Translations under genes and position numbers: made by a program
From: a virus
Virus record (IMG/VR): IMGVR_UViG_3300020419_000006
Location: 62,001-126,000 of that record
Reading direction: 5' to 3' (one strand)
DNA: 64,000 nt
Notes under the pieces: generated by a model
Database searches by the model: none
What the model saw: only the letters and a program-made list of their open reading frames with translations
What the model was told of the DNA's origin: nothing
Shown: piece by piece, positions 1-64,000 of the stretch
How the letters are laid out: each line of letters starts with the position of its first letter
How positions within the stretch are numbered: the stretch's first letter is position 1

Positions 1-1
1 C

Positions 2-3000
2 CCAACAACGGGTATAATGACAGTCACTGTTGCCAATCACGGGTTCCAACCAGGTGATAAGGTTAAGTTTGCTGTAGGTGCAATAAGCTTTAGTTGTACT
101 TATGGTAGTGGTGGCACAACTGCATATCCTAGATCATCAGATCCAATTGCTGAAAAGTGGGTTAATTGTTTTAACATCACTACAAATACATTTGATGTAC
201 AAACATTAGATACTACTCCATCAACAAACACAAATCCTCATACCTACGTCAGTTCTGCTGCTAATGGTATCAGTCATGCTAAGTCTACAATTAAGATTGC
301 AGTAGAAGCATTAGAGTTGAGTTGTACTTATGGAGATCAGAGTACTAAGAAATATCCTCGTGCAACTGACCCAATAGCAAATCCAAGATTTACTATACCT
401 AACCACAATCAAGATTGTAAGGATGACGTATCTGATGTTCTAAGAGCAGTAGCATACAACCTTACTAACGGTGGTAACGATGCTGTCTATGACCATGCAG
501 GTTACTTTGTCGGCACTCCACACGTAGATGGTGAAGAATTCCAAGCACGTGCTGTTATGGAACTTGCTAGTGATATCTCACAAGAAGTTCTTGCTAATGA
601 AACAGTTAACATTAAAGGTTGGCATGGTGTAGATCAGACTAAGGATCTCACAATTACAGTAGAACCTGGTGGTTGTGCTTCTGTCAAATCTACATGCGAC
701 ACTCTATTCTCTATAGTTGAACAAGCAATCGTTACTGATAGTCTTGCTCATGCTACAGATACAGCAGCGTCTACTCCAACATGTGCTGATGTAGCATCTT
801 CTGTCACAACATTCTTCGATATTATTACAACTGTAATCGGTACTGAAGCTGGTGGATATGGATCTCTTCCAACCACAAGAACAGTTTCAGTTGGCGATCA
901 GCAGTGTATTGATGACATTCTTCATGTCGTTAGAGCATTCCAGTATGACCTCAGATACACTGGTAACTCTAAGATAGTTGAAGCTGCTAACAAATATATC
1001 TCAAGTGGTGCAATCGTACACATCACTGAGGAGATAGATTATACTCGTGCGATCTATGCATACGCAAAAGAGTTATGTATCAAAGCAATAAGAAATGATC
1101 TAGAGGCTGGTTTCTTCTCATTGATTGCTCCAATATCTAATGGTTCTATCACTGTAGATTCAGCGAAACCTGAGTGTGCTAACGTTGTATCTGCGTTGAC
1201 TACTAACTGGGGTATATTAGATAACGTATTGTCAAGTGGTACTGCATACAGTGGAACTACAACAGTTCCTGATCCACTCATTCAGGAACAGGATGCTGCT
1301 AAGTATAGTTTCCCACTACTTAATATTTTCTTAGATCTTCCAGTTATTGAAGCATCTCCTTACATTCAGAACTCTTCACTTATATCATTCCTTGGTGGTT
1401 CTGGTTGTGACATTGACGGTGCTAAGGTTGCTACACCTAACGTACCTAGACCTGGTCTTAAATTAGATGGACTAGGTAATAGTATTGCACAGTTCGACCC
1501 ACAAGGTAAGTCGATGGTTGCAAACGCATTCACTATCATCTGTTTTGGTGGTACTGCGTACAACGTCAGTAATGATGGATACACCCAGTTAGTTTCTGTA
1601 TTCGCTATCTTCTGTCAAGATGGTATCTTCTGTCAGTCTGGTGGTTATGCATCTGTTACTAACTCAGCATCTAACTTTGGTACATACTCACTACGTGCTA
1701 CTGGATTTAGAGCAGAACCATACTCATTTGATATTGGTGTTATTGATAGTATCACTAATGACGCTGATGGAAATGGAGTAGAAAATGGTAGACAGGTCAT
1801 TCAGGTTTCTGGTACAACCTTAACTAACATCCCTGTTGAAGATTACATCATCAGAATTGGTGACACTAATCCTACAGACCCTGCTGTTGAGCATATCATT
1901 CTTGAAACTGAAGTTGTTTCTGGTGCTCCTGGTACTCAAGTTGTTGCCAAGATTACAACTAACAGGTCAATGGATTATACATTGACTGCTTCACCTAATA
2001 CTAGGTACGACTATGCTAGTGGTAACCTATCTGGTCTTGTCGGTAAATCAATTCAGTTCCACAGACCATCTGTATGTAACTCATCATCACATACTTGGGA
2101 ATTCTCAGGTTCAGGTAATACCTACGCTGCGTTACCACAGAACGGTGGTTTCGGTCTAGGTACTGCATACGAAGCATCAGAACAAGCATTCGGTCAGGTT
2201 TATACTTCAGGTACTAACGAGTTTGGTGACTTCAAGGTTGGTAATTTCGTTACTATCTTCAACAGAACTGGTAATATTAGTTTCGTTGGTACTGTTAGTA
2301 TCTCTGAACTATCATCTATCAAGATTGTTGGTGGTGACATCACGGTTACAGGTTTCTCTGACGCTGATACTCTTGGTGGTGTATTCGCATCTGATAGTTT
2401 ACTACCTACTCAGGCATCAGTTAAAGACTATATTTCAAATAATCTAGGACCATACCTCAACCAACCATATTCAACAAACGCAGTTCCATCTGCACTGGTT
2501 CAGTTAACATCTTCAGGTAAGATCAACATTGACCAGATACCTGCTTTACGTCCATTCAATATCACCTCTGTTACATCTGAAGCAGAAAGACTTGCAATTG
2601 AGAACGCACAAGCTGGTGACATTGCTATCCAAACAACTGCTACATCATTCAGTGTTGCACCTGCATCTATTAACACAGGTGCCGATACAATCACCATTGC
2701 TTCTCATGGAGCAAACACTGGTGATGGATTAACATACACACAAGGTACTACTGCAATCGGTGGTCTATCGACTAACACCAAGTACTTCGCTATTAAGGTT
2801 GATGACAATACTATTAAACTTGCAACTACCAAGTCTAATGCAACCAACAACCAAATTATAACTTTAAGCGGTCAAGGTACTGGTACTCATACATTCACAA
2901 CTGATGGTGTTGCGGTTTCATACATCTTGGAGAATGACTTAGAAAGTCAGTTCTTAGCATTCCAACCAGACAGTAACTTCTCATTTAGTGTTGGAGCAAT

Positions 3001-6000
3001 TGTACAAGGTAGTACAACTACTGCTCGTGGTACTGTTTCAGCATTCAACGATGGTCAAATATTTAACTTCGTCATCAGTGATGGTGGTGGAGATTACACT
3101 GGAGACTTTGCACTAACAATTGCTGCACCTGATGATGCAGGTGGTACACAGGCAGCTGCTACTGCTAACGTCACAAGTGGTATCGTAACCAAGGTTACTA
3201 TCACTAACGCTGGTTCTGGATACTATACACAACCAACTGTTACTGCACCTAACTCACCAAGTAACAATAATGCAGTAATCGCTGCACAGATTGAAGGACG
3301 TGTAGCAATTAACATTGCAAACAATATTAAGTTTGACGCTTCTGACTTCTTACTAGATGGTGCAAACGCTAACCTAGGAACAGGTACATACAGTCAGACT
3401 GGTTCCACTATTACTGTTAGTGAGAGTGGGCATAACTTAGCAAACGGTGCACTAGCATACTTAGACTTTACAAGTGGTCAAGGTGCTGATGGTTTCTATG
3501 CTATCACTCTAGTTAACGCTAATGAATTTACAGTAACCTCTGCTACATCAACAAGTACTACTGGTAACGTTTCTAGGAAACGAATTATTGATCTTACTAG
3601 AGTAATTAATACATCTGGTAGTAACATTGCTAACTGGACACAGTTGACATCTACTAACATTGATGCTTCTAACATCGTTGCAGGTACTGTTGACCCAGAG
3701 AGACTAGCGAATAAAGGTATATCTAACTCCTTTACATTCTTACGTGGTGATAGTTCTTGGGAGTATGCACTACAATCAATTAGACCTAGCACACAAGATG
3801 CTGTGGTTATCGGTGGATCTGTAACTGATAGTTCTTACATTGATACTATTACAATTACAAATGGTGGTACAGGATATACCAACGGTACATATCAAAACTT
3901 ACCACTACAAGGTGGTAACGTTAGCATCTCAGACGCAGGTGTTGCGAGAGCTACTTACATAGTTTCTGGTGGTGTTATTACATCCGCACAGGTTACTGAC
4001 TCAGGAACAGGATATACTGCTGGATTTAGCGTAACAATTCCATCTGAGTTTGGTGGTGGTAATGGAGCAATACTTGCTGCTAACAAAGGAACAATCAACC
4101 GTGCCTTTGGTAACATTGAGATTGATATTAAAAAAGGTGATAACTTAACTCCAGCTGCATCTGTTTATGGTAACTACGGTGTATTCAGATTTAGAAAAGA
4201 CATTGCTAACCAAGCAATTGGTAACCAAGATCAAGGTGGATTTATTATTGACAATGATGGTCAGGTTTCAATTGACCAAGGTCCAGGATCTGGACTTAAC
4301 GCTGACTTACTAGATGGTAACGGTGGAGGTTTCTATACTAATGCAAGTAACCTAACTCAGGGTACTCTTGCTGCTGCAAGACTAGCAAATACCACATATG
4401 CAATATCCATATCTGGTACTGCTGACAAAGCAAACAGAATATTCAACGAGTCTGCATCACTAACTTCAAACCCTGCTCCTGCACAGGCATCAGACGGTGT
4501 TGGTGCTGCACTAAGAAATAATACTGCTACTGGTCTGAATGATGGTGGTACCACACACGGTATCATGACTTACAGAAGACAAGCAACTGGTACTGCTACA
4601 ACTCAGCTTGGTTTCACTGATAATAATAACCTTTGGGTTAGAGGTAACAGTGGTGGTAATGCAGTATATGGTAACTGGTATAAGATGTGGTCAGGACTCA
4701 ACGATGGTGCTGGCAGTGGATTGGATGCTGATAAATTAGATTCACATCAAGGTTTATGGTATCAGTCTGGTTATAACTTCGGTGCTTCTCAGGGTGGCAT
4801 CAACAAACCTATGGGTGACATCTTCTTACCTGAGGTTCTTGGTGAAGACAAGATGGTATTTGAGAACTTCTATCTCAATGATAGTGGACTCAAGTATACA
4901 TTATACGTTCCAGATTTCCATGTAAGCACAGGTACTGGTGGTAACGTCAACAATGGTGGTACATACACTATCTACTCTGACGTAGGTGCAACAAACAACA
5001 TAGGTTCTATCGTAGTTGATGGAGCAGGTGTTCAGGAACTTACACACACTTCAGGTGAGATATACTCTCTCATAACTGGTACGATCGCATTTGTTGGTAA
5101 CAATACCAACGCAAACATATATGTTGTAGGTCCTAACCCAGGTACTAAGTGGACTGTAACATCATCCAACTTGATCTCTAGTGGTTCTTCCACAGTGATC
5201 GGAATGCGTGATGCTGCTGCAGGTGCTAAGTTACAGGTTGGTAAAGCATCTGTTTCTACAACTCCAACTGTAGACTTCCGTTCTTCAGGACAAGCACCTG
5301 AGTACGATGTACAGTTCCTTATTTCTGGTGGTAATACCAACAACGGAAATGGTACTATAAGAATTAACACTGGTGATATTACCGTTAATGGTAACACCAT
5401 GTGGCATGCAGGAAACGATGGTAGTTCCTCACAGCTAGACGCTCACTACGTAGATGGATTTACTCAATCAACATCTGCTAACGCAAACACACTTGCACGT
5501 AGAGATGCATCAGGACACTTAACAGTCAATGACTTAACAGGTGACCAAGGTATATTCCAGAACACTGGTGCTTCAATATTACAACTTGCTGATGGTAACG
5601 GTGTTAACTTAGGTAAGGCAACAACTAACGCTCTATCAATTCAAGGTAGAAACAGTGCTAGTGTTGGTTACATCCGCTTTGGTAATGACAGTAATAGTTT
5701 CGGTTACAATGGAACATATCTAAACTACAATAACGTTACCTTCCGTAGCGGTAGAGTAGGTATTGGTGATACAAATCCTGGCTCACCTCTTGAGATTGTT
5801 GCTGAGGGTAATGCTAGTTCTGCTACTGCATTTGCTGACTTTAGAGACGGTAGATCAGGATACGGTAGAATAACATTTGGTGCTGACGGATCATCTTCCT
5901 TCATGACCTTTACTGATACTGACAACGATATGGGTTGGCAGTTAGGTGCTGATGATAATGATCAGTCATGGTTTGCTATTAGAAACTTTGCTGATGCTAG

Positions 6001-6739
6001 TGGTGCATTATCAACATCATTCCAATCAAATGCTAAAGTAAATGCAGCGTTAGCAATTTACTCTGCAACTGGTAGAGTATTCATTAACAAAGGATCTGGT
6101 GTAAGCACTGGTAGTGGATCACAACTAATGGTTGGTGGTTCAGTTGAAGCTAGCAGTCAACTTAAATCTACTGTTGCAACTGGTACTGCACCAATCAGTG
6201 TTTCATCAACAACTGTATGTACTAACCTTAACGCAGATCTACTCGATGGTTATACTGCACTTAACCTTCCATACTTGGGTGCTAGTGTTAACACATGGTT
6301 GAATGATGATGGTGGACAACCAAGATTCTACTTTGGTAATAACTCTCACACATACTTTAGAACAGGTGACAACTACTACTGGAGATCTGACAATGATACC
6401 AGTATGGGTTCATGTGATGGTAACGGTGGTACATGGACATTCTACTCAGGTAGTGACCAAACACAGACATCTTACAGGGTAGAAGTCAGAGGACAGAACG
6501 GATTAAACATCGACAGTGACTCTGTTGGTTTATCAAGTGGTCAAAGATCTGTTGTACTTCGTGCTAACGGAGACAAGCAGTGGATCGACACATACGGTAT
6601 TATTAAGAGAAACCGTAATAACATTTCGGAAAACATATCTATTAACAATGGGGACAACTGTCAAAGCATTGGTCCTATTACTATAAATAATGGATATACC
6701 ATTACTATAAATAGCGGTGGATACTGGAGTATCAATTAA
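2..6739 (+). CDS. Large tail-fibre-like virion protein, 5' end cut by window
   Basis: At least 2240 residues from the first ATG (17), but the frame stays open to the window edge and no ribosome site precedes that ATG, so the true start is probably upstream. The N-terminal third holds alternating repeats: two SCTYG...YPR..DPIA blocks (about residues 30 and 104) and helical segments bounded by paired cysteines. The middle has Gly-Thr-rich beta repeats with GGTGYT/GSGYYT motifs. The C-terminal part carries motifs usual in T4-type fibres: LNADLLDG (about 1425 and 2071), MWHAGNDG (about 1795) and GIGDTNP (about 1916). I see no S74 chaperone domain at the end. Known fibres with these motifs form trimeric beta structures that contact the host. 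The fibre role is strongly suggested; which fibre it is cannot be told. Confidence 0.85.
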   Translation, partial: PTTGIMTVTVANHGFQPGDKVKFAVGAISFSCTYGSGGTTAYPRSSDPIAEKWVNCFNITTNTFDVQTLDTTPSTNTNPHTYVSSAANGISHAKSTIKIAVEALELSCTYGDQSTKKYPRATDPIANPRFTIPNHNQDCKDDVSDVLRAVAYNLTNGGNDAVYDHAGYFVGTPHVDGEEFQARAVMELASDISQEVLANETVNIKGWHGVDQTKDLTITVEPGGCASVKSTCDTLFSIVEQAIVTDSLAHATDTAASTPTCADVASSVTTFFDIITTVIGTEAGGYGSLPTTRTVSVGDQQCIDDILHVVRAFQYDLRYTGNSKIVEAANKYISSGAIVHITEEIDYTRAIYAYAKELCIKAIRNDLEAGFFSLIAPISNGSITVDSAKPECANVVSALTTNWGILDNVLSSGTAYSGTTTVPDPLIQEQDAAKYSFPLLNIFLDLPVIEASPYIQNSSLISFLGGSGCDIDGAKVATPNVPRPGLKLDGLGNSIAQFDPQGKSMVANAFTIICFGGTAYNVSNDGYTQLVSVFAIFCQDGIFCQSGGYASVTNSASNFGTYSLRATGFRAEPYSFDIGVIDSITNDADGNGVENGRQVIQVSGTTLTNIPVEDYIIRIGDTNPTDPAVEHIILETEVVSGAPGTQVVAKITTNRSMDYTLTASPNTRYDYASGNLSGLVGKSIQFHRPSVCNSSSHTWEFSGSGNTYAALPQNGGFGLGTAYEASEQAFGQVYTSGTNEFGDFKVGNFVTIFNRTGNISFVGTVSISELSSIKIVGGDITVTGFSDADTLGGVFASDSLLPTQASVKDYISNNLGPYLNQPYSTNAVPSALVQLTSSGKINIDQIPALRPFNITSVTSEAERLAIENAQAGDIAIQTTATSFSVAPASINTGADTITIASHGANTGDGLTYTQGTTAIGGLSTNTKYFAIKVDDNTIKLATTKSNATNNQIITLSGQGTGTHTFTTDGVAVSYILENDLESQFLAFQPDSNFSFSVGAIVQGSTTTARGTVSAFNDGQIFNFVISDGGGDYTGDFALTIAAPDDAGGTQAAATANVTSGIVTKVTITNAGSGYYTQPTVTAPNSPSNNNAVIAAQIEGRVAINIANNIKFDASDFLLDGANANLGTGTYSQTGSTITVSESGHNLANGALAYLDFTSGQGADGFYAITLVNANEFTVTSATSTSTTGNVSRKRIIDLTRVINTSGSNIANWTQLTSTNIDASNIVAGTVDPERLANKGISNSFTFLRGDSSWEYALQSIRPSTQDAVVIGGSVTDSSYIDTITITNGGTGYTNGTYQNLPLQGGNVSISDAGVARATYIVSGGVITSAQVTDSGTGYTAGFSVTIPSEFGGGNGAILAANKGTINRAFGNIEIDIKKGDNLTPAASVYGNYGVFRFRKDIANQAIGNQDQGGFIIDNDGQVSIDQGPGSGLNADLLDGNGGGFYTNASNLTQGTLAAARLANTTYAISISGTADKANRIFNESASLTSNPAPAQASDGVGAALRNNTATGLNDGGTTHGIMTYRRQATGTATTQLGFTDNNNLWVRGNSGGNAVYGNWYKMWSGLNDGAGSGLDADKLDSHQGLWYQSGYNFGASQGGINKPMGDIFLPEVLGEDKMVFENFYLNDSGLKYTLYVPDFHVSTGTGGNVNNGGTYTIYSDVGATNNIGSIVVDGAGVQELTHTSGEIYSLITGTIAFVGNNTNANIYVVGPNPGTKWTVTSSNLISSGSSTVIGMRDAAAGAKLQVGKASVSTTPTVDFRSSGQAPEYDVQFLISGGNTNNGNGTIRINTGDITVNGNTMWHAGNDGSSSQLDAHYVDGFTQSTSANANTLARRDASGHLTVNDLTGDQGIFQNTGASILQLADGNGVNLGKATTNALSIQGRNSASVGYIRFGNDSNSFGYNGTYLNYNNVTFRSGRVGIGDTNPGSPLEIVAEGNASSATAFADFRDGRSGYGRITFGADGSSSFMTFTDTDNDMGWQLGADDNDQSWFAIRNFADASGALSTSFQSNAKVNAALAIYSATGRVFINKGSGVSTGSGSQLMVGGSVEASSQLKSTVATGTAPISVSSTTVCTNLNADLLDGYTALNLPYLGASVNTWLNDDGGQPRFYFGNNSHTYFRTGDNYYWRSDNDTSMGSCDGNGGTWTFYSGSDQTQTSYRVEVRGQNGLNIDSDSVGLSSGQRSVVLRANGDKQWIDTYGIIKRNRNNISENISINNGDNCQSIGPITINNGYTITINSGGYWSIN

Positions 6740-6751
6740 CAAAAAGTAATT

Positions 6752-7507
6752 ATGGCTGGCATTTTAAGGGTTGACCAAATCCAAAGTACAGGTGGAAGTA
6801 ACGTTATAGACGTTTCTTCTGGCTCATTCAAACTCTGGAACGGAAGTTCATACGAGAGTTTCACTATTGAAGGTGCGTTGATTTCGATGAACGTATACAC
6901 ATCACAGAATGGTACATGGAACAGTAAGTCCACTTCTGGTTCTTCAGGAACATGGAGTAAACCTTCAGGTTGCAGTAATGTTCTCGTCTACTGCACAGGT
7001 GGTGGCGGTGGTGTTCGCTGTAATGACAACTCTTATCGTGGAGCTGGTGGTGGCGGTGGTGCTACTGCTATCAAATATATTGATGTTTCTAACGTAGGTT
7101 CAGTCGGATATACTTATGGTGGTGGCGGTGGATACGCCCGTAACGGAGGTAGAGGAGGTACAGGTGGTACTTCATCCTTCGGTTCATACTGCACAGCAGG
7201 TGGTGGACAAGGTGGTCAAACCGATAACCCATATCAGGGAGGTCCTGGTGGATCAGCATCTGGTGGTGATATTAATGTACCTGGCGGTGGTGGTGAGATG
7301 TCTCACGGTCACAACAGAGAAGGTGGTGGTGGATCATCATTCTGGCACAAGGCAGGATCTTCACACCATTATGCCAACAACCAAGAAGAGATTACTCATG
7401 GTCAGTGGGGATCTGGTGGAGGATATGGTTATTATTCTCAAAACAGTTATGCACACAACAACGGTAACGGTGGTGCAGGCGTAGTTATCGTATTCAATTA
7501 CACATAA
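6752..7507 (+). CDS. Glycine-rich tail adhesin-like protein
   Basis: 251 residues. It begins MAGILRVDQIQSTGGSN, a leader seen on many short marine-phage fibre proteins, followed by about 50 residues of ordinary sequence. From about residue 85 to the end it is made of glycine runs (GGGGG, GAGGGGG) separated by short polar or aromatic stretches. This layout resembles the polyglycine-II sandwich of the T4-type gp38 adhesin, which sits at the fibre tip and decides receptor choice. It follows the large fibre gene by 12 bases and precedes another fibre-like gene. Adhesin is an inference from composition and position; a structural Gly-rich collar protein is the alternative. Confidence 0.65.
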   Translation: MAGILRVDQIQSTGGSNVIDVSSGSFKLWNGSSYESFTIEGALISMNVYTSQNGTWNSKSTSGSSGTWSKPSGCSNVLVYCTGGGGGVRCNDNSYRGAGGGGGATAIKYIDVSNVGSVGYTYGGGGGYARNGGRGGTGGTSSFGSYCTAGGGQGGQTDNPYQGGPGGSASGGDINVPGGGGEMSHGHNREGGGGSSFWHKAGSSHHYANNQEEITHGQWGSGGGYGYYSQNSYAHNNGNGGAGVVIVFNYT

Positions 7508-7512
7508 AGATT

Positions 7513-7878
7513 ATGAGTTTCGCATTAGTAGACAGAGCATCTAACCAAACTATACAGTTTGTGGTAGAAGAAGAAGAGTGCTTTGAATGTCACGAAGATT
7601 TTAAATGGGTAGACATCCCTGACGATTGGGTCATGGAAGAAGGTACTAACCCTCCTGACTTTAAATGGAATCCTGATACCCAGAAAGTCGAACGTGCTGT
7701 GCCGACACCTCTTGGTTGGGAACAGAAAAGAATGTTTGCCTTTGAAGATATGACGGTTGAGCAGCAGTTAGGAAACCTCTTTGATGATATTGAAGCAGGT
7801 GTCTTTGGAGATATACAAGGTAAGAGTAAATTCTATACAGCAATAAAAAATATTAAGGAAGCTTATCCTAAGGACTAA
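7513..7878 (+). CDS. Small acidic protein in fibre cluster, possible fibre assembly factor
   Basis: 121 residues, acidic and rich in Trp and Phe, with a repeated hydrophobic-charged pattern (FKWVDIPDDW, FKWNPDTQKVE) in the first half and a helical C-terminal half. I do not recognise the family. It starts five bases after the glycine-rich protein and ends three bases before the next fibre-like gene. The FKWNPDTQ segment resembles the W..P tails of phage tail-fibre assembly chaperones, but the match is too short to assign. No signal peptide or membrane segment is seen. Confidence 0.6.
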   Translation: MSFALVDRASNQTIQFVVEEEECFECHEDFKWVDIPDDWVMEEGTNPPDFKWNPDTQKVERAVPTPLGWEQKRMFAFEDMTVEQQLGNLFDDIEAGVFGDIQGKSKFYTAIKNIKEAYPKD

Positions 7879-7881
7879 ATC

Positions 7882-9252
7882 ATGTCTCAGTTAAATTCTG
7901 GAACCGCACAAGTAAATACTCTAACTACTTCGGGGAGCACAATCTCTATCCCGAAGAATATTAGTGTCACTGGTGATATAAACTTCACTGGTACTTTGTT
8001 GCAGAACGGAGTTGCTTTTGAAACACTACCCACTCAAAGTCCTAAGACTGCGGGTGGTATTTTAATGTCTGATGGTGAGAATGCTTTCTGGGGAACCACT
8101 CTTGCTGCGGAAGGCGATGTAGGTGGTAACAATAACTTTGGTTACTACAACTCATCTCCCTCTACAACAACTGGTGCAGGTGGACAGAACCCTACAGTTT
8201 CTTCAGGTGATTACCTTCCTTACTCAGGAACAGGTAGTTGGTATGACTACAACGGTTCGCAGTATAATATAACAGTCGGTTCAAGTTTTAGATATAGAAG
8301 TATATTCACACACTCGTTCTTAGTTGGTGGTTACAGAGGATCAAACCCATGGAGATCAGTTAACCAATGCTACAACGCAACAGATATTACAATCTCTCGT
8401 GGTGACCAGTTAGACCGAGCAGCATCATATGTTGACGGAAACTTTGGTGACTTCAACGGATATGTCTATGGTACTGTAAACTCCTACGGTGGTAGTGGTG
8501 CTTCAGTATCTAGTGTCAACCTACACACAGGAACTAACAGAACATTCGGTCCTAACGGAACACCTGGCCACAGTGATGCATACAACACTACTCCAGATAG
8601 TATCGGTGCTTCAATGGATACTTGGGATGGTACTGATGACCCAGGTTCTGCATCAGGACAAACAACACAGAGAGGATACACCTCAGGTGGTGGTCCTGGA
8701 TCTATTCAGAGAATGAACTTTATCACTGAGATGTGTACTCGTCTTGGTAATGGTTTCAGTAACTCAGGTGCTACTGGATCCGAAGGACAGTATAGATGCC
8801 ATCTATTTGGTGACACAGGTAACTCAAGATATGTAGAATTTAGTAACGAGTCCGTTAACTCATACTCCTTAAGTGGATGGGGTGGTAACGGATGGAAGAA
8901 GAACTTGTCAACTAAGTGGGGTTTCTGCTATCATGGTAACAGTAACAATGTTACACTACCATGGCTCAAATTTAACGATACCAATAATACATCTATTGGT
9001 GGTGCATTTAACCAAGCAGATATTTCATCTGGTGAAGAGAATATGGCAATGGGTCAAGATTGGGGTTATTGTTTAGGTAACTATGCTTCTGGTACAGGTA
9101 ACTATCAGAACAATAGAACATGGAAACGTTACCATGCAACTGATGCTGATGTAGTATTAGGATTTAAAGCAGAACCTAAGGGTCACCAAGGACAGTCCTC
9201 TGGATGTTGTTTCACTGGTGCGTTCTCAGTAACAGGATTGAGGTATCAGTAA
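7882..9252 (+). CDS. Tail-fibre-like structural protein
   Basis: 456 residues. The N-terminus (GTAQVNTLTTSGSTISIPKN, then DINFTG) is a beta-repeat head common to marine T4-like fibre and baseplate proteins. The rest is rich in Gly, Ser, Asn and Tyr, with several Cys and Trp (GCCFTGAF near the end), and looks like a globular receptor-binding tip. It is the fourth gene of the fibre cluster. I cannot name a T4 equivalent. The stop overlaps the next start by one base (TAATG), which suggests translational coupling. Confidence 0.7.
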   Translation: MSQLNSGTAQVNTLTTSGSTISIPKNISVTGDINFTGTLLQNGVAFETLPTQSPKTAGGILMSDGENAFWGTTLAAEGDVGGNNNFGYYNSSPSTTTGAGGQNPTVSSGDYLPYSGTGSWYDYNGSQYNITVGSSFRYRSIFTHSFLVGGYRGSNPWRSVNQCYNATDITISRGDQLDRAASYVDGNFGDFNGYVYGTVNSYGGSGASVSSVNLHTGTNRTFGPNGTPGHSDAYNTTPDSIGASMDTWDGTDDPGSASGQTTQRGYTSGGGPGSIQRMNFITEMCTRLGNGFSNSGATGSEGQYRCHLFGDTGNSRYVEFSNESVNSYSLSGWGGNGWKKNLSTKWGFCYHGNSNNVTLPWLKFNDTNNTSIGGAFNQADISSGEENMAMGQDWGYCLGNYASGTGNYQNNRTWKRYHATDADVVLGFKAEPKGHQGQSSGCCFTGAFSVTGLRYQ

Positions 9253-9407
9253 TGAGCGAACAAAACACAGGAGATGCAAGAAAGATGTTTTTTAACACAG
9301 ACCTTGCATCAAAGATAAAGCAAGATCAACAGGATGTAACTATTGAAAACCTTAAGGCAGAAATCACTGCCATGAAGAATAGGATTACTGCTCTAGAAAA
9401 TGCCTGA
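9252..9407 (+). CDS. Small coiled-coil protein
   Basis: 51 residues starting MSEQNTGDARK. I chose the ATG at 9252 over an in-frame ATG at 9204 because it forms a TAATG overlap with the preceding stop, whereas 9204 would lie deep inside the fibre gene. The C-terminal half (IENLKAEITAMKNRITALEN) has a heptad pattern with I/L/M at a and d positions, so a coiled coil is likely. No family is recognised. It could be an oligomerisation accessory of the fibre operon. Confidence 0.6.
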   Translation: MSEQNTGDARKMFFNTDLASKIKQDQQDVTIENLKAEITAMKNRITALENA

Positions 9408-10335
9408 TAACAAACTCTACATAGAAGAAAAACTTTTTGATGTTGAATGGAAGAAAAGAATTCCATCCGATCTTATTGAGGATGAGGATTTCCTACGTCC
9501 AAAATACGAACCGCAGCATCCACTAGAACTTGAGACTAAGAAGTTTATAAAAGATAAAGAACGTATCAAGGAAGGTTTCATCTATATGATGATCCACGAA
9601 GATGCTCTTAGAACTGCTGGTATCAAACCACACGAGACATCATACTTTACGTTGTTCAATTTTTATAACGTCTCAACCATCAAGATGAACAAACTTGTGT
9701 TCGAGACTGTAAAGTCTACCTTCAGAAGGTACGTTGAACTTGATGAAAAAGAATTCACTACTGGAGTTAAGTTCCAAGGTGAGATACGCTCACACTTCAA
9801 AGACTATGAAGCTGTGATGCAAGATGATGGATCCTTAGACTATGAGAAGGTAAAGAAAAAGACTGTACCTGAACATATAAATCTTGCTGTACAGTTCATG
9901 AAGAAGCAAGCAATCTTAGTTATTGAACATGAGTTTGATCTTAGGTTCAAGAACTTTAAGAACTGCTGTGACGTAGAGTCTGAGAGTTGGGTATACCAAC
10001 TTGAAGAAGCAAGAAAATACAAGGAGAGTGAGGAAGCTAAAACTCCTTTCCTAGATATATTATGCATGACAAGAGGTATGCAGAAGGCAGAACTTGTAAA
10101 AAGGGTTCTCAAAAACCATGATAAATACCTTATAGATTACGCCTCATTATTAGGCAAATATCATGCGATACGTTCCCAGTTTAGAAACTGTGAAAATATG
10201 TGGGATATGAACATCTTGTACGAAGACTACTTGAATGTTGGTATGCCAATCAAGCAAGGTCAGAAACTTGGCCGAATTGATGAAAATGAAAAGCGACTTG
10301 ATGGAGATTTAGCATATGGCACTTTCGGATTCTGA
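9400..10335 (+). CDS. Unknown protein of the tail-fibre region
   Basis: 311 residues, charged and mainly alpha-helical in appearance, with no Gly-rich repeats, signal peptide or membrane segment. It overlaps the coiled-coil ORF by eight bases and the next gene by 20. The C-terminus (GRIDENEKRLDGDLAYGTFGF) is hydrophilic. I do not recognise a family. Its place between fibre genes and two further unknown genes suggests a virion-assembly or accessory role, which is only positional. Confidence 0.7.
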   Translation: MPDNKLYIEEKLFDVEWKKRIPSDLIEDEDFLRPKYEPQHPLELETKKFIKDKERIKEGFIYMMIHEDALRTAGIKPHETSYFTLFNFYNVSTIKMNKLVFETVKSTFRRYVELDEKEFTTGVKFQGEIRSHFKDYEAVMQDDGSLDYEKVKKKTVPEHINLAVQFMKKQAILVIEHEFDLRFKNFKNCCDVESESWVYQLEEARKYKESEEAKTPFLDILCMTRGMQKAELVKRVLKNHDKYLIDYASLLGKYHAIRSQFRNCENMWDMNILYEDYLNVGMPIKQGQKLGRIDENEKRLDGDLAYGTFGF

Positions 10336-11116
10336 TGCACTCTGTAGGCAAAACCTAGAAGGAAATAAAAAGACTTGGGTTGAAGCTGCTTACAAATTAG
10401 AAGGCGGTCAGTCGAAATACCAAAACCAGAATTTTGTAGTTGGTTCACAAATAACACCATATAAGAAAGTGCAGCAAGCACTTCTCGAACTCCAGACGAG
10501 GGATAATACTCGTGTGGAAGTGGAGTATAGTCTTAAGAAAAACGAGATCAATAGACGGATGTTGTTGAGAGACTTGAATGCAACTGAAGATGACCTTGAA
10601 CAAGAACTGATACAACTAGAAATAGATAAGTCAGATTATGACAGATCTCTATTCGTAGAGAAACTAAAGACAGTCAACAAAGAAATGGATGTCTTTATAG
10701 CAGAACTTGAAGAGAATGTAGATAGATCAAAAGGTATAGAGTACTATCTTGTTACCAATGAGGAAGAAGATAGGAAGTACTGGCAGAGTAGAATGGCAAA
10801 ACAGGCTGCATGTGATATAATTGCATTTGGTCGTCTTGGTGCAGGTAACATGGATTCAATTATGAATCTACCTGAGCAAGATCAAGTCAACATCCTATCT
10901 GGTGCAGTACATCATTCTGCACTGATAGGTGCAGGTGTCCAACACATGACACAGCAAATGGAGGGTACCTGCAATGGTCTCCTCAATGGTGATAAGTTCT
11001 CACCACCACAAATTAATGGTTCGGAATTAACTGACCGCCTCCCAGAGGTGCCCACATTACCTGAAGTGAAACATGAAATCCCCAAAGAGAAAATCCGTCT
11101 TCAGTCTTCCAATTAA
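10316..11116 (+). CDS. Unknown helical coiled-coil protein
   Basis: 266 residues. Residues of roughly 55-145 form a long, highly charged helix rich in E, K, L and D that looks like a coiled coil. Then come an Ala/Gly-rich stretch (AFGRLGAGNMDS, LIGAGVQHM) and a Pro-rich tail (LPEVPTLPEVKHE). No family is recognised. It overlaps its neighbours at both ends, so it probably belongs to one operon with the U32-like/methyltransferase gene that follows. Confidence 0.65.
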   Translation: MALSDSDALCRQNLEGNKKTWVEAAYKLEGGQSKYQNQNFVVGSQITPYKKVQQALLELQTRDNTRVEVEYSLKKNEINRRMLLRDLNATEDDLEQELIQLEIDKSDYDRSLFVEKLKTVNKEMDVFIAELEENVDRSKGIEYYLVTNEEEDRKYWQSRMAKQAACDIIAFGRLGAGNMDSIMNLPEQDQVNILSGAVHHSALIGAGVQHMTQQMEGTCNGLLNGDKFSPPQINGSELTDRLPEVPTLPEVKHEIPKEKIRLQSSN

Positions 11117-12836
11117 TCCTAAGATTGATTCCAAGTATGCAGACACGGTTTTTGTACCTTGGTTGAAGACATATAAAGATTATATTAGCGACTTATATTT
11201 TACCTGTCGTATGCCACCATTCACCCAAGACTCAATGGGTGATGTATTTCAAGGTGATGTAAGGCAATTGTATTATAATGCGAAAGCAATATCAGAAGAT
11301 GCTGGTGACATACCACTGTCTGCTACATTCAATAACATATACATTAGACCAGACCTAGAAAATCTAGACCTGTTCGTAAAGAACTTTGGTCAGTTGTATG
11401 ATCAAGGTATCAAGATTGCAACCATACCACACACCAGTTGGGTTAGCACTGGTATATTACAGAAAGAATTTCCAGAACTAAAGATCAAGAATACTATACT
11501 TAGGAATGTCACAAAGGCAAATGAAGTAGTAGCTCTTGCTAAGGCAGGTTTTCATTACATCAATCTAGATAGAGATTTGATGAGAGATAAGGAAGCGTTG
11601 AAGAAGATAAAGAAAGCAAAGGAATATTGTGCTGAGATAGGTAAACCTGTAGAGTTATCCATTCTAACTAACGAGGGTTGTTGGGGTGGTTGCTCTATGA
11701 TGGATGAGCATTACCATTTTAATAATACAAGGACAGAGATGACCCCTCAGTATTTTAATGATCCTATCAGTACCCACTCTTGTTCACTATGGGATATAGA
11801 AGATAACTCTCATGCTCTAAAGTCAGCTAACCTACCTCCTTGGAGAGAGGATTGGGAAGAGTTCTTAGACCTAGGTATAGATGTATTCAAGATGCATGGT
11901 AGAGAAAATGCCATGAAACTAATGGAATCTATGCAAATGATAGAAGCATGGGCATCTGAAAATGAATTGGTAACAGGTGAATTTAAGGAGTACATGGAAG
12001 ATCTTGCAGTACCAGATAGTCCTATTGCTCTATGGAGAGAAAAGATAAAGACATGTGGTTTTGACTGTTGGGATTGTAACTATTGTGAGAACGTTGTCAA
12101 TGCACACCTCAAGAAACAAGGTAGACCAACTACAGTTGATGATTATACTCAGAGAGTATTGGATGCTATAATCGCTGGCAATACCAACACATCTAATTTT
12201 GTACCAGACAAATATAGTATTCAAGGACTGTCCTCCAATAGGATAAGACATTTCCTTAATAGTCTTTGTTCTCATGATGATGCAGTCTATCTTGAACTTG
12301 GTACCTTCATTGGTAGTACGTTCTTTGCTGCTACCATGGGTAATAAAGCAAAGTGTTTTGGTGTAGATGACTTCTCAGAACCCAATGTTAAACCTATAGT
12401 TGATCGTGGTCAGTGGACTGAGTGTGGTAATCCATACGATACCTTAGTTACTAACTGGAAAAAGTATGAGAATGGTAATGCTACATTTGTTAAAGCAAGT
12501 GTGGACGAACTAACTGAAGAAGACTTTGAAGGTAGTAAACCCAACATCTTGTTTTATGACGCAGATCATGATATGATGCAACAGATGAACAATCTTAATC
12601 ATCTGCTACCCTTCATGGATGACAAGTTCATACTTGTTGTTGACGATGCCAACTTTGATGGTGTTGTAGAGGGAGCAGTAACATGGGCTCAAGAGAACAA
12701 CTTACAGTGTTACCTTGAAAGAAAGATCCTAAGTAGTGTCATAGAAAGTCCAGTCCACTGGTGGAATGGAATTCATGTTATGGTTTTACAAAAGGACGCA
12801 AGAGTAAAAGAATACATTAGTGGGAACGGATTATGA
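11073..12836 (+). CDS. Fusion: U32-peptidase-like TIM-barrel (Cys-rich) plus class I methyltransferase-like domain
   Basis: 587 residues in two parts. Residues about 60-340 resemble the barrel of the U32/UbiU-like family: repeated beta-alpha units, a segment AGFHYINLDRDL, and cysteines C203 and C207 (NEGCWGGCSMM), C237, and a C328-x3-C332-x2-C335-x2-C338 cluster fit for an iron-sulfur centre. Residues about 400-587 resemble a SAM-dependent methyltransferase: YLELGTFIGSTF as motif I, YDADHD, and VVDDANFDG. Some U32 relatives are known to be Fe-S proteins that hydroxylate or modify RNA or quinones. The substrate here is unknown. The start overlaps the previous gene by 44 bases, but no later start lies before the conserved region. 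The stop overlaps the start of a micro-ORF (ATGA). Confidence 0.7.
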   Translation: MKSPKRKSVFSLPINPKIDSKYADTVFVPWLKTYKDYISDLYFTCRMPPFTQDSMGDVFQGDVRQLYYNAKAISEDAGDIPLSATFNNIYIRPDLENLDLFVKNFGQLYDQGIKIATIPHTSWVSTGILQKEFPELKIKNTILRNVTKANEVVALAKAGFHYINLDRDLMRDKEALKKIKKAKEYCAEIGKPVELSILTNEGCWGGCSMMDEHYHFNNTRTEMTPQYFNDPISTHSCSLWDIEDNSHALKSANLPPWREDWEEFLDLGIDVFKMHGRENAMKLMESMQMIEAWASENELVTGEFKEYMEDLAVPDSPIALWREKIKTCGFDCWDCNYCENVVNAHLKKQGRPTTVDDYTQRVLDAIIAGNTNTSNFVPDKYSIQGLSSNRIRHFLNSLCSHDDAVYLELGTFIGSTFFAATMGNKAKCFGVDDFSEPNVKPIVDRGQWTECGNPYDTLVTNWKKYENGNATFVKASVDELTEEDFEGSKPNILFYDADHDMMQQMNNLNHLLPFMDDKFILVVDDANFDGVVEGAVTWAQENNLQCYLERKILSSVIESPVHWWNGIHVMVLQKDARVKEYISGNGL

Positions 12837-12910
12837 GTGCATGGTATGTTATAGGTTGGACTATAGTTACACTATGGTTACTGACTAAGTTAGGTGTATT
12901 TAAAAAATGA
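12833..12910 (+). CDS. 25-residue single-span membrane micropeptide
   Basis: A 25-codon frame reading MSAWYVIGWTIVTLWLLTKL then a short basic end (GVFKK). Its ATG overlaps the stop of the U32-like/methyltransferase gene (ATGA), and its own TGA overlaps the ATG of the following oxygenase, again as ATGA. About 19 consecutive hydrophobic residues followed by two lysines fit one transmembrane helix with a cytoplasmic basic tail. The double coupling supports translation. The function is unknown. Confidence 0.55.
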   Translation: MSAWYVIGWTIVTLWLLTKLGVFKK

Positions 12911-13617
12911 AGGTAATAAATCCTGAGTTATTGCAAACTCATCACCCTAAGGACTGGGAGATAGAGCAATTACATATTGGCAATGCAAAGAATAGGATCA
13001 TTAAGATCAAAAATTTCTTTCAGAACCCAGAACAGGTAAGAGCATATGCACTAGCAACTGATTATGTTAATACAGTTGGTGGTCAATTTTCTAATCTACC
13101 TGGTTATGTGTGCAAGTTAGGACACATAGCAAATCAGTTCTACCCTAACTTCAAGTTCTTATTGGCAACTTACTTTGAAGCTGATAAGAAGATCATGCTT
13201 CAACCAGAGTTCTCCCACTTTACATTTCAAATGTATGAGGTACAGGAGAAATGTAGGATGTGTAGTCTAGCACCGCATACTGATGACACTCACTATGCTG
13301 CTGTTCTATCATTAAATTTCGATGAAGAGTTGATGGAGACTTCATCGGGCACTGCATTCTGGAGAAGTAAAGAGTTCAAAGAGGAGTATGTCTCCTCTGA
13401 CAAGAACTATAGAACTTCTAGACTAGCTAACAAAGTCAATGCCTTTGTTAATTTTGACCCATCACAATACAAAACTAAAGACTGGGAGAGGTATCATGTT
13501 GAGAAGCATGAATTCAATTCTCTGCTAGTATATGAAGGAAGACTATGGCATTCACCATACTTTCAACAAAGTGGATGGGATACAAACCGTCTAACCTTCA
13601 ATGCATTTCTGCACTAA
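12907..13617 (+). CDS. 2OG-Fe(II) oxygenase-like protein (DUF6445 type)
   Basis: 236 residues. The Fe-binding triad can be read as the HTD of PHTDDTHYAAV and the His of LWHSPYF, followed by the Arg of NRLTFNAF that would bind 2-oxoglutarate; the strand pattern between them fits a double-stranded beta-helix. Family members hydroxylate proteins or small molecules using O2 and 2-oxoglutarate; the substrate here is unknown. The start is ATGA-coupled to the membrane micro-ORF. This is one of six genes in the window with this type of fold. Confidence 0.75.
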   Translation: MKVINPELLQTHHPKDWEIEQLHIGNAKNRIIKIKNFFQNPEQVRAYALATDYVNTVGGQFSNLPGYVCKLGHIANQFYPNFKFLLATYFEADKKIMLQPEFSHFTFQMYEVQEKCRMCSLAPHTDDTHYAAVLSLNFDEELMETSSGTAFWRSKEFKEEYVSSDKNYRTSRLANKVNAFVNFDPSQYKTKDWERYHVEKHEFNSLLVYEGRLWHSPYFQQSGWDTNRLTFNAFLH

Positions 13618-13620
13618 ATA
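13614..13620 (+). promoter_or_regulatory. Late-promoter motif CTAAATA
   Basis: CTAAATA overlaps the stop codon of the oxygenase gene, 21 bases before the next ATG. It fits the T4-type late-promoter core recognised by gp55 with core polymerase. Because the motif shares the TAA stop, chance is not excluded. Confidence 0.45.
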
Positions 13621-13641
13621 GTACACTTATCATTCTAAAAC

Positions 13642-13833
13642 ATGGACGCTGAGACAATGGTGAAGGACTTCACCGATCAATTAAAAGAACAAAAGGGAAT
13701 TATCTCTGACCTTGAAAAGCAACTTAGTACTCGTAAAGAGCAAGTGCTAAGATTGGAAGGTGCTGTTGAAGCATTACAGATGACACTGAAACAACCAGAG
13801 CCAGAAACAGTAATCAATGCCCCTACAGAATAA
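13642..13833 (+). CDS. Small coiled-coil protein
   Basis: 63 residues. Residues about 5-50 show a continuous heptad pattern (DQLKEQKGIISDLEKQLSTR) typical of a coiled coil, followed by a Pro/Glu tail. No family is recognised. It overlaps the next gene by 17 bases and follows a CTAAATA motif, so it is probably expressed late with the neighbouring virion genes. Confidence 0.6.
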   Translation: MDAETMVKDFTDQLKEQKGIISDLEKQLSTRKEQVLRLEGAVEALQMTLKQPEPETVINAPTE

Positions 13834-14161
13834 AGCATCGTCAATAGGAACATCAAGTGAACTCCGTAAACAGGAGCATGCAGATTCCTATCAGTTTCAT
13901 GTTGACTTTGATGGGACTATGGAAACTTGTCCCTACAAAGTAGGAGATATCTACAATGAGAGACCTATTATTGCAATAGGACTTAGTAGTAATGTCTATG
14001 GAAAGTACTATCATATTATAGTTGAAAGAGATAAGACACACCTCAGAATGAAGTTTCAATTTGACCAGAAGCACGATCTCAAGTTCGCTAAACCAGTAGA
14101 ACGGATGGGTAAGCAACCTACCGAAGGAGAGATAAAGAAGTTGTTGGCTCAGACAGAATAG
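13817..14161 (+). CDS. Unknown small protein
   Basis: 114 residues, mixed alpha/beta in appearance with a central beta-rich part (PIIAIGLSSNVYGKYYHIIV) and a charged C-terminal helix. No motif or family is recognised. It is the last gene before a terminator and a new late-promoter motif, so it closes the transcription unit that begins upstream. Confidence 0.6.
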   Translation: MPLQNKASSIGTSSELRKQEHADSYQFHVDFDGTMETCPYKVGDIYNERPIIAIGLSSNVYGKYYHIIVERDKTHLRMKFQFDQKHDLKFAKPVERMGKQPTEGEIKKLLAQTE

Positions 14162-14186
14162 AAAATTCACTAATAGATTCCATTTT

Positions 14187-14215
14187 ACTCGAAAAAATTT
14201 TTCGGGTATTTTTTT
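14187..14215 (+). terminator. Intrinsic terminator
   Basis: ACTCGAAAAA pairs with TTTTTCGGGT (one G.U), followed two bases later by a run of seven T. It lies 26 bases after the preceding stop and separates that unit from the protease gene. Confidence 0.65.
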
Positions 14216-14233
14216 GTCTATAGGTTTTCGAGA

Positions 14234-14240
14234 CTAAATA
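14234..14240 (+). promoter_or_regulatory. Late-promoter motif CTAAATA
   Basis: CTAAATA stands 15 bases before the GTG start of the giant protease gene and just after the terminator. A start of transcription about seven bases downstream would leave a very short leader beginning near the GAGGA at 14246-14250. Confidence 0.55.
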
Positions 14241-14255
14241 GATCTGAGGATAATA

Positions 14256-17200
14256 GTGTCAATACTAATGAAGCGAGTCATCGTCAGGGTAGCTGATAGA
14301 TATAGTTTGGATTCAGCAGTTGCAGGAATCCTAAAAACATATGGATATCTAACCTTTGTAACATCCTATAGAAGTTTTTCAATCATAACGTTCGATTGTC
14401 CAGAGAAGTATTCTACTGGCATGATCGAGAAGTTACGAGCTCTTTCGGTTGTCAAGAAAGTCTCATGGGATGAAGCAGATAAGTTTTCTCTTGATCCTGT
14501 AGATACAGGTGCGTTAACAGTTGAGACCAGTGGGTCAACCAGTTTAAATAATACTGGTGAAACAAACGCCCAATCAAATACTAGAAATTTAACAGGTAGT
14601 GGTGGTGGTACCATATTTGTAAAGGTGCAGAATATTTCTGGATCTAACTACTACACCTTCTCAGCAAGTGCAGGTGGTACATACTCAAGATATAATAACC
14701 AAACTGGTTTCCTACAAGGATCCACTTATACATTTGATCAGTCAGACCCTTCAAACGCGACTCATCCATTAAGATTTTCAGTAGACCCAGACGGACCTCA
14801 CACCTCTGGTGGTAGTCAAATGACTACAGGTGTTACTGTAACTGGTACACCAGGTCAGGCAGGTGCACAAGTAGAAATAGTTATTGGTACATCTACACCA
14901 TCTATTCTTTATTACTACTGTACTGCTCACAGTGGAATGGGACGATATGGTGCTGCTCCAGATAGGTTTGGTACAATCAACGTTCATGACTATTGGCATC
15001 TAGATAGAATTTCAAAACAAGACAGGCAATATTTAAACGGACAGTTTAGTTTCAGTCATTCAGGAGACGGTGTAGATATCTACGTTCTTGACACAGGTGT
15101 GCGTGGAGCAAGTAGACCAACAGGTAACAACGCAGCTCTTCACCCTGAGTTATACGATCCAGACTTCGTATCTGACTTGAATGGTACTTCAGAGCAACAG
15201 AACTATAGGGTATACGAGGTTACTGGATACACAAGTCCATATAGTACTAACGAAGATGACAACGGACACGGTACATATTGTGCAATTATGTCAGCTGGAA
15301 GAACGGCTGGTATAAGTAGGAACGCCAAAATCTATGCACTTAAGTGTTTTAACAGTGGGTTATCAGGTAGCTATACTGATATCCTAGGTGCTTATCAGGC
15401 AGTCATAGATCATAATGATAGTGGTAATGCCAATTATAAAGGTAATAATCGTCCAGCTGTAATCAACTCATCATTCGGACCTACCATTCCTACAGAGTCA
15501 TATCCATATGTCGAACTAAACGACAGTGGTGATGACAGTGGTACTGACGAAGAGATCCTAGATGACATCGAGGGTACTATTGCTGGTACAAAAAATCTGA
15601 TTATAGTCAGGTCAGCTGGTAACGGTTTTAAGAATTCTAGTGATGGATTTGCAGGACCTATACAAGGTAAGATGATTGCAGGTACTAGAACTGCAGGTTA
15701 TTCTGACAATACTAATGGTGGTGTCAACTATACAGATACCAACCAGAATAAGATCGCTGTTGGTGCATCTGAATATAATGACAGGTGGGCAGACTTCTCT
15801 AACTATGGTGCAGGTGTAACTACAGTAGCACCAGGTGCCAGATTGCTTACACCAGCATATGACTGGACTGCTAATACTCCATATACAAGTGCTGCAAACT
15901 ATCAGACGATTGCAGGTACATCATTCTCAGGTCCTTTAGTTGCAGGTATCATTGCTGCATGGTGTGGGAAGAATGGATATACGTTAACTACAAATAATTT
16001 ACCTGGTCTTGCTAAGACCTTTATGAGAACTGGTGGAGTCACTGGAGATATAACAAGAGGTGCAACAGCAAACTATCCTACTAATAGTATTGATGATAAA
16101 AGACTTATAGACAACCCATATGAAACTTTAGCTGGATCCTCATTCCTTGTAGTTAAGTTTGATCCTGCAGACAACTCACACTTCATAGGTAACGTAGGTA
16201 AAAAATGTCAGTTAAGAGCAACTGGATCTACTGCAGGTGCTGGTGGAACTGCTGCTTCAACATTTAATATAACAACGACTGCACCTAGTTCGTCATACTA
16301 CACCCTAAGTGGAACTGATAGAAATGGTGCTGTTAGTGGTAACAATGCAGGTGTCACTGTCTATGTTGGGGATACTATTAATTTCAATCTATCATCTGTC
16401 AGTGGTTCTCATCCATTCTATATCAAGAGTGTACAAGGAACTGGAACTGGTAATCAAGTATCCACACCAACTGCTACTGGACAAGGATCTACAGGAACCA
16501 CAACAGTATCATGGGTACCAAATACAGTAGGAACATACTACTATCAATGCTCTGCACACAATGGAATGAATGGAACTATCACAGTTTCATCTGCACCTGG
16601 TGGTAGTGGTGGAGTTACCGTTGGTGGTATAGATGTATCTGGATTAGCACAAAGTGGATGGTTAACTATTCAGGCAGAGAATGCTGTCAATAATACTATC
16701 ACGGTTCAGAACACAACTAATGCTACAGCTGGTACAACTGGTGGTGGTACTGGAAACTATCTTGCACTTGTAGATCCTGAAAGTAAAACACATGAAAGTA
16801 TTGATGGTGTTGTTTCTAGATCAGTAACTTTAAGATCTCAAACCGACACACAGGAAGCTGCAGGTACTGGTACATATACTAATGTAGTTTACTATCCATT
16901 AGATAGTGGTGTTGACTTTGACTATTCAGGAACAGGTCCTTCACTAACCACTAAGCGTGGTGCATTCTTCCCCTTTGTTGATACCAATGTAACTTGGGCA
17001 ACTGGTGCAGGTAGTATTGGTGGTCCATTTGCTAATGGTGCTTCTGTAAGTATTGACTTAGGTTTGACTGGTACAACCTTTGCATCAGAACCAACGTTTG
17101 AAGCATATACTCTCAGTGGAGATAGTATTGCAGCGTCTGGACTAGGATTAGATACTGCAACAGGTATTTTAAGTGGAACAGTTACAGCAGATTATCTTGA

Positions 17201-19757
17201 CACATCATTCAACTTCACTGTAACTGAGAACACTACAGGAAACGCACAATCATATAACTTTACAACAACTGGAACTGGTGTTCTAGTTACAATCACACAG
17301 CAACCAACTGCAACGAGTGTTGAAGCGGGTTCTGGAAACACTGCTACCTTCGGTCCTGTATCAGGTATTAGTTCTGATGGATCTACAATCCTATTCCAAT
17401 GGGAGTTCTCAAGTAACGGTGGAGCAGGTTGGTCTAACGTTGCTAACAGTGGTGGATATAGTGGAGCAACTACTAACACTCTAACTGTTGATGATGACTT
17501 TTTAAAGAATACTTATCAGTTCCGTTGTAAGATGGAAACTAGTACTTCTGTTGCACCATCTTATACTAATGCAGTTGTTCTAACAGTATTCAGAGTTATT
17601 ACTATAAGCAATCAACCAACTAATCAACAACCTATGGCACCAGCTGCTGCTACCTTTACAGTTGCTGCTAGTACTGCAGATTCTGCAGTTGTCTCATATG
17701 CTTGGGAGAAATCTGAGAGTGGAGATGGAGTAACTTACACTCCTATAACTGGAGCAACCAGTGCATCATATACTACAGATGCTACAACATATGACGCTGA
17801 CTTTGGCGACTACTATCGTTGTGTACTCTCATGTTCAGGAGCATCAAACGTAATTAGTAGTGTTGCTCAAAACTTAGTACAAAGAAGTATTAGTATAACT
17901 GCACAACCAACTAACACAACTGGTGCTGTAGGTGGTACAGAAAGTTTCGGTGTTACTGCTACTACATCTGATAATGATGCAGGTGACATCACATACCAGT
18001 GGCAAGTATCAATAACTTCTGGTGCTTCATGGTCTAATGTATCCACAGGAACTGGTGGTACAACAGCAACATATACTACTGCTACATTAACTACAACAGA
18101 AGACGGGTATCAATATCGTTGTTTACTTTCAGCAGCAGGTGCAACGCAGGTTCCATCTAATGCTGCTACATTACAAATAGAAACCGTTGCGGTAGTAGTA
18201 TCATCACAACCATCTGATGCAACAGTTGAGGAAACTCAAACAGCAACATTCACAACACTTGGTGGTGTTACTATGTCACCTGTTGGTGGTAACGCTGCAC
18301 AATCTTCATTCGAGGTAGATCAGTTTGATACGCCTAGTGGTGGAGGTGGAGGTTCTGCAGGTGGACAATCTGCTCATGAACCTAGCGTCACATATCAGTG
18401 GGAGAAATCTGATGATGGTGGTGGTGCTTGGGCATCAGTTGGTGGAGCAACCTCTGCTTCATATACAACTGCAGCGACAACATATGCTGTAGATCATAAC
18501 GATCAGTATCGTTGTGTGATCAGTGCAGTGGGTGCTTCAACTCCTGCAACAACCAATGCTGTTACCTTAACAGTTCAAAGAACATTCTCTATTACAGCAC
18601 AACCATCAAACGCTACTGCTAATGAAGGTGGAACTGCAACCTTTGCAGTAACCACATCTACAAGTAGTGGAACTACAACCTACCAGTGGGAAAGATCTGA
18701 TGATGGTGGAGTAAACTATGTGACTGTAGGTGGGGCAACCAGTGCATCATATACAACTCCAACCTTAGTATATGCTAATGATGGCAGTGATCGTTATCGT
18801 TGTGTAACATCTCTTGTTGGTTCTGCTGCAGATATAACTTCTAACTTTGCAGTATTAACTGTTTTACGTGTCATAACAATTCAAACTCAACCACAGTCAC
18901 AGGCTGTTATTGAGGGTGGCACTGCAACATTTAATATTGGAGCACAGATTACTAGTGATGTAATCTCATACCAGTGGCAGAAATCTACTGACAATGCAGT
19001 TTCATTTAATGCTGTCAATGGTGCAAATGCAGCAACTTACACAACACCTGCAACAACATATCCAACATCACCATCAGAACAATTCCGTTGTGTATTAACT
19101 AACGCAGCTGCTACCACTGTTACTTCTAGTGCTGCAACACTAACAGTCAATGAATCAGAATTTGTATCAGCACCTGCATCAGTAAGTCCATTCATTGATC
19201 CAGATACAACTAAGACTCTTTCAAGACAACCTGTCATCAGCACAGCAGCATTTGTTTCTGAGTATGCAGGATCAACTCACTTCTCTAGTTTCTGGAGAAT
19301 TAGAAGAGTTGTAGATAACGTGACAGTGTATGATACAGTTCAGACATTTGCTGGTGGTGATACTGGTAATTTAACATCATTAACTGTACCAAGTGGCACA
19401 CTTGAGTTTGATAAAGCATACTCTGTACAGGTTAAGTTCAGAGATAACTCTGGTCTAGAAAGTGCTTATACAGCAGCAGTCACTTTCACAACACCATTTG
19501 TAGATCAACCAGACATTCAGACTATCACACCAGCATTCAACCCAACAATCAATGTTGATCCAATCCAATTGAAGAGTGGTTATCAGCATTCATCTAGTGA
19601 TTGGCAGTTTGCTACTACGTCTGCATTCAGCACAATCGTTCACCAATCTCTTGGTAACTCAACAAACTTAACACAATACACACTACCAGGTGCTGTAAAC
19701 CTCAGTTCTAATACTACATATTATGTAAGAATTAGATTCAACGTTAATCCTACCTAA
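14256..19757 (+). CDS. Giant subtilisin-like (S8) protease with two cupredoxin domains and Ig-like repeats
   Basis: 1833 residues. The GTG start is preferred because GAGGA sits five bases upstream; ATG 14268 is the alternative. Residues about 5-80 look like an inhibitor-type propeptide. A first cupredoxin-like domain (about 115-240) has H170, C222, H225 and M228. A subtilisin domain has catalytic D279 (VLDTG), H338 (GHGT), N456 (SAGNG) and S556 (GTSFSGP). A second cupredoxin-like domain has H719, C765, H768 and M771. Residues about 1000-1620 are tandem Ig-like repeats (ITAQP...YQW...YRC), and the end looks fibronectin-like. The C-x2-H-x2-M spacing equals that of type 1 copper sites in amicyanin or pseudoazurin. 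It lies just before gp13, so a virion location is likely. The protease assignment is firm; copper binding is inferred. Confidence 0.85.
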   Translation: MSILMKRVIVRVADRYSLDSAVAGILKTYGYLTFVTSYRSFSIITFDCPEKYSTGMIEKLRALSVVKKVSWDEADKFSLDPVDTGALTVETSGSTSLNNTGETNAQSNTRNLTGSGGGTIFVKVQNISGSNYYTFSASAGGTYSRYNNQTGFLQGSTYTFDQSDPSNATHPLRFSVDPDGPHTSGGSQMTTGVTVTGTPGQAGAQVEIVIGTSTPSILYYYCTAHSGMGRYGAAPDRFGTINVHDYWHLDRISKQDRQYLNGQFSFSHSGDGVDIYVLDTGVRGASRPTGNNAALHPELYDPDFVSDLNGTSEQQNYRVYEVTGYTSPYSTNEDDNGHGTYCAIMSAGRTAGISRNAKIYALKCFNSGLSGSYTDILGAYQAVIDHNDSGNANYKGNNRPAVINSSFGPTIPTESYPYVELNDSGDDSGTDEEILDDIEGTIAGTKNLIIVRSAGNGFKNSSDGFAGPIQGKMIAGTRTAGYSDNTNGGVNYTDTNQNKIAVGASEYNDRWADFSNYGAGVTTVAPGARLLTPAYDWTANTPYTSAANYQTIAGTSFSGPLVAGIIAAWCGKNGYTLTTNNLPGLAKTFMRTGGVTGDITRGATANYPTNSIDDKRLIDNPYETLAGSSFLVVKFDPADNSHFIGNVGKKCQLRATGSTAGAGGTAASTFNITTTAPSSSYYTLSGTDRNGAVSGNNAGVTVYVGDTINFNLSSVSGSHPFYIKSVQGTGTGNQVSTPTATGQGSTGTTTVSWVPNTVGTYYYQCSAHNGMNGTITVSSAPGGSGGVTVGGIDVSGLAQSGWLTIQAENAVNNTITVQNTTNATAGTTGGGTGNYLALVDPESKTHESIDGVVSRSVTLRSQTDTQEAAGTGTYTNVVYYPLDSGVDFDYSGTGPSLTTKRGAFFPFVDTNVTWATGAGSIGGPFANGASVSIDLGLTGTTFASEPTFEAYTLSGDSIAASGLGLDTATGILSGTVTADYLDTSFNFTVTENTTGNAQSYNFTTTGTGVLVTITQQPTATSVEAGSGNTATFGPVSGISSDGSTILFQWEFSSNGGAGWSNVANSGGYSGATTNTLTVDDDFLKNTYQFRCKMETSTSVAPSYTNAVVLTVFRVITISNQPTNQQPMAPAAATFTVAASTADSAVVSYAWEKSESGDGVTYTPITGATSASYTTDATTYDADFGDYYRCVLSCSGASNVISSVAQNLVQRSISITAQPTNTTGAVGGTESFGVTATTSDNDAGDITYQWQVSITSGASWSNVSTGTGGTTATYTTATLTTTEDGYQYRCLLSAAGATQVPSNAATLQIETVAVVVSSQPSDATVEETQTATFTTLGGVTMSPVGGNAAQSSFEVDQFDTPSGGGGGSAGGQSAHEPSVTYQWEKSDDGGGAWASVGGATSASYTTAATTYAVDHNDQYRCVISAVGASTPATTNAVTLTVQRTFSITAQPSNATANEGGTATFAVTTSTSSGTTTYQWERSDDGGVNYVTVGGATSASYTTPTLVYANDGSDRYRCVTSLVGSAADITSNFAVLTVLRVITIQTQPQSQAVIEGGTATFNIGAQITSDVISYQWQKSTDNAVSFNAVNGANAATYTTPATTYPTSPSEQFRCVLTNAAATTVTSSAATLTVNESEFVSAPASVSPFIDPDTTKTLSRQPVISTAAFVSEYAGSTHFSSFWRIRRVVDNVTVYDTVQTFAGGDTGNLTSLTVPSGTLEFDKAYSVQVKFRDNSGLESAYTAAVTFTTPFVDQPDIQTITPAFNPTINVDPIQLKSGYQHSSSDWQFATTSAFSTIVHQSLGNSTNLTQYTLPGAVNLSSNTTYYVRIRFNVNPT

Positions 19758-19758
19758 C

Positions 19759-20574
19759 ATGGCTAAAGCTTCAACAAGGCAGGGACTTATAGATTACGCA
19801 CTACGTCAAAATGGTGCTCCAGTCCTAGAAATAAACATAGAAGATGATCAGATAGATGATCTAGTAGATGATGCTATCCAGTTTTACAATGAAAGAAATA
19901 GTGATGGTTACATCAGAACCCACGTAAAAATTAAGTGGACTGCAGACATGATTACCAACATGACTACTGATACCACTACTAGTATTGCATCTGGTACTTC
20001 TAATGCATTACCAGTCTCTTACCTAGAGCAGAATAATTTTGTTAAGATGCCAGATCATATCACTAGTGTCATTAAGGTATTCCCATTTGTATCTAAGAAC
20101 GTAACAAACCTATTTGACGTAAGGTATCAGTGGAGATTGAATGACCTCTGGGATTTAACGAACACAGAAATTTTGACCTATGAGATGGTCAACCGTAGAT
20201 TGGAAGACATATATTTCTTACTAGAAGGACAGAAACAAACTAGGTTCCAGTTGAGAGGAAACAAACTTTACTTGGATCTAGACTGGAAGACTGATGTTAA
20301 AGAAGATGATTTCTTAGTTCTAGAATGCTATCGTGCTGTAGATCCTACCGCAGATACTGATGTGTATAATGACATATGGATGAAGAGATATGTGTCTGCA
20401 TTGGTTCAAAGACAGTGGGGTGCTAACCTAATCAAGTTCCAAGGAGCACAGTTACCAGGTGGAATTACTATGAACGGAGAGTTTATATACAACGAAGGCA
20501 AAGAGAAAGTAGCAAAGTTAGAAGAAGAAATGCTCACAGTCTATGAGACTATGCCTATGGATATGATTGGCTAA
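19759..20574 (+). CDS. 13: Neck protein gp13
   Basis: 271 residues. The N-terminus (RQGLIDYALRQNGAPVLEIN) and the following acidic helix DDQIDDLVDDAIQFYNE are typical of the T4-like gp13 head-completion/neck protein, as is the central block with RLEDIYFLLEGQ. It caps the filled head and joins the tail. It is a little shorter than the T4 protein. It starts two bases after the protease stop and its own stop overlaps the next ATG, followed by gp14 and gp15 in canonical order, which makes the assignment secure. Confidence 0.9.
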   Translation: MAKASTRQGLIDYALRQNGAPVLEINIEDDQIDDLVDDAIQFYNERNSDGYIRTHVKIKWTADMITNMTTDTTTSIASGTSNALPVSYLEQNNFVKMPDHITSVIKVFPFVSKNVTNLFDVRYQWRLNDLWDLTNTEILTYEMVNRRLEDIYFLLEGQKQTRFQLRGNKLYLDLDWKTDVKEDDFLVLECYRAVDPTADTDVYNDIWMKRYVSALVQRQWGANLIKFQGAQLPGGITMNGEFIYNEGKEKVAKLEEEMLTVYETMPMDMIG

Positions 20575-21911
20575 TGGCAAGATCCACTTACTTCACACAT
20601 GGTACTAGGAACGAACAGTTCTTATTACAGAATTTAGTAGAAGAGCATCTCAAAATGTTTGGGATGGATATACTCTATTGCCCTAGAGAGATCATGCAGA
20701 CTGATGGTGTCTTTAATGAGGAAGTTATTGGTGAGTTTAATGATGCATATATTATAGAAGCATATCTAGAAAACCCTGATGGGTTCCAAGGTGCAGGTGA
20801 TTTACTTACTAAGTTTGGTGTAGCACAGGCAGATGAAATAACTATGGTTATCTCTGCTCAGAGATTTTCAGATCTTATATCCCAATTCCTTTTACTAGAT
20901 CCAGATTACAAAGCACCTGAGAGACCACAAGAAGGTGATCTAATATATTTCCCACTAACAAGCAATTACTTTGAGATAAAATTTGTAGAGCATGAAGAAC
21001 CATTCTACCAGTTAGGTAAAGGTTATGTCTATAAACTTAAAGCAGAACTATTCGAGTACAGTGACGAGCAAGGAGATGTCTTTGACAGCGACGAGGATCT
21101 TGTCGATTACGGTTACACTGTCAAGCATTACTACTTGCCTATCAATGGTACTACTGCTACTGGAACTCCAACATTACTAAGTGGAGTTATAGATCAAGTC
21201 TACATTGATCAAAACGGATCTAAGTATAACGAAGCACCTACAGTTACTATCGGTGGAGATGGTAGTGGTGCAACAGCAACAGCATATCTTGCTAACATTA
21301 CTTTGAGTGGTGGATCACCAACAGCATCCGCTATTATCAGAGCAACAGTTAAAGAGGGTGAGATTAGATCTGTACAGATTGTAGATGGTGGTGCAAACTA
21401 TGATGAGGATAGAGTAACTCTAGTTGTTAGTTCCCCAGATAGTCCTGGTAGATTTGCAACTATACTCCCTACTTTTACCAATGGTGTATTGACTTCATTG
21501 AATATAGTCAATGGTGGTTCAGGGTATAAGAGTGTTAGATTAGTTGATATTGATAACGGTGGTACTGGATATACATCTGCTACTGCAACGTTCTCTGCTG
21601 CACCAGTTGGAATATCAGGAGCATTCACTGTACCTGAAACAGTCACTGGTAGCACTACAGGAACTACTGCAAACCTAGTAGAGTGGGATGCAAATGAAGG
21701 TTGGGTCAAACTGAAGTCCCCAACTGGTACGTTTACAATAGGTGAATCTATAGTTGGTTCAGAGTCTGGGGCTACAATTGTGCTAGATAGTAGGGACGAG
21801 ATGGCAACTGCAGATCCTAAATACTCTGAAGCTGTTACTTTTGAGACAGCTGGCGATGATATCATGGACTTCAGTGAAGGAAACCCATTTGGAATAGCAG
21901 GTAACTTATAA
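20574..21911 (+). CDS. 14: Neck protein gp14 with long C-terminal beta-repeat extension
   Basis: 445 residues, against about 256 in T4. Residues 1-180 match gp14 (FTHGTRNEQFLLQNLVEEH, YLENPDGFQGAGDLLTKFG, RPQEGDLIYFPL). The remainder (about 190-420) is an extra region of Gly/Thr-rich beta repeats with GGANYDE, GGSGYKS and GGTGYTS motifs, the same type of repeat as in the large fibre at the window start. gp14 closes the portal together with gp13. The extension probably projects from the neck as a decoration. TAATG overlap with gp13. Confidence 0.88.
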   Translation: MARSTYFTHGTRNEQFLLQNLVEEHLKMFGMDILYCPREIMQTDGVFNEEVIGEFNDAYIIEAYLENPDGFQGAGDLLTKFGVAQADEITMVISAQRFSDLISQFLLLDPDYKAPERPQEGDLIYFPLTSNYFEIKFVEHEEPFYQLGKGYVYKLKAELFEYSDEQGDVFDSDEDLVDYGYTVKHYYLPINGTTATGTPTLLSGVIDQVYIDQNGSKYNEAPTVTIGGDGSGATATAYLANITLSGGSPTASAIIRATVKEGEIRSVQIVDGGANYDEDRVTLVVSSPDSPGRFATILPTFTNGVLTSLNIVNGGSGYKSVRLVDIDNGGTGYTSATATFSAAPVGISGAFTVPETVTGSTTGTTANLVEWDANEGWVKLKSPTGTFTIGESIVGSESGATIVLDSRDEMATADPKYSEAVTFETAGDDIMDFSEGNPFGIAGNL

Positions 21912-22915
21912 TGTTAGGTGCATACACATACAACAAGATTATTAGAAAGTGCGTCATAGGATTTGGAACACTCTTCAATAACATAGAATGCCGAAAGGAA
22001 AAAACAGACGGAACCATATACAGTAGGTTGAAAGTACCTCTAGCGTACGGTCCTCGACAGAAATTTTTAGCAAGACTAGAACAACAGGCAGATCTAAACC
22101 AAAAGGTTGCGATCACAGTTCCCCGTTTATCATTTGAGATGACAGGGATATCATATGATAGTGCTAGGAAACTTGCTCCCATCACAATGAATTTGCAAAC
22201 GGGCGATAAGGATACTGTGAGGAGACAGTACACTCCTGTACCATATAATATAGACTTTGAATTAAATGTCATATCTAAGACTAATGATGAAAGTCTAGAG
22301 ATCCTAGAACAGATAGTTCCCATCTTCCAACCGTCATATCAGATGACTATTAAGTTGGTTGATGAGATGAAAGACTATAGGGACATTCCTATTATATTGA
22401 ATAGCATCAATTACAGTGATGACTATGAAGGATCTTTTGATGACAGAAAGATTACTCTAGTTACCATGAGTTTTACTTGTAAGACTTACATCTTCGGACC
22501 TGTTGGAACTCAAGGACCTATCAAGAAAGCAAAAGCAGATATCTATACTACTATGCCTTCTGCTACAGCAACCAGACAGGTTGAGTATCAGGTCACACCA
22601 AAAGCACTTACCGACAAAAACAAGGACGGTACTACAGAACTTGCAGGTGCTATCACCGCAAGGAACCTCTCAGTTGAGGTAGTAGACTATAGCGACATTC
22701 CTACTCAATCATATATTGAGATAGGTAATGAAGTAATGTATGTCAAGAGTAAGACATCACCGAACAAGTTATCTGTTCGTAGAGCACAAAATGGAACTAC
22801 TGCTGCAGCTGCAGTATCAGGTACACCTGTTGATCTAATTGATGCTACAGATGATGCACTACTAACTAGTGGTGATGACTTTGGATTCTCGGAGAGCACT
22901 TCTTATTATGAGTAA
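21911..22915 (+). CDS. 15: Tail sheath stabiliser gp15
   Basis: 334 residues. The start (MLGAYTYNKIIRKCVIGFGTLFNNI) and the central segments ITVPRLSFEM, LEILEQIVPIFQPSYQMTIK and RKITLVTMSFT align with T4 gp15, the terminator that crowns the finished tail and joins it to the neck. The C-terminal 100 residues (from about 230) are extra and look like a small beta domain (YIEIGNEVMYVKS). The stop overlaps the gp16 start by eight bases. Confidence 0.88.
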   Translation: MLGAYTYNKIIRKCVIGFGTLFNNIECRKEKTDGTIYSRLKVPLAYGPRQKFLARLEQQADLNQKVAITVPRLSFEMTGISYDSARKLAPITMNLQTGDKDTVRRQYTPVPYNIDFELNVISKTNDESLEILEQIVPIFQPSYQMTIKLVDEMKDYRDIPIILNSINYSDDYEGSFDDRKITLVTMSFTCKTYIFGPVGTQGPIKKAKADIYTTMPSATATRQVEYQVTPKALTDKNKDGTTELAGAITARNLSVEVVDYSDIPTQSYIEIGNEVMYVKSKTSPNKLSVRRAQNGTTAAAAVSGTPVDLIDATDDALLTSGDDFGFSESTSYYE

Positions 22916-23321
22916 CGAACTAGACAAAGCATTTGATATTGTAGAAACAGTATCAGAGGTGACACCCAAACCTGAGGTCAAAGCACCTCCTAAAAAGGTG
23001 AATGCTAAAGATGAGGTACAGGACGACTATGAATATGCACGAGGAAACCTTTACGCCTTGGTGGATAAAGGACAAGAAGCTGTCAACGGTGCTCTTGATT
23101 TGGCTATGTCTTCTGATCACCCTAGAGCATACGAAGTTGCTGGACAACTCATCAAACACGTAGGTGATGTGGCAGACAAACTTATGGCACTACAGAAGGA
23201 CAAAAAAAATGTCAAAGAAGAGAGTGCTAAAAAGGTAGTGACTAACAACTCTTTGTTTGTTGGTAGTACTGCTGACCTTCAAAAGATGCTCAAAGACGCA
23301 TCTAAGAAAAAAGATAAATAA
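22908..23321 (+). CDS. 16: Terminase small subunit gp16
   Basis: 137 residues from the ATG at 22908, chosen over an in-frame ATG at 22869 because the conserved protein begins MSNELDKAFDI. A disordered, Lys/Pro-rich linker is followed by a helical hairpin (YARGNLYALVDKGQEAVNGALD... YEVAGQLIKHVGDVADKLM), which is the oligomerising core of T4-type gp16. It regulates packaging initiation together with gp17. T4 gp16 is 164 residues, so the length fits. Confidence 0.85.
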   Translation: MSNELDKAFDIVETVSEVTPKPEVKAPPKKVNAKDEVQDDYEYARGNLYALVDKGQEAVNGALDLAMSSDHPRAYEVAGQLIKHVGDVADKLMALQKDKKNVKEESAKKVVTNNSLFVGSTADLQKMLKDASKKKDK

Positions 23322-23325
23322 TCTT

Positions 23326-23583
23326 ATGGCATATCAAAGAAACGACAAAGACTGTGACCCAGTAGATCCTCAACCAGGAAAGACTACGGTCAACCAATTC
23401 GCAGGTAATGAGGGTTGGAGTACAGTCACTTACGAAAACTTTAACGCTGACTATCAAGCTCGTAATACTAACAATACTGCGAGAACACCTGGCACATACC
23501 AAGCAAGGAATACTAACAATACTGCTAGAACTCCTGCAGCGTATCAGCGTCATGACAAAGACAACAATGCGGTGACAGGATGA
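23326..23583 (+). CDS. Short repeat protein between gp16 and gp17
   Basis: 85 residues from ATG 23326; an upstream in-frame ATG at 23257 lies inside gp16 and is rejected. Two perfect-length 15-residue repeats (YQARNTNNTARTP plus two residues) occupy the C-terminal half. The ends of the protein resemble each other (AYQRNDKD near the start, AYQRHDKD near the end). It is Asn/Thr/Arg-rich and probably flexible. No family is recognised. Its stop overlaps the next start (ATGA). Confidence 0.6.
   Translation: MAYQRNDKDCDPVDPQPGKTTVNQFAGNEGWSTVTYENFNADYQARNTNNTARTPGTYQARNTNNTARTPAAYQRHDKDNNAVTG
23452..23541 (+). repeat. Two tandem 45-bp repeats
   Basis: Units 23452-23496 and 23497-23541 both encode YQARNTNNTARTP plus a two-residue end (GT, then AA). 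DNA differences are mostly at third positions, so the peptide is better conserved than the DNA. Confidence 0.8.
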
Positions 23584-24284
23584 CTACAAGAATACCTACA
23601 ATGTATGGAAGGTACTACGTTCTCACTATTGTATGGAGAGGTAGAGAATATGATATCACTGTCTTTAGATCTAAGTTACAAAAACTTCAGAGACCACAAG
23701 CACAGCGTATCGCTCAGAGTATCTACCCAAATAGTAAGGTAATCAAGTATCATGAATCCGATCCAAGTGACGGACCTGTTGTATTAGCAACAGAATCTTT
23801 GAGACAAGCAAAGAAGAACATTGGTAGAGATCCCGACAAACCTTCCTGTTGGAAAGGTTATAAAGCAAAGGGAACTAAGATGAAGGGCGGTAAGTCAGTA
23901 CCGAACTGTGTGAAAGAATTTGCTACGTTCATGGATGAAGCAAAGAAAGGTTCTAAAAAGAAAAAGAACCAAGTGAATGATGAAGACAAACACGATGCAG
24001 GTAACTTACCACCTGCTATGGGAGGACCTTTGGGAGAAGGTGCTGCATGGACAAAGAAGGCTGGCAAGAACAAAGAAGGTGGTTTAAATGAGAAAGGGAG
24101 GAAGTCTTATGAAAAAGAAAATCCTGGTTCTGATTTAAAAGCACCATCTAAAAAGAAAGGAAACAAGCGAAGAGCAAGTTTCTGTGCTAGAATGAAAGGT
24201 ATGAAGAAGAAACTTACTTCTAAAAAGACTGCATCTGATCCAGATAGTAGGATAAACAAATCTCTAAGAGCGTGGAACTGTTAA
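23580..24284 (+). CDS. Lys-rich protein with Cys-containing motifs, probable virion/internal protein
   Basis: 234 residues. An N-terminal part of about 70 residues looks globular, then CWKGYKAKGTKMKGGKSVPN with C and NCV is a motif I associate with marine T4-like phage proteins. The C-terminal 100 residues are very basic and end ASFCARMKGMKKKL ... DPDSRINKSLRAWNC, which I recall as the conserved end of a DUF6321-type domain. The charge suggests DNA contact inside the capsid. That function is inferred. Confidence 0.65.
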   Translation: MTTRIPTMYGRYYVLTIVWRGREYDITVFRSKLQKLQRPQAQRIAQSIYPNSKVIKYHESDPSDGPVVLATESLRQAKKNIGRDPDKPSCWKGYKAKGTKMKGGKSVPNCVKEFATFMDEAKKGSKKKKNQVNDEDKHDAGNLPPAMGGPLGEGAAWTKKAGKNKEGGLNEKGRKSYEKENPGSDLKAPSKKKGNKRRASFCARMKGMKKKLTSKKTASDPDSRINKSLRAWNC

Positions 24285-24286
24285 TT

Positions 24287-24445
24287 ATGAAGACTAGAAT
24301 AGAAGAATTAAAATCTGAACTCCGTGTTGTAGAGGCATTTCGAGACGTTGGCCGTGCCAAAGTTTTGAAATCCATGCTACAATATGAACTAAAGCAGGAG
24401 GAGTTCAGTCATGAGCGAAGTACCAGAGGATCGGTTAGACACTGA
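24287..24445 (+). CDS. Small helical ORF before gp17
   Basis: 52 residues beginning MKTRIEELKSELRVVEAFRD, two predicted amphipathic helices with a charged tail. It starts two bases after the previous stop and overlaps the next small ORF by 35 bases in another frame. No family is recognised. The tight spacing is the main support. Confidence 0.5.
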   Translation: MKTRIEELKSELRVVEAFRDVGRAKVLKSMLQYELKQEEFSHERSTRGSVRH

Positions 24446-24578
24446 TTGGATTGATTACGAAGGTGTAATAGGAGAAGATCCTGTGACACATCAATTCACT
24501 CTACAATTACATAGGCACCTATATTGGTTCCCAACCAAAGAGGAAGCTGAAGAGTTTCAAGTAACGCATGCCGACTAA
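24411..24578 (+). CDS. Small acidic ORF before gp17
   Basis: 55 residues starting MSEVPEDRLDTDWIDYEGV, acidic, with an aromatic core (HQFTLQLHRHLYWFPTKEEA). A strong CAGGAGGAG ribosome site lies eight bases before the ATG, and its stop overlaps the gp17 start by 11 bases. This makes translation likely. Function unknown; a gp17-coupled packaging accessory is possible from position only. Confidence 0.6.
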   Translation: MSEVPEDRLDTDWIDYEGVIGEDPVTHQFTLQLHRHLYWFPTKEEAEEFQVTHAD

Positions 24579-26250
24579 TACTACAGATTTTTACTTAGGC
24601 AATCCCAATCTTAAGAAGGTTGGTGCTGAAATACAATTTACCAAGGAGCAGATATCCGAATACCTTAAGTGTAAAGAGGATCCTGTTTACTTTGCGATGA
24701 ATTACATCAAGATTATATCTCTTGATGAAGGTATCGTGCCATTTAAAATGTGGGACTTTCAACAGGAGTTGATCGAAAAGTTCCATAAGCACAGATTTAA
24801 CATTGCAAAACTTCCTCGACAGACTGGTAAGTCCACTACGTGTGTGTCTTATCTACTTCACTATGTCTTGTTTAATGACAACGTGAACGTTGGTATTCTT
24901 GCCAACAAGTTATCTACTGCTAGAGACTTGCTCGGAAGATTACAACTTGCTTATGAACAGCTGCCCATGTGGATGCAGCAAGGTATCATAACATATAACA
25001 AAGGATCAATGGAGTTAGAAAATGGATCTAAAATCTTGGCTGCGTCTACCTCTGCTAGTGCAGTCCGAGGTATGTCTTTCAACATTATTTTTTTGGATGA
25101 GTTTGCCTTTATACCTAATCATATTGCCGAACAGTTCTTTAGTTCTGTATATCCTACTATCACTTCAGGTACCAAGACGAAAGTCATAATCATTAGCACA
25201 CCTAATGGTATGAACCACTTCTATAAGTTGTGGGTAGATGCACAGAAGGGTAAAAATGGGTACGCATGGTCTGAAGTTCACTGGTCAAAAGTACCAGGCA
25301 GAGATGCTCAATGGAAGGAAACGACTATCGCAAACACTTCCGTAAGACAGTTCACTCAAGAGTTTGACTGCGAGTTCTTAGGATCTGTTGATACATTGAT
25401 AGCAGCATCTAAGTTGAGAGTATTAGTCTACGATGACATAATGACTAGCAATGCTGGTTTAGATGTATATGAAAATCCTGTAGACAACAACGATTATATT
25501 ATATGTGTGGATGTATCTCGTGGTCTATCACAGGATTACTCTGCCTTTGTGGTTATCAATATATCTAAAGCACCGTGGAGACTGGTGGCAAAGTATAGGA
25601 ACAATGAGATCAGACCTATGCTATTACCAAACGTTATCTACAATGTAGCAAACAATTATAATAAAGCACACGTATTGATAGAAGTAAATGATATAGGAGA
25701 AGCAGTTGCTTCTAGTTTATTCTATGATGTCGAGTATGAAAATGTACTGATGTGTGCTATGAGAGGTCGTGCAGGTCAGATAGTTGGACAAGGTTTCTCA
25801 GGTAATAAGACACAGATGGGTGTCAAGATGAGCAAGACAGTTAAGGCACAAGGATGCTCTAACTTAAAGACTTTGATAGAAGATGATAAATTAATTGTTA
25901 AGGATTACAACATAGTATCTGAACTAACTACCTTCATTCAAAACAAACAATCATTTGAAGCAGACGAAGGATATCATGATGACCTTGTTATGTGTTTAGT
26001 CATCTTCTCATGGTTAGTGCAGCAAGAATACTTTAAAGAAATGACGGATCAGGACATCCGTCGTAGAATATACGAAGAACAGAAGAACCAGATAGAACAA
26101 GACATGGCACCATTTGGTTTTATAGACGATGGATTGGAAGATGAGATGATCAAAGACAGCGAGGGAAATATCTGGACTATTGATATGAATGAGAAAGAAT
26201 ACACCTTAGACGAGTATGGTGATAGGGCATTCATGTGGGACTATCGCTGA
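24568..26250 (+). CDS. 17: Terminase large subunit gp17
   Basis: 560 residues (T4 610). The ATPase domain has Walker A PRQTGKST (about residues 83-90) and Walker B IIFLDEFAF (about 174-182). The RNase H-like nuclease begins at VDVSRGLSQDYSA (first metal Asp about 315), with further acidic residues in IEVNDIG and a late HDDLVM. It pumps DNA into the prohead and cuts the concatemer. It lies immediately downstream of gp16 and the small ORFs. No truncation is seen. Confidence 0.95.
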   Translation: MPTNTTDFYLGNPNLKKVGAEIQFTKEQISEYLKCKEDPVYFAMNYIKIISLDEGIVPFKMWDFQQELIEKFHKHRFNIAKLPRQTGKSTTCVSYLLHYVLFNDNVNVGILANKLSTARDLLGRLQLAYEQLPMWMQQGIITYNKGSMELENGSKILAASTSASAVRGMSFNIIFLDEFAFIPNHIAEQFFSSVYPTITSGTKTKVIIISTPNGMNHFYKLWVDAQKGKNGYAWSEVHWSKVPGRDAQWKETTIANTSVRQFTQEFDCEFLGSVDTLIAASKLRVLVYDDIMTSNAGLDVYENPVDNNDYIICVDVSRGLSQDYSAFVVINISKAPWRLVAKYRNNEIRPMLLPNVIYNVANNYNKAHVLIEVNDIGEAVASSLFYDVEYENVLMCAMRGRAGQIVGQGFSGNKTQMGVKMSKTVKAQGCSNLKTLIEDDKLIVKDYNIVSELTTFIQNKQSFEADEGYHDDLVMCLVIFSWLVQQEYFKEMTDQDIRRRIYEEQKNQIEQDMAPFGFIDDGLEDEMIKDSEGNIWTIDMNEKEYTLDEYGDRAFMWDYR

Positions 26251-26264
26251 AAGAGCTCCAATTT

Positions 26265-26271
26265 CTAAATA
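26265..26271 (+). promoter_or_regulatory. Late-promoter motif CTAAATA
   Basis: CTAAATA in the 60-base gap between gp17 and gp18, 39 bases before the gp18 ATG; a GGAG site at 26301-26304 follows. It does not overlap a stop codon, so it is one of the better-supported late motifs here. Confidence 0.65.
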
Positions 26272-26310
26272 ACTATAGACAAAAATTGATTTATCATCAG
26301 GAGTACACGC

Positions 26311-28296
26311 ATGGCTAGCACGCTTCTATCGCCAGGAGTTGAGATCCAGGAAAGGGATCTGACTGTTGGGTCGATTGAGACGGTTGAAGTAAACGTTGGG
26401 GCAATAGCAGGATCATTTGCAAAAGGACCTGTTCTTACACCCGTTCGTATATCAAACGAATCTCAACTCATTGAAATCTTTGGAGAACCATCTGACTCTA
26501 ACGCAGAAACATGGTGGACTGCAGCAAGTTTCCTATCTTACGGTGGAGTACTTGACGTAGTTCGTTGTGCAACATCTGGACAGTTAAGTGCATCAGACGA
26601 CAGTGCAACATCTCCATATCTTCTTTCTATTACTACTAAAGAAGTATACGAAGCAACATATTTCACAGCAGCAGCAAACCCATTCCACTACGCAGCAAGA
26701 GATGTTGGTGCAGACGGAAATGCAATAAGGGTTGGGGTAATTGATAAGGGAGCAGACGTTTCCTTAAAACTAGATGGTGCTTTAGGCACTGCTACAGTTG
26801 GTACACAAGTACAGAATACAGCTGGAACTAAATCGGGTTACATCTATGCGTGGGATGGTGGCACGAATACAGTTTCACTAATTTCTTCTGACACATGGAC
26901 AACAGCAGACATCGTTGAGAATGGTGTAAGTGACTTAAACATCACAACAGTTTCTGACTGGTATGATGGACAGGATGTATTTACAGGACTTAAGTGGTCT
27001 TCTATTGCTCCTAGACCTGGCACTTCACCTTACGTCGCAGCACGTGGCGGTTCAAGTGATGAAATGCATGTTGCAGTTTGGGATGCTACTGGTGCTATCA
27101 CTGGTTCACCAAACACTTTACTTGAGAAGTTTACATATGTTTCTAAAGCAAACAATGCTAAAACAACTCAAGGTGCAGGTAACTATTACCCACAGGTTGT
27201 ACTTGACAAGAGTGCATTTGTTTACTGGGGTGCTCACGAAACATCAGTATATGATGTAAGTGGTAACCAAGCAGCTACTGGTGGTAACATCGCAGGTACT
27301 GGTAATGCAGGTAGTCCAAGTACAACAACATTTGACTTGTTCTCTGGTCCTACTAGCTACACTATGGCGAAAGGTGCTGAAACTGGAAGTGCATCTTCTG
27401 GAGAAATTATCACTGGACTTCAAGAGTTCGCTGATACTGAAACAGTTTCAATAGATTATCTAATTGCTGGTCCTGGTGACGCAGCAAGCAAAACCAATAC
27501 TCAGGCAATCGGTGCTGCAGTATTAACAATCACTTCAAACAGAAAGGATTGTGTTGGTTTCTTATCTCCTTTCAGAGGAGACGTTGTTGGAGTTACAAGC
27601 TCCATGACACAAACACAAAACGTAGTTGACTACTACTCAGGTATGCAAGCAACATCATTCGGTGTGTTTGATAATACATGGAAGTATGTCTACGACAGAT
27701 TTGCTGACAAGTATAGATACATTCCATGTAACGGAGACGTTGCAGGATTATGTGCTGCTACTACAGCAAACGGATTACCTTGGTTCTCACCAGCAGGTTT
27801 AAACCGTGGTGCAATTAAGAATGCTGTTAAACTAGCATACTCACCAACCAAATCCGAAAGAGATTCATTGTATCAGAAGAGAATTAATCCTATAACCAGT
27901 CTACCTGGTCAAGGCATAGTTCTATTCGGTGACAAAACAGCTCTCGCTTCACCATCTGCATTTGATCGCATCAACGTTCGTCGTCTTTTCAACGTGATAG
28001 AGAAGACAATCGGCAACGCTGCGAAGGGAGTACTCTTTGAACTTAATGACGAATTCACTAGAAACAACTTTAAGAATGTTGTTGAACCATACCTTAGAGG
28101 TGTACAAGCCGAAAGAGGTATCACAGATTTCTTAGTTGTATGTGATGACACCAATAATCCTGGTTCAGTCATTGACGCGAACGAATTTAAGGCAGATTTC
28201 TATATCAAGCCTGCACGTTCAATCAACTTTATCACATTGACATTCATTGCTACACGCACTGGCGTTAGTTTTGAAGAAGTCATCCCCCGCAGATAA
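26311..28296 (+). CDS. 18: Tail sheath protein gp18
   Basis: 661 residues, almost the T4 length. The start STLLSPGVEIQERDLTVGSI is the sheath N-terminal arm, and the C-terminal sheath domain contains NVRRLFNVIEKTI, FELNDEFTRNNF and ITLTFIATRTGVSFEE, which link neighbouring subunits in the contractile sheath. The middle insertion (about 150-400) is the variable surface domain. It is preceded by a late-promoter motif and a GGAG site and followed by gp19. Confidence 0.95.
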   Translation: MASTLLSPGVEIQERDLTVGSIETVEVNVGAIAGSFAKGPVLTPVRISNESQLIEIFGEPSDSNAETWWTAASFLSYGGVLDVVRCATSGQLSASDDSATSPYLLSITTKEVYEATYFTAAANPFHYAARDVGADGNAIRVGVIDKGADVSLKLDGALGTATVGTQVQNTAGTKSGYIYAWDGGTNTVSLISSDTWTTADIVENGVSDLNITTVSDWYDGQDVFTGLKWSSIAPRPGTSPYVAARGGSSDEMHVAVWDATGAITGSPNTLLEKFTYVSKANNAKTTQGAGNYYPQVVLDKSAFVYWGAHETSVYDVSGNQAATGGNIAGTGNAGSPSTTTFDLFSGPTSYTMAKGAETGSASSGEIITGLQEFADTETVSIDYLIAGPGDAASKTNTQAIGAAVLTITSNRKDCVGFLSPFRGDVVGVTSSMTQTQNVVDYYSGMQATSFGVFDNTWKYVYDRFADKYRYIPCNGDVAGLCAATTANGLPWFSPAGLNRGAIKNAVKLAYSPTKSERDSLYQKRINPITSLPGQGIVLFGDKTALASPSAFDRINVRRLFNVIEKTIGNAAKGVLFELNDEFTRNNFKNVVEPYLRGVQAERGITDFLVVCDDTNNPGSVIDANEFKADFYIKPARSINFITLTFIATRTGVSFEEVIPRR

Positions 28297-28315
28297 TTAA
28301 CGGAGCACATTAACA

Positions 28316-28921
28316 ATGGCAACCCCACTAGGTATTTTAGAATTCCAAAGAGCGATTAGAGGTGGTGTACGACCTAACCTCTTCTCAGTAGCCCACGCTT
28401 GGCCACAAGGCACAGCTTTATCAGAACCCGTCATCGACGGAGTAGCAGCATCCAAAGGATCTGCTGTTACATACATGTGTAAGTCTGCTGCTTTACCAGC
28501 AACCAACGTTGGAACAGTTGAACTTCCCTTCCGTGGACGTGTTATTAAAGTTCCTGGCGACAGAACTTATGAAACATGGACAGGTACATTCTATATGGAT
28601 GATGCATTCGCACTAAGAAGTGCTTATGAGAAGTGGATCCAACTTACTAATGACGTTGAAGCTAACACTGCAAACTCTGATATTGTGGACACATGGGTAG
28701 ACATCCAAGTCACACAACTAGACAAGTTTGGTGGTGACGGTGCTGCAGATGGAAAACTAACAGAATTAAGACAGTACAATTTAGTCAGTGCTTGGCCTGT
28801 AAGTGTATCACAAGTATCACTTGCATACGACAACAACGATTCATACGAAGAGTTTGATGTTGAGTTTGCTTATCAGTACCATACAAGTTCTGGTGGCAAA
28901 AACAAGAATAACGTCGTTTAG
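28316..28921 (+). CDS. 19: Tail tube protein gp19
   Basis: 201 residues. The N-terminus (TPLGILEFQRAIRGGVRPNL) and the segment VPGDRTYETWTGTFYMDD with the later DVEFAYQYH are typical of the T4-like tube monomer, which stacks as hexamers inside the sheath. Slightly longer than T4 gp19 (163). A GGAG ribosome site is present nine bases upstream. Same order as T4 between gp18 and gp20. Confidence 0.93.
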   Translation: MATPLGILEFQRAIRGGVRPNLFSVAHAWPQGTALSEPVIDGVAASKGSAVTYMCKSAALPATNVGTVELPFRGRVIKVPGDRTYETWTGTFYMDDAFALRSAYEKWIQLTNDVEANTANSDIVDTWVDIQVTQLDKFGGDGAADGKLTELRQYNLVSAWPVSVSQVSLAYDNNDSYEEFDVEFAYQYHTSSGGKNKNNVV

Positions 28922-28929
28922 AAAGTCAA

Positions 28930-28936
28930 CTAAATA
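28930..28936 (+). promoter_or_regulatory. Late-promoter motif CTAAATA
   Basis: CTAAATA lies in the 39-base gap between gp19 and gp20, 24 bases before the gp20 ATG and outside any stop codon. Confidence 0.6.
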
Positions 28937-28960
28937 GTCAGGTAAAGAAACCCAAATATT

Positions 28961-30595
28961 ATGGCAGAGTTATTCGGTTTCTCGTTTAAGAAGCAAAAGA
29001 TTAAGGAGCGTGCCCCGTCTCCTATCCAACCTTCTAGCGAGGACGGAGCTACTAGTTATATTGCAGGAGGTTACTATGGTCAATATCTTGACCTAGACGG
29101 TAACTTCAAAACTGAATATGACATGGTGAAGAAGTATCGGGAAATGGCGATGCATCCAGAAGTGGATTCCGCCATCGAAGATATTATACATGAAGCAATA
29201 GTTGCTGATCAAAATGATAGTCCTGTAGAAGTTAACCTTGATAACCTTGAGGTTAGTGATTCTGTAAAAGGAATGATACGTGACGAGTTCGATTATATTA
29301 AAAACTTATTTGGATTTGATGGCAAAGCCCATGAGATGTTCCGCAGATGGTACATTGATGGGCGTTTGTACTATCATAAGGTCATTGATTTAGATGCACC
29401 ACAAGACGGTATTAAAGAAGTCAGATATATTGATCCATCAAAGATTAAGAAAGTAAGACAGATAACAAAACCCAAGACAGCAGATGAATTTATGAAGTAT
29501 GACTTCGGATCATCTGAGGAATATTTCATATACAATCCAAAAGGATTGAACAATACTTCCGCGAATAGTGGTATCAAGATTGCCAAAGATGCTATCACTT
29601 ACGTGACAAGTGGTATCATGGACACCAATAGAAATATTGTATTGTCCTATTTGCACAAAGGAATTAAAGTACTCAATCAACTTAGAATGATCGAGGACAG
29701 TCTAGTTATATACAGAATATCAAGAGCACCAGAGCGTAGAATATTTTATATTGACGTAGGTAACCTACCTAAAGTTAAGGCAGAACAATACTTACGTGAA
29801 GTTATGGGAAGGTATCGTAACAAATTAGTATACGATGCTGCCACTGGAGAGATCAGAGACGACAGAAAATACATGTCAATGATGGAAGATTTCTGGTTAC
29901 CACGTAGAGAAGGGGGTAGAGGTACTGAAATTACTACACTTCCTGGTGGTCAGAACCTTGGAGAGCTTACAGACGTGCAATATTTCCAAACAAAACTTTA
30001 CAAAGCGTTAAATGTTCCAGCTGGTCGTTTGGAATCAGGGCAAGCATTTAACATTGGAAGGTCATCTGAGATCACTAGAGATGAATTGAAGTTCACTAAG
30101 TTTGTGGGTAAACTCCGCAAGAAGTTTAGTGATATCTTTAATGATACTCTAAAGACCCAGTTAATCCTGAAGAGTGTCATCACTCCTGAAGACTGGGATG
30201 AGATGAAGGAGCATATCCAGTATGACTATCTCTATGATAATCATTTCACGGAGCTAAAGAACCTAGAGATGATGACAGAGCAACTCAATGTCATTGGTCT
30301 TATGGATCCTTATGTTGGTAAGTACTTCTCTATAGATTATATTCGTCAGAATGTTCTTGGTCAAACCGAGAGACAAATTGAAGACATGGATCTTCAGATC
30401 GCAGATGATATAGAATCAGGTAGAGCAATCAATCCAACAGATCTAGTATCTGCAGATCAACAGCAGTTAGATGCAGAGACTGATAATATAGAGCTCGATC
30501 AGGAAGTTAAGAAAGCTCAAATTGCTAGTCAAAAATCAAAAGCCGCGGCCGATCAACAGAAATCTGTTGCTCCAAAACCTAAAGCTGATAAATAA
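28961..30595 (+). CDS. 20: Portal vertex protein gp20
   Basis: 544 residues (T4 524). Signatures of the T4-like portal include YREMAMHPEVDSAIEDIIHEA, RWYIDGRLYYHKVID, IYRISRAPERRIFYIDVGNL and LPGGQNLGELTDVQYF. It forms the dodecameric ring through which DNA passes and which seeds head assembly. The C-terminus is a disordered Gln/Lys-rich tail. It is the marker gene often used for cyanomyovirus surveys. Confidence 0.95.
   Translation: MAELFGFSFKKQKIKERAPSPIQPSSEDGATSYIAGGYYGQYLDLDGNFKTEYDMVKKYREMAMHPEVDSAIEDIIHEAIVADQNDSPVEVNLDNLEVSDSVKGMIRDEFDYIKNLFGFDGKAHEMFRRWYIDGRLYYHKVIDLDAPQDGIKEVRYIDPSKIKKVRQITKPKTADEFMKYDFGSSEEYFIYNPKGLNNTSANSGIKIAKDAITYVTSGIMDTNRNIVLSYLHKGIKVLNQLRMIEDSLVIYRISRAPERRIFYIDVGNLPKVKAEQYLREVMGRYRNKLVYDAATGEIRDDRKYMSMMEDFWLPRREGGRGTEITTLPGGQNLGELTDVQYFQTKLYKALNVPAGRLESGQAFNIGRSSEITRDELKFTKFVGKLRKKFSDIFNDTLKTQLILKSVITPEDWDEMKEHIQYDYLYDNHFTELKNLEMMTEQLNVIGLMDPYVGKYFSIDYIRQNVLGQTERQIEDMDLQIADDIESGRAINPTDLVSADQQQLDAETDNIELDQEVKKAQIASQKSKAAADQQKSVAPKPKADK
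30587..30594 (+). promoter_or_regulatory. Possible late-promoter motif GATAAATA
   Basis: GATAAATA overlaps the end of gp20 (Asp-Lys-stop), 21 bases before the next ATG. The motif is explained by the coding sequence, so promoter activity is uncertain. Confidence 0.35.
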
Positions 30596-30615
30596 ATTAC
30601 AGACAACGTTACATT

Positions 30616-30906
30616 ATGGCAACACAAGAACGAGAAATCGTTGATTTACTTTGGGACAATGATAGGGCAGATGCCTTAGACAAACTCAAAGATATGCTAC
30701 AAGTGAAAGCTGCTGCTGCAGTGGACACAAGTAAATTGGACATTGCGAACAAAATGTTTCCGCACGTCCCTGATGATGGCAAACCAACTGGATTACCTCC
30801 AGAGGGAGAAGCATCAGAAGATGAAACTGCGGAAGTAATCAACCGCAATGCTGAAAACGAATCAGAGGAAAACGATGATGAGACTGATAACGGAACAGAA
30901 CAATGA
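30616..30906 (+). CDS. Small acidic protein at the gp67/gp68 position
   Basis: 96 residues: an N-terminal helix (EIVDLLWDNDRADALDKLKD), an Ala-rich middle, and a very acidic, disordered C-terminus rich in Glu, Asn and Asp. In T4 the genes between portal and protease encode small prohead-core proteins (gp67, gp68). Position and composition fit such a core component, but I see no sequence match. It overlaps gp21. Confidence 0.6.
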   Translation: MATQEREIVDLLWDNDRADALDKLKDMLQVKAAAAVDTSKLDIANKMFPHVPDDGKPTGLPPEGEASEDETAEVINRNAENESEENDDETDNGTEQ

Positions 30907-31525
30907 TATAGAAGTTCTTACCGAAGACAAAGACGGTAAGAAGTCAACTTATATCAAAGGTATCTTCCTACAGACTGAGATCACCAACCGTAATGGTAGA
31001 ATGTACAAGTTCGATACCATGAACCGTGAGGTGGGAAAGTACAACGAAGAGTTCATCCAACGCGGGAGAGCACTTGGTGAGTTAGGTCATCCAGAAGGTC
31101 CTACCGTTAACTTAGATCGTGTTTCACACAAGATCGTTGAACTTTACCCTGAAGGTAGAAACTTCATAGGTAAGGCAAAGTTGTTAGAAACCCCTATGGG
31201 TAAGATCGCAAAGAACTTGCTTGAGGAAGGGGTACAACTCGGTGTTTCTTCACGCGGGTTAGGTTCTCTTAAAAAAGAGGGCACAACCAGTATAGTCGCC
31301 GATGACTTCATTCTTTCTACTGCTGCTGATATAGTAGCAGACCCCTCCGCACCTGATGCTTTTGTTGAAGGTATTATGGAAGGTAAAGAATGGGCTTTAG
31401 TCGATGGTAAGATTAAAGAAGCACAAATCGAGGCTATCAAGGCATCCCTTGATAATGCACCCTCACCCCAAGAACTTGCTGAGAGGAAGGTCGCCGCGTT
31501 CGACGCATTTCTCAGAAGTTTGTGA
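30875..31525 (+). CDS. 21: Prohead core protease gp21
   Basis: 216 residues from ATG 30875, chosen because AGAGG lies six bases upstream; ATG 30848 and 30878 are alternatives. Conserved features are IKGIFLQTEITNRNGRMY, the His of GELGHP and the nucleophile Ser of GVSSRGLGSL, followed by PSAPDAFV. This serine protease cleaves scaffold and capsid proteins after a Leu/Ile-x-Glu motif before DNA packaging. A matching LTE site is present in gp23. Confidence 0.92.
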   Translation: MMRLITEQNNDIEVLTEDKDGKKSTYIKGIFLQTEITNRNGRMYKFDTMNREVGKYNEEFIQRGRALGELGHPEGPTVNLDRVSHKIVELYPEGRNFIGKAKLLETPMGKIAKNLLEEGVQLGVSSRGLGSLKKEGTTSIVADDFILSTAADIVADPSAPDAFVEGIMEGKEWALVDGKIKEAQIEAIKASLDNAPSPQELAERKVAAFDAFLRSL

Positions 31526-31527
31526 TT

Positions 31528-31535
31528 TATAAATA
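31528..31535 (+). promoter_or_regulatory. Late promoter motif TATAAATA
   Basis: Perfect T4-type late core TATAAATA just after the gp21 stop, 47 bases before gp22; AGGAG at 31570-31574 serves gp22. This is the best late promoter in the window and stands before scaffold and capsid genes needed in large amounts. Confidence 0.75.
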
Positions 31536-31582
31536 AATTATAGATTTATACACTAGTTTAAAATCCCGTAGGAGTACAAGTA

Positions 31583-32641
31583 ATGTCTACTATTGATGAA
31601 AAATTCCAAAAGGTGATCGCTGACAAGAAAGCATCTCCTGAAGGAACTATTAAGGAAGACGCAGCAGTTGGCGACGCAGCCATCAAAAAAGGTGCGGTTC
31701 CAGCACAACAATCTGACCTTAAGAACGATGCTATTGAAGTAGGCGGTTCTACAAAGGAGAAACCAGAAGGACCTGACAACGTAGGTGCGAAAGCAGCTGC
31801 TCCTGTGGGTGCTACAAAAGATTCTACACTCAAGACGAAGCCAAGTGGAGCTTCATCAGCAATGCCTGGTGGACTTTCTGCTAAGATCTTTGATGATGTA
31901 GAGAAAGAAGGAGAGACAATCTCCGAAGAAGGAGTCAACGAAGACATCAAGGCAATACTGTCTGGTGCGGATCTTGACGAAGAATTCACTAAGAAAGCAA
32001 CAACTGTATTTGAAGCTGCTGTATCTGCAAAGGTATCAGACAAAGTTGAAGCACTTAAGGAAACTGCAGAACGCAGGATTGGCGAAGAACTCGAAGGAAT
32101 TAAAGAGGAATTTGCTGGTCGTATAGAGAATTTCCTCTCATATGCTTGTGAAGAGTGGATGACTGAGAACGAACTTGCTATCGAAGCAGGTCTACGTGCT
32201 GAAGTCACCGAAGCATTTATGGGTGGATTAAAGAATTTGTTCATTGAAAGCAACATCAATCTTCCAGACGAGAGTCTAGATGCGGTTGCAGACATGAGCA
32301 ATAAATTAGATGAAATGGAGACCCGACTCAACGATCAAGTTGAGAAAAACATTGGACTGCATGAGAAGGTAGCAACCTACAGAAAGAATGAGATTTTGAC
32401 AGAACTATCCAGAGGACTTGCAGAAGTTCAGAAGGATAAGTTTACCTCTCTAGCTGAAGCAGTCGAATTCAAAAACGAAGAGTCGTATCGTGAAAAGCTT
32501 GGACAAATCAAAGAGAGTTACTTCGGAGCGAAAGCACCTGAGGTAGCAGAAGAAATCTCTTCTGAAGAACCCAAAGCTAAAGTTGAAGCCATTAGCGAAA
32601 GCATGTCTTCGTATGTCGAACAGCTAGCTAAAAGGCTATAA
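31583..32641 (+). CDS. 22: Prohead scaffold protein gp22
   Basis: 352 residues, highly charged and helical, with Ala/Lys/Glu-rich coiled segments and almost no aromatic core. The N-terminal part is disordered (Gly/Pro/Lys-rich). The second half (DKVEALKETAERRIGEEL ... CEEWMTENELAIEAGLRAEV) has the gp22 core signature. It forms the internal scaffold on which gp23 assembles and is degraded by gp21. Position between gp21 and gp23 is canonical. Confidence 0.9.
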   Translation: MSTIDEKFQKVIADKKASPEGTIKEDAAVGDAAIKKGAVPAQQSDLKNDAIEVGGSTKEKPEGPDNVGAKAAAPVGATKDSTLKTKPSGASSAMPGGLSAKIFDDVEKEGETISEEGVNEDIKAILSGADLDEEFTKKATTVFEAAVSAKVSDKVEALKETAERRIGEELEGIKEEFAGRIENFLSYACEEWMTENELAIEAGLRAEVTEAFMGGLKNLFIESNINLPDESLDAVADMSNKLDEMETRLNDQVEKNIGLHEKVATYRKNEILTELSRGLAEVQKDKFTSLAEAVEFKNEESYREKLGQIKESYFGAKAPEVAEEISSEEPKAKVEAISESMSSYVEQLAKRL

Positions 32642-32680
32642 CGACTGTAAACACTAACTCAAGAACGGAGTAAATCTAGC

Positions 32681-34051
32681 ATGTTTAATGCAGAAAATCT
32701 CCAAGAGAAGTGGGCACCAGTACTTAACCATGATGGTCTTCCTGAAATCAAGGACAACTATCGTAAGTCTGTTACCGCAATTCTCTTGGAAAACCAAGAG
32801 CGTGCTCTACAAGAAGAGCGTAACGTTCTAACAGAGGCACCAACAAACGTTGGTCCTATCAACACACAGACAACTGGAGCAGGTGCTGTATATGGTTTCG
32901 ACCCTATACTTATCAGCTTAATCCGTCGTGCTATGCCTAAGCTTATTGCTTATGACATCGCAGGCGTACAACCTATGTCTGGTCCTACTGGTCTTATCTT
33001 CGCGATGAGAAGTAGATATACAAATCAAACTGGTAACGAAGCATTCTTCGATGAGCCAGATGCACAGTTCTCTGGTACTAAAGGTGGAACTCCTCCTACA
33101 GCTACTACTGAGAAGAACCCAGGTCTTATCAACGACGCTTCTGGTGGTGGTACAACTGCTACTAACTATGACCTTGCTTCAAGCAAGTTCGGTACAAGCG
33201 ATCTAGAAGGACTAGGAGATGGTCAAGCATCTAACGCATTCATGGAAATGGCGTTTAGCATCGACAGAATTGCTGTTGAAGCTAAAGGTAGAGCGTTAAG
33301 AGCAGACTACTCAGTTGAACTAGCACAAGACTTGAAAGCAATCCACGGATTAGATGCCGAGTCTGAACTAGCAAACATTCTTTCAACAGAGATACTTGCT
33401 GAAATCAACCGTGAGGTTGTTCGTACTGTATACAGGGGTGCAAAACCTGGTGCTCAAGCAAACGTAGCTAACGCTGGTGTGTTTGACTTAGACGTAGACA
33501 GTAATGGTAGATGGTCAGTTGAGAAATTCAAGGGACTATTATTCCAGATCGAAAGAGATGCCAACGCAATCGCACAGGAAACTCGTAGAGGGAAGGGTAA
33601 CATCATCATCACTAGTGCTGATGTAGCTTCTGCTCTTGCTATGAGTGGTGTTCTTGATTACGATTCAGGTATCAATGGTGCTGTTGGTGGTATCGGCGAA
33701 GTCGATGACACAGGTAACACTTTCGTTGGTACATTGAACGGACGTTTCAAAGTATACATCGACCCTTATTCAGCTAACGTTAGTTCTGATCAGTACTACG
33801 TTGTTGGATACAAAGGTTCTAATGCATACGATGCAGGACTATTCTACTGTCCTTACGTTCCTCTCCAAATGTACAGAGCGATCGGTCAGGATTCATTCCA
33901 ACCACGTATCGGGTTTAAGACTCGTTACGGAATGGTTCTTAACCCATTTGCTAAGGGACTCGCTGCTTTATCTGATTCAGATCCACAAGCTGCTGGTAAC
34001 TTAAACGCTAACGCTTACTACAGAAGAGTAAAGGTTGCAAACCTAATGTAA
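32681..34051 (+). CDS. 23: Major capsid protein gp23
   Basis: 456 residues (T4 521). It begins with ENLQEKWAPVLNHDGLPEIKD and has a likely gp21 cleavage point after E52 in LTE-APTN, giving a mature protein of about 404 residues. Other conserved blocks are LIRRAMPKLIAYDIAGVQPM, GPTGLIFAMRSRY and RIGFKTRYGMVLNPF. A HK97-fold shell protein. Strong terminator directly downstream. Confidence 0.96.
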   Translation: MFNAENLQEKWAPVLNHDGLPEIKDNYRKSVTAILLENQERALQEERNVLTEAPTNVGPINTQTTGAGAVYGFDPILISLIRRAMPKLIAYDIAGVQPMSGPTGLIFAMRSRYTNQTGNEAFFDEPDAQFSGTKGGTPPTATTEKNPGLINDASGGGTTATNYDLASSKFGTSDLEGLGDGQASNAFMEMAFSIDRIAVEAKGRALRADYSVELAQDLKAIHGLDAESELANILSTEILAEINREVVRTVYRGAKPGAQANVANAGVFDLDVDSNGRWSVEKFKGLLFQIERDANAIAQETRRGKGNIIITSADVASALAMSGVLDYDSGINGAVGGIGEVDDTGNTFVGTLNGRFKVYIDPYSANVSSDQYYVVGYKGSNAYDAGLFYCPYVPLQMYRAIGQDSFQPRIGFKTRYGMVLNPFAKGLAALSDSDPQAAGNLNANAYYRRVKVANLM

Positions 34052-34074
34052 ACTTCGTGTTACATACACCTCAG

Positions 34075-34100
34075 AGAGACCCTAAGGGGTCTCTTTTTTT
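34075..34100 (+). terminator. Intrinsic terminator after gp23
   Basis: AGAGACCC pairs perfectly with GGGTCTCT around a TAAG loop, followed by seven T. It lies 23 bases after the gp23 stop and ends the major late unit. Confidence 0.9.
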
Positions 34101-34146
34101 GTCTAGGTATAAACTCGTAGGCATTTCTTTTTGTTAAATTGTAACC

Positions 34147-34153
34147 GTAAATA
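34147..34153 (+). promoter_or_regulatory. Weak late-promoter-like motif GTAAATA
   Basis: GTAAATA stands 46 bases before the 54-residue ORF, with one mismatch to CTAAATA. It is the only candidate promoter I see between the gp23 terminator and that ORF. Confidence 0.3.
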
Positions 34154-34199
34154 CAGTGTGGATTTGCATACATAATAGTAGACTTAGCGAGGAACATTA

Positions 34200-34364
34200 A
34201 TGCACAATCTAGTAAGTAAAAATCAATTGAGTGGTTGGAGTGTAAGTGTCGATAACAACAGTAATAAAGAATTAAACCAGATCGACGATTACTTTGACTG
34301 CCTAATAGAGTGTACAGACTTACCGAATTCGTGTCGAAGAATATGCAAAGTCATGTTGGAGTAA
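34200..34364 (+). CDS. 54-residue four-cysteine protein
   Basis: The ATG at 34200 has a GAGG site seven bases upstream. The first half is polar (SGWSVSVDNNSNKELNQ). The second half carries C-x3-C-x6-C-x3-C within DCLIECTDLPNSCRRICKV, a pair of CxxxC motifs that would put four cysteines on two adjacent helix faces, suited to a metal site or two disulfides. It is isolated between two intrinsic terminators right after gp23, so it is its own transcription unit. Similar small CxxxC proteins occur in marine cyanobacteria and their phages as I recall, function unknown. Confidence 0.65.
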   Translation: MHNLVSKNQLSGWSVSVDNNSNKELNQIDDYFDCLIECTDLPNSCRRICKVMLE

Positions 34365-34390
34365 CCCCATGCACTAAAAACTTAATTGAA

Positions 34391-34420
34391 AGGGGTCTAA
34401 ATAATTAGACCTCTTTTTTT
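34391..34420 (+). terminator. Intrinsic terminator with late-promoter motif in its loop region
   Basis: AGGGGTCTAA pairs with TTAGACCTCT (one G.U) around ATAA, followed by seven T. It ends the 54-residue ORF unit. The left arm plus loop reads CTAAATA (34397-34403). Confidence 0.88.
34397..34403 (+). promoter_or_regulatory. Late-promoter motif CTAAATA inside the terminator
   Basis: Transcription starting about seven bases downstream would begin near 34410, leaving some 15 bases before the cupin ATG at 34425 and no Shine-Dalgarno sequence. Confidence 0.4.
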
Positions 34421-34424
34421 ATGC

Positions 34425-35030
34425 ATGGATGCCATCACAGGTTTCGTTGATGAGTATTTGAATACGTTCGATCCTCGCGAGATAGCTAAACCAGAAGGTT
34501 GGAATAGAAATTTCTTTGGTGTACCTAACTTTCATAGGAAGGTTATGTACAAGGAAGGACAGTACCAAGTTGAATGCTTAAACTGGCCACCACATGCTAT
34601 CATACCTGAGCATAGACACCCAGATATAGATTCGTATGAAGTGTACATACGTGGTAAGATAAGTTTTAGTCATGGTGGGTATTGGATAGACAGTCACCCA
34701 GAGCAAGAGAAGATATGTAAGATGCGATCTGATTTCTTTACCCTCAAGGTATACCATGATGATATACATGGTGCATTCATGGGTGATGGTAGATCTATAT
34801 TCATGTCAGTACAGCACTGGCAGAACGGTGTCACACCTAGTACAGTGGGTGAGAACTATGTCGGTGAGTATAACATTGATGATGTAGAAGGGCAGAGTAG
34901 CAGAGGTAAGAACGCTGAGTTGTCATGGATAGATGCTGCACATAACGAAACTAACAAACCAGACTTTAAAGATTTTCGATTTCAAATCCACGATAAGATC
35001 AGAGATCCAGACGTTTTCTGGCTTGGATAA
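34425..35030 (+). CDS. Cupin-fold protein
   Basis: 201 residues. The segment IIPEHRHPDIDSYEVYIRG fits cupin motif 1 (HxH...E...G) and HDDIHGAFMGDGRSIF can supply the later His of motif 2, so one metal-binding beta-barrel is likely. Such proteins act as dioxygenases, isomerases or sugar-binding sensors. The substrate cannot be told. The start follows the terminator T-run by four bases and lacks a ribosome site. It precedes gp3. Confidence 0.65.
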   Translation: MDAITGFVDEYLNTFDPREIAKPEGWNRNFFGVPNFHRKVMYKEGQYQVECLNWPPHAIIPEHRHPDIDSYEVYIRGKISFSHGGYWIDSHPEQEKICKMRSDFFTLKVYHDDIHGAFMGDGRSIFMSVQHWQNGVTPSTVGENYVGEYNIDDVEGQSSRGKNAELSWIDAAHNETNKPDFKDFRFQIHDKIRDPDVFWLG

Positions 35031-35034
35031 ATAC
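35027..35034 (+). promoter_or_regulatory. Possible late-promoter motif GATAAATA
   Basis: Overlaps the TAA stop of the cupin gene and stands 22 bases before the gp3 ATG. Coding constraint explains part of the motif. Confidence 0.4.
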
Positions 35035-35056
35035 TACTGGAGACCTGCGTGAACTA

Positions 35057-35608
35057 ATGGAACCAAATCTTTTTTCTCCCTCTAATCAAAATTTTCTATC
35101 ACCAATAGGTTTTAAATTTATTATTGGTAGGACACCTAACGTAGACTATTTTTGTCAGTCTGCTGCTGTACCTCAAGTAGAGATAGGTGTAAGGGAGATA
35201 TCAACACCAGTCAAAGACTACTCACTACCTGGCGATAAGATGACCTTTGGTGATCTAAACCTCAGGTTCTTAGTCAATGAAGACTTGGACAATTACTATG
35301 AAATCTACAAGTGGCTTAAGGGTCTTACTAACCCTTTACATCAAAAGAATTTTCAGAAGTACCTTGCTAGTGTAGACGAGAAGGGTAGACCTGAGGAGTT
35401 CGATAAGATGATGAGTGATGCTCGTTTACTTATTTTAAACAGCAACTACCAAAGCATCTCTACCGTAAACTTCTTTAACATCTTCCCAACATCGTTGACA
35501 ACACTAGAGTTTGACTCATCAGCAACTGATGTCAACTACCTCACGGCCGACGTTAATTTCAAGTATACTCTGTATGAGATAACGGATAAGAATAATAATA
35601 AAGTATGA
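35057..35608 (+). CDS. 3: Tail completion protein gp3
   Basis: 183 residues (T4 176). The pattern GFKFIIGRTPNVDYFC, then MTFGDLNLRFLVNEDLDNYYEIYKWL and a C-terminal VNFFNIFPTSLTTLEFDSS, corresponds to gp3, which has a tube-like fold and caps the end of the tail tube. Location after gp23 and before uvsY/uvsW is the usual one in cyanomyoviruses. A tube-initiator (gp54-like) role is a less likely alternative. Confidence 0.78.
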   Translation: MEPNLFSPSNQNFLSPIGFKFIIGRTPNVDYFCQSAAVPQVEIGVREISTPVKDYSLPGDKMTFGDLNLRFLVNEDLDNYYEIYKWLKGLTNPLHQKNFQKYLASVDEKGRPEEFDKMMSDARLLILNSNYQSISTVNFFNIFPTSLTTLEFDSSATDVNYLTADVNFKYTLYEITDKNNNKV

Positions 35609-36018
35609 ACCTAGACACTTTGAATGACATGTGGGAGAAGGACTCACAACTAAATGATGAAAAATTAGATCATGACAGTTTAGCAATCCCCAAGTTACAT
35701 GCTAAATATTTAAGACTTTACAACTCCTTTAATACCTTAAAGGATCAACAGGAGATGGAAGTCAAACGCACCTATAAGAATAGGTGGGAGTACTATACTG
35801 GCAAAGCGGAGAAACCATTTCCTTTAAAACTCATCAAGACAGATGTCCCAATATATCTGGAAGCTGATGAAGTATACAATAAGTCCGTTCTTAAACTGAA
35901 GTACTATAACCAGATGGTTGAGGCATTGAAAGCTATTATGCAGGCGATCAATAACCGATCCTTCTATATTAAGAATGCGATAGAGTTCGCTAAGTTCCTG
36001 AAAGGTTATGAAATCTAA
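35605..36018 (+). CDS. uvsY: Recombination mediator UvsY
   Basis: 137 residues, the same length as T4 UvsY. It is helical, with conserved NRWEYYTGKA (T4 ARLDYYSGR) and a C-terminal segment KAIMQAINNRSFYIKNAIEF (T4 DAIKSRGFAIKHI). UvsY helps UvsX load on ssDNA covered by gp32. It overlaps gp3 by four bases and uvsW by 11, and the uvsW neighbour supports the call. Confidence 0.85.
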   Translation: MNLDTLNDMWEKDSQLNDEKLDHDSLAIPKLHAKYLRLYNSFNTLKDQQEMEVKRTYKNRWEYYTGKAEKPFPLKLIKTDVPIYLEADEVYNKSVLKLKYYNQMVEALKAIMQAINNRSFYIKNAIEFAKFLKGYEI

Positions 36019-37477
36019 TGTCTACATTCAGAAGAAGAACGAAGTATATCTTACTGTAGAGTGTGAACCTCATGTAGGTTACGAGCTAGCAGATCAGTTT
36101 ACTTTCGAGGTGCCTCAAGCCAAGTTCATGTCAGCGTACAAGAAAAGGTATTGGGATGGAAAAATCAAACTATTCTCCCCAGGTACAGGCGAGATTTATG
36201 TTGGCCTTCTCCCTTACATTACTTCGTTTTGCGAAGAGAAGGGGTATGAAGTTATCCATAGGGACAACGAATTTTATGGACTTCCATCAGAAGTGGATGA
36301 ATTCGTTACTCCCCAAGGAATAGGTGATTGGGTAAAGACCCTTAACCTACCACATAAGGTCAGAGACTACCAGTACAAGGGTATATACGAAGCACTACGT
36401 AACAAACGTAAGCTACTACTATCACCTACAGGCAGTGGTAAGTCTCTAATGATCTATGCTCTGTCTAGGTTCTGGGCAGCAAAGAATTTACAAACACTCA
36501 TAGTAGTTCCTACGACATCTCTGGTAGAGCAGATGTACAAAGACTTTGAGGACTATGGGTGGAATGCAAAGGAGCACTGCCATAAAGTATATGCAGGTAA
36601 TGATCCTAGGTCTGACAAAGACGTGATAATTACCACATGGCAGTCAGTATACAAGCTACCAAAAGTTTACTTTGAGAATTTTGGTGCTATAATAGGAGAT
36701 GAAGCACACCTGTTTAAGGCAAAATCCTTAACCAGTATCATGAATAAGCTCTATGATTGTAAGTATCGTGTAGGGTTTACTGGTACTTTAGATGGTACTG
36801 AGACAAATCGCTTGGTACTCGAAGGTGTATTTGGTAGTGTAGATAAGATAACTAAGACAGAAACCCTTATTAAAAAGGGTCATCTCTCTGAGTTTGAAAT
36901 CAAAGTACTCATCCTTAAGCATGATAAGAGGACTTTTGACACATACCAAGAGGAGATGGACTACCTCGTTGACCACCAAGGTCGCAGTAAGTTCATTCGC
37001 AACCTAGTTTGTGACCTGTCTGGTAACACTCTCGTCCTGTTCAACTACGTTGAACGGCATGGTATGCCCCTTTTTGATCTCATAAATAATAAGGTAGGAG
37101 AAGATCGCTTAGTCTTTTTAGTCCACGGTGGGGTCGATACAGAGGATAGAGAGAAGGCAAGAGGGATTGCTGAGACTACACATGATAGTATTATAGTGGC
37201 ATCGTATGGGACTTTTAGCACTGGGATTAATATTCGGAACTTACATAACGTTGTCTTTGCTTCGCCATCAAAATCGAAGATCAGGAACCTCCAGTCGATC
37301 GGTAGGGTCTTGAGAAAAGGAGACCACAAGACGAAAGCAGTTCTATACGACATAGCAGATGACATCTCAACTGCCACCCAAAGAAACTACACTTTAAATC
37401 ATTTAACAGAACGTGTTAAAATATATAATGAAGAAAATTTTAACTATGAATTCATTGATGTCCGAATCAGAGACTAA
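36008..37477 (+). CDS. uvsW: Helicase UvsW
   Basis: 489 residues (T4 503). Superfamily 2 helicase: Walker A SPTGSGKS (about 139-146), DEAH at about 231 (IIGDEAHLF), GFTGTLDG as motif III, and QSIGRVLRKG as motif VI. The N-terminal 100 residues form the DNA-binding region. It unwinds branched DNA and R-loops and drives the switch from origin- to recombination-primed replication. Confidence 0.93.
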   Translation: MKSNVYIQKKNEVYLTVECEPHVGYELADQFTFEVPQAKFMSAYKKRYWDGKIKLFSPGTGEIYVGLLPYITSFCEEKGYEVIHRDNEFYGLPSEVDEFVTPQGIGDWVKTLNLPHKVRDYQYKGIYEALRNKRKLLLSPTGSGKSLMIYALSRFWAAKNLQTLIVVPTTSLVEQMYKDFEDYGWNAKEHCHKVYAGNDPRSDKDVIITTWQSVYKLPKVYFENFGAIIGDEAHLFKAKSLTSIMNKLYDCKYRVGFTGTLDGTETNRLVLEGVFGSVDKITKTETLIKKGHLSEFEIKVLILKHDKRTFDTYQEEMDYLVDHQGRSKFIRNLVCDLSGNTLVLFNYVERHGMPLFDLINNKVGEDRLVFLVHGGVDTEDREKARGIAETTHDSIIVASYGTFSTGINIRNLHNVVFASPSKSKIRNLQSIGRVLRKGDHKTKAVLYDIADDISTATQRNYTLNHLTERVKIYNEENFNYEFIDVRIRD

Positions 37478-37478
37478 C

Positions 37479-37859
37479 ATGGAAGAACAAAAGAAGGTCG
37501 AATTCCTCGCAGCAATCAAATTGGTATCAGGAGAAGAAATTCTTGCAGTGACTGAGCATGTACATGATGAGAATGGGGATTACATGATAGTACAAAACCC
37601 TATCGAGATCGAAGAAGTCGTCTTGACAGGGAATAAAGCAGGTGCAAAGGTGTCGCCTTGGATGAAATTTTCACGCGAGGAGGAATTTCTCATCCCTAAG
37701 GATAAGGTAATTACCGTGGTAGAAGTTGATACAGAGGTTCAGATATTCTATGCCATGTCTCTAAGGAGACTCAATGGTGATACTATATCAGATGCTTCTG
37801 GTAGACTGTCTACTGTAGAGGAAGCTCGTATTAAACTGGATAATATATTCAATAGCTAA
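37479..37859 (+). CDS. Sm-like small protein, paralogue 1
   Basis: 126 residues from ATG 37479, just after the uvsW stop; an upstream in-frame ATG at 37413 lies inside uvsW. The N-terminal part (FLAAIKLVSGEEILAVTEHV) resembles the Sm/LSm strand pattern and repeats in three genes before gp43 (52736, 53125, 53543). The C-terminal half includes SPWMKFSREEEFLIPKDKVITVVEV, also shared in outline. Function unknown; RNA binding is a guess from the fold resemblance. Confidence 0.65.
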   Translation: MEEQKKVEFLAAIKLVSGEEILAVTEHVHDENGDYMIVQNPIEIEEVVLTGNKAGAKVSPWMKFSREEEFLIPKDKVITVVEVDTEVQIFYAMSLRRLNGDTISDASGRLSTVEEARIKLDNIFNS

Positions 37860-37921
37860 AGCATCCCTTGAACTCGCACACTCGTAGTGTACACAAAAAT
37901 GAAACACTTGTCAAGCCCCCC

Positions 37922-37950
37922 TTGCTATTTGGGTCAAAATGGTATACAAT
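37922..37950 (+). promoter_or_regulatory. Sigma70-type promoter before gp55
   Basis: TTGCTA (37922-37927), 17-base spacer, TACAAT (37945-37950). The -10 region overlaps two GTATAC palindromes separated by AAT (37942-37956), a possible operator. AAGGAG at 37959-37964 follows, eight bases before the gp55 ATG. An early or middle start for the late sigma gene makes sense. Confidence 0.65.
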
Positions 37951-37971
37951 GTATACATAAGGAGATATAAT

Positions 37972-38445
37972 ATGGCCGTCAGAAGGAAGGTACAGAGTGA
38001 GCATTACGTAAACAATAAAGAGTTCCTTGAAGCACTCATTGTTTTTAAGGACAAGTGTGCTGTTGCAAAGGAGAAGGGCGAACAGCGTCCTCAAATCAGC
38101 AACTACATTGGAGGATGTTTTTTAAAGATCGCTACACACCTATCATACAAACCAAACTTTGTCAACTACATGTTCCGTGAGGACATGATCTGTGATGGCA
38201 TTGAAAACTGTGTACAATACATAGAGAACTTTAATCCAGAGAAATCTAAGAACCCCTTTGCTTACTTCACTCAGATCATTTACTATGCCTTCCTAAGACG
38301 CATACAGAAAGAGAAGAGACAGTTGGAGATAAAGAACAAGATACTAACTAAGTCAGGATACGATCAGGTCTTCCATACGGATGACAAGACAGCACATTCA
38401 GACTATAATACCATTAAGGAGAACGTAGAAATAAGAATTAAGTGA
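37972..38445 (+). CDS. 55: Late transcription sigma factor gp55
   Basis: 157 residues from ATG 37972, with AAGGAG eight bases upstream; the in-frame ATG at 37939 lies within the promoter. The core EHYVNNKEFLEALIVFKDK, MICDGIENCVQYIENF, and NPFAYFTQIIYYAFLRRIQKE matches T4 gp55 ([46 protein letters not shown]). It directs host RNA polymerase to CTAAATA/TATAAATA late promoters together with gp45. Confidence 0.92.
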   Translation: MAVRRKVQSEHYVNNKEFLEALIVFKDKCAVAKEKGEQRPQISNYIGGCFLKIATHLSYKPNFVNYMFREDMICDGIENCVQYIENFNPEKSKNPFAYFTQIIYYAFLRRIQKEKRQLEIKNKILTKSGYDQVFHTDDKTAHSDYNTIKENVEIRIK

Positions 38446-39095
38446 CATATCCAATTGTAATTGTTGATGATTTCTTTGAGGATCCTGATGCCATTGTAGC
38501 AATGGCTAATGAACTAAAGTACTATCCACCTGACCGTGGTAACTGGCCAGGTGAAAGAACTAAGCTCCTTCACCTAGTGAACGAGAGGTTTTTTAATTAC
38601 TTCGGTGAGAAGTTACATCTCCTTTTCTACGAGAACGTACCTGAGTACTGGAATATGCAACTGCATTTTCAGAAGATACAACCATTTTCAGAAGACCAGT
38701 ACAGTCCACTTAATAGAGGATGGGTTCATCAAGACATTGATACACACTACGGTGGTATAGTATACTTGACAAAAGATCCTGATCCAGACACAGGAACGTC
38801 ACTTTATAAAGCAAAGAATGGGTATGGATGGCAATACCCTAAAGAAATTAAGATGAAGGAAGCTCACTATAGAGGTGAGGATATAGATGTGGAAGAATAT
38901 AAAGCAGCATGGGAGAATGCACATCAACAGTACGAGGAGTCTGTGATGGTAACGAATGTTTATAATAGATTTGTCCTGTTCAATAACAAGACCCACCATG
39001 GTGTTAAGACATTTGGCACTAAGGAACGTCTAACTTTAAACTTTTTTGGTATGGGGATGACAGGTAAGATCCCACCACTACAGAGGTCGAGATGA
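38442..39095 (+). CDS. 2OG-Fe(II) oxygenase-like protein
   Basis: 217 residues. GTG start overlapping the gp55 stop (GTGA). Candidate iron ligands are the HQD of GWVHQDIDTHYGG and the His of NNKTHHGVKTFG, followed by the Arg of KERLTLNFF for 2-oxoglutarate. A charged helical insertion separates them. It is immediately followed, with a four-base overlap, by an aminotransferase, so the two may act on the same compound. Confidence 0.72.
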   Translation: MTYPIVIVDDFFEDPDAIVAMANELKYYPPDRGNWPGERTKLLHLVNERFFNYFGEKLHLLFYENVPEYWNMQLHFQKIQPFSEDQYSPLNRGWVHQDIDTHYGGIVYLTKDPDPDTGTSLYKAKNGYGWQYPKEIKMKEAHYRGEDIDVEEYKAAWENAHQQYEESVMVTNVYNRFVLFNNKTHHGVKTFGTKERLTLNFFGMGMTGKIPPLQRSR

Positions 39096-40180
39096 GATAT
39101 CCAGGATTAATAACAGGTCCCCAAAAAAACGTGGGCGAGCAAGAGTATGGTTGGGACTATGGAAGAATGTCCATAGATGGTAAGAAGTCCATAGACCCTA
39201 TGTTAAATCTTGGTTGCTATACATTAGGGTATGGTCGTATGGAGATCATGAACTATGTGCATAATAATATGTGCATTAAACCAGAGGTAGCTGAGAACTT
39301 CTTTGATGCTCAACCTATTAAGTTGAACAATGCTACATGGAAACTAGCAAAGATGCTCAAGGGTATTACAGGATATAGAAGTATATTCTCCTTGAGTGGT
39401 AGTGACGCAATGGAAGGAGCAGTCAAACTTGCTAGTGCATATCAGAAGCAAATAGGTCAACCTCAACGTAATGGTATAGTTACATTTAAAGATAGTTACC
39501 ATGGATCAACTCTGCTCACTCAGAGTATGGGTGATAGTATGTTAAATGATCCATATACCATGAAACCATATCAGCATATACTAAGACTACCAGTTGACTT
39601 CTATGTGGATCATTACAACTGGGATAATGTTATGTGTGTAGTGGTAGAGAGTTGTCCCTATGCCAATGGCATCAAACCTCATAGTGAAAGGTTCTGGAAT
39701 AATATCTTACAGATACAGAAGAAGGGTGTTGTACTAATAGTAGATGACATCATGACAGGAGGAGGGAAGACAGGTAACTTTGTGGGATGGAAGAAACTCC
39801 CAATTGAACCTGACATCTTCACAATGGGTAAAGCAATCACAGGAGGATACTTCCCATTAAGTATTGCATTATATAATGACACGATACATGACGCACTACC
39901 TAGAAGGTTTGAGTGGGAGCATGGATTTACTTACAGTTTCAGTTTACCAGGTATCTTAAGTTGTCTTGCATACATTAAAATCTTAGAAGATGAACTCCTT
40001 ATGAAGAAGCATAGAGACATAGTAGTAAGGGCGGTTGACCTATTCCAAAACTTAGGGTATACTGTGAAAGGACAGTTTGGAACCATAATTGAGATTGAAC
40101 GTGAACACAGAGGAATGTATACCATTCCCATTGATGCAACTGAAGAGTACTACGATGTACTGGAGCAACAACTAAAGTGA
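39092..40180 (+). CDS. Class III PLP aminotransferase-like enzyme
   Basis: 362 residues. Class III signatures: SGSDAMEGAVKLA, the YHGST pyridine-contact motif, D218 in LIVDDIMTGGGKTG, and K247 in MGKAITGGYFP that would form the PLP aldimine. The family includes glutamate-1-semialdehyde aminomutase and omega-aminotransferases. This one is shorter than usual (about 430), mainly at the N-terminus, and its substrate cannot be assigned. It is ATGA-type coupled to the oxygenase before it and to gp47 after it (GTGA). Confidence 0.8.
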   Translation: MRYPGLITGPQKNVGEQEYGWDYGRMSIDGKKSIDPMLNLGCYTLGYGRMEIMNYVHNNMCIKPEVAENFFDAQPIKLNNATWKLAKMLKGITGYRSIFSLSGSDAMEGAVKLASAYQKQIGQPQRNGIVTFKDSYHGSTLLTQSMGDSMLNDPYTMKPYQHILRLPVDFYVDHYNWDNVMCVVVESCPYANGIKPHSERFWNNILQIQKKGVVLIVDDIMTGGGKTGNFVGWKKLPIEPDIFTMGKAITGGYFPLSIALYNDTIHDALPRRFEWEHGFTYSFSLPGILSCLAYIKILEDELLMKKHRDIVVRAVDLFQNLGYTVKGQFGTIIEIEREHRGMYTIPIDATEEYYDVLEQQLK

Positions 40181-41223
40181 AGATTGCTATAATAACAGAT
40201 CAGCACTTCGGTGCAAGGAAGTCTAGTCGAATATTTCATGACTTCTTTAAAAAATTCTATAGAAATGTATTCTTTCCTACCCTAAAAAAACGTGGCATCG
40301 ACACGGTTCTAGACCTAGGAGATACATTTGATAACCGTAGGAACTTAGATATATGGGCAGCACAGTGGGCAACCCATAATTATTTTGATGTACTAAAGGA
40401 CATGGGAGTACAAGTTCATGCCTTAGTAGGAAACCACACAGCATATTTTAAGAATACTAATCTAGTAAACACTCTCGTAACTACAGTTGGAGAGTATGAT
40501 AACGTAACAATATACAGTAAAGCAACTGAGGTAGAGATAGGTGGACTACCTATTCTATTCATACCTTGGATCAATGAAGAGAATCATGATGAGACATATG
40601 ATCTAATAGCAAAGAGTAAGTGTCCAGTAGCAATGGGACACCTAGAACTCAATGGATTTGAAGCACACAGAGGTTACATCATGGATCATGGTGCTGCTAC
40701 TTCTCCCTATAGAAAATTTGAAAAGGTATTCTCAGGTCACTATCACCAAAGAAGCACCAGAGAAAACATAACATACCTAGGTAATCCATACCAGATCTAT
40801 TGGAATGACTACAATTGTAAACGTGGTTTCCATATATTTGATACTGAAACTAAAGAATTGGAGTTTATACCGAACCCTTATAGCGTCTATCAGAAAATAT
40901 ACTACAATGAAGATCAGTTAAATAGTAGCAAGTTTAAGTATACAGATTACACAGAAAATTTTGTCAAGATCATTGTAGAAAAGAAAAAGGACACAGATAA
41001 ATTTGAGTTCTTCATCAGTCAACTATATGCTGCTGGTGTACATGAGATCAAAGTCATCGAGGATCCATCCTTTGAGCAAGATCTAAGTGAAGAGATTGAT
41101 ATTGAAAAGGAAGATACCCTTACTATCCTTGACAAATATGTTGATGAGATAGAGTATAAAGACAAACCTGCACTTAAATCCATTCTTAAAACCTTATATG
41201 TGGAAGCACTGGAGATCGTTTGA
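40177..41223 (+). CDS. 47: Recombination nuclease subunit gp47
   Basis: 348 residues with a GTG start (GTGA overlap). Calcineurin-type metallophosphoesterase motifs: ITDQHFG (usually D-x-H), DLGDTFDNR, GNHTAYF and SGHYHQR. The C-terminal half is the capping/gp46-binding region. Mre11-like; it makes and processes ends for recombination together with gp46, which is encoded after one small gene. Confidence 0.93.
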   Translation: MKIAIITDQHFGARKSSRIFHDFFKKFYRNVFFPTLKKRGIDTVLDLGDTFDNRRNLDIWAAQWATHNYFDVLKDMGVQVHALVGNHTAYFKNTNLVNTLVTTVGEYDNVTIYSKATEVEIGGLPILFIPWINEENHDETYDLIAKSKCPVAMGHLELNGFEAHRGYIMDHGAATSPYRKFEKVFSGHYHQRSTRENITYLGNPYQIYWNDYNCKRGFHIFDTETKELEFIPNPYSVYQKIYYNEDQLNSSKFKYTDYTENFVKIIVEKKKDTDKFEFFISQLYAAGVHEIKVIEDPSFEQDLSEEIDIEKEDTLTILDKYVDEIEYKDKPALKSILKTLYVEALEIV

Positions 41224-41477
41224 TGTATATTCTAGCAGTGACAGGCAAAGAAAAGGAAGGTGCCTACTCTGTTAAAGGTGAAAGTAACCAATTAGTTTAC
41301 ATGTTCCTTGACAAAGACGACGCAGTACGCTATGCTGGACTTCTGGAAGCTGATAACTTTCCAGATATGTCAGTGGTAGAGGTGGATGATCGTGAGATTA
41401 TTCAAGCTTGTGTCACTAGCGGTCATGAATATTATGTTGTCACTCCTGATGATATAGTAGTACCCCCTAGGGAATAA
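41223..41477 (+). CDS. DUF3110 protein
   Basis: 84 residues from ATG 41223 (TGATG overlap with gp47; a TTG at 41220 is also open). The pattern MYILAVTGKEKEGAYSV, then a DKDDAVRYAGLLEADNFP segment, fits DUF3110, a small family I know mainly from cyanobacteria and plastids. No function is established. Lying between gp47 and gp46, it points to a cyanobacterial host. Confidence 0.7.
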   Translation: MYILAVTGKEKEGAYSVKGESNQLVYMFLDKDDAVRYAGLLEADNFPDMSVVEVDDREIIQACVTSGHEYYVVTPDDIVVPPRE

Positions 41478-41486
41478 TTTGTCTAA

Positions 41487-43202
41487 ATGATTTTGTTTAA
41501 GTCTGTACGTTGGAAGAACTTTCTTTCAACTGGTAATGTTTATAGTGAAATAAGACTTGATGCAAGTCCTGCTACTCTGATAGTTGGATCAAACGGTGCA
41601 GGTAAATCCACATTCTTGGATGCTATCTGTTTTGGTTTATTCAACAAACCTTTTCGTAAGATAACCAAAACGCAACTGGTTAACGCAGTCAACGAAAAGG
41701 ATCTGCTCGTCGAGATAGAATTTAGTATTGGTTCTCGTGACTATATGATACGTCGTGGATTTAAACCTACGGTGTTTGAAATCTATCTCAATGGTAAAAT
41801 GCTTTCACAAGAAGCAGCGATGAACGAGCAGCAAAAGCATCTGGAGCAGAGTATACTGAGGTTGAATTATAAATCATTTACTCAGGTGGTGATCTTAGGA
41901 TCATCTTGCTTTGTTCCTTTCATGCAACTTACACCCCCCAACCGTAGAGAGGTTATTGAAGATCTCCTAGATATTCGTATCTTCTCTACTATGAATTCTT
42001 TACTGAGGGAGAAGGCAAAAGTTGTAAGAGAATCACTTAGAGAATGTGAGTACAAAGTTGACCTTGCTAAGAACAAGGTTGAGATGCAACAAAACCTTAT
42101 TGCTAATTTACAGGAGCAATCAAATGCAAATACCTCCAGACGAAAAGGAGAGATCAAAGATCTTGAAGGAGAAATCTCTAGCACAAATGATGCAGTTACA
42201 AAGGGATTGGGAGAACTCTCGTCTAAAGAAAAAAGCTTAGAAGCATATGGTGATCTAGATAAGGAGCAAACAGAACTCCTTGTATTCCAAGACAGATTTA
42301 AAACTAAGAAGAAAGCTTTTGATAAAGAGTATAAGTTCTTTGATAAGAATGATACCTGTCCTACATGTCGCCAAGCAATTACAGAAGAATTAAAACACGA
42401 CAAGAAGAAAGTTATAAACGTTTCTCTAAAAGAATTAGATGATGCATCCGTAGCACTTCAACAGAAACTGGACATCATACTAGAGAAGGTCAGTGAAAGA
42501 AATATTGTAATGAATGAACTCAGAGAAATCAATGAGAGAATTAGTAGTTGCAATAAAGAAATACAATGGAAGAAGAAACAGATAAAACAAATAGAAGATA
42601 AAATTGACACAGGTGCATCTGGTAGTCTTAAGAAAGAGAAAGAAAGATTAAAAGAAATTGCTGCTGATGGTATGAAGGTAGGGGAATCCCTACTTGACAC
42701 TAAGAAACAAAGAGATGACTACGATGTCGTTTCTAATATGCTCAGGGATAGTGGTATCAAATCAGTCATCATCAAGAAGTATCTCCCAGTCATGAACCAG
42801 TTGGTCAACAGGTATCTTAAAGAATTAGATTTCTACGTATCATTTGATCTCAATGAAAACTTTGAGGAGACTATCAAGTCAAGGTTTAGAGATGAGTTTA
42901 CTTACTCTTCTTTTTCTGAAGGGGAGAAGATGAGGATTGACCTTGCTCTACTATTCACTTGGAGAACTATTGCCAAGATGAAGAACAGTGCTAATACTAA
43001 TCTGCTGATCTTAGATGAGATCTTTGACAGTAGTTTAGATACATCAGGTACAGATGATTTTCTCAAGATACTACATACTGTATCCGACAGTACTAATGTC
43101 TTTGTGATCTCTCATAAAACAGAATCATTACAAGACAGATTTGCAGCAACTCTAAAGGTTGAGAAGAAACAAAACTTCTCAGTAATTTCAAAGGAAGAAT
43201 AA
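41487..43202 (+). CDS. 46: Recombination nuclease subunit gp46
   Basis: 571 residues (T4 560). Rad50/SbcC-like: Walker A GSNGAGKST (about 35-43), long coiled coils on either side of a zinc hook DTCPTCRQ (about 290-297), and the ABC signature FSEGEKMR with Walker B LLILDEIFD near the C-terminus. It forms the ATPase partner of gp47 in end resection and recombination-dependent replication. Confidence 0.94.
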   Translation: MILFKSVRWKNFLSTGNVYSEIRLDASPATLIVGSNGAGKSTFLDAICFGLFNKPFRKITKTQLVNAVNEKDLLVEIEFSIGSRDYMIRRGFKPTVFEIYLNGKMLSQEAAMNEQQKHLEQSILRLNYKSFTQVVILGSSCFVPFMQLTPPNRREVIEDLLDIRIFSTMNSLLREKAKVVRESLRECEYKVDLAKNKVEMQQNLIANLQEQSNANTSRRKGEIKDLEGEISSTNDAVTKGLGELSSKEKSLEAYGDLDKEQTELLVFQDRFKTKKKAFDKEYKFFDKNDTCPTCRQAITEELKHDKKKVINVSLKELDDASVALQQKLDIILEKVSERNIVMNELREINERISSCNKEIQWKKKQIKQIEDKIDTGASGSLKKEKERLKEIAADGMKVGESLLDTKKQRDDYDVVSNMLRDSGIKSVIIKKYLPVMNQLVNRYLKELDFYVSFDLNENFEETIKSRFRDEFTYSSFSEGEKMRIDLALLFTWRTIAKMKNSANTNLLILDEIFDSSLDTSGTDDFLKILHTVSDSTNVFVISHKTESLQDRFAATLKVEKKQNFSVISKEE

Positions 43203-43203
43203 C

Positions 43204-43632
43204 ATGACAGTTTACAACGACGTTCCTCATGGAGGAAAACACGTAATGACATCATCAGGTGCGGTGCCTGGTAAAGATATCACATCCGAATCTGAAACAG
43301 CACAGACAACAGGTACAGATGTACCCGAAGATCAACAGCATTTATTTGAGTCAGGTCTAGGGGATAATCCATCCAAACCTCCAATGAACTATCAAGGAGC
43401 TCCACTTCAAAATGGGATGACTGGTCACGTTAGTTTAAATGGTGGACTTCATCCTGATACTTATGCAGAGCATGACTGGGCAAGACAGGATAGACTTGAT
43501 ATGATTGGTAAGATAGATGCAATCAACCATAAGTTAGATCACATCTTAGAACACTTCCATCACAATACAACATGGACTGCTAATCTAGGTGGTGGCAACC
43601 AGATTACATTTAAGAAAGATAGTGCTTGCTGA
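43204..43632 (+). CDS. Unknown protein with disordered N-terminus
   Basis: 142 residues. The first 80 are Gly/Pro/Ser/Thr-rich and probably disordered; a helix (RQDRLDMIGKIDAINHKLDHIL) and a His-rich stretch (EHFHHN) follow. No family is recognised. It begins one base after gp46 and overlaps the next oxygenase gene by about 11 bases. Confidence 0.6.
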   Translation: MTVYNDVPHGGKHVMTSSGAVPGKDITSESETAQTTGTDVPEDQQHLFESGLGDNPSKPPMNYQGAPLQNGMTGHVSLNGGLHPDTYAEHDWARQDRLDMIGKIDAINHKLDHILEHFHHNTTWTANLGGGNQITFKKDSAC

Positions 43633-44200
43633 AGTATACGATAATAAATTCGATCCAAAATATCTCCATGATATCTTTGCTACCCTTCAAGGTAAGTTAA
43701 GATATAGAGCATGTAACGTTGCTAATGCAACCACATGGCCATACCATCAGGAAGGTAGTCATAGATTATTTGGATCTACAATCTTTGCAAGACATCATCC
43801 CAATATCATATCATATTTGGATAACGAGAATGCTCCTACCTTCTTTAAGATGTTTGAGTTTCTCTGTAGAATAAAAAATCTTGACAGCACACGTGTATAT
43901 CTGAACAGGATAGATGTAAACCTCCAACACAGTGGATGTGACGGAACGTTACATATTGACAGCAATGGTCCCACAGATCGCTCTCAGCATACTATAATGG
44001 TAATGCCGAACCCGATATGGGAAAAAGAATGGGGTGGTAAATTCCAAATCTTTTCTGAGGACAGATCAGAAATGCTAGAGGAGTATGAATATGTTCCTGG
44101 TAGGATCATAGTCTTTCCATCACACTATCCACATAGAGGACTAGGTCCCACAAAAGAGTATATGTATAGATACTCTATAGTATTTGGATTGATCCTATGA
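43622..44200 (+). CDS. 2OG-Fe(II) oxygenase-like protein
   Basis: 192 residues from GTG 43622; GTG 43589 and 43592 are open alternatives that would overlap the previous gene more deeply. Iron ligands can be read as HID in GTLHIDSN and the second His of FPSHYPHRGL, with the Arg of YRYSIVFG for 2-oxoglutarate. The fold is the jelly-roll of prolyl-hydroxylase relatives. Substrate unknown. It overlaps the Arg-rich ORF that follows (ATGA). Confidence 0.72.
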   Translation: MLAEVYDNKFDPKYLHDIFATLQGKLRYRACNVANATTWPYHQEGSHRLFGSTIFARHHPNIISYLDNENAPTFFKMFEFLCRIKNLDSTRVYLNRIDVNLQHSGCDGTLHIDSNGPTDRSQHTIMVMPNPIWEKEWGGKFQIFSEDRSEMLEEYEYVPGRIIVFPSHYPHRGLGPTKEYMYRYSIVFGLIL

Positions 44201-44370
44201 AGGTACCTAATTGGCAGCATCATTCCAAGAAGGAAAAGAAACGCCATCTAAAACCACAAGCATTGCGACAAGCACGTGCCAGAAGAAACCAGTTGACAAA
44301 GTGTCTACTCAACCGTCCCAAGGGGCGGTTTTTTAGTATAATTAATAGTATAGACACACAACTGACATGA
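44197..44370 (+). CDS. 57-residue Arg/Lys-rich ORF running through a terminator
   Basis: The ATG is coupled to the oxygenase stop (ATGA) and the TGA overlaps the ATG of the CobT-like gene. Residues about 8-35 are extremely basic (HHSKKEKKRHLK, QARARRNQL), like an arginine-rich RNA-binding helix. Codons of the C-terminal third coincide with an intrinsic terminator (44311-44334). Either the peptide is real and its translation affects read-through, or the frame is partly fortuitous. No family is recognised. Confidence 0.5.
   Translation: MKVPNWQHHSKKEKKRHLKPQALRQARARRNQLTKCLLNRPKGRFFSIINSIDTQLT
44311..44334 (+). terminator. Intrinsic terminator before the CobT-like gene
   Basis: AACCGTCCC pairs with GGGGCGGTT (one G.U) and is followed by six T. 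A consensus TTGACA (44293-44298) lies upstream and a TATAAT (44337-44342) directly downstream, 25 bases before the next ATG. Confidence 0.82.
44337..44342 (+). promoter_or_regulatory. Possible -10 element TATAAT
   Basis: Consensus -10 hexamer right after the terminator T-run. No good -35 lies 17 bases upstream; the nearest TTGACA is 38 bases away across the hairpin. Confidence 0.35.
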
Positions 44371-46568
44371 ACCTCGTTAAAGAATCACTCGCTAAACTAC
44401 TCGCTACAGAAGACCTTATCGTTGAGACTAGAAGTGTTGACACTGCACAGTTTGACGTAGAGAATAGAATACTAACCTTACCTAACTGGGAGCATGACAA
44501 AACTCAGGTCATAGATGCATTGATTGCACATGAGGTAGGTCATGCACTATACACTCCTAATGACTGGTCTTTCCTTGAGGAGGTTCCAATGCCTTATGTT
44601 AATTTGTGTGAGGACATTCGTATTGAGAAGTTGATGAAGCGTAGATACGAGGGTATTGCTAAGACATTCTTTCAAGGTTACAAGCAACTTGCAGCAGATG
44701 ACTTCTTCCAGATCAATGAGCGTGGTGTTGATAGTCTAAGTCTTGTAGACAGATTAAACATACAGTACAAGGTAGGTAACTTCACTGATGTTTCTTTCTC
44801 AGATGAGGAGAGTGTATTCCTTCCTAAGTGTGATGCACTAGAAACATTTGACGATGCAGTTGCACTTGCTAAAGAGATACATGCTTACATGAAAGATCAG
44901 TTTGATAAGCAACAGCAGCAACAGACTGAGGGTGAGGGTGATCCAGTAGCAGTTCCATCTGGAGAAGGTAATGGTCTTGAGGAAGGCAATCCTTTAGAAG
45001 ATCTATCTACAGGTAAAGGTCAACCTAAGTCAGAAGAAGAAGGAGAGGGAGAAGGTACTGCAGCAAATCCATCTGCATCTGATACTCCTGAGAATACAGG
45101 TGGTGCTGTAGATGCAGGTAGAAACTCAGGTGAACCAACAGAGTTCGATCCAACTGTAGAAACTATGGATGCTTTGAATGATGCACTTAAAAATCTTGCT
45201 AATACTGAAGCACAGGAATATGACTACGTAGAGTTACCTAAGACTATCAGCAGTAAGTACTTCATATCTAACAAAGAAGTTAGTGACATTGCAAATAATT
45301 TCTACGTAGAGAAAGAAAACCTTGCAAATCAAAAAGACTTTGCAGATCAGTATGACATGCACATGGCAAGAGAGTACACTAAAAACTTAAGCGAAGCAGA
45401 TGCTGACTTCAGAAAATTCAAAATGTCACAAAACAAAGAAGTCAACTACATGGTTAAAGAGTTTGAGATGAAGAAGTCAGCAGACAGTTATGCTCGTGCT
45501 ACTGTTTCTAGAACTGGTGTTCTTAATACAGCAAAACTTCATACCTACAAGTACAACGATGATCTTTTCAGAAAAGTAACTACTGTACCTGATGGTAAGA
45601 ACCACGGATTAATCTTTAATGTTGATTGGTCTGGTTCTATGTCCAACTGTATCCTTGATACAATCAAGCAAGTACTTACACTAGTATCATTCTGTCGTAA
45701 GGTTGGTATTGCTTATGATGTATACCTCTTCTCCGATAACTTTGAGAAGGATCAGCATAAGTATCATGAAGATCCAAGCACTGAGGGTAAGGTTATCCTA
45801 CGTGACTTCCGTATGCTTAATGTACTTACAAGTAGCAGCAACAATAGATCTCATGACAAACAGGCACACAACTTATTCCGTCTTGCAAGTAGTTTCAGAG
45901 GGTACTACAGTTGTGGTATTCCTCACGGACTAAACTTAGGTGGTACTCCATTGAATGAAGCAACTGTTGCTCTAAACCATATCATTCCTGAGTTCCAAAA
46001 GAGAACTGGTTCACAAAAAGTTCACGTTATCAATCTAACTGATGGCGAAGGTTTCACACTAAAGTTTGGTAAGAAGGTTGTTTCACAATATGATGGTTCA
46101 GTATCATTCATCGGTAGAAACTGCAACGCATCAACCAGACTACGTGACCGTCAAACTGGTAAACAGTATTCATTTACTAATGACCAGTACAACCAGACAG
46201 ACACATTCATCTACCAACTACGTGACAGATTTCCTCAGTGTGAGTTCATGAACATCCGTCTTGTTGCAGGTAATGACTGGTACAGATTTAAGCGTGGTTG
46301 CTTAGGTTATGAGTATGGTGAAGGTAACGATCAAGCATGGGCAGAAGCAGACAGAGAGTGGAAGAAGACTAGATCTTTCATATGCTTATCTTCTGCATAC
46401 ACCGTACAGTATGCTATGGCAGTCTCTGCACTCAACAATGATGCTGAGTTTGAGATCGAGAAAGAGGATTACACCAAGGCAGACATCAAGAGAGCATTCA
46501 CTAAGTCTCTTAAAGGTAAGAAGATGAACAAGAAGATCCTATCATCCTTCATCTCACGTATCGCATAA
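44367..46568 (+). CDS. CobT-like VWA protein with HExxH motif
   Basis: 733 residues. N-terminal H55-E-V-G-H59 followed by a conserved ED (LCEDIRIEKLM) looks like a zinc metallopeptidase site. Residues about 180-265 are an acidic, low-complexity linker. The C-terminal half is a von Willebrand A domain with a MIDAS: D420-W-S-G-S, a TPL Thr at about 527, and LTDGE at about 559. Proteins of this design pair with MoxR-type AAA+ ATPases, as CobT does with CobS; the ATPase gene follows directly. The name CobT reflects domain likeness; metal chelation is not shown. Confidence 0.8.
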   Translation: MNLVKESLAKLLATEDLIVETRSVDTAQFDVENRILTLPNWEHDKTQVIDALIAHEVGHALYTPNDWSFLEEVPMPYVNLCEDIRIEKLMKRRYEGIAKTFFQGYKQLAADDFFQINERGVDSLSLVDRLNIQYKVGNFTDVSFSDEESVFLPKCDALETFDDAVALAKEIHAYMKDQFDKQQQQQTEGEGDPVAVPSGEGNGLEEGNPLEDLSTGKGQPKSEEEGEGEGTAANPSASDTPENTGGAVDAGRNSGEPTEFDPTVETMDALNDALKNLANTEAQEYDYVELPKTISSKYFISNKEVSDIANNFYVEKENLANQKDFADQYDMHMAREYTKNLSEADADFRKFKMSQNKEVNYMVKEFEMKKSADSYARATVSRTGVLNTAKLHTYKYNDDLFRKVTTVPDGKNHGLIFNVDWSGSMSNCILDTIKQVLTLVSFCRKVGIAYDVYLFSDNFEKDQHKYHEDPSTEGKVILRDFRMLNVLTSSSNNRSHDKQAHNLFRLASSFRGYYSCGIPHGLNLGGTPLNEATVALNHIIPEFQKRTGSQKVHVINLTDGEGFTLKFGKKVVSQYDGSVSFIGRNCNASTRLRDRQTGKQYSFTNDQYNQTDTFIYQLRDRFPQCEFMNIRLVAGNDWYRFKRGCLGYEYGEGNDQAWAEADREWKKTRSFICLSSAYTVQYAMAVSALNNDAEFEIEKEDYTKADIKRAFTKSLKGKKMNKKILSSFISRIA

Positions 46569-46592
46569 AAACCACTTGACAAAGTGGCACAC

Positions 46593-46616
46593 GACCCCTA
46601 CACAGGGGTCTTTTTT
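46593..46616 (+). terminator. Intrinsic terminator between CobT-like and CobS-like genes
   Basis: GACCCCT pairs perfectly with AGGGGTC around ACAC, followed by six T. A small hairpin CCACTT-GACA-AAGTGG with TTGACA inside (46572-46587) lies just upstream. Confidence 0.88.
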
Positions 46617-46661
46617 ATTGGTATTATTAATATATACAAACGCAATTCCAATTTTTACATC

Positions 46662-47738
46662 ATGACCTTCGAGAGAAAACTATCCGTCAACTTCGTTGAA
46701 GAACTACGTGAACAGTATGGTAGTGAGATAGACGCATCTCATGTTAAGAAGTATGCAGCATCACAGAACTGCACATATGCTACAGTAGGTGGCAAGTTAA
46801 CTAAACTAGGTTACAAAGTTAAGAAGGGTGCATGGAAACTAACTATCGCTGAAGGTAGAGAGATCCTAGAGAAATCACTCTCAGCACCCTCTGTATTGCC
46901 CTCAGCAGAGAGAAACCTAGTTCCTTCTATAGATAGCACCTTCGTTAAGTTTGGTAATTTTACTGACGTTAAGAAAATTATTTCTTCTAAGTTATTCTAT
47001 CCTGCATTCATTACAGGTTTATCTGGCAACGGTAAGACATTCTCTGTAGAGCAAGCATGTGCTCAGGCAAAGAGAGAACTCATCAGAGTTAACATCTCTA
47101 TCGAGACAGACGAAGATGATCTCATCGGTGGTTTCAGACTTGTTGATGGCAACACAGTATGGCACAACGGTCCTGTCATCGAAGCACTTGAAAGAGGTGC
47201 AGTTCTATTACTTGACGAGATCGACCTAGCATCTAACAAGATCCTATGTCTACAGTCTATCCTTGAAGGTAAGGGTGTCTTCCTTAAGAAGATAGGTAAG
47301 TTCGTACAACCTTCACCAGGTTTTACAGTTGTTGCTACTGCTAACACTAAGGGTAAGGGTTCAGAAGATGGTAGGTTCGTAGGTACTAACGTACTCAACG
47401 AAGCATTCCTAGAAAGGTTCCCTGTTACTTTTGAGCAGTCATACCCATCAACTGTAAGTGAGCAGAAGATGCTTGACATCATCAATCCTCAGGATGACTT
47501 CAATAAGAAGTTAGTTGACTGGGCAGACATCATCCGTAAGACATTCTACGATGGTGGTATTGATGAGGTTATCAGCACACGTAGACTTGTGCACATCGTT
47601 AAAGCATACCAGATCTTTGGTAACCGTGCTAAGGCAATCACCACTTGTATCAGTAGGTTTGACGATGAGACAAAGCAAGCATTCCAAGAGTTATATGACA
47701 AGGTGGATGCAGATGTTGACTTTGAGGAAAAAGTTTGA
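46662..47738 (+). CDS. cobS: CobS-like MoxR-type AAA+ ATPase
   Basis: 358 residues from ATG 46662; an in-frame ATG at 46584 lies inside the terminator region and is rejected. Walker A GLSGNGKT (about 119-126), Walker B LLLDEID (about 184-190), sensor residues in VVATANTKGKG, and an Arg finger candidate in LNEAFLERFP. An N-terminal helical region (MTFERKLSVNFVEEL) precedes. This family is annotated cobS in cyanophages. It probably remodels targets together with the VWA protein encoded upstream. Confidence 0.82.
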   Translation: MTFERKLSVNFVEELREQYGSEIDASHVKKYAASQNCTYATVGGKLTKLGYKVKKGAWKLTIAEGREILEKSLSAPSVLPSAERNLVPSIDSTFVKFGNFTDVKKIISSKLFYPAFITGLSGNGKTFSVEQACAQAKRELIRVNISIETDEDDLIGGFRLVDGNTVWHNGPVIEALERGAVLLLDEIDLASNKILCLQSILEGKGVFLKKIGKFVQPSPGFTVVATANTKGKGSEDGRFVGTNVLNEAFLERFPVTFEQSYPSTVSEQKMLDIINPQDDFNKKLVDWADIIRKTFYDGGIDEVISTRRLVHIVKAYQIFGNRAKAITTCISRFDDETKQAFQELYDKVDADVDFEEKV

Positions 47739-47739
47739 T

Positions 47740-48168
47740 ATGATAAATGCATGGAGTTTAGCGGGTTCTATTTTAAGTGGAACCCTCGACGAAGAATATC
47801 CCATCAAACAGAGGTCTATGGAAGAACTTGATCCTTACGAATACTACGACACTTCCTTTAAGGAAAGTGACGTACACCCTATAACAGGGGATCGTAACAT
47901 CGTTATAGATGAAGATAGGGTCTGTAAGTATGATGAAGATCTAACATTGGAGATAGCGAATGAGTACATCAAAGAGACTTACTCTCAGCATTATGCCAGT
48001 GGTAAAATTCAGACCCTTGATCTAATAGAAAGTATTGGAGACGCAGAAGCATTCTGTAGATCTAATGCAATCAAGTACCTTAGTCGGTACGACAAAAAAG
48101 GTCGTCCCCAAGACGACATTCTTAAAGCAATACACTATTGTGTATTATTATATTATTTTAGTAAATGA
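47740..48168 (+). CDS. DUF3310-type protein
   Basis: 142 residues from ATG 47740, one base after the previous stop; the frame stays open upstream inside cobS. The C-terminal half (YSQHYASGKIQTLDLIESIG, FCRSNAIKYLSRYDKKGR, DDILKAIHYCVLL) carries the DUF3310 pattern: H-Y near the start, a GN-like turn, iKYl-R, and a KA-x2-Y end. Members occur widely in phages and are suspected of nucleotide-related roles. The stop overlaps the gp45 start (ATGA). Confidence 0.7.
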   Translation: MINAWSLAGSILSGTLDEEYPIKQRSMEELDPYEYYDTSFKESDVHPITGDRNIVIDEDRVCKYDEDLTLEIANEYIKETYSQHYASGKIQTLDLIESIGDAEAFCRSNAIKYLSRYDKKGRPQDDILKAIHYCVLLYYFSK

Positions 48169-48833
48169 AACTTTCAAAAGGTACTCTTGATATCCTCAAG
48201 AACTTCTCTAACATCAACCAATCAATCTGCTTCAAAGAAGGTACAGAGTTATCAACTCTATCCATACAGAAGAATATATTATCACGTGCGGTGATTGAAG
48301 AGAAGTTCCCAAGGACATTTGCAATCTATGATCTAAGTGAGTTCCTATCTGGACTATCACTTTTTGAAAATCCTGACTTTACTTTTGACAATGACAACTT
48401 TGTTATGATCAAAGATAGTAAATGTCAGTCAAGATATTTCTTTGCAGATCCATCTACAATTGTACAACCACCTGAGAACAAGGTGGAACTTCCTAGTAAG
48501 GATGTGTGCTTTACTGTAGCATGGAGTGATATCTCTAACATCATCAAGGCAGCAGCAATCTATCAGATTGAAGATCTAGCAGTTGTTGGTGATGGTGCTA
48601 GTGTTAAACTTGTCGTACGTGACAAGAAGAACGATACCTCTAACAGTTACGCTGTCAAGGTAGGGATTACCGACAAAGAATTTTGTTTCAACTTTAAAGT
48701 TGAAAACCTCAAGTTGCTACCTGGTGATTATGAGGTTACTATTAGTAAACAGAACGCATCTCTATTCAGAGATAGTAAAAGAGATCTTGAGTATCTCATC
48801 GCACTAGAACCTGATAGTAAGTATGAAGGATGA
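48165..48833 (+). CDS. 45: Sliding clamp gp45
   Basis: 222 residues (T4 228). Start MKLSKGTLDILKNFSNINQS, then ATFAIYDLSEFLSGLSLF-like strand and AWSDISNIIKAAAIYQIEDL, typical of the T4-like clamp. It forms a trimeric ring for gp43 and also activates late transcription with gp55. Followed by the clamp loader gene gp44. Confidence 0.92.
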   Translation: MKLSKGTLDILKNFSNINQSICFKEGTELSTLSIQKNILSRAVIEEKFPRTFAIYDLSEFLSGLSLFENPDFTFDNDNFVMIKDSKCQSRYFFADPSTIVQPPENKVELPSKDVCFTVAWSDISNIIKAAAIYQIEDLAVVGDGASVKLVVRDKKNDTSNSYAVKVGITDKEFCFNFKVENLKLLPGDYEVTISKQNASLFRDSKRDLEYLIALEPDSKYEG

Positions 48834-49767
48834 TTTTCTTTGGGTCGAAAAGTATCGTCCCAAAACTATTGAGCAATGTATTCTCCCATCCGACATTAAG
48901 AATACATTTCAAGCTTTTGTTTCCAATGGAGAAGTTCCTAACTTACTCCTGTGTGGTACTGCTGGTATCGGTAAGACCACTATTGCAAAAGCATTATGCC
49001 ATGAACTAGGAGTTGATTCTTATTTGATCAATGGATCAGACGAGGGTCGTTTCTTAGACACTGTACGTAACAGTGCTAAACAGTTTGCTTCAACAGTATC
49101 GTTGACCTCATCATCTAAGCATAAGGTCATCATTATAGATGAAGCAGATAACACTACACATGACGTGCAGTTATTGTTACGTGCTTCGATAGAAGAGTTC
49201 CAAAGAAATTGTAGGTTTATCTTTACCTGTAATTTCAAGAACAAAATTATTGAACCACTACATTCTAGAACCACTGTTATTGAATGCAATGTCAGAGGAA
49301 AGGACAAACAACAAATCGCTGCTCAATTTTTTGAACGGTGTCGTGGAATACTTACCGCAGAAAATGTACAGTTTGATAATGCGGTGGTCGCTGAGGTCGT
49401 CCAGAAGTACTTCCCAGACTTCCGAAGGACACTCAACGAACTCCAAAGGTATTCCTCCACAGGGAATATCGACACTGGCATTCTGGCGGTATTAAATAAT
49501 GTCAAACTTGGCGAATTATTATCGTCACTGAAGAACAAAGAGTTCTCCGTCGCACGCAAGTGGGTCAATAGTAATTTGGACAATGATCCAAATGCTATAC
49601 TGCGGACAGTATATGATAACTTGTATGATGCATTGAAACCACAGAGTATACCTCAAGCGGTTTTGATTATCTCCAAGTATCAATACCAATCTGCATTTGT
49701 CGCTGACCAAGAGATTAATCTCTTAGCAGCACTAACTGAAATTATGGTAGAATGTGAATTCAAATGA
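48823..49767 (+). CDS. 44: Clamp loader subunit gp44
   Basis: 314 residues (T4 319). Begins WVEKYRPKTIEQCILP. Walker A GTAGIGKTT (about 45-53), Walker B IIDEADN, and the loader HSR motif (LHSRTTVIE, where the usual SRC is SRT). AAA+ ATPase that opens and loads gp45. Its partner gp62 is encoded only after four other genes rather than next door. Confidence 0.93.
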   Translation: MKDDFLWVEKYRPKTIEQCILPSDIKNTFQAFVSNGEVPNLLLCGTAGIGKTTIAKALCHELGVDSYLINGSDEGRFLDTVRNSAKQFASTVSLTSSSKHKVIIIDEADNTTHDVQLLLRASIEEFQRNCRFIFTCNFKNKIIEPLHSRTTVIECNVRGKDKQQIAAQFFERCRGILTAENVQFDNAVVAEVVQKYFPDFRRTLNELQRYSSTGNIDTGILAVLNNVKLGELLSSLKNKEFSVARKWVNSNLDNDPNAILRTVYDNLYDALKPQSIPQAVLIISKYQYQSAFVADQEINLLAALTEIMVECEFK

Positions 49768-50012
49768 CTAATCTAGAAAACTTCTTAGAAGAACGCGAAG
49801 CATTTAGAGCAGAACAATCTGTACGAATGGCTTCTGCATATGCCAAGAATAGAAAACTAATCAAGGCAAGAAAACAATCATCTCAAAAACTAACTGAGAT
49901 TGCCTATAAGAAATGGGCAAAAGCAAAAGACCTAGAAGTAGTAGAAGAGATTAAATCTCCTTCCTTCGTAGAAAGACTTGGGTCTGCTATTGATTATTAC
50001 AGGAATGTCTAA
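49764..50012 (+). CDS. Small basic helical protein
   Basis: 82 residues, charged and helical (NLENFLEEREAFRAEQSVRM, KLIKARKQSSQKL). Start coupled to gp44 (ATGA), stop overlapping the next ORF (TAATG). No family is recognised. Confidence 0.55.
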   Translation: MTNLENFLEEREAFRAEQSVRMASAYAKNRKLIKARKQSSQKLTEIAYKKWAKAKDLEVVEEIKSPSFVERLGSAIDYYRNV

Positions 50013-50308
50013 TGACTTTTAAAAAACGTGAGAAGATCAGAGCACAAATGAAATCTAGATTTTATTATATGTTCTGGGGTGCAGCAACTGTTGCTGTTGT
50101 AAGTGGACAACTATATGTTGGCACATCATATCGTGTTATGGCAAAGTCCATGAACAGATGGTTTGAAGAGACTGTTCAAATGCTACAAGAACCTCTTCGT
50201 CCTCCTACTGGAAGATACCTTCCTTTAGTTCCACCTCCAATGGGTGACTTTCGTGACGATCTAGACCTAACTGATTTAAACATTATTTGGTTAGATGAAG
50301 CAACTTAA
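50012..50308 (+). CDS. Small membrane protein
   Basis: 98 residues. A basic N-terminus (FKKREKIRAQMKSRF) is followed by one hydrophobic span (about residues 18-40, MFWGAATVAVVSGQLYVG), a helix, and a Pro-rich stretch (LRPPTGRYLPLVPPPMG). The basic start suggests the N-terminus stays in the cytoplasm. Function unknown; it sits between clamp-loader genes and Dam. Confidence 0.6.
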   Translation: MTFKKREKIRAQMKSRFYYMFWGAATVAVVSGQLYVGTSYRVMAKSMNRWFEETVQMLQEPLRPPTGRYLPLVPPPMGDFRDDLDLTDLNIIWLDEAT

Positions 50309-51149
50309 GACACCACTCAGATATCCTGGTGGTAAGTCTAGAGCAGTTACTAAATTGTGTCAGTGGTTGCCTAGTCGAGAGATCACAGAATATCGTGAAC
50401 CCTTTCTAGGTGGTGGTAGTATGGCATTGGAAATGACCAAGAGACTACCAGAAGATGTACCCATCTGGGTCAATGATCTTTATGAACCTTTATATAATTT
50501 CTGGGTTCAGTTAAGAGATAACAGTGACTATCTTCACAGTGAACTTACAAAGGCAAAGAACTCTCATCCAGATGAAGAGAGTTCAAGAGAATTATTTTTA
50601 GACGCAAAGGAGAAACTTAATGACAGTGAAAGATGTCAAGAAGATAGAGCAGTTGATTTTTATATCATTAATAAGTGTTCTTTCTCTGGTCTCACTGAGA
50701 GCAGTTCATTCTCAAAGGCAGCATCCCAATCTAACTTCTCCATTAGGGGGATCGACAGGTTGCCAGAGTACAGTAAACTCATCAAGCGATGGAGAATTAC
50801 TAACCTCTCCTACGAGGAACTCAACTCCGATGAGACCTTAACGTTCATCTACTCTGATCCTCCTTATGATATTAAGGATGCTTTGTATGGACACAAAGGA
50901 GATAAGCATAGAGGATTTAATCATGCAGCATTTGCTGATAGCATGGACAAGTGTCTATGTAATGTTATGATATCCTATAACAACCACCCTGATATTATTA
51001 TGAGATTTCTTGAGTGGTGCCAGTATGACTATGATCATACTTATACAATGAGATCTACAGGCACTTACATGTCAGATCAACAAGACCGTCGTGAATTAGT
51101 ATTAACAAATTATGGGAAGTTTGGGGGTTCGTGTACTGCCAAGTGGTAA
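50295..51149 (+). CDS. dam: Dam-type DNA adenine methyltransferase
   Basis: 284 residues. D12 class: PLRYPGGKSR at the N-terminus, REPFLGGGSMALEM as the SAM-binding motif, and DPPYD (about 188) as the catalytic motif IV. It would methylate N6-adenine, probably in GATC, to protect phage DNA from host nucleases or tune replication. It is inserted between clamp-loader genes gp44 and gp62. The start overlaps the membrane protein by 14 bases. Confidence 0.88.
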   Translation: MKQLKTPLRYPGGKSRAVTKLCQWLPSREITEYREPFLGGGSMALEMTKRLPEDVPIWVNDLYEPLYNFWVQLRDNSDYLHSELTKAKNSHPDEESSRELFLDAKEKLNDSERCQEDRAVDFYIINKCSFSGLTESSSFSKAASQSNFSIRGIDRLPEYSKLIKRWRITNLSYEELNSDETLTFIYSDPPYDIKDALYGHKGDKHRGFNHAAFADSMDKCLCNVMISYNNHPDIIMRFLEWCQYDYDHTYTMRSTGTYMSDQQDRRELVLTNYGKFGGSCTAKW

Positions 51150-51321
51150 GGCACAACTATATCATACACGTAGAGGTGCATACTCTACATTCGGTAATGA
51201 TATAATGACAGCAATTATACAAGGTGGTGAGATCCACTGCAATACAAAACAAGGTAGGACAATGATCTACAGAATCAATAATTCTGAGACAGGTGTTGTA
51301 GGACCTATCAGGGTATGGTAA
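51112..51321 (+). CDS. Unknown small protein
   Basis: 69 residues. It overlaps dam by 38 bases and ends in a TAATG overlap with gp62. Beta-rich composition (GKAQLYHTRRGAYSTFGN, GEIHCNTKQGRTMIYRI). No family is recognised. A TTG at 51121 is another possible start. Support comes from position and tight coupling. Confidence 0.5.
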   Translation: MGSLGVRVLPSGKAQLYHTRRGAYSTFGNDIMTAIIQGGEIHCNTKQGRTMIYRINNSETGVVGPIRVW

Positions 51322-51707
51322 TGAAACATGAACTTAAGGACTGGTTAAACTCTGTTAACTTCAATAAAAAGGATCTCCTTGCTGATGATCCTACAGCGAT
51401 ATCTTCTTATCCTCCTTACATAGTTAATAGATGTTTGTCTGGTACTATGGATACCATTCTGTTTGCAAACGAGATGAATTTGAATGCACATCTTGATAAG
51501 GATATGCAATACTCTTTCTTCCTATATACTTTGAGGAAACGGAAAAGGTTTTCCCCTTGGTTGAAGAAAGAACAAGTCGATGACTTGGATCTGGTCAAAA
51601 AACACTATGGTTATAGTAACGAGAAAGCAAAGGTCGCATTAACTCTTCTCACCAAAACCCAAATTGAAAAAATTCGTAACACACATGACATGGGAGGAAG
51701 AAGATGA
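51321..51707 (+). CDS. 62: Clamp loader small subunit gp62
   Basis: 128 residues from ATG 51321 (TAATG), shorter than T4 gp62 (187) but like cyanophage versions as I recall them. Recognisable segments are LKDWLNSVNFNKKDLL, SSYPPYIVNRCLSG and SFFLYTLRKRKRFSPWLKKE. It bridges gp44 and gp45 in the loader. regA follows with an ATGA overlap, the T4 order. Confidence 0.8.
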   Translation: MKHELKDWLNSVNFNKKDLLADDPTAISSYPPYIVNRCLSGTMDTILFANEMNLNAHLDKDMQYSFFLYTLRKRKRFSPWLKKEQVDDLDLVKKHYGYSNEKAKVALTLLTKTQIEKIRNTHDMGGRR

Positions 51708-52126
51708 GTGCAATTACCGAAGAAGTCCAGTGGACTGCTGAGAGTATGGTAGAAGTCGGGTTGAAGGAACCTGATGACTTCCTTAAAGTTAGAGAAACAT
51801 TAACACGTATTGGAGTAGCTTCACGCAAAGAAAAGAAGTTATATCAATCGTGTCACATCCTTCACAAACAGGGTAGATACTATATTGTACATTTTAAAGA
51901 ACTGTTTGCTCTTGATGGAAAGAAAGCAAACTTGAGTATTAATGATGTGCAACGTAGAAACCGTATAGTACAGTTACTCAGCGATTGGGGATTAGTATCT
52001 ATCAACGCTAAAGAAGTTATAGCAGACGTAGCACCTCTAAGTCAGATCAAAGTTCTTGCATATAAAGAGAAGGGAGAATGGACATTAGAGAGTAAGTATA
52101 ACATTGGCAAGAAGAAGGAGGATTAA
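51704..52126 (+). CDS. regA: Translational repressor RegA
   Basis: 140 residues (T4 122). Core EVGLKEPDDFLKVRETLTRIG, KLYQSCHILHKQGRYYIVHF and LLSDWGLVSI matches T4 RegA closely; 14 extra residues precede it, and an internal ATG at codon 15 would give the T4 length. RegA binds start regions of early phage mRNAs and blocks ribosomes. The ATG is coupled to gp62. Confidence 0.92.
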   Translation: MSAITEEVQWTAESMVEVGLKEPDDFLKVRETLTRIGVASRKEKKLYQSCHILHKQGRYYIVHFKELFALDGKKANLSINDVQRRNRIVQLLSDWGLVSINAKEVIADVAPLSQIKVLAYKEKGEWTLESKYNIGKKKED

Positions 52127-52165
52127 CCGAACTTATATTTTCGGTTAATACCATTACCTTTTTTT
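52125..52165 (+). terminator. Hairpin and T-run after regA
   Basis: AACCGAA pairs with TTCGGTT starting at the regA stop codon, but seven T follow only 12 bases after the stem. It may be a weak terminator or an mRNA end-stabilising hairpin. Confidence 0.4.
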
Positions 52166-52188
52166 ATGGTTCGTGTTTAAATAATAGT

Positions 52189-52203
52189 GTACGCTTCGGG
52201 TAC
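52189..52203 (+). promoter_or_regulatory. UUCG-capped hairpin in the hsp20 leader
   Basis: GTAC pairs with GTAC, with one bulged G, around a C(TTCG)G loop, about 35 bases before the hsp20 ATG and upstream of its AAGGAG site. Role unknown. Confidence 0.4.
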
Positions 52204-52236
52204 GAACACACACTCGCTTATTTAAGGAGAACTATT

Positions 52237-52671
52237 ATGCGAAATTTAGCAAGATACCATGCTGCAAATCTTCCAGAACTAATGGAGAAGATTACACGCA
52301 ACAGCATCGGCATGGATGAATACCTCAATCGATTCTGGGATGGAGTAGATACTACATCAAACTATCCACCATATAACATTATTGAAATTAGCAATGAAGA
52401 ATCAAGATTGGAAATCGCAGCCGCTGGCTTCAAAAAAGATGACATCAAAGTCTATACGGAGTTTGGAGAATTACATGTCCAAGGCAGCAAAGAAAAACAA
52501 GAAGATGCTGGAGAGTTTGTCCATAAAGGATTGGCCAGACGTAGCTTTAAACGGAACTGGACGATCTCCAACGATACAGAGGTTAGATCCGTCAGCTTTG
52601 ACGACGGACTCCTTACCATTGTATTGGGAAAGGTAGTTCCAGACCATCATAAAAGAGTAGATTACATCTAA
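52237..52671 (+). CDS. hsp20: Small heat-shock protein Hsp20
   Basis: 144 residues. The alpha-crystallin domain (about 48-135) shows LEIAAAGFKKDDIKVYTEFG, LHVQGSKE and a C-terminal GLLTIVLGKV. An IxI-like tail is not clear. The AAGGAG ribosome site is strong. Hsp20 genes are common in T4-like cyanophages and are thought to assist folding or assembly. It has its own leader and is followed by a terminator that overlaps a promoter. Confidence 0.88.
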   Translation: MRNLARYHAANLPELMEKITRNSIGMDEYLNRFWDGVDTTSNYPPYNIIEISNEESRLEIAAAGFKKDDIKVYTEFGELHVQGSKEKQEDAGEFVHKGLARRSFKRNWTISNDTEVRSVSFDDGLLTIVLGKVVPDHHKRVDYI

Positions 52672-52677
52672 CTACAT

Positions 52678-52709
52678 AGGAGGGGTTGACAAATGTCTAT
52701 CCCTCCTTT
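52678..52709 (+). terminator. Terminator after hsp20, overlapping the next promoter
   Basis: AGGAGGG pairs with CCCTCCT, with an inner GACA/TGTC pairing, followed by TTTA. The -35 box lies inside the loop. Confidence 0.65.
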
Positions 52710-52714
52710 ATAAT
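52686..52714 (+). promoter_or_regulatory. Perfect sigma70 consensus promoter
   Basis: TTGACA (52686-52691), 17 bases, TATAAT (52709-52714), both hexamers perfect. It lies 21 bases before the Sm-like gene at 52736 and would drive Sm-like genes, gp43, uvsX and onwards: a strong early promoter. Confidence 0.85.
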
Positions 52715-52735
52715 ATTTACATAAGTGTATTTGAA

Positions 52736-53128
52736 ATGGCAAAGAAGAAAGACCCCATTAACGTAACTCCACAAGGAGAGAACAATACTTTGATTAATCC
52801 TGATAGGATTAAGATTGTTGTTTTGTTTAATGGTGACAATGTGATTACAGACTTACAAGAAGCAGTCGATAAAACTAGTAACGTACGTCAAGCATATATT
52901 TTTAATTTCCCTTACAAGGTTGAATATGAGAGACCTAGTACTAAGGGAACTACTGGTCTGATAGAAGACCCAGAGGTAAAAGTGCATTACTCTCCATGGT
53001 GTCCTCTATCAACAGAGACTAAAATTGCAATCAATCATAATATGGTTGTAACTATTTTAGAACCAGTACCAAGTCTTAGAGAAACCTATATGACGAATGT
53101 ACGTCAGATGGGTGGTTCAATAGCATGA
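52736..53128 (+). CDS. Sm-like small protein, paralogue 2
   Basis: 130 residues. Starts with a polar tail, then INPDRIKIVVLFNGDNVITDLQ, the strand pattern shared with three other genes in the window, and later YSPWCPLSTETKIAINHNMVVTIL, matching the WxPLS...V.TI end of its neighbour. A perfect sigma70 promoter lies just upstream. Overlaps paralogue 3 by four bases. Function unknown. Confidence 0.62.
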   Translation: MAKKKDPINVTPQGENNTLINPDRIKIVVLFNGDNVITDLQEAVDKTSNVRQAYIFNFPYKVEYERPSTKGTTGLIEDPEVKVHYSPWCPLSTETKIAINHNMVVTILEPVPSLRETYMTNVRQMGGSIA

Positions 53129-53607
53129 GCGTAAAGCTTTTATTATTAAAGTCAGGTGAAGAGGTCATAACTGAAGTACAAGAGGTCTTTGATCCTGAGA
53201 CTAAAGAACCTGTTGGGTTTAAATTGCACAAACCTTTTAGATTAGATATTGTATCTGATGCTGAGGGTGGTATTGTACTTGACAGAACTAAAGGTTATCA
53301 GGTATCATGGTTTCCATGGGCACCCTTAAGTAAGGATAGAGATTTTTTTCTACCTGGTTACCATGTATTGACAGCATATGATCCATTGGATAGTATTGCT
53401 GAACAGTATGTCAATGCTATTAAAGAAGAAATCTACAATGAAAACTTCAAGAAACATGAAGATGCCATTGCAGGTGGATTTGATGATGACTTAGACATGG
53501 AAGACATCTTTAAAGAAGCAGAAAAATTATTGGAGGATGATGATGGAAGTGATGGTAGTGATCCTGAGATCGGGAATACACCTGATATCCAAAGTGGAAC
53601 AACTTGA
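53125..53607 (+). CDS. Sm-like small protein, paralogue 3
   Basis: 160 residues. MSVKLLLLKSGEEVITEVQEV is the clearest Sm-like start of the family, followed by QVSWFPWAPLSKDRDFFLPGYHVLTAYD. An acidic C-terminal tail (DDDLDMEDIFKEAEKLLEDDDG) may mimic nucleic acid or hold partners. ATGA overlap with paralogue 2. Function unknown. Confidence 0.65.
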   Translation: MSVKLLLLKSGEEVITEVQEVFDPETKEPVGFKLHKPFRLDIVSDAEGGIVLDRTKGYQVSWFPWAPLSKDRDFFLPGYHVLTAYDPLDSIAEQYVNAIKEEIYNENFKKHEDAIAGGFDDDLDMEDIFKEAEKLLEDDDGSDGSDPEIGNTPDIQSGTT

Positions 53608-53782
53608 CGAGGAACCTAATTGTCATCTAGAAGATCCTTATCTTATTAAGGATGATGGCACTTTGGAACCTTGGCCACGTTACACAACAGATACAGACGT
53701 GTTGCTTTATTCTGAAACTCTTGCTACAATAGTAGAACCTACAAACGAAATCAAAAAGAAATACGAGATCGTTACTAAATGA
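53543..53782 (+). CDS. Sm-like small protein, paralogue 4
   Basis: 79 residues. Three ATGs are adjacent (53537, 53540, 53543); 53543 is preferred because GGAGG at 53532-53536 then has a six-base spacing. MEVMVVILRSGIHLISKVEQ matches the family start, EPWPRYTTDTDVLLYSETLATIV matches its end. It nests in the end of paralogue 3 and overlaps gp43 by four bases. It is the shortest, probably minimal, version. Confidence 0.6.
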   Translation: MEVMVVILRSGIHLISKVEQLDEEPNCHLEDPYLIKDDGTLEPWPRYTTDTDVLLYSETLATIVEPTNEIKKKYEIVTK

Positions 53783-56268
53783 GTTTCTATACAAACGTTC
53801 AAATGGTTGGCGACAACTTACTATACTTGGGGTACGAGAATGGACAACGTATCCAAAGGAAGTTTAAGTTTTCTCCAACACTTTTTATTGTCACAGAAAA
53901 AAAGACAAAGCATAAAACTTTGGATGGTAGGTATGCCAAACCTATACAGTTTGGGTCTATCAGGGAAGCTCGTGCTTTCCGAGAGAAGTATGCTGATGTA
54001 GAAAATTTCGAGGTTCATGGTTATGACAGGTATCTCTATCAATTCATCTCGAAAGAGTTTCCGAAAGAAATTGATTACGACCTTAAAAGTCTTAAGATTA
54101 CATCTCTTGATATCGAGGTGGCATGTGAAAATGGCTTTCCTAACGTGCAGGAATGCTCGCAACCTCTTCTTAGCATTACAGTACAAGACCATATCAGTCG
54201 TAAGATCAAAGTATGGGGTACCAAACCGTATACAAATAATAGAGATGACGTTGAGTACATATTGTGTGACGGTGAAGAACATCTTCTCCGTGGTTTTCTT
54301 CACTATTGGACTACTAATTTCCCAGATATTCTTACGGGGTGGAACGTAGAACTTTATGACGTACCTTACATATGTGGTAGACTAGAACGTCTCTTCGGTG
54401 AGAAAGAAATGAAGCAGATATCTCCATGGGGTATCGTGCACAGAGAAGAGATGGAAATAAAAGGTCGTCAACAAATACTGTACAACATGTATGGAATTAA
54501 TGTCGTAGATTATCTTGATCTCTATAAGAAATTTACTTATACAAATCAAGAATCATATCGTCTAGACCACATTGCCTTTGTTGAATTGGGTCAAAGAAAA
54601 TTAGACCACAATGAGTTTGAAAACTTCAAGGACTTCTACACGAAGGACTGGCAAAAGTTTATTGACTACAACATCCTTGACGTGGAACTTGTGACACGTT
54701 TAGAAGATAAGATGAAGTTGATAGAACTTGCCATTGCTCTCGCATATGATGCTAAGGTAAATATAAGAGATGTATATTATCAGGTGAGGATGTGGGACAC
54801 CATCATCTATAATTTTCTCAAAGAGAAAGGTGTAGTTGTACCACCTGCAAAGCGATCAAACAAGAATGAAAAGTACGAAGGTGCATATGTTAAAGAACCG
54901 AAACCAGGACGCTATAATTGGGTGGTCAATTTTGACCTCAACAGTCTGTATCCTCATCTTATTATGCAGTATAATATCTCACCCGAAACTCTCTGTGAGA
55001 GCAGACATCCATCGGCAAGCGTTGAGGGGTTACTGGGGAAGCGTTGCGAAATAGATGGGAAATATTCTGTAGCACCTAATGGTGCACAGTATCGTAAAGA
55101 TATACATGGTTTTCTACCAGAAATTATGGAGAAGATCTATACTGAACGTGTCGTTTATAAGAAGAAAATGATACAGGCAAAGGATGAGTATGAAAGAAAC
55201 CCATCTGCCAAATTAGAAAAGGATATTAGTAAATTTAATAACATACAAATGGCACGTAAGATCCAATTGAATAGTGCCTATGGTGCCATTGGAAATCAAT
55301 ACTTCAGATATTATAATCTACGTAATGCTGAAGCGATTACTTATGGTGGTCAGTTCAGCATTCGTTGGATTGAAAACAAAATGAACATATACCTTAACAA
55401 GGTATTGAAAACTGAAGGAGAAGATTATGTTATTGCTAGTGACACTGATAGTATCTACCTCAATATGGGTCCTCTGGTCGAGACTGTATACAAGGGAAGA
55501 GAAAAAACTGATGAGAGCGTTGTCACGTTCCTTAATAAGGTCAGTGAAATGGAACTTGAACCTTATATTGAGGGTGCTTACAAAGAATTGGCAGAGTACG
55601 TAAGTGCGTATGAGCAGAAGATGATCATGAAACGAGAGAACATTGCATCATCAGGTATCTGGACAGCAAAGAAAAGATATATGCTCAACGTATGGGACAG
55701 TGAAGGTGTACGATACAACAAACCTAAGCTTAAGATGATGGGTATCGAAGCTGTTAAATCTTCTACACCTGCACCATGCCGAACTGCTATTAAAGATGCC
55801 ATTAATATCATGATGAGTGGTACAGAAAAGGATTTAATATCGTTTATAGATACTTTCAAGACTGAATTCAATTTATTACCACCTGAAGATATAGCATTTC
55901 CTAGGTCGGTCAATGGACTACGCAAATTCAAAGCGTCAGGAACCGTGTATACAAAGGGCACCCCTTTACATGTTCGTGGAACTTTGCTTTATAATTTTTA
56001 TATCGCAAAGAACAAGCTCGAATACAAGTACCCCCTCGTACAAGAGGGTGAGAAAATAAAATACCTTTACCTACGCAGACCAAACAAAATCAGTAATGAG
56101 AACGTAATCTCTTTCCTTAATACATTCCCTCGTGAACTGGGAGTGGAAGGGCAGATAGATCGTGATGCCCAATTTAAAAAAGCTTTCCTAGACCCTTTAC
56201 GTATCATCACAAATGTGATAGGATGGGAAACAGAGAAAGTATCTAACCTTGAATTTTTATTTGCATGA
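53779..56268 (+). CDS. 43: DNA polymerase gp43
   Basis: 829 residues (T4 898), family B. 3'-5' exonuclease motif I SLDIEVAC (about 108-115); Exo [12 protein letters not shown]. Polymerase motif [12 protein letters not shown] (about 388-398), motif [12 protein letters not shown], and motif C DTDSIY (about 555). The C-terminus has a clamp-binding-like end (VSNLEFLFA). A single intact reading frame without a split or intron. uvsX follows with an ATGA overlap. Confidence 0.96.
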
Positions 56269-57290
56269 CTTCATCATTTTTAAAAAGCATTGTCAAAGAG
56301 ATTGACAATGAATACGCAGGATTATTATCAGAAGGTGGTGTCGGTGACATTGAATCTTTTGTAGACACAGGATCATATATTTTTAATGCTCTTTGTAGTG
56401 GTAGCATCTATGGTGGTGTGCCAAGTAATAAAATTACTGCACTAGCAGGTGAGAGTGGTACAGGTAAAACATTCTTTTGTCTTGGTGTAGTCCAGAGTTA
56501 TCTAAAAGATAATCCAGATGCAGGTGTAGTTTACTTTGAGAGTGAGGCTGCAGTCACTAAACAGATGATTGATGAACGTGGTATAGATGGACAACGTATG
56601 ATACTAGTTCCTGTCACCACAGTTCAAGAGTTTAGAACACAAGCAATCCAGATCTTAGATAAATATCTTGCATTAGACATAAAGGATCGCAAACCTATGA
56701 TGTTTGTGTTAGATTCTTTAGGAATGCTTTCAACATCTAAAGAACTAGCAGACAGTGCCGAGGGTAAAGACACTCGTGACATGACTAGAGCACAAGTTGT
56801 TAAGGCAATATTCAGAATTCTCACTTTAAAATTAGGAAAAGCAAATGTCCCCTTACTGGTTACAAATCACACATACGATGTCGTTGGTGCCTATGTTCCA
56901 ACTAAAGAAATGGGTGGAGGTAGTGGACTTAAATACGCTGCGAGTACAATCATATACTTATCAAAGAAAAAGGAGAAAGATGGAAAGGAAGTTATTGGAA
57001 ACATTGTCAAAGCAAAGGCTGCTAAGTCGCGTCTAACTGTAGAGAATTCAATAGTAGAGACGAGGTTATATTTTGATGCACGTGGACTTGACAAATATTA
57101 CGGGTTACTGGAACTGGGTGAGAAGTATGGAGTTTTTGAACGTAAGGGAAACCGTGTTGTTGTTGGGGAGTCTAGCGTCTATCCTTCTGCTATTCTCAAG
57201 GATCCTGACAAGTACTTCACAGGAGAAATAATGGAGAAACTTGACTGGGCAGCAGGTCAAGAGTTTTTATATGGCAAGGAGAAAGTATAA
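56265..57290 (+). CDS. uvsX: Recombinase UvsX
   Basis: 341 residues. RecA-like: Walker [11 protein letters not shown] (about 62-71), Walker [10 protein letters not shown], and a Gly-rich loop [14 protein letters not shown]. Slightly shorter than T4 UvsX (391). It drives strand invasion with UvsY and gp32. TAATG overlap with the following oxygenase. Confidence 0.93.
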
Positions 57291-57940
57291 TGTTTCCAGG
57301 ATTAGAACCACCCTCTCTTGACATCAATGATTATAAGAAGACTGTAAAAAAGAGTTCAGATATTAAAGTACTATTTCCTTCTCTCGTATTCCAAGCAAAG
57401 GTAGAGGGATTTGAACCTATCCAAGATGAACTAATTGGGTATTCTTATGGGGAAAGAGGTAGAGATCCAGAAGGTGCATCAGCAACTAATATAAATGGTT
57501 GGCAATCTAAAAATAATTACCACGAAAAGCAATCAACTCTCCTAGATGTACTAGCAAGAGGTCTATCTAGCATTGGTGGATTTAGAGATGGATTTGGTTT
57601 GAAGATGACAGGTATGTGGATCAATATTAATCCACCAGGTTCACTTAATAATGGACATACTCATCCCAATTGTGATCTTTCGGGTGTTATGTGGATTAAA
57701 TCTCAACCTGAGTGTGGCAAGATAGAATTTGAAAATCCAAATTACTATAGTCATCCTAACATAGCAGGTTATTCTAATGAATTGATAGAAAATACAGATA
57801 TATTTCCTGCATATGATTTTGCACCTCAAGATGGTGAGATATTATTGTTCCCATCTTACCTCAGACATGGTGTACACGTGAATAATTCTAAGGAAGATAG
57901 GATATCTGTCGCATTTAACTGTAATTTGGTGCAAGCATGA
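57290..57940 (+). CDS. 2OG-Fe(II) oxygenase-like protein (TIGR02466/PF13759 type)
   Basis: 216 residues. NNGHTHPNCDLSGVMWIK is the family's metal-binding strand; DGEILLFPSYLRHGVHVN supplies the second His and RISVAFN the Arg for 2-oxoglutarate. Many cyanophages carry such enzymes; substrates are unknown. ATGA overlap with a second oxygenase-like gene. Both sit between uvsX and gp41. Confidence 0.78.
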   Translation: MFPGLEPPSLDINDYKKTVKKSSDIKVLFPSLVFQAKVEGFEPIQDELIGYSYGERGRDPEGASATNINGWQSKNNYHEKQSTLLDVLARGLSSIGGFRDGFGLKMTGMWININPPGSLNNGHTHPNCDLSGVMWIKSQPECGKIEFENPNYYSHPNIAGYSNELIENTDIFPAYDFAPQDGEILLFPSYLRHGVHVNNSKEDRISVAFNCNLVQA

Positions 57941-58515
57941 GAGACGATTTATTTGCCATCCCTGTTAGAAAATATAACGTTGACAATAATCAACAGTTTA
58001 TTGATTATGTCTCTAATATATGGAAGGAAGAGAGGTTAAGAGTACCTTCTCCTTTCTTGTTTAGTGTCAGAGAATTTGGGTACAACCTAACTCAGATATA
58101 CACTGACCTATTAGAGCAATTTCTTACTGATATTGAGTGTTTTGACACGCATTCAATTACTATGGATGCAATTATACTTAAGGTGTTAGAGAAGGGGGAG
58201 AGTACTGATAGATTTGATACCCTACCCAGTCACTATACTCTAATACATTACGTTGATGTGGTTGACGGTGGAGCATCAGACACACTACATCATCCTGCAA
58301 GACAACCAATGAATGCATTCAAGCCAGCACACATTGATGAATGGCAAGATGCAGCAGGGTTGTATATTAATAAAGGTGATGCTATAATATATCCATCCTT
58401 CATGGAGCATAGTTCTCCTGTCCAGAAGGAAACTAGAATGACAATCACAGTCCCACTAATACTAAAACTGAATGAACAAGGTAGAGAATCTAATATTAAA
58501 GAACCTACTGCTTGA
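57937..58515 (+). CDS. Second oxygenase-like protein of a tandem pair
   Basis: 192 residues. The C-terminal GDAIIYPSFMEHSSPVQKETRM and its following strand match the end of 2OG-Fe(II) oxygenases, with a His and an Arg in the right places. The first HxD/HxH pair is unclear; LIHYVDVVDGG may hold it. It could therefore be an inactive or divergent member. It overlaps gp41 by 44 bases. Confidence 0.6.
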   Translation: MRDDLFAIPVRKYNVDNNQQFIDYVSNIWKEERLRVPSPFLFSVREFGYNLTQIYTDLLEQFLTDIECFDTHSITMDAIILKVLEKGESTDRFDTLPSHYTLIHYVDVVDGGASDTLHHPARQPMNAFKPAHIDEWQDAAGLYINKGDAIIYPSFMEHSSPVQKETRMTITVPLILKLNEQGRESNIKEPTA

Positions 58516-59845
58516 TGAGGTCTATGTCCGTAAGGCATTACCTTTTATTAAGGGAGAGTATTTTGCTGACTTATTAGAGAAGAACTTATTTGATATTATA
58601 TCTAAATACTTCTCACAGTACAACGCTTTACCTACTAAGGAAGCACTAGAAATTGAAGTTGGTCAGTTAGATAGTATATCTGATGAGCAGCATCAAAATA
58701 TTGTAAAATTAATTAGGGATATAGATGATGAAAAATCTGATCCTGACTGGATTGTAGACACCACAGAGAAATGGTGCAAAGAACGTGCAATTTATCTTGC
58801 ACTAATGGAGAGTATTAAGATAGCAGAAGGCAATGATGACAAACAAAGTCCCACTGCTATACCTAGTATACTTTCTGAAGCCTTAGGGGTTAGTTTCGAC
58901 AACCACATAGGACATGATTACCTACAAGATTACGAAGAACGATACGAGTTCTACCATAAAACTGAAGATAAGATACCTTTCGATCTGGAATTCTTCAACA
59001 AGATTACGAAAGGTGGTCTACCTAATAAAACTCTCAACATTGCTCTTGCAGGCACTGGTGTGGGGAAGTCTTTGTTCATGTGCCATGTTGCTAGTGCTGC
59101 TCTTCTCCAAGGTAAAGATGTCCTGTACATCACTCTTGAGATGGCAGAGGAAAAAATAGCAGAAAGAATAGATAGTAACCTTCTAAACTGTGATATACAG
59201 AACTTGAACCAACTACCCAAGTTGATGTTCGACAATAAGATTACAGCATTGAGTAAGAAAACTGAAGGTAAGTTGATCGTTAAGGAATATCCTACAGCAT
59301 CAGCACATTGTGGTCATTTCAAGTCATTACTCAATGAGTTAGCCTTGAAAAAATCATTCAAACCTGATATAATATTCATAGACTACCTCAATATATGCTC
59401 ATCATCAAGGTATCGAGCAGCAAGTAATGTCAACTCGTATTCCTACATCAAGGCAATCGCAGAAGAACTTAGAGGACTTGCAGTCGAAGCAAACTTACCT
59501 ATCGTATCTGCTACTCAGACCACTCGTTCTGGTTTTGCTAGTAGTGATATTGATCTCACCGATACAAGTGAGTCATTTGGTTTACCTGCTACTGCTGACC
59601 TTATGTTTGCTCTTATCTCTTCCGAAGAGTTGGAAGGATTAGGACAGATAATGGTTAAGCAATTGAAAAATAGATACAATGATCCTACTGTGAACAAACG
59701 TTTCGTGGTGGGTATTGACAGAGCTAAGATGAGGTTGTATGATGTAGAGCAAAGTGCTCAACAAAACTTGTCCGACTCTGGACAAGAGGACATGGAGAAA
59801 GTTCAAGAGAATTTATCTAAGAAATTTGCCAGTCTGAAAGTATAA
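58472..59845 (+). CDS. 41: Replicative helicase gp41
   Basis: 457 residues (T4 475). DnaB-like: N-terminal helical domain (ENLILKNLLLDEVYVRKALP), Walker A GTGVGKSLFM (about 195-204), Walker B DIIFIDYLNIC, and a late QLKNRY segment. It unwinds DNA at the fork and works with a primase (gp61), not seen in this window. The start lies within the preceding gene but carries the conserved N-terminus. Confidence 0.92.
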   Translation: MNKVENLILKNLLLDEVYVRKALPFIKGEYFADLLEKNLFDIISKYFSQYNALPTKEALEIEVGQLDSISDEQHQNIVKLIRDIDDEKSDPDWIVDTTEKWCKERAIYLALMESIKIAEGNDDKQSPTAIPSILSEALGVSFDNHIGHDYLQDYEERYEFYHKTEDKIPFDLEFFNKITKGGLPNKTLNIALAGTGVGKSLFMCHVASAALLQGKDVLYITLEMAEEKIAERIDSNLLNCDIQNLNQLPKLMFDNKITALSKKTEGKLIVKEYPTASAHCGHFKSLLNELALKKSFKPDIIFIDYLNICSSSRYRAASNVNSYSYIKAIAEELRGLAVEANLPIVSATQTTRSGFASSDIDLTDTSESFGLPATADLMFALISSEELEGLGQIMVKQLKNRYNDPTVNKRFVVGIDRAKMRLYDVEQSAQQNLSDSGQEDMEKVQENLSKKFASLKV

Positions 59846-59871
59846 TACATACATTTGATAAAGAATTTACT

Positions 59872-60276
59872 ATGACAATAGATTTTGATAAGTACAGTCA
59901 TTTCGTGGATACTGTCACAAGCGATAGTTCTAAAGATTTTGTCTATCTTGCTGATCGTTTGGTTGAACTTGACCAAAAGGGTGCCAATATTGAACGCCTT
60001 ACCACTGCTGGCGTTGGGCTTGCTGCTGAGTCTGGAGAGTTCTTGGAGATCGTTAAGAAGATGGTCTTCCAAGGAAAGCCATGGAACGATGATAATAGAA
60101 AGCATCTTATTATTGAGTTGGGTGACGTTATGTGGTACGTGGCACAAGCTTGCATGGCTCTGGACATCAGTTTTGATGAGGTAATTGAAGGTAATATTAA
60201 GAAATTAGAGAAGAGATATCCTGGCGGTAAGTTTGATATCAATTACTCCGAAGTTCGTGCAGAAGACGACCTCTAA
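59872..60276 (+). CDS. mazG: MazG-like nucleotide pyrophosphohydrolase
   Basis: 134 residues. GVGLAAESGEFLEIVKK and IELGDVMWYVAQA give the ExxE and ExxD metal-binding pairs of the all-alpha MazG fold. Family members hydrolyse NTPs or dNTPs to monophosphates. Cyanophage mazG is a well-known accessory gene, once linked to ppGpp though nucleotide substrates appear more likely. A 26-base gap after gp41 precedes it. Confidence 0.88.
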   Translation: MTIDFDKYSHFVDTVTSDSSKDFVYLADRLVELDQKGANIERLTTAGVGLAAESGEFLEIVKKMVFQGKPWNDDNRKHLIIELGDVMWYVAQACMALDISFDEVIEGNIKKLEKRYPGGKFDINYSEVRAEDDL

Positions 60277-60901
60277 ATTTCACCAAGCATTCCCTTTATT
60301 AATATATGAGAAGGAACTTACTGGTTTCTTGAACGTATTGTACCAAGGATTTGACGATGCTAAATTTGACAACAGCACAGGTAAAATAACAGGGGAATTA
60401 AATGGTAAGGTTCTAGTCCATCAGGACTTAAGACTAGAACCATTTTTTAGAGCTGTGAAAAAGTGTGCTGTAGAGTACATGGATCAGTTTGCCATAGACA
60501 AATCTACCTACGAGGTAAATTTTGTTAAGTCTTGGTTTACTATCTGTGATCCTGGTCAGCACTTCCCATGTCACTATCACTCATGTGCACACATATCATG
60601 GGTATACTATATACAGACACCTGGTGACCCCTTAATTTTACATAAAAAGAACCCTAACGAATGGTTTGGAGATGCATTTAAACTCATTAAAGAAAATAGA
60701 TTTAACAATGGTGATGGATATGCTATCACCCCACAGGCTCAGCACCTTATTATGTTTCCTGGTCATCTTGAACACTATACTACTTCTCAACCCAGAGAAC
60801 ATAGACGAATTAGTCTTGCTGGTGACATCCTTCTAACTCTAAAACATAGAACGGATACAGAATCGGGGTTGCTTCCTCCTAAATATTGGAAAAGCTTCTG
60901 A
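60257..60901 (+). CDS. 2OG-Fe(II) oxygenase-like protein
   Basis: 214 residues from GTG 60257; a TTG at 60233 is open too and would overlap mazG by 44 bases. FPCHYHSCAHISWVYYIQ is the metal-binding strand of the PF13759 type. HLIMFPGHLEHYTTSQP gives the second His and HRRISLAGDI the Arg. Substrate unknown. It precedes the 511-residue unknown gene by five bases. Confidence 0.72.
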   Translation: MQKTTSKFHQAFPLLIYEKELTGFLNVLYQGFDDAKFDNSTGKITGELNGKVLVHQDLRLEPFFRAVKKCAVEYMDQFAIDKSTYEVNFVKSWFTICDPGQHFPCHYHSCAHISWVYYIQTPGDPLILHKKNPNEWFGDAFKLIKENRFNNGDGYAITPQAQHLIMFPGHLEHYTTSQPREHRRISLAGDILLTLKHRTDTESGLLPPKYWKSF

Positions 60902-60906
60902 TAATA

Positions 60907-62442
60907 ATGGCATACCAGAACATTGATAGAAGAGATTTACTAAGAGCAATCAAGGGTCGTCCTGTAAAGGAAGAGATGGAAAATATAATGGATGTTGCAG
61001 GTCAGGACTCTGTTTGGAGACATGATCCCAACATAAACTATGGTAAATGGGATGGTAAATCAACATTTGGCACTGAACCTACAGATAGTTGGATCTCTAT
61101 AAAAACTAGTGAGAGTGCTGTCAGAAGATTGATCGCACGGTATAAAAATAGTTACATAACTGCACTGAAAGGTAGTTCTAAAGACTATGATACTGGAGTT
61201 AAACCATACATCTCACTGTACGTTGGTACTCAGAAAATAAAATTCCAAGCAACAGGTAAACTTACTGACTCTACTGGTAAAGCGGTCAGTGAAGCGACCA
61301 TGACAAGGATGCAAGAACTAGGTTCTGCCTTTGTATTCAAAAGAGCTATAGCAGAGAACGCAACGTGGAAGGATGCAGAAGCATTAAAGAGCGATGACGA
61401 TACTATGAAAGGTATCAAGGATATATGGAAGAGGATTGGTAAGGTAGATGAAGTTGATGACACTTGGATAGACAATTTCTATAAGCAACAGAAGACATTG
61501 CTTGCTAAGATAGGCAAACCTGCGTTCACAGAGTTCAATCGTGACGGTGGGTTCATGGAATTTATTACTAAGATAGTCAAAGACAATTTTGATATCAGTG
61601 CTAAGGACAACTGGAACCCTGCAGACATATGGTTGATACAGGATGAGACTAAGTGGACAAATATGATAGGTGCTGCGGTAAATTCTGGTAGAAGAGGACG
61701 TTCAAAAGCAAAGTCAATTACCGAATTAAATGCTATAATGAGAATGTTATTCAAAGCTAGACAAGTGTTTGGTATTTCTCTCAAAAAGGTAGCTGCAGGA
61801 CAGGATGCACGAATACAATTTGTGAATGATAAGAGTGAGTTCTTTACCAAGTTGGATCAGTTGCATTTTGAGTATGAGAAAGCTGATTGTAAGATGGGAC
61901 AGAAGAAAGACAAGGAAGGTTCTATAACTTTATCCACTCAGGACACTAGATTGTACATAAAAGATGGTGGTAATACATATAATTTTCAAATCAAAGGCAA
62001 CAACAGCACTGGGTATTCTAATTTAAAATATGAACCCACCTCATCAGGTGCTACTGCTGCTAGATTAGGTAAAGCAACTGTGGAACTGGTAGAACAACTG
62101 TTAAAAGACTACAGTTTGAGTTTCCAAAAAAGTAATGAAGCATATCCAATGGATGCTGCCCAGTTTCTTGCCAATAAAAATGGCAAGTGGAAAGAACTGA
62201 TAGAGGTTTTGGATAAAGCAGGTGTAGATATTGATGTTCCTGATGTGGATACAGCATATAATAATTTACTATTTGTATTTGGTACAAAACCTCATGTTGC
62301 TAACTCCAAATGCCAACAGATCAAATGGTTATCTGAGTACCTATCACTCAGTGATGAAGATAGAGATCAGTTTGGAACTGACATGGTATTTCTTGCCAAA
62401 AAAGAAGGACGAAAGTACGGTGCATTTGCTAAAATATACTAA
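60907..62442 (+). CDS. Large unknown protein upstream of the KxDG gene
   Basis: 511 residues from ATG 60907; an earlier in-frame ATG (60886) lies inside the oxygenase. Mixed alpha/beta, no membrane segment. A KDNWNPADIWLIQDE motif near residue 240 is similar to segments I have seen in phage nuclease-like proteins, but I cannot assign a family. The C-terminal end is helical and includes GTKPHVANSKCQQIKW. TAATG overlap with the KxDG gene suggests joint function. Confidence 0.65.
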   Translation: MAYQNIDRRDLLRAIKGRPVKEEMENIMDVAGQDSVWRHDPNINYGKWDGKSTFGTEPTDSWISIKTSESAVRRLIARYKNSYITALKGSSKDYDTGVKPYISLYVGTQKIKFQATGKLTDSTGKAVSEATMTRMQELGSAFVFKRAIAENATWKDAEALKSDDDTMKGIKDIWKRIGKVDEVDDTWIDNFYKQQKTLLAKIGKPAFTEFNRDGGFMEFITKIVKDNFDISAKDNWNPADIWLIQDETKWTNMIGAAVNSGRRGRSKAKSITELNAIMRMLFKARQVFGISLKKVAAGQDARIQFVNDKSEFFTKLDQLHFEYEKADCKMGQKKDKEGSITLSTQDTRLYIKDGGNTYNFQIKGNNSTGYSNLKYEPTSSGATAARLGKATVELVEQLLKDYSLSFQKSNEAYPMDAAQFLANKNGKWKELIEVLDKAGVDIDVPDVDTAYNNLLFVFGTKPHVANSKCQQIKWLSEYLSLSDEDRDQFGTDMVFLAKKEGRKYGAFAKIY

Positions 62443-63653
62443 TGAGTAAGAACACACACCTCGAACACTTAGAAGATAGCATCCTCCTTGATGGTAAAGA
62501 GGGTGCTACAGATGCTTTTGTGTTCTTGGATGAACTTGCTAAGACTTTTAGTGCTGGTGGTAATAATAACTTAAAAATTACTACTAAATGGGACGGTGCA
62601 CCTGCTGTATTCTGTGGCACATATCCTGGCACCAATAGATTTTTTGTTGGTAGTAAATCTATCTTCAATAAGGATGCCAAGATCAATTTTACACACTCAG
62701 ATGTAGATGCATACCATGGTGGGTCACCTGGTCTTGCTACTAAGTTGAAAGATTGTCTGACTTACCTCCCTGATCTAGGCATTAAGGGTATAGCACAGGG
62801 TGACTTACTCTTTACTGATGATAAAGAAAAGAAAAAAATTGATGGACAGGACTGTCTTATATTTCAACCCAATACTATCACCTATTGTATCCCTTCAGAG
62901 GATGAACTATATGAAAAGGCACTCAAAGCAAAACTTGGTATAGTATTTCATACCAGTTATAGTGGTAGTACTATCCAAGGGTTGAAAGCATCGTTTGGAT
63001 ACAACGTTAACCAACTAAACAACAGTAAAGATGTGTTAGTTCTTAGTGCTGAGACAGAACAACTAGGTAATGACATCTTACTTGATAGTTCTGAGAAGAA
63101 TGAACTGGTATCAATAAGGACTAAGAGTGCTAGTCTGGTAGCAGGTACGTTCCTAGACACCATGGCAGAGCATAATGCAGGTAAAGATCAGTTAGCTGTT
63201 GGAACTAGACTAAAGATCTTCTTTAACAAGTATGTTAGAGAGGGTAAAAAGATGGGATCATCCGTTACAGTTGTAAAAGAATTTAAAAAGTACTTTGAGG
63301 ATGAGTGTAGGAAGGCAGCAGACAAATTGAAGTCACCAAAAGGTAAGGCAGGTAAACTTGCTAAGTTATATGATGGTCAAGATCTTATCAAGAAGCATGA
63401 GAGTGACTTAACCAAGACGATTGATCTATATAAGAACCTCCAGTTGGCAAAGGAGATGTTCATTCGTAAACTAGAGAAGGGTGAAAGGTTTGGTACATAT
63501 CTCAGGACAGAGAATGGGTACAAGATCACTGCACCAGAGGGATATGTTGCTATCCAAGAGGGATCTAAGGCAGTTAAACTGGTTGATCGTCTCACCTTTA
63601 GTGTTGCCAACTTCAATGTAGAAAAGAACTGGGTCGCAGGAGATAGTAAATGA
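62442..63653 (+). CDS. KxDG-motif protein, nucleotidyltransferase/ligase-like
   Basis: 403 residues. THLEHLEDSILLDG at the start and TKWDGAPAVFCGTYP (about residues 47-61) resemble a phage family I recall as DUF6267. KWDG equals motif I (KxDG) of ATP-dependent DNA/RNA ligases, and GIAQGDLLFTDD and GIVFHTSYSG could be later nucleotide-binding strands. The C-terminal 150 residues are Lys-rich helices. Ligase activity is an inference from one motif. It is ATGA-coupled to a nucleotidyltransferase. Confidence 0.65.
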   Translation: MSKNTHLEHLEDSILLDGKEGATDAFVFLDELAKTFSAGGNNNLKITTKWDGAPAVFCGTYPGTNRFFVGSKSIFNKDAKINFTHSDVDAYHGGSPGLATKLKDCLTYLPDLGIKGIAQGDLLFTDDKEKKKIDGQDCLIFQPNTITYCIPSEDELYEKALKAKLGIVFHTSYSGSTIQGLKASFGYNVNQLNNSKDVLVLSAETEQLGNDILLDSSEKNELVSIRTKSASLVAGTFLDTMAEHNAGKDQLAVGTRLKIFFNKYVREGKKMGSSVTVVKEFKKYFEDECRKAADKLKSPKGKAGKLAKLYDGQDLIKKHESDLTKTIDLYKNLQLAKEMFIRKLEKGERFGTYLRTENGYKITAPEGYVAIQEGSKAVKLVDRLTFSVANFNVEKNWVAGDSK

Positions 63654-64000
63654 GCACATGTTATTTCACATTTGGTAGGTTCAATCCACCCACCATAGGA
63701 CACGAAAAACTTATCAAGGCAGTGGAGAAAGAAGCGGGTTCTAGTGACTGGTTGATCTTTCCATCACAGACACACAAAAAACCAGATAATCCATTGCCAT
63801 ATGAGTATAAGGTTTCCGTAATGCAGAAGATGTTTCCGTTTGCTGCAGATCATATTGATGAAAAGGCATGTTGCAATACTATTATTAAAGTTGCACAGCA
63901 TTTAATGATGAAAGACTATAGTGACCTCATAATGGTGGTGGGTTCTGATAGGGTAACTGACTTTGATAAGATACTACAGAAATATAATAGGGTAGACTTC
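63650..64000 (+). CDS. Cytidylyltransferase/NMNAT-like nucleotidyltransferase, 3' end cut by window
   Basis: 117 residues are visible and the frame runs on past the window. The start STCYFTFGRFNPPTIGHEKL has the GRFNPxTxGH signature of HIGH-type nucleotidyltransferases such as NMN adenylyltransferase, with IMVVGSDRVTDF as a further conserved strand. It would transfer AMP or CMP to a small substrate. Coupled (ATGA) to the KxDG gene. Confidence 0.78.
   Translation, partial: MSTCYFTFGRFNPPTIGHEKLIKAVEKEAGSSDWLIFPSQTHKKPDNPLPYEYKVSVMQKMFPFAADHIDEKACCNTIIKVAQHLMMKDYSDLIMVVGSDRVTDFDKILQKYNRVDF

Follow-up and report, generated by a model that had tools for sequence, protein, structure and literature searches.

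The 64,000-nucleotide window analysed here (the whole stretch of viral DNA, positions 62,001 to 126,000 of IMG/VR record IMGVR_UViG_3300020419_000006) contains an open reading frame (ORF) that raises the question of what two domains resembling blue copper proteins are doing in a phage protease. The original prediction placed a subtilisin-like protease between two such domains at positions 14256-16620. That extent is right for the protease and the two domains, which end near 16613, but the protein itself runs on to 19757 through six Ig-like repeats. The ORF at 14256-19757 is the orthologue of PHM2_106 (T4-GC 519) of phage P-HM2 and corresponds to phrog_27200. Residue 5, encoded by the ATG at 14268, is the start in relatives and in the annotated P-HM2 gene, and the true residue numbering is therefore probably four lower than the one used here, which counts from the GTG of the 1833-residue ORF. 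With this numbering, all of the ligand and catalytic residues that had been named beforehand are found where they were said to be. The parts of the ORF are as follows.

14256..19757, + strand: whole ORF, 1833 amino acids counted from GTG, or 1829 from the more probable start, the ATG at 14268
14268..14540, + strand: N-terminal segment, residues 5-95, with a beta-alpha-beta-beta-alpha-beta-like pattern seen by eye in the alignment; possible I9-kind propeptide
14571..15002, + strand: D1, predicted cupredoxin-like domain, residues 106-249 (AF2 model, laccase fold matches, hhalign to D2)
14763..14765, + strand: H170, predicted copper ligand 1 of D1 (motif search, conservation)
14919..14939, + strand: C222-x2-H225-x2-M228, predicted copper ligands 2-4 of D1 (motif search, conservation)
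14988..16055, + strand: Peptidase S8 (subtilisin-like) catalytic domain (PF00082), with D279, H338, N456 (oxyanion) and S556
16257..16613, + strand: D2, predicted cupredoxin domain, residues 668-786 (profile against PDB, AF2 model, fold matches)
16410..16412, + strand: H719, predicted copper ligand 1 of D2 (aligns with a plastocyanin ligand His)
16548..16568, + strand: C765-x2-H768-x2-M771, predicted copper ligands 2-4 of D2 (motif search, conservation, plastocyanin alignment)
17277..19157, + strand: six Ig-like repeats, about residues 1008-1634 (PDB Ig-like match, phrog_613, repeat starts)
19158..19754, + strand: C-terminal FN3-like region, residues 1635-1833 (by eye)

The assignment of the protease to family S8 was borne out: the Asp-His-Ser triad and the oxyanion Asn lie in S8 motifs, and the Pfam profile PF00082 (Peptidase_S8) matches residues 239-665 with 102 bits, well above its curated cut-off of 21.8. 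Aqualysin and proteinase K, which are among the nearest solved structures, have the same catalytic residues and core motifs. The phage protease differs from both in having cupredoxins on either side, followed by an Ig stalk, and in having no recognised I9 prodomain. No substitution of D279, H338, N456 or S556 was found among 127 distinct relatives (a few rows are gapped there), which suggests that the protease domain is very probably enzymatically active. We considered the N-terminal segment as an I9 propeptide, to which its pattern corresponds by eye; Pfam and PDB profile searches did not confirm this identity, giving no I9 match in residues 5-95. The S-H9-1 protease showed a single weak I9 hint, below the cut-off.

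The motif C-x2-H-x2-M occurs exactly twice in the ORF, which has 14 Cys, 18 His and 12 Met in its 1833 residues, and a search for C-x2-H-x2-(M/H) in the other reading frames of the window of at least 60 amino acids returned no further occurrence. When the sequence was shuffled, one motif appeared in 17 of 20,000 shuffles and two motifs in none (0/20,000), ruling out a chance origin of the pair, in line with the original prediction. The spacing had been likened to that of amicyanin and pseudoazurin; this holds for amicyanin, which has the same C-x2-H-x2-M, but not for pseudoazurin, in which the ligand spacing is C-x2-H-x4-M.

Is D2 a cupredoxin beyond its motif? A profile built from 66 sequences matched copper nitrite reductases (NirK; E 4e-7), plastocyanin (5e-5) and amicyanin (2e-4) in the PDB, and when the single D2 sequence was aligned with plastocyanin, H719, C765, H768 and M771 fell on the four ligands. 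The AF2 model has a pLDDT of 95.9, and only copper proteins appear among the 50 PDB fold matches listed, including rusticyanin, AcoP, plastocyanin and NirK. The predicted fold is therefore that of a cupredoxin, as had been proposed. The Pfam profile PF00127 (Copper-bind) scores 19.3 bits on D2, under its cut-off of 21.2, and 23.3-24.7 bits on the copies in relatives; D2 is filed as a cupredoxin fold and not as a PF00127 member. Profile, plastocyanin alignment and predicted fold together firmly identify D2 as a predicted cupredoxin.

The case for D1 follows from other evidence. Its AF2 model is confident (pLDDT 89.7, pTM 0.83) and matches two-domain laccases with E about 2e-3 and moderate TM scores of 0.50-0.53, and an hhalign comparison with D2 gave E 7.6e-7 with the four ligands in register. 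The cupredoxin fold proposed for this domain agrees with the model and the laccase matches, but these matches reach a TM of only about 0.5, and the best PDB fold E-value belongs to SO1698, which is not a copper protein. Considering the confident model, the alignment to D2 and the moderate laccase matches, D1 is very probably a cupredoxin.

D2, and very probably D1, has the predicted fold of the type-1 cupredoxins of PF00127, such as amicyanin, plastocyanin and rusticyanin, and both phage domains have their His...Cys-His-Met order. The phage domains differ from these in being predicted-site modules tethered in a protease, without a known electron partner, and D2 further differs by an invariant Pro directly after the first ligand His and by scoring just under the Pfam cut-off. 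A His-Pro pair at the first ligand is known from multicopper oxidases.

Conservation of the ligands bears on whether these sites hold a metal. The D2 ligand columns rank 3-8 of 117 in conservation, across viruses and cells, and all four ligands are present in 189 viral and 74 cellular D2-type domains. The 194 distinct D1-type viral domains comprise 162 with the HCHM set, 24 with HCH-x and 8 without both the Cys and the second His. These two residues are retained or lost jointly in all rows of the tally but one, and the fourth ligand drifts, mainly to Gln, with Leu in other copies. As axial variants, Gln and Leu both occur in known type-1 copper sites (stellacyanin, fungal laccases). In some relatives (L009, L010, L045, L054 and others) a third cupredoxin-like domain was observed near residue 1425, with the sequence WCHFHTGQG and Gln in the place of the fourth ligand, like stellacyanin.

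It could be argued that the cupredoxin fold binds no metal here and, as with the Ig repeats, supplies a beta-sandwich and nothing more, the ligand residues being conserved because they help the domain pack; the domains do sit among Ig-like repeats, and some ligand-less copies persist. However, all four D2 ligands rank within the top eight columns for conservation in viruses and cells alike, and the joint disappearance of the Cys and the second His, with variation at the axial position only, fits a metal site better than packing. We therefore consider a metal-free scaffold unlikely. The ligand pattern of D1 and D2 fits a type-1-like copper site and, judging from these sequences, we infer that the His, Cys, His and Met of each domain most likely hold copper or another soft metal in a type-1-like arrangement. 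Copper loading would be unfavourable inside the host, where the cytosol is reducing.

To place the protein among its relatives, orthologues in P-HM1, P-HM2 and MED4-213 (PHM2_106 / T4-GC 519) share 66-69% identity with it over the N-terminal 776 residues. PHM2_106 matches the protein in its D1-S8-D2 order and in its place before gp13, and its ligands are intact; it is annotated as a hypothetical protein with an Ig domain noted, and the cupredoxins are absent from the annotation. An S8 peptidase numbered T4-GC518 was listed by Sullivan et al. 2010 among the genes exclusive to P-HM1 and P-HM2 (PMC3037559), where the P-HM2 record has GC 519; the S-BM3 record labels T4-GC_519 as Peptidase_S8. The S8 proteases of S-H9-1, ACG-2014i and AG-345-P14 have a single D2-type cupredoxin C-terminal to S8, and that of S-BM3 has one inserted within S8, all with C-x2-H-x2-M intact; an N-terminal D1 was not found in these four proteases. 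The S-BM3 protein (L469:4761-11440) is more than 2200 residues long and also contains a YHYH domain and Ig domains. The S8 proteases of S-WAM2, S-H38, S-CREM1 and Sf-FR1 are without a cupredoxin.

The modules are mobile and also occur outside proteases. In P-SSM2, a D2-type domain is encoded in a tail-fibre gene adjoining the S8 gene, and D1-type domains are found in P-SSM2, S-TIM5, Pelagibacter phage Mosig and Methylophilales phages. The tail-fibre and baseplate cupredoxins of P-SSM2, S-TIM5, Mosig, Melnitz, S-RIM12 and S-SZBM1_206 belong to the same subfamilies, have C-x2-H-x2-M intact where examined, and are not accompanied by a protease in the same protein. Cupredoxin domains are a general marine virion module and are not peculiar to the S8 protease.

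Nor is the pair itself fixed. A census of 84 distinct full-context family proteins found D1 and D2 both intact in 55, D1 alone in 21, and the D1 ligands lost in 8, of which four have an intact D2 and the other four have intact D2-type copies at positions farther downstream. None of the 84 proteins lacks an intact site altogether, a pattern behind which lie few independent losses. At least two lineages have a dead D1 site, and D2 is missing from the 21 members mentioned above, with the four catalytic residues intact. The D1-S8-D2 pairing is one of several arrangements and is not obligatory.

In a tree of 175 domains, the D1 domains of S8 proteins grouped in a single clade (support 99) within the tail-fibre-type domains, and D2 was placed in a separate subfamily beside marine Flavobacteria domains; collecting the domains with two separate profiles accounts for part of this two-subfamily split, and many branches are poorly resolved. 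An internal duplication of D1 to give D2 is unsupported, since the tree places them in separate subfamilies, and their positions point instead to two acquisitions. D2-type cupredoxins with up to 65% identity to the phage domain were found in marine Bacteroidetes and other MAGs (L234-L312 except L236), at least one of them in a DUF285 protein. Cellular S8-cupredoxin fusions were considered and discarded: the only candidates, two MAG contigs binned as Euryarchaeota and Gammaproteobacteria (L233, L236), have phage-like structural proteins adjoining the protease and are probably misbinned viral contigs.

Two features flank the ORF.

14185..14243, + strand: CGAAAAAATTTTTCG hairpin with T-run, then ACTAAATA (read by eye)
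19759..20574, + strand: gp13 neck protein / head-tail adaptor Ad2 (phrog_211), the next gene after the protease ORF

Read by eye, ACTAAATA upstream of the ORF resembles a T4-type late promoter (TATAAATA) and, together with the hairpin, suggests that the protease ORF is probably a separate late transcription unit. Farther upstream, window positions 11073-12836 encode a phrog_1458 protein whose C-terminal half contains a Methyltransf_24 domain and whose N-terminal half gives a weak Peptidase_U32 hint, below the cut-off, and positions 12907-13617 encode a DUF6445 protein that matches a PHROG labelled minor coat protein.

The Ig-like repeats have a PDB Ig-like match with E 9e-30 over residues 1395-1633 and match the phrog_613 head protein in five stretches. 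Synteny is conserved in P-HM2, in which the orthologue likewise lies directly before gp13, and related S8 genes stand next to genes for baseplate and fibre proteins. A D1-type tail fibre is encoded just upstream of the neck genes in Melnitz-3, a Methylophilales phage. The baseplate wedge protein SSZBM1_206 of S-SZBM1 (L480:16111-17607) has a C-terminal cupredoxin with the sequence CTIHSGM and an intact HCHM set, and was found with 9 peptides by mass spectrometry of purified S-SZBM1 virions (PMC9146016). This is direct evidence that a cupredoxin module of such a type enters a phage particle. Our search of the open-access literature found no virion proteome of a P-HM-type phage, including P-HM2. 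From synteny and by analogy with SSZBM1_206, it is plausible that the product of the protease ORF is particle-borne.

The protein might instead be a late lysis or maturation protease that is released into the host or the medium. No signal or anchor has been demonstrated, and Sullivan et al. 2010 mention the S8 peptidase of P-HM1 and P-HM2 but do not assign it to virions (PMC3037559), both of which would agree with such a role. This is nevertheless distinctly unlikely given that the Ig repeats are related to phage head and virion proteins, that the gene stands in a structural cluster before gp13, that related S8 genes adjoin baseplate and fibre genes, and that a cupredoxin-bearing protein is present in S-SZBM1 virions.

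On balance, we think it probable that the gene product is a late surface protease, carried on the virion by an Ig stalk, with putative copper-site accessory modules. The source would be a P-HM-like T4-type cyanophage, and the protein would read, in order, as an N-terminal segment (possibly a propeptide), D1, the subtilisin domain, D2, a six-Ig stalk and a C-terminal region that may attach the protease to the neck or tail. The two flanking domains would have been gained separately from a pool of cupredoxin modules in the tail fibres, baseplates and surface proteins of marine phages. With copper or another soft metal to stabilise them, they may act as compact accessory or binding domains, keeping the protease in position and aiding engagement of the host surface, a role that we infer from context. 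During adsorption, the protease may trim proteins, either on the particle or at the host envelope.

The original prediction had suggested that copper could sense redox state or gate activation, such that the oxidation state of type-1 copper in D1 and D2, or metal loading after release into seawater, would activate the protease. The architecture offers some encouragement, with D1 separating the catalytic domain from the N-terminal segment and D2 following the catalytic domain directly, as do the joining of S8 and cupredoxin in several arrangements and the intact site or sites in 84/84 full-context members. However, the same modules occur in tail fibres and baseplate proteins that have no protease, and related S8 proteases exist without them. 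As a requirement, the gate is weakened: relatives without the D1 Cys and His or without D2 keep all four catalytic residues, and it is because these lineages retain the protease that copper as an obligatory switch is unsupported. We find a copper redox gate improbable. The broadest form of the idea, in which type-1 copper centres are genuinely present in marine phage particles and copper binding or redox controls a particle-borne protease from the host cytosol via seawater to the next host, is very improbable.

For the favoured reading of a virion-borne surface protease with accessory modules, the wider significance lies in the modules. Our search of the open-access literature on cyanophages, tail fibres and baseplates found no report of cupredoxin, plastocyanin-like or blue-copper domains as virion modules. 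Marine phage particles share cupredoxin domains as a component that had so far gone without remark. The reading also offers a testable function for a gene common to P-HM1 and P-HM2, both of which infect MED4. If copper is bound by these domains, the particles of marine cyanophages would be copper proteins, which would be relevant to phage stability, to adsorption to copper-sensitive Prochlorococcus and to copper exchange via viral lysis.

Follow-up and report, generated by a model that had tools for sequence, protein, structure and literature searches.

Three overlapping genes of a T4-like marine phage, designated here A, B, and C, form a recurring module in which the central protein, B, is predicted to adopt the fold of RNA and DNA ligases, and in many relatives B and C begin with the N-terminal sequence that directs internal proteins of phage T4 into the capsid. 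We tentatively interpret the trio as a set for processing nucleic-acid breaks in T4-like marine phages, which some lineages at least would deliver together with their genome; that A, B, and C act together in one such pathway we put at slightly under even. The parts had so far been recorded as gene clusters or as domains without assigned function. The first-pass annotation, made from the sequence alone, knew of no description of the trio; to call B and C unknown is too strong, as B has a family number and C is annotated as a cytidyltransferase in cyanophages. In a literature search no paper was found that proposes a fold for B, notes the linkage of the three genes, or describes a capsid-targeting tag on them. 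The T4-type capsid-targeting N-terminus on B and C of relatives is new here.

Organization and linkage of the locus

The window, that is, the whole stretch of 64,000 nucleotides analyzed, corresponds to bases 62001-126000 of a viral record totalling 129,240 bases. An ORF check placed the three genes head-to-tail on the + strand at its end:

60907..62442, + strand: gene A, 511 aa, ATG at 60907 and stop at 62440-62442; predicted PD-(D/E)XK-type nuclease; phrog_1462
62442..63653, + strand: gene B, 403 aa; DUF6267; predicted ligase-fold nucleotidyltransferase
63650..64000, + strand: gene C, HIGH-type nucleotidyltransferase; first 117 of 183 aa, continuing past the end of the window

The overlaps described in the first-pass annotation are present as stated, TAATG at the A/B junction and ATGA, at 63650, at the B/C junction, and the sequence past 64000, to which it had also pointed, contains the rest of gene C, which is complete in the full record (183 aa, L002:7650-8201). 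The trio lies after a T4-type replication cluster, recognized by profile matches to a uvsX-like recombinase, a gp41-like helicase, MazG, and 2OG-Fe(II) oxygenases; the neighborhood comprises the replication genes gp43-uvsX-gp41-mazG. Among the matches listed, the nearest named relative is Prochlorococcus phage P-HM2, whose genes PHM2_161-163 encode proteins with about 47, 72, and 63-64% identity to A, B, and C, respectively.

Matches of B to Pfam DUF6267 (9e-123) and of A to phrog_1462 (1e-97), together with the recurrence of the A-B-C order in many contigs, place the trio far beyond chance. Across 50,697 phage records, B-like sequences were found in 466, C-like sequences in 525, and A-like sequences in 100. 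A search seeded with A retrieved 80 loci, three of which (L007, L008, and L078) were already in the set and were left out; in the 77 counted, B lies directly downstream of A in 68, four contigs are too short, and five lack B despite at least 600 bases of following sequence. When B served as the seed (80 contigs), 31 contigs had gene C adjacent, 22 had it within 3 kb, and two had it further away; it was not seen in 14 and could not be assessed in 11. Gene A was adjacent upstream in 25 of these contigs and downstream in one; 45 showed no A, and nine could not be assessed for it. DUF6267 is found in all 10 complete cyanophage and close-relative records searched, and PF01467, the domain of C, in nine of the 10, the exception being S-RIM44, which has a gene annotated as a cytidylyltransferase in that place. 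Linkage in relatives, on which the earlier reading of the trio had depended, thus stands for B directly downstream of A (68/77) but is not universal, as B is far away from C in P-TIM68 and S-CREM2. An assignment of P-TIM68 as lacking B proved wrong, the gene being located at 48 kb. A natural B-C fusion exists in S-PM2, and one PHROG profile spans both B and C.

Gene B has a predicted ligase-type fold

B is a full-length member of Pfam DUF6267 (PF19782; E 8.8e-123), which is T4-GC 71 of cyanophages, a family so far without function, for which a ligase-type fold and the loss of an insertion in short members are described here. Its main features are as follows:

62586..62597, + strand: motif I, KWDG, residues 49-52; Lys49 is the candidate nucleotidyl lysine; K49, D51, and G52 in 148/148 sequences
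62796..62804, + strand: motif III, QGD, residues 119-121; G120 and D121 in 145/148, the other 3 being gaps
63087..63476, + strand: helical insertion, residues 216-345; helices in the model, largely missing from short members
63537..63551, + strand: motif IV, EGYVA, residues 366-370; E366, G367, and V369 in 138/148, the other 10 being gaps
63576..63590, + strand: motif V, KLVDR, residues 379-383; K379 and R383 in 138/148, the other 10 being gaps

Motifs I, III, IV, and V follow one another in the order found in ligases, and their key residues are invariant wherever present in the 148 sequences. The short members from S-SM1 and P-SSM3 have lost most of the helical insertion and kept the motifs; motif III reads QAD in place of QGD in the two short cyanophage members. 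The lysine of KWDG, proposed in the first-pass annotation as the key residue of a nucleotidyl enzyme, is thus invariant in all 148 sequences, and to judge from the order of the motifs it would lie in a nucleotide pocket.

An AlphaFold model of B was built from 73 sequences (mean pLDDT 87.8, pTM 0.82), with lower confidence in the part that carries motifs IV and V. Foldseek returned no match to the PDB at E < 0.001, although a DNA ligase nonetheless came first in its list. VIA-align against 992 chains placed ligase-superfamily (RNA/DNA) nucleotidyltransferases in 49 of the best 50 rows, led by REL1 (Z 8.3 over 191 residues), the Naegleria RNA ligase, T4 Rnl2 (7.8), and Rnl1 (7.5); the leading alignments (Z 7.5-8.3 over 167-191 residues) span both ends of the model. 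A Z near 8 on its own is within the typical range of VIA-align for unmatched models; the assignment draws on the uniformity of the match list more than on Z. On this basis the predicted ligase-type fold is highly probable, bearing out the ligase-like fold suggested earlier for this KxDG protein, and B probably forms a lysyl-nucleotide.

Comparison with the leading RNA ligases reveals both shared and distinct features. B resembles T4 Rnl2, Rnl1, REL1, and the Naegleria RNA ligase in the core alignment and in the order of motifs I, III, IV, and V; in relatives of T4 Rnl2, K35, E99, E204-G205-x-V207, and K225/K227 are invariant and occur in the same order as K49, D121, E366-G367-x-V369, and K379 of B. 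B differs from all four in its 130-residue helical insertion before motif IV and in having no C-terminal ligase-specific domain, and from T4 Rnl2 also in having no detectable profile similarity: hhalign against profiles of T4 Rnl2 relatives, for which A and C served as negative controls, gave probabilities of 0.4 and 0.1%, and homology to ligases is therefore claimed at the level of the fold only. A PDB sequence search with B likewise found no relative. Beyond motif V, whose last residue is number 383 of 403, B has one helix in the model and no apparent OB domain of the kind that DNA ligases and the capping enzymes of this superfamily possess; the capping of an end was one of the roles first suggested for the trio.

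Gene C encodes a HIGH-type nucleotidyltransferase

The part of C within the window matches PF01467 (E 2.1e-7, 31.6 bits against a cut-off of 21), and its signature motif is strictly conserved:

63674..63703, + strand: GRFNPPTIGH, residues 9-18, nucleotide-binding motif; G9, R10, P13, P14, T15, G17, and H18 invariant in 27 sequences

C is thus a HIGH-type nucleotidyltransferase, as the first reading of its GRFNPxTxGH motif had it, and it falls within a core gene cluster published for cyanophages. Among curated families NadD/NMNAT come nearest; C shares with them PF01467 above cut-off and the GRFNPPTxGH and SASKMR motifs, but it scores far under their cut-offs (24.7 bits against 112.45) and carries a conserved SAGxRDPD segment preceding the last motif. 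With a profile of 27 C proteins, an uncharacterized chain was matched at E 0.008, whereas the E value for a NadD chain was no better than 0.46. The shortfall in bits weakens the earlier suggestion that the trio rebuilds NAD after depletion by host defenses. In some relatives C is fused to a P-loop kinase, a polymerase-beta-like domain, PAP2, or DUF192.

Gene A and the exchangeable slot upstream of B

The A family diverges fast. T133, E137, W187, P238, D240, S291, L292, K293, N307, and Q361 are invariant in 63 A sequences and nearly invariant across 105 ORFs, and they include the following putative active-site elements:

61315..61317, + strand: Glu137, in a long helix (129-148); 102/105, the other 3 being gaps
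61612..61632, + strand: WNPADIW, residues 236-242, with Asp240 as candidate metal ligand; D240 in 103/105, the other 2 being gaps
61777..61785, + strand: Ser-Leu-Lys 291-293, candidate (E/S)xK half of an active site; 104/105, the other being a gap

The succession of E, D, and SxK is that expected of SxK-type PD-(D/E)XK nucleases. In the predicted secondary structure D240 opens a strand and S291-L-K293 closes one. These motifs fit a PD-(D/E)XK assignment, and we consider it probable that A is a nuclease. A departs from known PD-(D/E)XK enzymes in having no fold match and in the two helices, within approximately 50 residues, that separate D240 from K293. Foldseek of the A model against the PDB gave no match at E < 0.001, and the VIA list for this model (best Z 4.6) was filled by rows for the variable N-terminal domain. 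CCA-adding enzymes lead the Foldseek list, and a polymerase-beta-type nucleotidyltransferase was considered for A and dropped, as the matches fall in that same N-terminal domain. A KWDG also occurs in A (residue 47), in the variable N-terminus, and in a 28-sequence alignment is found only in the window protein and that of L007. PDB sequence searches with A, C, and the profile of a slot-A family yielded nothing useful; a search of cellular genomes for relatives of A (84,980 species, one genome each) gave 41 pattern matches, none of which was confirmed, and PADLOC found no match for five proteins.

The position upstream of B appears to be occupied by different proteins with the same motif arrangement. 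Among viral models, the fold of A matches cyanophage proteins at 13-16% identity, and those of P-HM1, P-TIM68, and P-SSM3 correspond to the gene in the same slot (assigned by protein length). At loci without a detected A, the upstream ORF carries the D..SxK pattern in 23 of 45 cases, whereas of the other ORFs, taken as controls, 37 of 505 do (Fisher 8e-13). The pattern is a loose one, matching about 7% of these controls, which include chance frames; it also appeared in 34 of 525 shuffles. The slot ORFs without the pattern include helicase genes, which mark loci with an empty slot. Two replacement families (five and two sequences), unalignable with A, have a conserved D, SxK, and Q, and one of them also has G-x3-E. 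The return of D..SxK in these families is a further likeness to SxK-type nucleases.

Capsid-targeting N-termini on B and C

The internal proteins encoded by T4 ipII and ipIII both begin with MKTYQEFIAEA, as translated from the T4 record. The first ten residues of IPIII are reported to be enough for packaging, residues 4 and 7 being the most important, and the gp21 protease cleaves after L/I-x-E (PMC9026906). A single pattern for this T4-type tag, used in all counts, matched 24 of 70 B proteins and 21 of 49 C proteins in loci L016-L086; as related sequences are not independent, the counts are also given by cluster at 60% identity, in which they amount to 6/14 for B and 10/16 for C. By comparison, replication and oxygenase genes, used as controls, gave 0/80 in the same loci and 0/231 in all loci, minus-strand ORFs gave 1/1813, and internal methionines 0/3309. 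Outside L016-L086 the tag was found in 1/71 B and 6/69 C proteins. Two loci have it on both B and C, and two slot-A proteins outside family A carry it, those of L035 and of the Methylophilales phage Melnitz-1; none of 97 family-A proteins does. In the window, A, B, and C are without the tag, as are all ATG-started frames of at least 80 codons on either strand, which sets this lineage apart from the T4 internal proteins.

The tagged B and C proteins resemble T4 internal proteins in the ten-residue N-terminus, in aromatic residues near positions 4 and 7, and in an L/I-x-E type site, and they differ in that the cargo consists of conserved enzymes and not of small basic proteins. C-like proteins have been detected in virions of S-SM1 (PMC3037559), of S-CREM2 (PMC10665884), and of S-SCSM1 and others (PMC9602691), with the authors of the proteomes allowing for carry-over (PMC10665884, PMC9602691). 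The S-CREM2 proteome table does not list the B region (58992-59762) (PMC10665884), and no report of B in a virion was found. We think it somewhat more probable than otherwise that B and C are packaged in tag-bearing lineages.

Possible functions of the trio

In the break-processing interpretation, A would act as a metal-dependent PD-(D/E)XK nuclease that cuts or trims; B, its Lys49 charged with AMP or another nucleotide, would seal or adenylylate RNA or DNA ends; and C, an adenylyl- or cytidylyltransferase of the NMNAT superfamily, would make or recycle a nucleotide cofactor or conjugate. In tag-bearing lineages at least, B, C, and some slot-A proteins may be packed into the head and, once a gp21-type protease has freed them by cutting after L/I-x-E, be injected along with the genome, allowing them to act before phage gene expression. 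The scheme can be extended to a head-carried, injected "cut-and-seal" kit, composed of a swappable nuclease, a new single-domain ligase-fold class with a helical insertion, and a HIGH nucleotidyltransferase. Such a kit would act on the incoming DNA or on nucleic acid of the host ahead of all phage gene expression, and its nuclease slot would be swapped as a module in an arms race, with the two other components remaining constant; in this full form the idea is speculative and rather unlikely to hold. B and C occur in very abundant ocean viruses and, if they are indeed injected, supposed metabolic helpers become first-minute takeover or defense proteins. The predicted ligase-type fold, with a named catalytic lysine, opens B to a direct assay.

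Other explanations accommodate part of these observations. Phages are known to counter host nucleases by repairing RNA (PMC7824862), and the trio might work inside the cell without any injection, B resealing RNAs, tRNAs among them, that anti-phage nucleases of the host have cut, A trimming ends, and C supplying a cofactor. The top structural rows for B, all of them RNA ligases that lack an OB domain (REL1, Naegleria Rnl, T4 Rnl2, and Rnl1), and the setting amid gp43-uvsX-gp41-mazG are in keeping with such a role, which we nevertheless regard as unlikely, since the trio has no end-healing kinase/phosphatase and such a role would account neither for how rapidly slot A is exchanged nor for the capsid-type N-termini. 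A supply of NAD, with C as a virion-borne NMN adenylyltransferase and B as an accessory enzyme using NAD, follows the reading published for cyanophage NMNAT-like virion proteins (PMC9602691, PMC10665884) and would suit the nearest curated families of C; it seems improbable given the 24.7 bits of C against the 112.45-bit cut-off and the preference of its profile for an uncharacterized chain over NadD, and it leaves A unexplained.

The divergence and exchange of slot-A proteins, which recall restriction enzymes, and the order A, N6/N4 DNA methylase (PF01555, 7e-32), C in P-TIM68 could alternatively point to restriction coupled to self-marking, in which A would cut as a restriction-type nuclease while C together with B, or else a methylase, would place a protective nucleotide mark on phage DNA. 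This arrangement is a single case, no relative of the P-TIM68 methylase was found among the ORFs of the loci scanned, and we know of no precedent for ligase-fold enzymes that mark DNA bases, all of which makes self-marking a distinctly poor prospect. Finally, the detection of C-like proteins in virions and the tags on B and C would also be expected if both were head-core or structural proteins that had lost catalysis. Such relics are very improbable: the residues predicted to be catalytic in B and C show no or almost no variation, and the short B proteins have shed their insertion yet retain the motifs.

Variation in B and C and their neighbours

The gene next after C, the HIGH-type nucleotidyltransferase of the window phage, has segments in common with the later portions of two cytidyltransferase PHROG profiles, phrog_395 and phrog_764, and looks as if it had become detached from a once longer C.

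L002:8208-9422, gene next after C, phrog_22379

Elsewhere the C domain is contained within large proteins (900-1130 aa), where its partner domains are PAP2, polymerase-beta-like, P-loop kinase, DUF192 or DUF5824.

Large proteins with an embedded C domain
L036:4211-7603
L052:8183-10924
L085:3302-6043

In P-TIM68, a gene with the fold of A (the predicted nuclease), an N6/N4 DNA methylase gene and the C gene are consecutive (L169:1935-5392), and B, the DUF6267 protein, lies approximately 90 kb from this row; relatives of the methylase were not found in the other scanned loci.

Two DUF6267 proteins are short, with the helical insertion largely absent, and their motif III is changed from QGD to QAD.

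Short DUF6267 proteins
L166:5941-6912, QAD
L170:3152-4075, QAD

At four loci, an additional small protein (187-195 aa) with a capsid-targeting-like N-terminus is encoded close to B.

Small proteins near B
L022:1244-1831
L036:2954-3541
L049:4801-5388
L068:7783-8346

Directly upstream of the trio, three 2OG-Fe(II) oxygenase-like genes are interspersed in the uvsX, gp41 and mazG region.

Oxygenase-like genes (window positions)
57290-57940, first, PF13759
57937-58515, middle, PF13759 with a score below cut-off
60233-60901, third, PF13759
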